Virus record (IMG/VR): IMGVR_UViG_3300035698_033106
Span: 1-21,880 of that record
Origin: a virus
Direction: 5' to 3' (one strand)
Length of the DNA: 21,880 bases
The notes beneath the pieces are model-generated. The model ran no database searches and was not told the origin of the DNA. It was given only the letters and a program-made list of their open reading frames with translations. Shown here piece by piece: positions 1 to 21,880 of the stretch (positions are counted from its first letter, which is position 1; each line of letters starts with the position of its first letter). The translations under genes were made by a program, and so were the position numbers.

Positions 1-958
1 GATCTGGCCAAGATGCCAGTGGTTGGACTGTAGCCCCAGAAGTAATGGCCGTTTCCCCAACTGCTGTAACAAGCCCGATAAAGTTCGTTCCAGTTGGTAA
101 CATCGATCCAATGGTTGTAGTACCCAACGAATTCCAAGGTGATGTACCTTGATATGTGGTTACTCCTGAAGGGATGTCATTAATACCCACAGTGCCATGA
201 ATCGAAGCAGTTGAAACCAGACCTACAAAGTTGTCTCCAGATCCTAAAACCACATCTTCGCTATCTAAAGTAACAGGTACATCCCCCTGCCCTGTAGCAT
301 CAACTACAACTGTATTAGCCACGGTTGTTGTTGCAAGACCAATGTAATTAGCACCAGTTGGCAACATCGATCCAATAGTTACAGTTCCAAGTGAGTTCCA
401 TGAATCTGTCCCTTGATACACAGTCACTCCAGAAGGAATATCGTTAATCCCCACAGTCCCGTGAATTGATGCAGTTGAGACAAGACCTATGAAATTAGGA
501 CTTGGGTTTAAAGTCACATTTGAGTTAGAAAGTCCAGTATTAACCACCGCATGTAATGTGACTGTTGAATCTGGTACAACTGTTACCAATCCAATAAAAG
601 TACCAGGATCTGGCCATGCTGCCAACGGTTGGACTGTAGCCCCAGAAGTGATGGCCGTTTCCCCAACTGATGTCACAAGCCCGATGAAAGTACCAGGATC
701 TGGCCATGCTGCTAGAGGCTGTACCGTAGCTCCTGAGTCAATACTAATTGCAGGCATTGCTCCGATAGAAATTGTAGGCAAAGAAGAAGTTGAAGTTTCC
801 CATGGAGCACCACCCTGAAAAACAGTTACATTTGAAGAACTGCTTCCACCTGAAATATCAGATCCATCAGGATTCACCACAGCAACAGCAACACCATCAT
901 TGGTGGTACTTCTAAATTTCTCGTTTTCTCTTTGAGTCAGGAATTTAGTTAGAGACAT
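1..958 (-). CDS. Tandem-repeat virion protein, partial (runs off left edge)
   Basis: The minus-strand frame is open from ATG at 958 to the window edge (319 codons, no stop), so the C-terminus is missing. The first 50 or so residues are non-repetitive with a short Gly/Ser linker. The rest consists of short beta-rich repeats containing FIGLV, SGATVQPL, GINDIPSGVT and YQGT motifs. At DNA level, an 88-residue (264-bp) unit occurs twice (99-243 and 363-501), a 30-residue unit is duplicated (597-622 and 687-712, 26 identical bases), and 1-62 repeats 607-668. No cysteines or signal peptide were seen. Its place downstream of the capsid and small neck-type genes, together with the low-complexity beta repeats, suggests a virion surface, tail or fibre-like protein; this is inference. 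I cannot name a family. No Shine-Dalgarno precedes the ATG. Confidence 0.7.
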   Translation of the reverse strand, partial: MSLTKFLTQRENEKFRSTTNDGVAVAVVNPDGSDISGGSSSSNVTVFQGGAPWETSTSSLPTISIGAMPAISIDSGATVQPLAAWPDPGTFIGLVTSVGETAITSGATVQPLAAWPDPGTFIGLVTVVPDSTVTLHAVVNTGLSNSNVTLNPSPNFIGLVSTASIHGTVGINDIPSGVTVYQGTDSWNSLGTVTIGSMLPTGANYIGLATTTVANTVVVDATGQGDVPVTLDSEDVVLGSGDNFVGLVSTASIHGTVGINDIPSGVTTYQGTSPWNSLGTTTIGSMLPTGTNFIGLVTAVGETAITSGATVQPLASWPD

Positions 959-1050
959 TATAACAAATTACAGTTTCTGAAGCGTTTACTGAAGCCTAAT
1001 CCCTGTCACCCTTACTATTAGTCTACACTTCAGATTGTATAAATATCAAG

Positions 1051-1362
1051 TTAAGCCGCATTTAAATAAAATGTCAGCTTATTTTCGTTCACATAACGAC
1101 TCACAGTAAATCCTTCAGAAGCTACTGCTTGTCTCCATAGATCTTCAACATGTCGTGTGTCTTGAACTGTGGCACTGTTGTCATCGATTCTTTTTCTCAA
1201 CCATTGTCTTTCTAAATCATTAAGGTCATTTATGCTTGCAGCTGAACCACCAATTTGTGACACGTAATAATTCCGCTTCAAATCGTTAAGCGGTGTCCGT
1301 CCTGTGGATCCAGTTACTCTTTCTGCAAACCACGTTCTTTCAGCTACTGTTAAGTCTGACAT
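1051..1362 (-). CDS. Small phage protein with duplicated helical motif (unknown)
   Basis: A 103-aa protein of unknown function. It holds an internal duplication: the pattern (D)L-x3-ER-x-W-x3-R-x6-T-x2-D occurs near residues 4-27 and again near 47-69, each followed by a hydrophobic/aromatic stretch. It ends with a conserved-looking segment (NENKLTFYLN). The start codon overlaps the stop of the upstream gene by one base (TAATG), so the two are probably translationally coupled. Position after the major capsid gene and before the repeat virion protein suits a small head-completion or neck protein, but nothing in the sequence proves it. Confidence 0.7.
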   Translation of the reverse strand: MSDLTVAERTWFAERVTGSTGRTPLNDLKRNYYVSQIGGSAASINDLNDLERQWLRKRIDDNSATVQDTRHVEDLWRQAVASEGFTVSRYVNENKLTFYLNAA

Positions 1363-1742
1363 TATATTTTTTCTGGTATTCGAAATTGCTCGTATCTTCG
1401 AGCGAATTCTCGCATGAACTCTTTATCAAAAGGCAATTCCTGAACGGGATACACCTTTCGTACCATTTGCTGCAAAGCAAGAGGTATAATTAAAATCAAT
1501 CTACGATCCATGTTCTTGTCATCAGTTTTTCCAAATTTTTGATCTTTCCGAGTCTCCCGCATGTCGTCGATGCGAACCATCATCCCTTCTGCTTCTTCTG
1601 GTGCCGTAAGCGTCCAATATTCAACCAAATAATCCAAAACCTCCCATGGCCCTTTAACTTCTTTAAGTTCAAAAAGCTTATCGGCAAAGTCAACCTTATT
1701 TGAATCTCTAACTTTCCCAGTTTTTTTATCGTATGCCAACAT
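1362..1742 (-). CDS. Small head/neck-region protein (unknown)
   Basis: A 126-aa protein with charged residues throughout, mostly predicted helical, no cysteine motif and no membrane segment. It opens with LAYDKKTGKV and contains WEVLDYLVEYW and RRLILIIPLALQQM segments. It is coupled to the next gene by a TAATG overlap. The start ATG at 1742 has no nearby Shine-Dalgarno, but a strong hairpin (1758-1790) lies 15 nt upstream. I do not recognise the family; a virion-assembly or neck role is inferred only from its place between the capsid and tail-like genes. Confidence 0.65.
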   Translation of the reverse strand: MLAYDKKTGKVRDSNKVDFADKLFELKEVKGPWEVLDYLVEYWTLTAPEEAEGMMVRIDDMRETRKDQKFGKTDDKNMDRRLILIIPLALQQMVRKVYPVQELPFDKEFMREFARRYEQFRIPEKI

Positions 1743-1757
1743 AAAAATTTAACTTGT

Positions 1758-1833
1758 AGACGGTGCCACCTTGTGGCAGGCCCACCGTCTCCTGCACTCT
1801 CCTTTTAGGGCAAGTATAGTGAGTGAACTATAC
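1758..1833 (-). promoter_or_regulatory. Structured intergenic leader with two hairpins
   Basis: On the minus strand, AGACGG...CCGTCT (1785-1790 with 1758-1763) encloses TGCCAC-AAG-GTGGCA (1773-1778 with 1764-1769), giving a 12-bp interrupted stem. The outer arm can be extended to a perfect 8-bp AGACGGTG/CACCGTCT pairing, so two folds compete. Farther upstream, GTATAGT/ACTATAC (1814-1820 with 1827-1833) is a perfect 7-bp inverted repeat with a 6-nt loop. The hairpins lie between the HNH gene and the 126-aa gene. Only a short T5 run follows, 12 nt on, so a classic terminator is doubtful; a processing site or translational control element is possible. Confidence 0.45.
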
Positions 1834-1860
1834 GTCTCGATAACCTCTCCCCTCAGCCAC

Positions 1861-2280
1861 TTAAGAAACCTTACGTTTGTAATGACTTTTACTCGCATGA
1901 CACCTAATACATAACGTCTCTAAGTTGTCCAATTCATTCCTCTTTGTGTGATCAATATGATTAACATGCAAGTCTTTATTCCATTTCTGGTAGTGTTCCT
2001 TACGGGTTAATCCACAATCAATACATTTTTCTTCATCTCTTTGAATAGTCTTCTCACGAAGACCGCCGAAATAAATTTGATCGGAATGTTTTTTATAATC
2101 TCTTTTCCGAGATCTTTCCCATTTTCTCTGAAGCCATCGTCGATGCTCATATAACTCAGGATTAGATTTAATCATCTCCCAACGAGTTTTATGCTCTCCC
2201 TTAGCTTTTCGATAATGTTTACGACAAAAACCTAAAGCGTAATGTGCGTCCGTGCAATTGTCATTTTTACATTTTTTGAT
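1861..2280 (-). CDS. HNH endonuclease with N-terminal zinc module, non-canonical start
   Basis: An HNH endonuclease. The C-terminal half has CIDCG, then HVNHIDH, an Asn, NLETLCIRCH and a Lys-rich tail, the usual Cys4-type HNH layout. The first ATG in frame is at 2175 (104 aa), but the frame continues upstream without stop to a TGA at 2287-2289. That extra part encodes a plausible zinc module (CKNDNC ... GFCRKHYRK) often seen in front of phage HNH domains. A perfect Shine-Dalgarno AAGGAGGTG (2288-2296) precedes it, yet no ATG, GTG or TTG exists there: ATC at 2280 (9-nt spacing) or ATA at 2286 are the only fits. The end shown assumes ATC (139 aa). The gene sits between the capsid gene and a neck-type gene, a typical place for a selfish or packaging-linked HNH. 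Confidence 0.7.
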   Translation of the reverse strand: MKKCKNDNCTDAHYALGFCRKHYRKAKGEHKTRWEMIKSNPELYEHRRWLQRKWERSRKRDYKKHSDQIYFGGLREKTIQRDEEKCIDCGLTRKEHYQKWNKDLHVNHIDHTKRNELDNLETLCIRCHASKSHYKRKVS

Positions 2281-2287
2281 TTTTATT

Positions 2288-2296
2288 CACCTCCTT
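2288..2296 (-). promoter_or_regulatory. Shine-Dalgarno AAGGAGGTG of the HNH gene
   Basis: The nine bases match the standard bacterial anti-Shine-Dalgarno without mismatch. The same nine bases stand before the scaffold gene. This site decides the upstream start of the HNH frame despite the lack of a normal start codon. Confidence 0.6.
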
Positions 2297-2347
2297 ATAG
2301 GATAATGATATCAAAAAAATATAAAAGATACAACCGTTCGGGTATTA

Positions 2348-3256
2348 TCAGCCATTCTGATTATACCCAGTTCTTTTAGCGCTTGCACGTTCCTCAAGAG
2401 ATTCAAGAGTGAATTCTGTTACCCAGTGACCTCTGTCTGAGTCTCCTAGTTTAGCTAGTTCCTCGAACATTGGCTGATCTAGATAGGCTGTTCGCCATAG
2501 ATCCTCTCTCAATCCATAAACAGTTGTTGAACCTGCTGAATCTCGCACATCTTTATGAGCGAATATTCGGTGTGAACCACCACTTGATTCGTAGACAAGA
2601 ACTTCTTTAATAAGTTTTCTTTCTGACGCGTCAATGTATCGTGTTGAGTTTCCACCGAAACCAGCGATTGCCTGTTTGATCTTGAAGGTACATAGCACCA
2701 TATCGAAGATTTTGTCTGGATCTGCAACTGCCCAAACATCTGCCACAATATCGTTTAACTCTGTTTCAGAGAACGAAGTTCCTGAATTTCGAGCTGTTAC
2801 ATTTGTTGAAATGAACTCATCGATACCGTCCATCTGTCTCGCAGTACCTGAAGCACCTGAAGCTTTAACAGCATTCAAAAGTGCGTATTCCATCTTCATC
2901 TTTAGAACTCTCAATCTATCAGCTTTCTGAAAAGCGTAAGGGTCGCCCATAGCGGCCACATTTACCTTTCTTTCAGTTCGAGAAACTCGAATACCCTCTT
3001 TGATAATCTGAGTAATATTGTTTTCTCGAGTTGGCTGTGTTAGATCGTCGAATGTTGTATCAGCACCTTCAACATCACTTTGTACTGATGTTGGTCTTGC
3101 GACATTGTGCTTCATCCATTCATGTAGGGTTCCTGATGCAGTTCCTGAACCAAATAGAGTCAATAGAGGAGTTTCATCTGGTGAAACATCTCCAATGATA
3201 TCCAAAAGATCCTCTCTTCGACCAGTGTCATCGTAAGTTTGTAATCCCCAAGCCAT
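2348..3256 (-). CDS. Major capsid protein, SU10/DUF5309-like
   Basis: A 302-aa HK97-fold-type major capsid protein. The N-terminus (TYDDTG-REDLLDIIGDVSPDETPLLTLFG, then HEWMKH and EGADT) is the signature of the SU10-type major capsid family (DUF5309) as I remember it. The middle holds a stretch of short helices (KADRLRVLKMKMEYALL), followed by a loop with MDGIDEFIST and later KLIKEVLVYESSGG and a C-terminal ESLEERA segment. Length fits the family, with no fused protease. The gene follows a Gln-rich scaffold gene, the normal order. ATG at 3256 is the obvious start (MAWGLQTYDD); purine-rich AAGGGGGTGAAAAGGA lies upstream at a loose distance. Family assignment is from motif recognition, not a search. 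Confidence 0.88.
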   Translation of the reverse strand: MAWGLQTYDDTGRREDLLDIIGDVSPDETPLLTLFGSGTASGTLHEWMKHNVARPTSVQSDVEGADTTFDDLTQPTRENNITQIIKEGIRVSRTERKVNVAAMGDPYAFQKADRLRVLKMKMEYALLNAVKASGASGTARQMDGIDEFISTNVTARNSGTSFSETELNDIVADVWAVADPDKIFDMVLCTFKIKQAIAGFGGNSTRYIDASERKLIKEVLVYESSGGSHRIFAHKDVRDSAGSTTVYGLREDLWRTAYLDQPMFEELAKLGDSDRGHWVTEFTLESLEERASAKRTGYNQNG

Positions 3257-3293
3257 AATTTAACGGATTTTTTCCTTTTCACCCCCTTTCAAT

Positions 3294-4445
3294 TTATTCA
3301 TCTCCAATTTCCTCCTTGGATGTTGGAGTACCATGGTGATCGATATGCTGTAGTCGCTCAGCGACTGCCCACATACCTTTATCCCCGCCACGTCGAGTAA
3401 GATGTCGGAGCCGATCGAGGTCTTCCTCGGATTCCTGGGTTGGTTGCCCACCCACAGGTTGTCCCTGAGCGGATAGACCGCCCTGCTCCTTAACTGATGT
3501 GGTTGTTGGTTGCTGTTGTTGTTTATCATTTTGCTGTTGCATCTTTTGATTTGCCTGACCTCCTTCTTCTGGTTTCTGCTTCGGATCCTGAGGAGTTTTT
3601 TCCCCAAGCTCATCTGCCGCCAGATCTGCAGCTTCTTTGAAAGTTAGCGAGTGACCTCCGTAATCTTGTGGATTCATCATTGAGTCAAGAGCTATTCTTC
3701 GAGTTATTTTATTCAAGTTGTTATCAAAATCTTGTGCACCAGGCTGTAATTGTGGATACGCTTTGTACGTATCAGCTGCCTGCTTAGCATCTTCTGCCTC
3801 TTGCTGCCTTTTGATATAACTTTGAATTTGTTGCTCTGATCTCACTGCTCGGTCATTAGCACCACTAATTGCTTTTTGCAATTTTTCCTCGTTAATAACC
3901 TTGTACTTCTGGCCCGTTGCTGGGTCAGTTTCCTCCTCCACAAATTCGGCAACATTTGGTTGCTGAGGTTGAGCCAAATTCTGCAATGGCTGTAATCTCT
4001 GCTCAGACTGTAGTCTTTGGTTTAACTCCGTTTGGAGTACTTGATTTGATTCAAGAAGTTTTTTATTGTTCTCGGTTAATTTACCAAACTCATCCCGAGT
4101 CCTTTCCGTAACTCCTTGTGGCAAATCAAACCCTGGCGACTGTTGTCTCCCAAAGTTTGCAATTTGATCCGCTAAGTTAGCAGGTGTTGGTTGTGGGGTT
4201 GGTTGAACTGGAGCTTGGGGAACTGGCGCTTGTGGCTGGGCCTGCGATTGCGCTGGCTGCTCCTGCGTCTTTCCTTGTGGCTGCTGCTCTCCCTGAACCT
4301 CTTTTCCACCATCCTGCTGCTGAACGGGTTGTTGTTGCTCACCGTCTTGTTGTTTATTGTTTTGCTGTTGGTCTCCTTGAGGCTGTGTTACTTCACCGCC
4401 TACCTGGTCCCCACCAGCATCTGCTTTAATGTTGTTGTCTGCCAA
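3294..4445 (-). CDS. Capsid scaffolding protein (Gln-rich)
   Basis: A 383-aa acidic, very Gln/Pro-rich protein. Residues 1-90 are a disordered Q/P/G tract. The middle (about 110-225) is coiled-coil-like (LTENNKKLLESNQVLQTEL, then SEQQIQSYIKRQQEAEDAKQAAD). Then comes another Q-rich linker and a basic/acidic C-terminal helix (EEDLDRLRHLTRRGGD). This composition and the location between portal and major capsid protein fit an internal scaffold; the C-terminal charged helix would contact the capsid protein by analogy with other phages. The start is TTG at 4445, chosen because AAGGAGGTG (4455-4463) stands 9 nt upstream and no ATG precedes the MADNN start. A frame inside it (3260-3613) is an overlap artefact. 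Confidence 0.8.
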   Translation of the reverse strand: MADNNIKADAGGDQVGGEVTQPQGDQQQNNKQQDGEQQQPVQQQDGGKEVQGEQQPQGKTQEQPAQSQAQPQAPVPQAPVQPTPQPTPANLADQIANFGRQQSPGFDLPQGVTERTRDEFGKLTENNKKLLESNQVLQTELNQRLQSEQRLQPLQNLAQPQQPNVAEFVEEETDPATGQKYKVINEEKLQKAISGANDRAVRSEQQIQSYIKRQQEAEDAKQAADTYKAYPQLQPGAQDFDNNLNKITRRIALDSMMNPQDYGGHSLTFKEAADLAADELGEKTPQDPKQKPEEGGQANQKMQQQNDKQQQQPTTTSVKEQGGLSAQGQPVGGQPTQESEEDLDRLRHLTRRGGDKGMWAVAERLQHIDHHGTPTSKEEIGDE

Positions 4446-4454
4446 TTTTTATTT

Positions 4455-4463
4455 CACCTCCTT
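4455..4463 (-). promoter_or_regulatory. Shine-Dalgarno AAGGAGGTG of the scaffold gene
   Basis: Perfect nine-base anti-Shine-Dalgarno match that fixes the TTG start at 4445. It probably compensates for the weak start codon, since scaffold is needed in large amounts. Confidence 0.7.
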
Positions 4464-4470
4464 AAATTAT

Positions 4471-4546
4471 GCTCGATTTTATTGAGCGGGGAGCATCACC
4501 GCTATTGGATGTGAGTACAGACCTAGAAATTAAAATTTCTTAGTCT
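4471..4546 (-). repeat. Two inverted repeats upstream of the scaffold gene
   Basis: GCTCGAT-TTT-ATTGAGC (4471-4487) is a 7-bp stem with one G-T pair lying just before the scaffold ribosome binding site. 4519-4546 forms a 13-bp stem with one wobble and one mismatch and a 2-nt loop (AGAC...GTCT outer, AGAAATT/AATTTCT inner). Neither is followed by a U-run on the minus strand, so they are more likely mRNA processing, stability or translation elements than terminators. They fill most of the 108-bp gap between the zinc-finger gene and scaffold. Confidence 0.5.
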
Positions 4547-4553
4547 AGCCTTT

Positions 4554-4826
4554 TCACAGTAATTTTTGACTGCCAAAATACATGGATCCTTTCTTAACTT
4601 TAAGCTCTTTTCCAAGTAGCCCAAATCTGCACTTTCTACACTCTACCCCTTGTTTTGTACTAATAAAATAGTGCTTACACTTAGCAGGTTCCTCGAGCTC
4701 TATACGCTCAACTCGGCCTTGCCAAACATCACTTGGTCTTTTTTTATAATAAGGATCATACGAATCACGTCTAAGCGTTTCTTCGTCTGAACCTGGTAAA
4801 GGAGGTAATTTTTTTAAATTATTCAT
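4554..4826 (-). CDS. Small zinc-finger phage protein (unknown)
   Basis: A 90-aa protein with a probable zinc-binding cluster CKHYF-x7-ECRKC (about residues 50-66) followed by a hydrophobic RFGLLGKEL segment and a short basic C-terminus. The N-terminus is Pro- and charge-rich (LPPLPGSDEETLRRD). It is encoded between the 114-aa gene and scaffold in the head operon. Function unknown; small zinc proteins of this sort are common in head-gene clusters without an assigned role. Confidence 0.65.
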   Translation of the reverse strand: MNNLKKLPPLPGSDEETLRRDSYDPYYKKRPSDVWQGRVERIELEEPAKCKHYFISTKQGVECRKCRFGLLGKELKVKKGSMYFGSQKLL

Positions 4827-4870
4827 GGTTGATTTATTACCGCCTCAACCAGAGTCAGATAATTTCTTCT

Positions 4871-4884
4871 GCCTCAAAGGAGGC
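4871..4884 (-). repeat. Hairpin in the 77-bp gap
   Basis: GCCTC-AAAG-GAGGC is a 5-bp GC-rich stem. Nearby GCCTC at 4846-4850 could compete for the same GAGGC arm. No U-run follows on either strand, so I do not call it a terminator. Confidence 0.4.
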
Positions 4885-4903
4885 GTTTATTTTCTTATTC
4901 TTC

Positions 4904-5248
4904 TTAAAGTTTCAATGTTTTAGGTTGTTTTCTTCCCAAACGGATATCTTCAAGTTCATCAGCCACTTCTGTTACTTGCTGAATTTCCATAAGTATTTGC
5001 TTTGCTACATCAGCTGAATGAAAAGCATTAAGCTCTTGCCACATCCATTGCTTTTGCGACTTAGTATTTCTAGGATCTACCCATGCGTGATAAGCCCGAG
5101 ACTTTAACCATCCATTGACAATTTTCCAACCATCAGAAGTCAACATTTCTTTGAGAGCCATACCATCCCTAAGCTTTTTAGCTTCTTCTGCATCAAGCTC
5201 TCTACCTTTCGAGTTATCTAATTGTGGCTGTTGGGATTTGTCTACCAT
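4904..5248 (-). CDS. Portal-adjacent phage protein (unknown)
   Basis: A 114-aa protein starting MVDKSQQPQLD. The longer open frame that begins at 5434 is an artefact of reading through the portal gene, because the residues before this ATG are out of frame with portal and look random. The gene overlaps the portal 3' end by 35 nt. The protein is acidic and helical, with a GWKIVNGWLKSRAYHAW core and a C-terminal helix (AKQILMEIQQVTEVADELEDI). A short helical protein directly after portal is a recurrent arrangement in podo- and siphophages; its job is unknown. No cysteine motifs or membrane segments. Confidence 0.65.
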   Translation of the reverse strand: MVDKSQQPQLDNSKGRELDAEEAKKLRDGMALKEMLTSDGWKIVNGWLKSRAYHAWVDPRNTKSQKQWMWQELNAFHSADVAKQILMEIQQVTEVADELEDIRLGRKQPKTLKL

Positions 5249-7313
5249 TTGCTTGTGCTGGCTGTGGTCCTCCCAGCAGTGATTCTGGTTGAACCCCTGG
5301 TGGCACCACCTGTGCTTGTTCTTCTTGAGATAATTTATTTCCTTGTCCTTGCCCTCCTGGTGAACCACCTTCTGCTTGAGCTGCCATTGTCTGGATTTCT
5401 TCAGGAGATAGCTCTTCGAAAAACTTCTCAGCATTTTTAAATCCTGAATCTTCTAGCCAAGCTACAAACAAATCTCTGAATTTAGGCTTTACTTGTTCTT
5501 GTGACAAAAGCTCCAAAATAACTGGACTAGAAAGAATACTTGTAATAGCTGTTCTTCGACCTTGCTTAATATCATCACTTCCTGAAAGAGACATTGATTC
5601 TACATCTGCAATGAAATCAAAATTACCTTTCAAGTCTTCAGGTTCTACATGTAATGTTCCAAAACTACCCTCTTCATCCACTTCCATTTTTGGAACCATG
5701 TTCGGGTTTTCCTTGTTTCCCAGATTAATAGGAAATCTAGGTCTTCCAGCATCTATAGGCAATTGATTCCTACCTGTAATTGGATCTGCTAATTCTGATC
5801 CAGGAATCTTAAACTCACCTCTTGGAGTGGTTACCTGTTCCACCTTACTCATGTCAGGCTCCATAGCATCCAAACCTTTTTTCTTGAAATACTCCATGGC
5901 TTCATTCCCCACAACTCGAACTACATAGGTTTTTTTGTCTTCATCTGCAAAAATCATCTTTTGATTCATCTGGTGCCAAAGCATCATTTGTCTCTGAATA
6001 GCTTCTGCCAACATGTTCTGGTTATAATTATCTCGAGCATTTCTTTGCATCGTCATCTGCTTCACCTCTGTGGCAGTTTTCTCTGGGTTGTATCTATTCA
6101 TATTTGAAACCCCAAGAGAGCTTTCCCCAGTTGCGTTTGAAAGAGCTGCGATTAAAGCTGAATATGTGTTGTTGAAAAATTGAGCCGCATTAGACTTTGA
6201 TTCAATCAACCTAAAATCTGACAAAGGATTATTCATTCTCCATCTTGCACCCTTACCCCAATGCAAAGTATGTTCTCTTACCCCTGGGCCTATAGCAATT
6301 GGTGAATATAGCTTTTGATTGATTTCATCCACATATTGAGAAAGTAAAGCGTTGATAGCTTTCTGCAATCCTTTGATTGGTTCGATTTCACTCATTCCGT
6401 AAATGTCATCATCAATTTGGTAATATCGAAGCATCACAATTGGCAGTTCATAATTGCCATATGGATTATCTGCTTCCCGCAGTATGATTCCATGCTTTGG
6501 GGAAAAGGTAATCCACTTATCTCTTCGATACTCAGTCACAATCTCTACCGTCTTAAACACATCATCTTTTCCAATGGGGTCATCATTCAACCCAGAAATA
6601 GTTCTATTTCTTGAGATCCAATTTGTATCTCGAGAATCTCCTCCCCTTTGAGACTCTTCATTAAGAGATCTCTTCAAAGCTTTTACATTTTTATAAATAG
6701 GACCGCTTCTTGATGAATCATTAACCCTTTCTAACTCTTGGATAGTTATATACTCCCGAACTTGAAACCAATTTGCATTTTCAATGCTAGTAGCAGCTGG
6801 ATCTGGCAAACAATCTCGGTTATTTAAAGCCACCATTTCGGGACCATCAAAAACCACTCTTCCAGAAGGGTCAGTTTCATATCTCCATTTACATAAAGAA
6901 AAAGCTGATCCATATTTTCGAGTACTTAAATCCATAAGTCCCCATTTTGAAAGCATGGTTCCGTTATGAGTAGCCTGATCCCACTGATAATTTAACAGTG
7001 CATTATTAACATGCGCTGCCAATACATCTCCTCCTTCTCTAGGAATTAATTTCCCTCTAAGTTTCTTGCTTAAAAGTCGTGATGTTTTCTCGAAAATAAA
7101 GGTAAATACACGGGGATCAAAAAGAAGTGCGTCATACGGCCATTTAGATTCGTCCAACCAAGATCGAAACAGTTCGTCTGCTTCATCAAAGGAGATTGAA
7201 CCAATTCTACCTCGGCCTGTTCTTCTTCTGTCTGTTTCTTGTGAAGCCCAATCATAATGGCGTCTTACCTCAGAGAAAGTCTTGTCAGTTTTAGGTATAG
7301 TAGTTTTAGCCAT
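5214..7313 (-). CDS. Portal (head-tail connector) protein
   Basis: A 699-aa portal protein forming the dodecameric DNA gate of the capsid. Typical portal features: an N-terminal helical part (EVRRHYDWASQETDRRR), a wing region with YGSAFSLCKWRYETD and DCLPDPAATS, then YGNYELPIVMLRYYQIDDDIYGMSEIEPIKGLQKAINALLSQ, in which the YGMSEIEP and I-N-LLSQ stem motifs are recognisable, a crown-region ATEVKQMTMQRNARDNYNQNM helix, and a Gln/Gly-rich C-terminus. The long form is like podovirus or SU10-type portals. The start is ATG at 7313 (MAKTTIPKTD); the frame opens farther up at 7349 but that part (LGVFFMFILLS) lies in the terminator U-run. No Shine-Dalgarno is visible. Confidence 0.88.
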   Translation of the reverse strand: MAKTTIPKTDKTFSEVRRHYDWASQETDRRRTGRGRIGSISFDEADELFRSWLDESKWPYDALLFDPRVFTFIFEKTSRLLSKKLRGKLIPREGGDVLAAHVNNALLNYQWDQATHNGTMLSKWGLMDLSTRKYGSAFSLCKWRYETDPSGRVVFDGPEMVALNNRDCLPDPAATSIENANWFQVREYITIQELERVNDSSRSGPIYKNVKALKRSLNEESQRGGDSRDTNWISRNRTISGLNDDPIGKDDVFKTVEIVTEYRRDKWITFSPKHGIILREADNPYGNYELPIVMLRYYQIDDDIYGMSEIEPIKGLQKAINALLSQYVDEINQKLYSPIAIGPGVREHTLHWGKGARWRMNNPLSDFRLIESKSNAAQFFNNTYSALIAALSNATGESSLGVSNMNRYNPEKTATEVKQMTMQRNARDNYNQNMLAEAIQRQMMLWHQMNQKMIFADEDKKTYVVRVVGNEAMEYFKKKGLDAMEPDMSKVEQVTTPRGEFKIPGSELADPITGRNQLPIDAGRPRFPINLGNKENPNMVPKMEVDEEGSFGTLHVEPEDLKGNFDFIADVESMSLSGSDDIKQGRRTAITSILSSPVILELLSQEQVKPKFRDLFVAWLEDSGFKNAEKFFEELSPEEIQTMAAQAEGGSPGGQGQGNKLSQEEQAQVVPPGVQPESLLGGPQPAQANGRQIPTATIR

Positions 7314-7331
7314 GGACAGTAAAATAAACAT

Positions 7332-7384
7332 AAAAAAAACGCCCAACACAAAATACCCCTCTCGGGGTTACCTATAGTTGGACG
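7332..7384 (-). terminator. Intrinsic terminator or attenuator ahead of portal
   Basis: On the minus strand, CGTCCAAC (7377-7384) pairs with GTTGGGCG (7340-7347), 8 bp with one G-T pair. It encloses ACCCC-GAGA-GGGGT (7355-7368), a 5-bp stem with a GNRA-type loop. Eight Ts follow immediately (7332-7339). This is a textbook rho-independent terminator, placed 18 nt before the portal ATG. It would separate the packaging transcript from the head transcript, unless antitermination or an undetected promoter serves portal. Confidence 0.75.
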
Positions 7385-7449
7385 ATTTCTAGCTTAAAGC
7401 CTCAAAATCTATGTTCAATTTCAATATTATCTGTAAAGTTTACCCAATG

Positions 7450-7589
7450 TCAAGTTGAACTAACTAAATGATGGAGTTTGTGACAGGAGCCACACAACCA
7501 CTTTACGATCAAAGGTTTTGTGTAATCATCATGGTGGCCATATAATTTAACTCTTCTGCCACGTCTTTTCCACATGTCTGGCAGGTCAT
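7450..7589 (-). CDS. Mini HNH-like zinc protein, apparently frameshifted
   Basis: Starting at ATG 7589 the frame reads MTCQTCGK and then goes off. The frame one base back (ATG 7596, stop 7450, 48 aa) carries VKLYGHHDDYTKPLIVKW and LCGSCHKLHH. Adding one A to the AAAA run at about 7566-7569 joins both into a continuous CxxC-GK ... HHDDY-KPL-V-WLC-x-CH protein of about 47 aa, a familiar phage mini-zinc/HNH-like type. So this is either a one-base deletion (natural or sequencing) or a -1 slip on GGA-AAA-G. It sits 24 nt downstream of the 113-aa gene. No good ribosome binding site was seen. Function unknown. Confidence 0.55.
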
Positions 7590-7613
7590 GTTTCATGATA
7601 ACCAAAAACTTGT

Positions 7614-7955
7614 TTATGAATCAAGTTTTAATGGTCGCTTAAACACGGGTAATTCTATTTTATCTACATCTTCACCTCTCACGTAACGAACCACGCCTTT
7701 CTCAATTGCAACCACAACTTGACCATATCCACTACCTATAGCAATGTTGTGAATCTGCCTAATAATCTTAATCACAATATAAGGATCAAGACCAAGTTGA
7801 TCCACCAAATCAGTAAACACCCAAATATCTGGACGCACTAATTTTAATGTTTCCATAAATTGCTGACTATTGTGACTGCTTTCTTGTTCGTACAAAGACT
7901 TTAGTATGTCCTTTGCAAATTCATCTTTATTAGTTGGCTTTATTTTTTTTGCCAT
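7614..7955 (-). CDS. Conserved-looking phage protein between terminase and portal (unknown)
   Basis: A 113-aa protein with a basic N-terminus (AKKIKPTNKDEF), a helical middle and a C-terminal segment IGSGYGQVVVAIEKGVVRYVRGEDV that reads like a small beta domain. It begins one base after the terminase nuclease stop, so it belongs to the packaging transcript. I do not recognise a family. It contains no cysteines or transmembrane stretch. A role in packaging is only suggested by location. Confidence 0.65.
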   Translation of the reverse strand: MAKKIKPTNKDEFAKDILKSLYEQESSHNSQQFMETLKLVRPDIWVFTDLVDQLGLDPYIVIKIIRQIHNIAIGSGYGQVVVAIEKGVVRYVRGEDVDKIELPVFKRPLKLDS

Positions 7956-7956
7956 A

Positions 7957-8640
7957 TTATTTAAACCTCCACCTTTCTCTCTCTCGAGTATAATCCTCCA
8001 TAGTCATCTCATCTCCATAATCGTAAGCAGGCACCAATGAATGAAGTTGGAACGCACCAGCAGTTGCAATAACTAAATCATCATTCTTCCCAGACTCAGC
8101 TTCTGCTCGGCCCACGCGTCCACCTTTTTCCTTTATGACAAAAGAAGACATCTGATCCAAAGTTTCTTTATCATAAATCTTAATAGCTCCCTGTCTCAAG
8201 GCAAGAGCAAGATCGTCAAGCATTTTATTTCGAGTAGCCTGAGTAGTTGTCCATCCAATTTTTGCACTCTCTTGAATCCGAGAATGGTCAAATACCCGCA
8301 TTCGGAACAGATTAGGATAATTCAACTCCTGAAGCACATAAATTGTGGCCTGTCCTGTGTTGCGCTCAACCGCAATGTTGGGCCACATCCCCGTCTTCTT
8401 CTGCACAAACCTGGCAATCTTTTGCAAATCGTGTCCAAACTGAGACGATTCTGTTCTCTTGTTATAGACAAAAGGAAAATCAGCGTATTTCTTACTTATC
8501 AAAGCAGCAGCACAAAAATTCCCACCCTCAGCGGGATCCGCAAAAAGGCAAGTCTGCTCATTTCGCTCCAGTGTTCTGTAAAGACGATACGTTTTGAGCT
8601 TACTTACATCTGGTCTAAACGATTCATGTTGTGTTTTCAT
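7957..8640 (-). CDS. Terminase large subunit, nuclease domain (separate gene)
   Basis: A 227-aa RNase H-fold nuclease half of the DNA-packaging motor. Candidate metal ligands are Asp35 (LFADPAEGG), Glu92 (IAVERNTGQ) and Asp187/188 (SGKNDDLVIA), the usual D-E-D order of TerL nucleases. No ATPase motif is present in this ORF; that part is the upstream gene. Of two in-frame ATGs (8646 and 8640), the second is preferred: GGAGG stands 6 nt before it and its ATGA overlaps the ATPase stop codon, so the two halves are translationally coupled. Together they equal one normal TerL. It should cut concatemeric DNA at the start and end of headful packaging. Confidence 0.85.
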   Translation of the reverse strand: MKTQHESFRPDVSKLKTYRLYRTLERNEQTCLFADPAEGGNFCAAALISKKYADFPFVYNKRTESSQFGHDLQKIARFVQKKTGMWPNIAVERNTGQATIYVLQELNYPNLFRMRVFDHSRIQESAKIGWTTTQATRNKMLDDLALALRQGAIKIYDKETLDQMSSFVIKEKGGRVGRAEAESGKNDDLVIATAGAFQLHSLVPAYDYGDEMTMEDYTRERERWRFK

Positions 8641-9524
8641 CGCCATCCTCCATCTTGAGCTAACTCACCCTGATCGATAGGATCTTTAGCTATTTTCCCA
8701 AACTGATACTGTAGTGATTTCATGTCAAAGAAAGGAGTACCTGAGTGAATAAAGGCCTCTTCTGGAGTTTTTGGATACTCCTGCAAAAACATTTCTTCGG
8801 ACTGAAAACTATTTCTTTTTTCTTCAATCCATTTTTCATCATAGAACTCTTCCCATGAAAAAAATCTAGCTTTGTAGTTCGATTCGTTCTTGACTGCCCG
8901 ATCCCATTCAAGCTGGTAATAATTACCATAACCATTAGCAGTAGATTCTATAAAAATCTTACCTGTACCTTGATAAACCTGCTGGCTAGATCCTTCAATA
9001 ATCTCACTTGCCGTAATAATGTCAGTATCTTGATAAAAAGCTGCCTCTGAAAAAAGAATGTTTTGGGCAGTACCTCCTCGACCTCCAACCTTTGATCCAG
9101 CAGTACCAATATAAAAATATGCCCCATTGCTTGCATTCTCCATTTCATTCTTGCTGTCTGAAGTTAAATATTTTTTAGGATCAAACCCATGCTTCTTGCA
9201 ATAAGAATCTAAATAAAACTTTACCTTTCGAAACAACTTCTGAGTAGCATCTTTCCTGTGAGCTATACAGATACTTACTGAATTGGGGTTTGTTATAAAA
9301 TCAACCGCAAAAAGAGCAAGAACAAAAGAAGAAAAACCCTCTTGTCTCGCTTTAAGAATAATCTCCCTGACTCCTTCCACACTGGGGTAGTCTTTTTTAA
9401 GAAGGTCAAGGTACATCTTTTGAACACGAAACAAGTTAAAAGGGACGACATTGCCATGCCGATCTAAAATATCAAACTCATTCTCAATGAATTCCTGGTA
9501 ATTTACAATCTTTCCTGTTGTCAT
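8637..9524 (-). CDS. Terminase large subunit, ATPase domain (separate gene)
   Basis: A 295-aa ATPase half of TerL. The deviant Walker A is KARQEGFSS (58-66), Walker B is NILFSEAA with Glu160, and the coupling motif is IESTANG (192-198). The protein ends at GELAQDGGWR, just where the linker to the nuclease domain would begin, followed by TGA. The stop overlaps the nuclease start as ATGA. All ATPase motifs are intact, which argues that the protein is functional. The start is ATG at 9524, inside the 3' end of the upstream nuclease-like gene (41-nt overlap). It translocates DNA into the prohead at the portal, as in all tailed phages. Confidence 0.87.
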   Translation of the reverse strand: MTTGKIVNYQEFIENEFDILDRHGNVVPFNLFRVQKMYLDLLKKDYPSVEGVREIILKARQEGFSSFVLALFAVDFITNPNSVSICIAHRKDATQKLFRKVKFYLDSYCKKHGFDPKKYLTSDSKNEMENASNGAYFYIGTAGSKVGGRGGTAQNILFSEAAFYQDTDIITASEIIEGSSQQVYQGTGKIFIESTANGYGNYYQLEWDRAVKNESNYKARFFSWEEFYDEKWIEEKRNSFQSEEMFLQEYPKTPEEAFIHSGTPFFDMKSLQYQFGKIAKDPIDQGELAQDGGWR

Positions 9525-9828
9525 TTTTGATTATGTTTTTGGTCCAGCCTGTTTTCCCTTTCCAATACCAAATTTCTTTTGTGTTTGTTTTCGCACTGAG
9601 GGCAAAATCTCGCACTGCCTCTCTGTGGGCCCTGGGTATACCTGCTTTACCCTTAATTGAAATCCACCTGAGCGGGAAAGCCACTTTGAAAGCAACAAGA
9701 TCGAAAAGCCCAAAAAAATCGACTTGATACCCCCTAGGAACCCTGTAAGGCCTCGTTTTCCAATCAACTTTGTACCCATCAGCTTCTAGCTCCTTTTGGG
9801 CCTTCCTTTCGTATGGACTCCTCGCCAT
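9484..9828 (-). CDS. PD-(D/E)XK-like small nuclease (probable)
   Basis: A 114-aa protein. The order ERKAQKELEADGY (N-terminal helix with Glu), FGLFDLVAF (strand with Asp) and LRWISIKGKAG (strand ending in Lys) resembles the core of small restriction-fold or Holliday-junction-type nucleases; the residue before x-K is Ser rather than Glu or Asp, so the site is imperfect. A C-terminal aromatic IWYWKGKTGW follows. The start at 9828 is chosen over TTG 9831 because AGGAGG lies 6 nt upstream. It overlaps terS by 50 nt and terL by 41 nt, so it is locked into the packaging operon. It may process packaging or recombination intermediates; this is inference. Confidence 0.6.
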   Translation of the reverse strand: MARSPYERKAQKELEADGYKVDWKTRPYRVPRGYQVDFFGLFDLVAFKVAFPLRWISIKGKAGIPRAHREAVRDFALSAKTNTKEIWYWKGKTGWTKNIIKNDNRKDCKLPGIH

Positions 9829-10309
9829 CAATAACCTCCTCTCCTTTTATTGGTTCTTCAAAATATTTTCCAATGATGTCTCTTTCTTGGGAAATAATGT
9901 TCACGATTGCTGGTTTATCAAAATCTTTTCTGTTTACCCCAGTTGCCTCTCTTTCCATTCGCACTCCTTCAGATATAAACTGTCGAGCTTCCTTCGCACT
10001 TTTAGGAATATATTTTCCCTTTTCGATTGCCTCAATACCTAATTTTTGAAGCAACTTACTAAGTTTCAAGTGGCGAGATTTCATCTCCTTGATTGAATAT
10101 TCCGCCTCCTTAATCATCTTTTGTTCGGCAGCTTTCGTTATTTCCACACGCCAAGCACCCCATTTTTCTCTAGTGGCTCGTTTATTTAAAGTCCCTTCTG
10201 GAACTTTGTACTTTTTAGATAATGCTATTTGAGTTAACTGGGGATTAGTGATGTATTCTCTCTTGATTTCTAACCACGGATATTTAGTTATAATTCGCTT
10301 TTTTTTCAT
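9779..10309 (-). CDS. Terminase small subunit
   Basis: A 176-aa DNA-recognition subunit of the terminase. An N-terminal helix-turn-helix is visible (LTQIALSKKYKVPEGTLNKR, then REKWGAWR), as in many TerS proteins. A long helical central part (residues 55-125) suits the oligomerisation domain, and the acidic/basic C-terminal tail suits TerL contact. It lies immediately upstream of the terL region and is coupled to the ParB-like gene by an ATGA overlap (10306-10309). It should bind the packaging start site and load TerL. Confidence 0.78.
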   Translation of the reverse strand: MKKKRIITKYPWLEIKREYITNPQLTQIALSKKYKVPEGTLNKRATREKWGAWRVEITKAAEQKMIKEAEYSIKEMKSRHLKLSKLLQKLGIEAIEKGKYIPKSAKEARQFISEGVRMEREATGVNRKDFDKPAIVNIISQERDIIGKYFEEPIKGEEVIDGEESIRKEGPKGARS

Positions 10310-10818
10310 TGTTCAAACTCATGTCCACATGAGGGGCAGGTTGTAAGTTTCAAATCTTTTGGGGTAAGTTGAGAATCATCATCTGAAAGACCAATAGACT
10401 CCAAAACTTCATTCAAATCAATATCTTTCCCGACATCAATTTTATAATCATCTAAAACAATCTCATCATCATCCAACTCCATAACTAATTCTGCTAATTG
10501 TTCCTCTACATATTTCCCTATTTGATCGTTATCAGCCAAAGCATACTCAAGTTTTTCTGCATCGGTCCTTGGCTCAACAACTGAAACCCAAGCAGAATCC
10601 ATCCCAAGCGAACGGAGTGCTTCTAACCGTGAATTTCCGCCAATTACTTCTCCTTCTGAAGTTATAACAAGTGGTTTGAATTGGCCTAGTTTCTCAATTT
10701 GTTTTTTAAGCCGTTTGAAGTCATTTCGAAGAACAATCTTGGGATTTTTATCCCATCCAAACAAATCACTCGTACGAGCGAACAACTTGTTGTCCTTGAC
10801 AGTCAAATCTACTTTCAT
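10306..10818 (-). CDS. ParB/sulfiredoxin-fold domain protein
   Basis: A 170-aa protein with the ParB N-terminal-like nucleotide-binding fold: NPKIVLRNDFKRLKKQIEKLGQ, then FKPLVITSEGEVIGGNSRLEALRSLG, in which GGNSR (60-64) is the usual ParB box variant. The middle is acidic (ELDDDEIVLDDY). The C-terminus ends in a single Cys pair (CPSCGHEF, Cys161 and Cys164) that may bind zinc as a half-site or after dimerisation. Phage copies of this family often stand directly before terS, as here, and some act as DNases or CTP-dependent clamps. Whether this one helps packaging or partition cannot be told from sequence. Confidence 0.78.
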   Translation of the reverse strand: MKVDLTVKDNKLFARTSDLFGWDKNPKIVLRNDFKRLKKQIEKLGQFKPLVITSEGEVIGGNSRLEALRSLGMDSAWVSVVEPRTDAEKLEYALADNDQIGKYVEEQLAELVMELDDDEIVLDDYKIDVGKDIDLNEVLESIGLSDDDSQLTPKDLKLTTCPSCGHEFEQ

Positions 10819-10835
10819 GTTTGTTTATTTTCATT

Positions 10836-12443
10836 TCACTTGCTTTTCCCTATTAACTCGTCTTTTGGCGCTATTAACGCCTCGGTAGTAAGAATGGTTC
10901 CTGCCACAGAAGCCGCATTCCGCAGTGCTGCGCGAACCACCTTGGTGGGATCTATAACCCCCATCTTAATTAAAGAACCATACTTATTTGCAACCACGTC
11001 ATACCCATAATCACCATCAGATTTCTCAACTTTATTTAGCACCTCTTTGGAAACAGCTGCATTCTCATAAAGCTTTACAATTGGTCTACGTAAAGCGCGA
11101 TATAAAATATCTGCCCCTGCTCCCTCCTCTTCGTTCAGGTTTTCCCCGTAATCAGTTAATACATCTCTCACTCTTAAAAGAGAGACACCCCCACCTGGTA
11201 AGATTCCTTCTTCTATGGCAGCCTTCGTAGAATTGATAGCATCGATCACTCTTTCTTTTTTGTCGTGAATTTCAGTTTCAGTAGCAGCTCCTACATTAAT
11301 AATTGCAGCGCTTCCTGCCAAACGAGCAATCCTTTCCTCGAGACGTTCTTTCTCAAAATCACTTTCTTCTTCTTTAATCGTTTTTTCTATCTGGGCGACC
11401 CTAACTGAAACAGCTTCTTTTTCGCCTCTGCCCCCAATTATCTTTGTAGTTTCTTTTCCTGACATAACCTTATCTGCTCGACCAAACATTTCAGCCTTAA
11501 TATCTGTTGCAAAGTTGAAACCCTGGGAAGGATTAATAACCTTGCCTCCTGTTAATACCGCAATATCTTCCATCAAAGCTACTGCTTTCTCTCCAAATCC
11601 AGGTGATTCTATTGCTAGACCAGAAATCAACCCCTTCTCGTGGTTAGCCAACAGAGTTCCCAAGGCTTCATAGTCAACTCTATCCGCAATAACCACTACG
11701 CTAAAGTGTTTACCCTGCTCTATTTCCCCTATTGCATTCAAGATTGGCATGATGTGCTGACTACTGGAAATTCTGTCAGCAACTAAAACAATGTAAGAAT
11801 TTTCCACCTCAGCCAACAATCTCTCTTCGTTTGTTACAAAACCTTGAGACAAATACCCTCGATCAAACTCCATTCCTTCTTTGTAGTCAACAGTAGTAGA
11901 AAACCCTCGGCCCTGCTCAGCTGTTATTACCCCCTTTTCCCCAACTTTCTCTAACGCTGTAGCGATAAGAGCTCCCACCTCTTCGTCTGCAGAAGAAAGA
12001 GTTCCAATCTGAGCAATCATTCCATTGTCTTCTACCTCCTGAGACATCTTAGTTAGCTCTTCTAAGACAACCTCAGCCGCCTTGTTGAGACCTTTCTGGA
12101 TCATCATGGGATTAATCCCCTCTTCAATTTTTCTATTGCCCTCATTGACTAAGGCTTGAGTAATAAGAATTGAGGTTGTAGTACCATCTCCTACTACTTC
12201 ATTGGTCTGTACAGCAGCATCTCGAGCCAATTGAATGCCCATATCCACAAATGGATCAGAATGGCTCACTTCTTTAGCCACAGAAACACCATCATGGACC
12301 ACCTTAGGGGTATTCCACTTTCTACCTAGGCCGACATTGCGGCCTTTTGGACCCAGAGTAGTGTTTACAGCCTGAGCCAATAAATTTACACCCTTAATTA
12401 AGGCCTCCCGTGATTCGGGAGAGAAACTAATTTGTTTTCCCAT
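10836..12443 (-). CDS. groEL: GroEL chaperonin, phage-encoded
   Basis: A 535-aa full-length Hsp60. All hallmark segments are present: TLGPKGRNV (29-37), HDGVSVAKEV (50-59), VGDGTTT (84-90), EGMEFDRGYLSQGFVTN in the apical part, INVGAATETE, ERVIDAINSTKAAIEEG with the ATPase Asp equivalent, and GGGVSLLR. The Gly-Gly-Met tail of many bacterial GroELs is absent; it ends DELIGKSK. No deletions or stops were seen, so it should be active. The start at 12443 overlaps groES by 17 nt. It lies between groES and the ParB/terminase genes, all on one strand, so it is a phage gene rather than host flank. It should fold virion or replication proteins in the host cytoplasm. Confidence 0.95.
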   Translation of the reverse strand: MGKQISFSPESREALIKGVNLLAQAVNTTLGPKGRNVGLGRKWNTPKVVHDGVSVAKEVSHSDPFVDMGIQLARDAAVQTNEVVGDGTTTSILITQALVNEGNRKIEEGINPMMIQKGLNKAAEVVLEELTKMSQEVEDNGMIAQIGTLSSADEEVGALIATALEKVGEKGVITAEQGRGFSTTVDYKEGMEFDRGYLSQGFVTNEERLLAEVENSYIVLVADRISSSQHIMPILNAIGEIEQGKHFSVVVIADRVDYEALGTLLANHEKGLISGLAIESPGFGEKAVALMEDIAVLTGGKVINPSQGFNFATDIKAEMFGRADKVMSGKETTKIIGGRGEKEAVSVRVAQIEKTIKEEESDFEKERLEERIARLAGSAAIINVGAATETEIHDKKERVIDAINSTKAAIEEGILPGGGVSLLRVRDVLTDYGENLNEEEGAGADILYRALRRPIVKLYENAAVSKEVLNKVEKSDGDYGYDVVANKYGSLIKMGVIDPTKVVRAALRNAASVAGTILTTEALIAPKDELIGKSK

Positions 12444-12699
12444 TATCTAAATAAGCCAAAAGTGCCCCTACGTCTATCAAAGCGTAGCTTACCCCCTCCA
12501 AAGAAAAGACATCCCCCTCTGAAGAACGATAAACAACATTGACTCCTTTTTTTAATTCAGAAGAGATTACCTCTTTCCCCAAAGCTACAATTTCTCCCAC
12601 GACGGTGCTTTTATTCCCTCCTCTTGGTTCGTAAAATTTACCAGTATTTATTTCCACTGGCTTCAATACAACTTGGTGGGAGAGGGGGTTTAGTTTCAT
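12427..12699 (-). CDS. groES: GroES co-chaperonin, divergent
   Basis: A 90-aa Hsp10-like protein. The N-terminal strand LNPLSHQVVLKPVE matches the usual GroES opening (PLxDRVxVK), followed by STVVGEIVALG and a C-terminal SYALIDVGALLAYLD comparable to the ESDILAIVE end. The mobile loop (about 17-30, INTGKFYEPRGGNK) is shortened and lacks the usual IVL-type hydrophobic tripeptide; KFYEP may replace it. The start at 12699 overlaps the stop of the 133-aa gene as ATGA. Adjacent groEL makes the assignment secure despite the divergence. The loop change suggests co-adaptation with the phage GroEL rather than the host one. Confidence 0.87.
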   Translation of the reverse strand: MKLNPLSHQVVLKPVEINTGKFYEPRGGNKSTVVGEIVALGKEVISSELKKGVNVVYRSSEGDVFSLEGVSYALIDVGALLAYLDNGKTN

Positions 12700-13097
12700 T
12701 TTTTACGAATAGGCAATTTACTAAGATCTGTTTCTTCTGTAACAATTGGAGCATCTGTTGGAACCTGAGAAACAATTGGCATTACCGCGGAGTCTGTTAG
12801 TCTTACTACAGCATACTTTTTATCCCCATCGACGATGTCGAAACGTCCGTACATATCGGCTCGTGTTAACACCTGTCGAAGTGGAGTTTCTTCTACTCCT
12901 AAAACCTCTTCTTTCCGTACTGCTTTGGTTACTGGATCCTCCCAGATGTAAGTAGTCGTTCCGAGAAGGAGTTTTTCCAGCAAACCACGAGAAAAGTCTT
13001 TTGGAACTTCTTCCAGTTTAACTGGTTGCGGATCGGTAGTGGATGTTCCAACAAGTTTCCAATCGCGCCTTTTGGAGAAATTAGGCAGTATTCTCAT
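12696..13097 (-). CDS. Unknown protein opening the chaperonin-packaging transcript
   Basis: A 133-aa mostly hydrophilic protein with beta-like segments (DWKLVGTSTTDPQPVKLEEV, DPVTKAVRKEEVLG, RFDIVDGDKKYAVVRLTDSAV). No cysteines, no membrane segment and no family recognised. It is coupled to groES by ATGA. The start ATG at 13097 lies 5 nt after a candidate -10 box, implying a leaderless mRNA. As first gene of the operon it might be a client, a regulator or a virion protein; the sequence does not say. Confidence 0.6.
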   Translation of the reverse strand: MRILPNFSKRRDWKLVGTSTTDPQPVKLEEVPKDFSRGLLEKLLLGTTTYIWEDPVTKAVRKEEVLGVEETPLRQVLTRADMYGRFDIVDGDKKYAVVRLTDSAVMPIVSQVPTDAPIVTEETDLSKLPIRKK

Positions 13098-13102
13098 AAG
13101 TA

Positions 13103-13131
13103 TTAATATGAGGTTAACACATTTTTTTCAA
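13103..13131 (-). promoter_or_regulatory. Candidate sigma70 promoter for the chaperonin-packaging operon
   Basis: Minus strand: TTGAAA (13126-13131), a 17-bp spacer, TATTAA (13103-13108). Predicted transcription start falls at about the ATG of the 133-aa gene (13097), so the mRNA would be leaderless. A second -35-like TTGACT stands 10 bp upstream but lacks a matching -10. Confidence 0.5.
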
Positions 13132-13136
13132 AATAG

Positions 13137-13598
13137 TCAAGCCGCCTTCTTCCTTCGAAGATAATTTCGATTGTTGACCACTATCTTTTTTTTACGAGCT
13201 GTGTATTGGCATTCTTTCGAACAATACTTATGAAAGGCAAAGCCACAGACCATAACATAGTAATATTTACATTCTTCACACGTCCTCACTCTGGTTTGTA
13301 TTTCTTTACCTATTTTTTTATATTTCTTCTGAGCTTGCATCTGCCTAACCTCTTCAACCAACTTAAGTTTCTGTGCAATCTTGTGTACACGTTGACGGGA
13401 AATGGCCAACCGACGAGCTGTTTCAGAATAAGAAATACCTTGAAACAAAAAACTAGCGATTTCTTCGTTACGCTCGGTTACTATTTTCTTTTTACCCTTA
13501 TAACGATGTCCACAGCGGGGGCAAAGATTTTTAGCTAAAGCTGCTCCTGCATTACATTCTGGACATCTTCGTTGTTTAGGTTTGGCATATGCGTACAT
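13137..13598 (-). CDS. Zinc ribbon / HTH / zinc-finger regulator
   Basis: A 153-aa probable DNA-binding protein. The N-terminal zinc ribbon uses Cys12, 15, 26 and 29 (RCPECN ... LCPRCG). A helix-turn-helix follows (about 45-75, ISYSETARRLAISRQRVHKIA). A second zinc module uses Cys107, 110, 126 and 130 (TCEECK ... YCSKEC), ending in a basic tail. The same three-part layout is found in the divergent neighbour at 13815-14357, although the sequences differ. Lying between the metabolic and late operons and just upstream of the late promoter, it is a good candidate for a late activator or repressor; that is inference. Its own promoter is unclear (ATGACA-N18-CAAAAT upstream is weak). Confidence 0.72.
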   Translation of the reverse strand: MYAYAKPKQRRCPECNAGAALAKNLCPRCGHRYKGKKKIVTERNEEIASFLFQGISYSETARRLAISRQRVHKIAQKLKLVEEVRQMQAQKKYKKIGKEIQTRVRTCEECKYYYVMVCGFAFHKYCSKECQYTARKKKIVVNNRNYLRRKKAA

Positions 13599-13814
13599 GG
13601 TATTTTGACAATTAAACTATATTAGTGTCATTATAAATTGCCCTGTTGATAAATGTTTCTTGAATGCCAAATTATAGGGAGAACTAGACGATTCTACTAC
13701 AACAAAACTGCGTTCACCTGCCTTGCTTCAGAGCAAGAAACACAAGTCGACAGGGTTTCTCCTTATAACATCACTTGACAAAAGAACATGTTTTGGTTAT
13801 TATAGGAACAAGCT
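13599..13814. promoter_or_regulatory. Divergent control region between the two zinc/HTH genes
   Basis: A 216-bp AT-rich gap without an ORF of its own. It contains a strong plus-strand promoter at its right end, a perfect 6-bp hairpin CTTGCT-TCAG-AGCAAG (13722-13737), and a near-match inverted pair CCCTGTTGA / TCGACAGGG (about 110 bp apart, 8 of 9). These repeats could be operator sites for the flanking HTH proteins. No tRNA was seen. Confidence 0.5.
13775..13803 (+). promoter_or_regulatory. Near-consensus sigma70 promoter, probably leaderless
   Basis: TTGACA (13775-13780), a 17-bp spacer, TATTAT (13798-13803). The ATG of the downstream gene begins 12 nt after the -10 box, so the predicted start point leaves a leader of only about 5 nt and no Shine-Dalgarno. 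One of the clearest promoters in the window. Confidence 0.75.
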
Positions 13815-14357
13815 ATGCAAGGTGTTTGTCGCATCTGTGGCGAAGAGACCTCCACCAAAAGGACTAAACGCTGCTACAGATGTTATCGTAAACAACTCTG
13901 GGTTAAACGAAGTCTACGGGATAAAAAAGTAATCTCTGATATTATGCAGGGAAATCTTTCTGCGGCCATTGCAGCTCGAAAACACAACATCTCTAGAGAA
14001 ATGGTTAGACTTATCCTCCAAGATAATGGTATTGATTATGCTCAACTTCTATATAAACGACGTCAAGCCAAAAAACGAGTTAACGAAAACATAGAAACCA
14101 AAGCTAAAATGCGCAAATGTGAGTGGTGTGAAAAAGACTTTATAGTGAACCAAAAGGGCGCCAGAGTAAAATACTGCTCTACTAATTGTTATGAAACCCG
14201 CTATAAAAAACTTCAAAGATTAAGAGTTAAAGCCTACTATAAAACTCCAAAAGGAAAAATGGCCCTTAAAAAATACAAACAGAAAAACAAAATTAAAATC
14301 AAAAAATACCTAGAATCGTGGCATAAGCAAAATATTACATCAAGCCCACAGGACTAA
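13815..14357 (+). CDS. Zinc ribbon / HTH / zinc-finger regulator, divergent relative
   Basis: A 180-aa probable DNA-binding protein. N-terminal zinc module Cys5, 8, 20 and 23 (VCRICGE ... RCYRCY); helix-turn-helix at about 44-68 (NLSAAIAARKHNISREMVRLIL); second zinc module Cys102, 105, 121 and 125 (KCEWCEKDF ... YCSTNC); then a very Lys-rich tail (residues 130-170) likely to contact nucleic acid. It has the same architecture as the gene at 13137-13598 on the other strand, suggesting old duplication. Its 3' end overlaps the convergent HNH gene by 18 nt. The strong promoter and lone plus-strand orientation in this stretch suggest early expression and a regulatory role, unproven. Confidence 0.72.
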   Translation: MQGVCRICGEETSTKRTKRCYRCYRKQLWVKRSLRDKKVISDIMQGNLSAAIAARKHNISREMVRLILQDNGIDYAQLLYKRRQAKKRVNENIETKAKMRKCEWCEKDFIVNQKGARVKYCSTNCYETRYKKLQRLRVKAYYKTPKGKMALKKYKQKNKIKIKKYLESWHKQNITSSPQD

Positions 14358-14723
14358 TCCATTAAAATCCTTTTTTCTTATCTTTTTCAAAATATCTCTG
14401 TAATCATCCTCTGACCACTTAGCTGAATTGTTTTTTACTAAAACTAAATATTCCCAACGATGAGGAAACTTTCTTTCTGCCCAGCTTTGAAAATCATTGG
14501 GATTAGCATGTCCCCATTGGTGACAATCCCGACATAAACACAAAAGATTCATTATGTCCCAACGAAGAGCCCTGTTTGATCTTCCAAAAATATGAGCGTT
14601 GTCTAGAGGTTTTGATCTTGTACCACATTTTTCACACTGTTCTTTCTGAATGATAAGCAAAGCCATCTCTTTGTCACACTTTTGTTGGAGTGTGCTAATT
14701 TCCCCCCTCCTGCGAAACCTCAT
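14340..14723 (-). CDS. HNH/NinG-like endonuclease
   Basis: A 127-aa protein. CEKCG (Cys30, Cys33), LDNAHIFGRSNRALRWD with His44, Asn59, then LCRDCHQWGH (Cys64, Cys67, His68), followed by NPNDFQSWAERKF, match the zinc-bound HNH layout seen in NinG-like and related phage nucleases. It starts at ATG 14723, one base after the reductase stop (TAA-A-ATG); a GTG at 14735 in frame is less likely. As last gene of the reductase operon it could act in recombination or as a free-standing homing nuclease of the reductase locus. Its motif differs from that of the intein endonuclease upstream, so the two are not recent copies. Confidence 0.72.
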   Translation of the reverse strand: MRFRRRGEISTLQQKCDKEMALLIIQKEQCEKCGTRSKPLDNAHIFGRSNRALRWDIMNLLCLCRDCHQWGHANPNDFQSWAERKFPHRWEYLVLVKNNSAKWSEDDYRDILKKIRKKDFNGLVLWA

Positions 14724-14724
14724 T

Positions 14725-17421
14725 TTACATCTCACAGATTCCTGCTACGCAAGCAGGTTCCTGAGCAGCTTTAGTCATGTCTTCCTTCTCGTAAAGAAAA
14801 ATTCTAGAAAAATCAATATCTTTAGGAAAAGCCTCCAAGGCATGTTTATATTGTTCTTCAGTAATTTCTTCATAAGGCATTTGATGATAGTTGGCATCTG
14901 AAAAAGGCAAAAAGGACATTCCACCTATAATATCCTGATTGTCATATACCCATGTTATTAAAACGCCTAGCTCCTGTGGCTTATAAGAAATTGTCACAGA
15001 AGGGTTATGTTCCGTAAAGCAGATTTTAACCTTCTTCCAAAATTCACACTGGTCTATGGCCGACATATCATGCCGAACTCGAGCATGGTCAGGAGACTTA
15101 ACTGGAAAACTAGCCACCCAGGTAATAACATTCGGTGGTTCTTGCCCGTTTTCAGGGGTTAAAGGAACACCTGCATCTCTTAAAACTTTATACACTGGAG
15201 AATCATTTCCAACCCTCACTCTTCGAATGTAATAAGGAGCCCACCTAGCATGGATCCCTGAAGAACAACCAAAAAGTTGAGAACTGTTGCCAGAAGGTTT
15301 GGCACAAGTCACAGATGTTGATTGTGGTATCCCTAGTTTCTTGGCATAAATACGATTAGTTTCCAGTGCTTTTTCTTTGAGTTCCAGTAAAAGTTTGTCG
15401 CTGCCTTCTTGATAAAGAAGTGGAGTATCTTGCATTCCATTTATGTCAACACCAAGAAGTCTTTCCTCTTCACAATTGGCTTTCCAAATTGGTCTAAGAC
15501 CAGGGAAATCAACACTCATGGACTGTATCGTTCCAATGATTGTTGCTACTTCCACCTTTTCCATCAAGGATTCTCGCGTGTCGTCTTCCCTAGCAATAGA
15601 AATCGTAAGATTGCAGAATTCATGCGGTCTCAGATAAATTTCCCCACAGTTGTGGGCAATCATACCGTCCGCGACCAGGCAATTAGTGTCCTCAACTGAA
15701 ATATCATAAACATCCACCTGATCCCCTGTTTCTATTTTTTCTATCGTGGCATATTGGTGTAATAAAGACTTGAGAGATTCAGGTATTGGAACAATCTCTT
15801 TCCTTCCGTGCATACTTGTTTTTGAAGAAATAAATCTACCACCCTCTCCCCTAACTTGATGATCGTTTGGCGCCAAACACCGAGTCAAAGTTGCATGCTC
15901 TGAATGAGGGAACATTTCTAAGTTATCTATTGAGTTGTTGTATGTATTGGCATCCTTGTGGTGGATATCATGCCCTTTTAAGATAGGACCCTTCACTCCT
16001 TCATACACCAAACGATGCTCCATCACGAAGTCTTTTTTCCCTTGAGAGGTCAACTTTACACCTGAATACCTAGATCCACGCCTCTGGCGAATCAAACCTA
16101 TCACCCTGTCTTTGATTTGTATATTCTTCGCTTTCACCCACCCTTTTCCCTCGATCATTATCTTGTGTTCAGAAGTTACCCTTAGTGTCTTTCCATTGGC
16201 AATGGTTATGTTCAACGTCTCAGTACCATCTCTTGTCTTCCAAGAAGCAGATGCCCTTCTAACACAGAGCACCCCATGCTTATTCATTGTGTAAACGTGA
16301 GTTGGAGATTTAATATCTTTGATTTTGACAGGCCCTTTTACAGTTTCTATAATTGAATCTGGATGGAAACAAGGGTTTATTCCGTAATTGTGGGGTTTTC
16401 TCCTCTTTGGTTTTGTCAGGTTGGCTGCCCTTCTATTAAATATACCAGGTTCACCTCTACCACCATTGTCCATTTCTTCCAGTATTTTTTTTACTTCTTT
16501 TTTGCTTAGCCTTCTATCTGGCCACACAGCGGAATTGTTAGCATTCCATCTCTGCCATTCTTTGTCTAGATCTCCATTTTTAGAATCACGCATTTCCTCA
16601 TCGTCAAAATCGAAAAGAGAAATCATGGCAGTACGACGGGTACCACCAGAAACAGCAGCATTACCCACCATGCACATGATGTCGTACGCATCAAGGGGGC
16701 GAAGTCCCTCGTCCTGATGAGCAAGGATTCGCTCACGAGCAAAATCTAACATTTGCCGTAACGGCTCAGGACCAGAAGCCCGTCCCCCTTTGATACGCAA
16801 AACAGAGCCCGCTGGGCGAACCAGCGAGTAATCAAACTCGACATCTTTACCATCATACCAAGTCTCCAGTCCTTTTCTCAAGGCATCAGTCCAACCCTCA
16901 GTAGTGTCAGAAACTTGAAACACATCAAGATGTTCTCCTGTTTGTTTCTTGATTTTAGGAAGCCTATCTACGTACTTCTTCTCCACAGAAAAGCCAACCC
17001 CACAGCCGTTCATGGAAATCGTTAATCCTTCTATCCAGGCATCAATAGAATCAATAGGGAGATAGGAACAATTATAGATCGCAATATTACTTCGGCGAGC
17101 AGCAGGGCCTGCCATTGCAAGAAGCCTCATGGAGGGTGTTGCCTTCATTTCTAGCATAAAATCTCGAATCCGCGAATACTCTTCTGCATGCAAACGGTCA
17201 TGGCTAATTTCTCGAAGAAAAGCTACAGAACGAGCTACAGCCTCAGGCCAAGTTTCCCTTCGTCCTTTGTCATAATCAAAACGCGCATACTTATCAAAAA
17301 ATTGGAACTTCTGAAGTGGAGTAGGAAAGTATTTATCAGACTCTTTGAAAGCATCTCTGACATTAACTGGCACAGATCCTTTTTGGATGTTTTTGGGGTT
17401 AGAAGATATTAATTCAGACAT
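14725..17421 (-). CDS. nrdJ: Class II ribonucleotide reductase with intein
   Basis: An 898-aa precursor: 657 aa of extein plus a 241-aa intein. It should reduce ribonucleotides to deoxyribonucleotides using adenosylcobalamin. Diagnostic residues: Cys118 in YNCSY, the catalytic loop NP|CGE split by the intein (Cys592 in the precursor, Cys351 after splicing, Glu two residues on), Cys603 in EFCNL, CAKPSGNSSQLFGCSSGIH, and a C-terminal CxxxxC pair (CVAGIC) as in monomeric Lactobacillus-type enzymes. There is no NrdB-like gene nearby; instead the cobalamin adenosyltransferase lies 60 nt upstream, supporting class II. Start ATG 17421 follows a T-rich leader. The monomeric RTPR-type placement is from motifs only. 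Confidence 0.9.
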   Translation of the reverse strand: MSELISSNPKNIQKGSVPVNVRDAFKESDKYFPTPLQKFQFFDKYARFDYDKGRRETWPEAVARSVAFLREISHDRLHAEEYSRIRDFMLEMKATPSMRLLAMAGPAARRSNIAIYNCSYLPIDSIDAWIEGLTISMNGCGVGFSVEKKYVDRLPKIKKQTGEHLDVFQVSDTTEGWTDALRKGLETWYDGKDVEFDYSLVRPAGSVLRIKGGRASGPEPLRQMLDFARERILAHQDEGLRPLDAYDIMCMVGNAAVSGGTRRTAMISLFDFDDEEMRDSKNGDLDKEWQRWNANNSAVWPDRRLSKKEVKKILEEMDNGGRGEPGIFNRRAANLTKPKRRKPHNYGINPCFHPDSIIETVKGPVKIKDIKSPTHVYTMNKHGVLCVRRASASWKTRDGTETLNITIANGKTLRVTSEHKIMIEGKGWVKAKNIQIKDRVIGLIRQRRGSRYSGVKLTSQGKKDFVMEHRLVYEGVKGPILKGHDIHHKDANTYNNSIDNLEMFPHSEHATLTRCLAPNDHQVRGEGGRFISSKTSMHGRKEIVPIPESLKSLLHQYATIEKIETGDQVDVYDISVEDTNCLVADGMIAHNCGEIYLRPHEFCNLTISIAREDDTRESLMEKVEVATIIGTIQSMSVDFPGLRPIWKANCEEERLLGVDINGMQDTPLLYQEGSDKLLLELKEKALETNRIYAKKLGIPQSTSVTCAKPSGNSSQLFGCSSGIHARWAPYYIRRVRVGNDSPVYKVLRDAGVPLTPENGQEPPNVITWVASFPVKSPDHARVRHDMSAIDQCEFWKKVKICFTEHNPSVTISYKPQELGVLITWVYDNQDIIGGMSFLPFSDANYHQMPYEEITEEQYKHALEAFPKDIDFSRIFLYEKEDMTKAAQEPACVAGICEM
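15649..16371 (-). mobile_element. Intein with HNH homing endonuclease in nrdJ
   Basis: Precursor residues 351-591. It starts with Cys (CFHPDSIIET, block A), has block B (TLRVTSEHKI, Thr and His), and ends VYDISVEDTNCLVADG then MIAHN followed by Cys (blocks F and G: terminal His-Asn and +1 Cys). Between them lies an HNH_3-type endonuclease: EHRLVYEG, LKGHDIHHKDAN, NNSIDNLEMFPHSEH. All splicing residues are present, so it should splice itself out. Insertion is exactly before the catalytic cysteine of the NPCGE motif, so the +1 nucleophile and the active-site cysteine are the same residue. The frame is intact on both sides. Confidence 0.88.
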
Positions 17422-17477
17422 AAAAAAACTAAAAAAACACCCCCTGTTTTTCCCGCTGAAGAAACGAGTAGATACAC

Positions 17478-17505
17478 ATTATCACATCGGCTTTTGCTCA
17501 TGCAA
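17478..17505 (-). promoter_or_regulatory. Weak candidate promoter for nrdJ
   Basis: Minus strand TTGCAT (17500-17505), 16-bp spacer, GATAAT (17478-17483) preceded by TGT (extended -10). It overlaps the adenosyltransferase stop codon. The predicted leader to the nrdJ ATG (17421) is about 50 nt and contains T-runs. Confidence 0.3.
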
Positions 17506-18078
17506 CTTCTCATATTCTCTGTCTTTTTTCCTCATCTTTCCAGCCAACCAAGAAGTGTGCCTAAATCCAGTTTTGTAAGCCACATAGCGAGCCAAAACAA
17601 AGAAGTAATCAGAAAGGCGATTGACAAATTCCAAAATATCTGGTCTCAAAGGAGTCTCCTCGTCAACAGCAGCCAACTTACGTTCTGCTCGCCTTGTTAA
17701 AGCTCTGGTGTAGTGACAAAAGGCAGCCAATTCTGTGGGAGCAGGATAAACAGGATTCTTGAGAGGGAACAGCCTTCCATCCATACGCTCTATCTGTTTT
17801 TCCATCTCCGCAATAACCTTCTTGTCCAAGGGAACCTCATCTCCACCCAGTGTGGTGCTTATAGCAAGGATCTCTTTTTGAATTCGTGTAGTCCAGTGCC
17901 AAAAGAAACCTCTGTTGTCAGTCGGACGCCATTTCAAAACACCAAGGAAGCTGTTTAATTCGTCTAAAGTTCCTATTGCCTCTATTATCTTGGAGTTCTT
18001 TCTAACTTTTTTTTCACTACCATCTGGAGCAATTATGCTTGTTATCCCCTTATCTCCACGTCTTGTATAAACTGGCAT
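17482..18078 (-). CDS. PduO-type ATP:cob(I)alamin adenosyltransferase
   Basis: A 198-aa enzyme that transfers the adenosyl group of ATP to cob(I)alamin, giving adenosylcobalamin. The family signature is clear: YTRRGDKGITS (4-14, ATP-binding), KIIEAIGTLDELNSFLG (30-46), RALTRRAERKL (125-135) and EFVNRLSDYFFVLAR (150-164). Length is normal and it is all-helical without a targeting peptide. It lies directly upstream of the adenosylcobalamin-dependent reductase on the same strand, so it probably supplies that cofactor. Start ATG 18078 lies 6 nt after the preceding stop. PduO/CobO-type adenosyltransferases are chromosomal in most bacteria; an association with a phage reductase is the notable point. 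Confidence 0.92.
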   Translation of the reverse strand: MPVYTRRGDKGITSIIAPDGSEKKVRKNSKIIEAIGTLDELNSFLGVLKWRPTDNRGFFWHWTTRIQKEILAISTTLGGDEVPLDKKVIAEMEKQIERMDGRLFPLKNPVYPAPTELAAFCHYTRALTRRAERKLAAVDEETPLRPDILEFVNRLSDYFFVLARYVAYKTGFRHTSWLAGKMRKKDREYEKLHEQKPM

Positions 18079-18084
18079 ATTTGT

Positions 18085-18312
18085 TTATTCATAATCGAAT
18101 CGAGAAATAGTTTCCATCACAAGTCGGCGCCAATTTCCCCCTCCGTGGCCTTTTTTTAAAAGATCTTCCAAAACTTCTTTGGTGAAGGATTCCATTAAAT
18201 ATTCAATATCCATAATAACATTTGTAGCCTTCGAACTGGGGAAGGTTTCTCTAAGCTCCGCTTTTAGCGATTCAAAGATTTCATCCTTAGTAGATAATAC
18301 AATTTTACTCAT
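18085..18312 (-). CDS. Small helical protein (unknown)
   Basis: A 75-aa protein (SKIVLSTKDEIFESLKAEL ... LEDLLKKGHGGGNWRRLVMETISRF). The start chosen is ATG 18312, with AAGG 9 nt upstream; a TTG at 18354 would add 14 residues and overlap the phosphatase stop by 8 nt. It is helical and charged, without cysteine pairs or membrane segment. It lies in the phosphatase-adenosyltransferase-reductase operon. Unrecognised. Confidence 0.5.
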   Translation of the reverse strand: MSKIVLSTKDEIFESLKAELRETFPSSKATNVIMDIEYLMESFTKEVLEDLLKKGHGGGNWRRLVMETISRFDYE

Positions 18313-18346
18313 TGGGCAGTACCTTATAATCTCAGAAAAACAATCA

Positions 18347-19114
18347 CTAGTCAATATGCTTTTGAAAGTAAAACTTCTCAGCTGGAAGTTCTAGAGCACA
18401 TAGTTTATTTTTTGTAGGTGGACAAGGAGCACAGTCAATACCAATCTTATTTTTCTTTACTATCGGCATAAACTCTTGCACTTTCCATGGATTCTTGGGG
18501 TTAAAATATTCTCCCTTGTAATCAGCCGTATGACCAAAAATAATCTTTTTTCCCCAGTTGTGTTTACTGTTTATAAATTCATCTCTAATCCAAATAGTCT
18601 CATGCCTCAACTGTTCATTTGTGTCAATATTTTTCTTGAAAGCTGATATACTCATATCAGGGTTTATACCCGCATGTACAAAGAAATAATCTTTAGTTTC
18701 GTAATACATGTCTCTGTTCCTCAGCCAATCTAAATGCTTCCACTTAACATGATCTTTCGGTTGGCTAATGGCCATGGCATACTTACTAAAACCTGGAGGG
18801 AAATAACTCTGAGCCGTTTGAAGACCACCCTGTCCATACCACAGGTCGTAAGACTGATAAATCTTGCCTTTGTATATCAAGGCATCAAGCATTAAATCCT
18901 CGTGGTTACCATAGAGGAATTTCCAATGAGGGTATCTTTTTTCCCAATCCATGCAGCGAGAAATAACCTGCCTAGTACGTGGACCTCGATCTACATAATC
19001 ACCTAAGAATACAACCGTATCTTTTTGACGATCCAAAGGAAGCTTTTTAATGAGAGCCATCATTGTTTTGTAGCAACCATGGATATCAGCTATAACAAAT
19101 GTCTTATTTTTCAT
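18347..19114 (-). CDS. PPP-family metallophosphatase
   Basis: A 255-aa calcineurin-like phosphatase with the full PPP set: DIHG (10-13), GDYVDRGP (38-45), GNHED (69-73), FVHAG (His147) and GHT (194-196). It is cytoplasmic and metal dependent, similar to phage lambda phosphatase, which dephosphorylates protein Ser/Thr and also nucleotides in vitro. It is followed by the 75-aa gene and preceded by a second phosphoesterase with a 4-base ATGA overlap (19111-19114), so the two are co-translated. The substrate cannot be derived from sequence: host-protein control, nucleotide trimming or RNA-end processing are options. No motif is missing. Confidence 0.88.
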   Translation of the reverse strand: MKNKTFVIADIHGCYKTMMALIKKLPLDRQKDTVVFLGDYVDRGPRTRQVISRCMDWEKRYPHWKFLYGNHEDLMLDALIYKGKIYQSYDLWYGQGGLQTAQSYFPPGFSKYAMAISQPKDHVKWKHLDWLRNRDMYYETKDYFFVHAGINPDMSISAFKKNIDTNEQLRHETIWIRDEFINSKHNWGKKIIFGHTADYKGEYFNPKNPWKVQEFMPIVKKNKIGIDCAPCPPTKNKLCALELPAEKFYFQKHID

Positions 19115-19605
19115 TGAATCAATTTCTCTAATAATACAGGTTCATAATTAGTATTTTCAATAGCTAAAAGCTTATGAACATTGGGATTTAAAACATGCAA
19201 AAAGTCTGCCCTTCGATGATCATTATCATGGAAATGCCCGTGGACATTTATATCAAACCACCCCTGATCCTCAGCGGGATAGTGAGAAAGCAGTATCCTT
19301 TTACCATAGCGCTTAATCAAAAAATATTCTGCGACTGCATCCCAATAGTTCAAATAAAAACCCATGGAGCTATTGTCGTGGTTCCCCAAACAAAGCCACT
19401 TCTTGCAAGGCCACTGAACCACACGGTCATCATGAGCTTGAGTAGGATTCTTCAAAGCAACATCCCCCAAGTGAATCAATAAATCGTCCCCATTTAAAAT
19501 CCTAAACAAATTCTTCTGGATTCTTCTTTCGTAATCTTCAGGTCGCCCGTACTTAATTAATTTGGAATGATTGAAGTGTGTATCTGTTATTACCCATATC
19601 TTCAT
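19111..19605 (-). CDS. Metallophosphoesterase, YfcE/MPE-like
   Basis: A 164-aa calcineurin-like phosphoesterase: DTHFNH (Asp8, His10), HLGDVA (Asp48), CLGNHDNS (74-77), LSHYP (His108) and NVHGHFHDN (122-126). The small size fits the phosphodiesterase/nucleotidase type rather than the PPP type. It is the first gene of the operon. The start at ATG 19605 lies at the edge of a 22-bp palindrome, with TAACAT 5 nt upstream as a possible -10 on the minus strand. Probably works with its neighbour on a shared pathway; substrate unknown. Confidence 0.87.
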   Translation of the reverse strand: MKIWVITDTHFNHSKLIKYGRPEDYERRIQKNLFRILNGDDLLIHLGDVALKNPTQAHDDRVVQWPCKKWLCLGNHDNSSMGFYLNYWDAVAEYFLIKRYGKRILLSHYPAEDQGWFDINVHGHFHDNDHRRADFLHVLNPNVHKLLAIENTNYEPVLLEKLIQ

Positions 19606-19626
19606 TTTTTATGTTAACATAAAAAA
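19605..19626. promoter_or_regulatory. Perfect 22-bp palindrome between divergent genes
   Basis: T6-ATGTTAACAT-A6 is perfectly symmetrical and fills the whole gap between the start of the minus-strand phosphoesterase (19605) and the plus-strand mini-ORF (19628). Each strand contains TAACAT, a possible -10, 5 to 7 nt from the respective ATG; no good -35 could be found. It could be a two-sided operator/promoter or a bidirectional terminator-like hairpin. Confidence 0.6.
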
Positions 19627-19627
19627 C

Positions 19628-19696
19628 ATGGAAGATGAGCAAGTATTAACTGGGATCAGGCCCACAGGCAAAATGCACCTAGGACAATGGAAATGA
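19628..19696 (+). CDS. 22-codon ORF resembling the N-terminus of TrpRS
   Basis: The peptide contains VLTGIRPTGKMHLGQW, which looks like the start of bacterial tryptophanyl-tRNA synthetase (GIxPTGKLHLGHY, the HIGH-type motif). The rest of the enzyme is absent and the frame stops after one more codon. The stop overlaps the next start as ATGA (19693-19696). This is either a remnant of a captured trpS 5' end now serving as a translation leader, or a leader peptide that mimics it. Similarity is by eye on about 15 residues. Confidence 0.55.
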   Translation: MEDEQVLTGIRPTGKMHLGQWK

Positions 19697-19914
19697 ATAA
19701 TCTAACGAGTCCCTTTGATGAACTTTTTGGCCATTTTACTGGTAAAGATGACAAGTGGGGTTACCATTGTAATAAGTGTGGTTACGGAATGGAAACTGTC
19801 TCCATTCAAACAAATCTGGGAGTCCCAAGGAAAGTGTTTTTTTGCAAAAGCAAAAAATGTAGAAGATTTGGAGTGATTACAGTTGTTGCTAAAAAAAGAG
19901 CAAAGTCTAATTAA
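19693..19914 (+). CDS. Small zinc-ribbon protein
   Basis: A 73-aa protein (start ATG 19693; an ATG six bases earlier is also possible). GYHCNKCGYGMETVS, then FFCKSKKCRRFG, give a CxxC...CxxxxC zinc ribbon; a basic tail AKKRAKSN ends the protein. AGGA stands about 8 nt upstream of the chosen ATG. It is translationally coupled to the TrpRS-like mini-ORF. Its function is unknown; it opens the chain of small plus-strand genes. Confidence 0.6.
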   Translation: MNNLTSPFDELFGHFTGKDDKWGYHCNKCGYGMETVSIQTNLGVPRKVFFCKSKKCRRFGVITVVAKKRAKSN

Positions 19915-19916
19915 AA

Positions 19917-20102
19917 ATGAAAAATAAAATAAAAATGTATCTGCATTGTAAAAAATGCTTAGATGTTAAAAAGATGGAAGATAAGGGTTTTTTGGCAGTT
20001 GGGTGGACAAAGAAAGGATTGCAGGTTTGGTGTGAAACTTGTGATCAGAATGTTATGGCCTTAGATTTTGAAGGCAAAAAAATTTCATATGCCAAAAAAT
20101 AA
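19917..20102 (+). CDS. Small zinc-ribbon protein
   Basis: A 61-aa protein with HCKKC and WCETC pairs (about residues 10-14 and 38-42), a plausible zinc ribbon. Its first codons (ATGAAAAATAAA) match the beginning of the repeated start module found downstream. Start ATG 19917 lies 2 nt after the upstream stop; ATG 19935 is an alternative. Its stop TAA is provided by the first copy of the module, giving a 14-nt overlap with the next gene. Confidence 0.55.
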   Translation: MKNKIKMYLHCKKCLDVKKMEDKGFLAVGWTKKGLQVWCETCDQNVMALDFEGKKISYAKK

Positions 20103-20346
20103 ACCTACCAACACAGATGTGAGGGAGGAGTTTAATACTTATGTAGATGAAACTCCAATGACAAATGCAGATAGGAGGTTTCTAAAAAGAGAACACAGAA
20201 AAGCTCTGGGTTCTGAAAGGGAAAAAGTATTAGAAGTAGTTGAAAAACACATGGATAGTTTTACAGGGATGCCTGATGCAGTTAGTGTTTGTGTTTCTGG
20301 AGCACTCAATATTTTGATTACTGAATTAAAACAAAATGAAAAATAA
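20089..20346 (+). CDS. Start-module gene 1 (MPKNKPTNTD), unknown
   Basis: An 85-aa protein. The first 10 residues (MPKNKPTNTD) are shared with three following genes; the body (EEFNTYVDETPMTNADRRF ... EVVEKHMDSFTGMPDAVSVCVSGALNILITEL) is unrelated to theirs. The ATG 20089 is chosen over one in the same frame at 20068 because the shared motif begins there. It is overlapped by the upstream gene by 14 nt and overlaps the next by 11 nt. Helical, no recognised domain. Confidence 0.6.
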   Translation: MPKNKPTNTDVREEFNTYVDETPMTNADRRFLKREHRKALGSEREKVLEVVEKHMDSFTGMPDAVSVCVSGALNILITELKQNEK

Positions 20347-20602
20347 ACCTACCAATACAGGTAAATTGAGTGAGGAGTTAAGAGAGATGGGTTTCGGCAA
20401 TCAAGCAATAATTGTTGGGACTAAACGAGTTGAGCTATATGATTTTGTTGATTCCAAACTCCAAAAACGGGATGAGGAGATATGGAAAATAATTGACCAA
20501 TATCCAATTATTCAATTTCCCCTTAGAGATGGGACTACAGCAAAGGCAGTGTTGGTACACAGCTTGAAACAGGCGAAAGTAGTCACCCTAAAACAAAAAT
20601 GA
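20336..20602 (+). CDS. Start-module gene 2 (MKNKPTNTG), unknown
   Basis: An 88-aa protein starting with the shared module (MKNKPTNTGKLSEELRE). Its middle, VDSKLQKRDEEIWK, resembles FKYVQQRDEEIETLK of gene 4, so these two are paralogues beyond the module, whereas the C-terminal IIQFPLRDGTTAKAVLVHSL differs. It ends in an ATGA overlap with gene 3 (20599-20602). The function is unknown. Confidence 0.6.
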   Translation: MKNKPTNTGKLSEELREMGFGNQAIIVGTKRVELYDFVDSKLQKRDEEIWKIIDQYPIIQFPLRDGTTAKAVLVHSLKQAKVVTLKQK

Positions 20603-20847
20603 AAAATAAACCTACCAATACAGATAAGAAAACACACACAGTCATAGAAGAGAAAGATTACCTAGTAAAAACAAAAGAAGACAAAAATTACTGGGTGTAT
20701 GAAATCAGCGACAATGGCAAGAAGTGTATTGGTATTTTTGATGATTGGGAACAAGCCCACGAATTCATTGATTTAAAAAAGTACAAGGAAGAAATGATAA
20801 TTAAAATTGAAAAAGGAGAGCTCACAGAAGAAGAATTACCATTTTAA
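20599..20847 (+). CDS. Start-module gene 3 (MKNKPTNTD), unknown
   Basis: An 82-aa protein. After MKNKPTNTD comes a distinct body (EEKDYLVKTKEDKNYWVYEISDNGKKCIGIFDDWEQAHEFIDLKKY) that reads as an alternating beta/alpha domain of unknown kind. The acidic end is GELTEEELPF. The gene is coupled upstream by ATGA and is followed after one base by the next module copy. Confidence 0.6.
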   Translation: MKNKPTNTDKKTHTVIEEKDYLVKTKEDKNYWVYEISDNGKKCIGIFDDWEQAHEFIDLKKYKEEMIIKIEKGELTEEELPF

Positions 20848-20848
20848 T

Positions 20849-21073
20849 ATGCCAAAAAATAAACCTACCAACACAGATAAATTGAGGGAGGAAATAGATA
20901 AATTGTTTTGGAATACAGCCGAACGTAAAGACACAGTTGATCTGATTTTTAAATATGTCCAGCAACGGGACGAGGAGATAGAAACATTGAAGAGAAAAAT
21001 AAACCATCAAAAGAAGATTATAAAAATATACGAAACTGGTGTGAGGCATATTGCCAACCAGAAGACACCCTAA
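20849..21073 (+). CDS. Start-module gene 4 (MPKNKPTNTD), coiled coil
   Basis: A 74-aa protein. MPKNKPTNTDKLREEIDKLFWN is followed by VDLIFKYVQQRDEEIETLKRKINHQKKI, a probable short coiled coil. It is a paralogue of gene 2 in its first half. The start at 20849 is taken instead of the frame opening at 20807, which reads through the end of gene 3. The function is unknown. Confidence 0.6.
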   Translation: MPKNKPTNTDKLREEIDKLFWNTAERKDTVDLIFKYVQQRDEEIETLKRKINHQKKIIKIYETGVRHIANQKTP

Positions 21074-21079
21074 AACAAA

Positions 21080-21361
21080 ATGCCTAACATAATGAAAGAA
21101 ATAAATGAAAAAGAAAAAATAGGGTTAATTTTAATGACGTCATTGATATGGGGAGTAGTCATAATGTTTGTGTTTAAATCAATTCCGATATATCGAATAG
21201 AACATGTACACAAAGAGTTCATAGATGGGTGGGTTAATAGGCAAACTTATGATTGGTGTTTGAGAAATGAATACAGCGCAATTATGTCTGATAATCCAAG
21301 AAGAATGATTGATTGTGTTAACCGAGAGGATGGTAAGAGCGTTGTGAATCATTCTGATTGA
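21080..21361 (+). CDS. Small single-pass membrane protein
   Basis: A 93-aa protein with one membrane segment at about 14-33 (IGLILMTSLIWGVVIMFVF) after a charged N-terminus, so a probable signal anchor with a soluble domain of about 60 residues containing two Cys (YDWCLRN and MIDCVNRE). ATG 21080 or 21092 may be the start. The bases just before it (CCCTAAAACAAAATG) copy those before genes 2 and 3. It is the last gene of the chain and has the size of a phage accessory membrane factor, but is unlike a known holin. Confidence 0.55.
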   Translation: MPNIMKEINEKEKIGLILMTSLIWGVVIMFVFKSIPIYRIEHVHKEFIDGWVNRQTYDWCLRNEYSAIMSDNPRRMIDCVNREDGKSVVNHSD

Positions 21362-21370
21362 GCGTAACTG

Positions 21371-21391
21371 ACATTAGAAACGTCCTAATGT
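21371..21391. repeat. Hairpin after the membrane-protein gene
   Basis: ACATTAG-N7-CTAATGT is a perfect 7-bp stem located 10 bp after the stop codon at 21361. No T-run follows on the plus strand, so it is at best a weak terminator or mRNA 3' end structure. Confidence 0.45.
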
Positions 21392-21421
21392 GTACATTAC
21401 AATGAAAGAATTGACAATTGA

Positions 21422-21781
21422 GTTGATGTAGCTAAACACAAGTCTCACCTCATACTCACATGCGAGGAGGGTAAAACACTTGTTAAGCAGCTAGGCCTTA
21501 GAAAACAAGAAATGCTGATAGAGTGGGGGGATAACCCATTTAATTGGAACGACGCATGTCAATTGGCTACATCAACTGAGTCGTCAATTTCGATTCAAAT
21601 GATCAAGACGCACGTTTACAGATTGGGGGGGCTCGCCAAAATAAAAAGAATATGGCGGACACAATTCCCTGTCTGCCGACAGGCAGGCTTCGGGAGTTGG
21701 GGCGACGAACCCCCTCCAATCACACAGGGTGGCAGGGAGAGAACAGGCCCTGTCATCCACATATTTCCAAAATGGAAATAA
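21422..21781 (+). pseudogene. Possible broken HTH protein
   Basis: The frame is open from 21422 to the stop at 21781 but has no start codon before ATG 21512. The part before (DVAKHKSHLILTCEEGKTLVKQLGLRKQ) looks like protein. ATG at 21402 in another frame (MKELTIEL, stop 21429-21431) would join it after a one-base shift. Residues after 21512 contain an HTH-like stretch (WNDACQLATSTE ... IKTHVYRLGGLAKIKRI). The last third is encoded by a REP-like hairpin and looks non-native. I suspect a decayed gene, but the evidence is weak. Confidence 0.35.
21671..21717. repeat. REP-like GC-rich hairpin pair
   Basis: GTCTGCC-GACA-GGCAGGC (21671-21688) is a 7-bp stem with one wobble; it is followed by GGAG-TT-GGGG ... 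CCCC-CTCC (21693-21717). Both are GC-rich islands in an AT-rich region, resembling chromosomal REP elements. They interrupt the 3' part of the doubtful ORF. Confidence 0.5.
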
Positions 21782-21880
21782 CTGAAATATCTGGGCATGA
21801 ACATGCTTAATCTATGCATATCTGGGCAACTGAGTGTATCGAAAAATTCGAATAACTGAGATGAAAAAGAAAAAACAAAC
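21782..21880. other. Non-coding right end with short direct repeats
   Basis: I see no gene here. ATATCTGGGCA occurs at 21787-21797 and 21818-21828 (31-bp spacing); AATAACTGARAT occurs at 21777-21788 and 21851-21862. GCATG-AA-CATGC and TCGAA-AAA-TTCGA are small palindromes. The role is unknown; a regulatory or origin-like region is possible. Confidence 0.35.

Follow-up and report, generated by a model that had tools for sequence, protein, structure and literature searches.

The window analyzed here, i.e., the whole of a virus record of 21,880 bases, contains four consecutive small open reading frames (ORFs) on the (+) strand, which start at positions 20089, 20336, 20599, and 20849 (a spacing of 247, 263, and 250 bases) and all have KNKPTNT(D/G) at the very beginning of the protein. 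The starts, the spacing, and the N-termini are as given in a previous sequence-only reading of the same DNA.

Organization of the Array and Its Surroundings

The first of the tagged genes (20089-20346) encodes 85 aa beginning MPKNKPTNTD-VREEF, the second (20336-20602) 88 aa beginning MKNKPTNTG-KLSEEL, the third (20599-20847) 82 aa beginning MKNKPTNTD-KKTHTVIEE, and the fourth (20849-21073) 74 aa beginning MPKNKPTNTD-KLREEI, with a charged, helix-like body. The row is flanked by an upstream small gene at 19917-20102 (+), whose product (MKNKIKMYLHCKKC...) has only ATGAAAAATAAA in common with the array, and by an untagged small gene at 21080-21361 (+), with AAAACAAAATG in front of it. Neither Pfam nor PHROGs provided a convincing family for any of the four tagged proteins, and no significant match to them was found in phage records.

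The genes are closely packed. The TAA found within the repeated start module stops the previous gene in two cases, as had been claimed, given that the gene at 19917-20102 terminates within module 1 and gene 1 (at 20346) within module 2. The TGA stop of gene 2 overlaps the ATG of gene 3 (ATGA), and the TAA stop of gene 3 sits just before gene 4. Stops placed in or beside each module in this manner would result in a tightly packed and probably translationally coupled operon. DNA repeat comparison also revealed a junction element, ACCCTAAAACAAAA, with one copy before gene 3 (20578-20598, +) and a second before the untagged gene at 21080 (21060-21080, +), and these two copies are read in different frames of their respective upstream genes.

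The array belongs to a divergent block of small (+) genes that begins at about 19,628, and it lies on the strand opposite to that of the structural genes, i.e., the (-) head module formed by a major head protein (phrog_1328), the portal, and the terminase. The other genes of the window encode GroEL/GroES, a ribonucleotide reductase, a cobalamin adenosyltransferase, and two phosphoesterases. The ribonucleotide reductase (14725-17421, -) contains an insertion of ~220 residues matching HNH endonuclease families (about residues 378-522), which is absent from the ribonucleotide reductase of the related phage G001 and is probably an intein. A pair of divergent genes at 13137-13598 (-) and 13815-14357 (+), whose proteins are ~30% identical over 100 aa (E about 1e-5), is possibly a small duplicated family. 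The sparsely coding end of the record presents a 27-nt inverted repeat (21409-21435 / 21563-21589; 85% complementary, 127 nt apart) and a CTGTCTGCCGACAGGCAGG palindrome at 21669.

The Tag Module and Its Start Contexts

The DNA repeated at the four starts is real, albeit shorter than the 40 bp originally claimed. The near-identical DNA common to all the starts has 22-24 nt, which gives a core module of ~24 bp, and a longer segment, of 36 nt at 97% identity, is shared by the gene 1/4 pair only. A pattern search located the core at 20095-20118, 20339-20362, 20602-20625, and 20855-20878 (all +). It reads in-frame as AAAAATAAACCTACCAAYACAG[AG]T, encoding KNKPTNT(D/G), and directly follows ATGCCA in genes 1 and 4 and the ATG itself in the other two. 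Roughly nine residues are common to the four N-termini. The pattern AAAAATAAACCTACCAAYACAGRT occurs four times in the window without mismatch and never in 100 dinucleotide shuffles. Both a chance repeat and a simple tandem repeat were rejected.

Two start contexts can be distinguished upstream. Genes 1 (TTTCATATGCCA) and 4 (TTTTAATATGCCA) have the context referred to here as type B, with ATGCCA preceded by TTT(C/A)AT, i.e., TTT(C/A)ATATGCC. Gene 2 (TTAAAACAAAATG) and gene 3 have type A, with AAAACAAAAATG, in the form AAAACAAA(A)ATG. The sequence that had been described as repeated before the ATG, AAAACAAAA, is found just upstream of genes 2 and 3 and of the untagged gene at 21080, but it is absent before genes 1 and 4. 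Starts that are A-rich and have no clear Shine-Dalgarno sequence are frequent elsewhere in the window, so the A-rich upstream region is not peculiar to the array. Downstream from the tag, all four proteins contain the motif [LV]-x-E-E (VREE, LSEE, VIEE, and LREE), and three of the four tag copies run straight into a charged stretch ending in this motif.

A Head-Operon Protein with a Tag-Like N-Terminus

A protein encoded between the terminase and the portal (7614-7955, -), which has the N-terminus MAKKIKPTNKDEFAKDILKSLY, also presents a likeness to the tag. It carries KIKPTNKDEFAKDILKSL, and of the 24 other window proteins compared with the tag and the stretch that follows it, this one obtained the top score (P about 0.0025 against composition shuffles), for a likeness that was noticed after the fact. 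It was also above the null in an all-against-all comparison of N-termini. As the KPTN codons of this gene differ from those of the array, the likeness is at the protein level. The syntenic homologue in G001 begins MVKKKDIIQEAATSLY, without KPTN. Even as an observation made after the fact, the tag-like start of the head-operon protein favours a peptide function that would be connected with the head.

This finding bears on the possibility that the module is a DNA or RNA start element, that is, a translation-initiation or regulatory site similar to the SAS of the cluster K mycobacteriophages, with the peptide being incidental. Such an element would account for DNA that is near-invariant even at synonymous positions, for a location that is always at the start, with the preceding stop inside or beside the module, and for the repetition of the ACCCTAAAACAAAA junction in different reading frames. 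The common DNA begins only at codon 2 or 3, however, and the upstream part, where the site of a ribosome or a regulator is expected, differs between copies. No promoter or terminator signal above shuffles was detected, in a scan that covered only sigma-70-type promoters, and Rfam provided no match. The copy at 7614-7955 retains the peptide and not the codons. On the whole, we consider a start element improbable.

Probable Recombination at the Tag

The flanks of the four modules were compared in ten-base bins anchored on the tag. In the bin from -10 to 0, genes 1 and 4 agree at 9/10 positions and genes 2 and 3 at 8/10, with 1-3/10 in the other pairs, whereas in bins +20 and +30 it is genes 2 and 4 that agree, at 9/10 and 7/10 positions. 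The genes thus group as 1+4 and 2+3 upstream from the tag and as 2+4 downstream from it, and this switch, which has few informative characters, is more probably the product of a recombination or conversion event at the tag than of plain tandem duplication.

The codons of the tag are near-invariant, with a single synonymous site that varies (AAC/AAT), while the bodies of genes 2 and 4 have 22 identical residues, of which the codon is the same at 12 and different at 10, a number of codons so small that the comparison is indicative only. In ten phage records chosen by their major head protein (54-90% identity), no pair of gene starts reaches 26/33 identical nucleotides, a level which is reached by two tagged pairs in the window.

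Relatedness and Predicted Structure of the Bodies

The bodies had been described as mostly different, and this description stands, with the exception of genes 2 and 4. These two are paralogous past the tag (E about 3e-7 by blastp, with 48 aa aligned), even when their bodies are compared alone, without the tag (p = 0.008 in a shuffle test). At the DNA level, these two genes share an island of 23 nt (TCCAAAAACGGGATGAGGAGATA) at 20460-20482 and 20958-20980 (both +). The shuffle tests of the bodies, both DNA and protein, found no related pair among the four genes besides 2-4. The part that gene 3 has in common with the others is the tag only, and that of gene 1 is the tag and a few further residues. 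A common body in another reading frame was also considered and rejected, since the DNA comparison of the bodies yielded just the island of genes 2 and 4.

In the structure predictions, gene 3 alone yielded a usable model, its best one with a pLDDT of 76.7 and the other four with 47-57. In the best model, most of residues 1-12 have a pLDDT <50 and are followed by a body predicted to fold as beta-beta-beta-helix. A Foldseek search with the gene 3 model returned nothing below 1e-3. An alignment of genes 2, 4, and 1 gave an all-helical model (pLDDT 61.8), which is too weak to use.

The main rival to a targeting role for the tag is the tandem duplication and fast divergence of a single gene, in which the N-terminus would be either the slowest part or gene-converted, and the tag would have no role as such. 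The near-regular spacing of the starts, the clear paralogy of genes 2 and 4, the few additional residues common to genes 1, 2, and 4 ([LV]xEE), and the similar lengths of the products (74-88 aa) are consistent with this history. Nevertheless, gene 3 has no similarity to the others past the tag, and its predicted beta-beta-beta-helix contrasts with the all-helical prediction, at low confidence, for gene 2. Near-invariant tag codons and conflicting flank groups are not expected from plain descent either, and a tag-like N-terminus is also found on the unrelated protein of the head operon. Duplication with divergence is a serious, if doubtful, possibility.

Search for the Module in Other Genomes

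The sequence-only reading proposed a cassette, in which a common start module is recombined with variable small ORFs, and suggested that metagenomic contigs be searched for the module and for proteins beginning with the tag. IMG/VR was searched for KNKPTNT, M-x-KNKPTN, MKNKPTN, and KPTNTDK, and the GTDB representatives for KNKPTNTD, by means of exact degenerate patterns, and the matches were read in context. Neither collection, from which near-identical records may be left out, yielded another tagged array or a further genome carrying the module. The matches found elsewhere are internal to other families or belong to single genes, such as those beginning KNKPTN in L103, L094, and perhaps L061, and there is no array around the matching gene in L061 or L103. 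The module is also absent from the ten capsid-related phages, and the genes themselves are missing from every relative found.

The closest relative is G001, where synteny with the window extends to the second phosphoesterase and other genes occupy the position at which the array would be. When the neighbouring phosphoesterase is used for the comparison, G001 alone is close. Beside the array, at 19628-19696 (+), the window contains the first 22 codons of a gene of the TrpRS/TyrRS type (MEDEQVLTGIRPTGKMHLGQWK*), fused to the block of small genes, while the tRNA-synt_1b gene of the syntenic relative G001 is complete (L035:5034-5834), and this difference indicates a rearrangement next to the array. 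The 96.9-kb G001 record carries both HisRS-like and TrpRS/TyrRS-like genes, at 2631-3338 and 5034-5834, respectively.

These results limit the idea of a mobile cassette, that is, a tag module through which homologous recombination would carry different small ORFs from phage to phage. The flank conflict within the array agrees with it, as does the rearrangement of the locus in comparison with the nearest relative, seen in the truncated TrpRS-like start that adjoins the array in the window. On the other hand, IMG/VR, the GTDB representatives, and the ten capsid relatives yielded no other array, in collections that may omit near-identical records. What stands of the cassette proposal is the common tag on mostly different bodies and the switch of the flanks, but its spread between phages is unsupported and, in our assessment, very unlikely.

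A Possible Targeting Role of the Tag

The reading that we tentatively prefer, as a possibility somewhat short of even, is an N-terminal sorting tag, similar to the capsid-targeting sequence (CTS) of T4, carried by various accessory proteins of a phage group that is distinct from T4. The array would then form a small operon for accessory proteins of the phage, in which a common N-terminal targeting tag is joined to different small bodies that may act against the host. The tag would bring each protein to one place, most plausibly the assembling head, for delivery together with the DNA, and the CTS of the T4 internal proteins provides the model for this task. The growth of such an array would have occurred at the tag, by duplication or by recombination, with the tag staying nearly identical while the bodies diverged or were exchanged.

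Should the tag prove to be a sorting signal, the accessory proteins that uncultured phages deliver or co-localise could be found simply from sequence. The handle for such searches is the presence of different small genes which share just their first 10-16 codons, and a modest set of contigs yielded T4-like arrays at once.

Comparison with Known Systems

The short start-associated sequences (SAS/ESAS) of the cluster K mycobacteriophages are repeats located at the starts of different gene families, into which the preceding stop may fall, and they precede the start codon and include a Shine-Dalgarno core (PMC3203893). The repeat of the window is also tied to starts and includes preceding stops, but in contrast with the AGGAG core of the upstream SAS, it lies downstream from the ATG, in coding DNA, behind an A-rich region with no AGGAG. 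A further parallel is found in the PeSL cassettes of the T4-like phages, in which a promoter and a stem-loop recur between small accessory genes and are considered to promote the shuffling of genes (PMC4503421, citing the original papers). Both are repeated elements at small accessory genes, although the module of the window is coding, and its genes overlap or abut.

The system most similar to the array is that of the T-even internal proteins, diverse anti-host proteins that a common leader brings into the phage particle. Ip1, Ip2, and Ip3 are small unrelated proteins that have an N-terminal packaging leader as their sole common part (PMC12373910, PMC3012670), the T4 propeptides have 10-20 residues (PMC5694885), and the three ip genes of T4 are found in two loci (PMC12373910). 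The tagged proteins likewise combine a short N-terminal leader with otherwise unrelated small bodies, with the exception of the paralogous genes 2 and 4. In contrast with the two loci of T4, the window has four tagged genes in one row, and its phage has a different major head protein (phrog_1328). The tag bears no evident likeness to the T4 leader in a comparison made by eye, and PHROG and Pfam yielded no match of the tagged proteins to any internal-protein family. The [LV]-x-E-E that follows each tag recalls the cleavage of leaders after glutamate, which is suggestive only. Neither an S77 nor an S78 prohead protease was found in the window or in seven relatives, records which may be fragments, with an S77 search that was shown to work by T4-like contigs only, and a T4-like cutting step is thus not supported.

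When ~1.24 Mb of retrieved viral DNA was scanned for neighbouring genes with common start DNA, T4-like environmental contigs (L129, L130, and L131) that encode MKITKSQLKQIIKEEL-type N-termini were found. For example, positions 800-2759 of L129 (G013:C1 13000-16500) contain five such genes in direct succession, with starts at 800, 1165, 1526, 1900, and 2232 (a spacing of 365/361/374/332), with ends that abut or overlap. The first three tags are identical at 42-44/48 nt and the remaining ones at fewer, and the bodies are unrelated (p 0.05-0.94). Several MKITKSQLKQIIKEEL-tagged genes are present in L130, and the rows in the three contigs look like capsid-targeting-tag arrays, on which a limited literature search found no paper. 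A second recurrent N-terminus, similar to MKxLxENWRKxVNEE, is found on different proteins in L121 (6378 and 8107), L119, and L130 (903).

The arrays of L129 and L130 have the same build as that of the window, i.e., consecutive small genes with a common N-terminal module, different bodies, and regular spacing. They differ from it in the tag itself and in the S77 prohead protease, which is encoded in the L129/G013 contig and in T4-like contigs of the same kind, in contrast with the window, where none was found. The earlier view that no described system resembles the array is thus overturned, given that the T-even internal proteins and the five-gene array of L129 have such a layout. By analogy with these systems, the array is best regarded as a variant of the T-even internal-protein organization, in the sense that it would work like it, without belonging to the T4 family. 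It is conceivable, although unlikely, that a non-T4 lineage with no recognisable prohead protease of the T4 or HK97 type evolved its own N-terminal virion-targeting tag and maintains a tandem array in which tagged anti-host proteins recombine.
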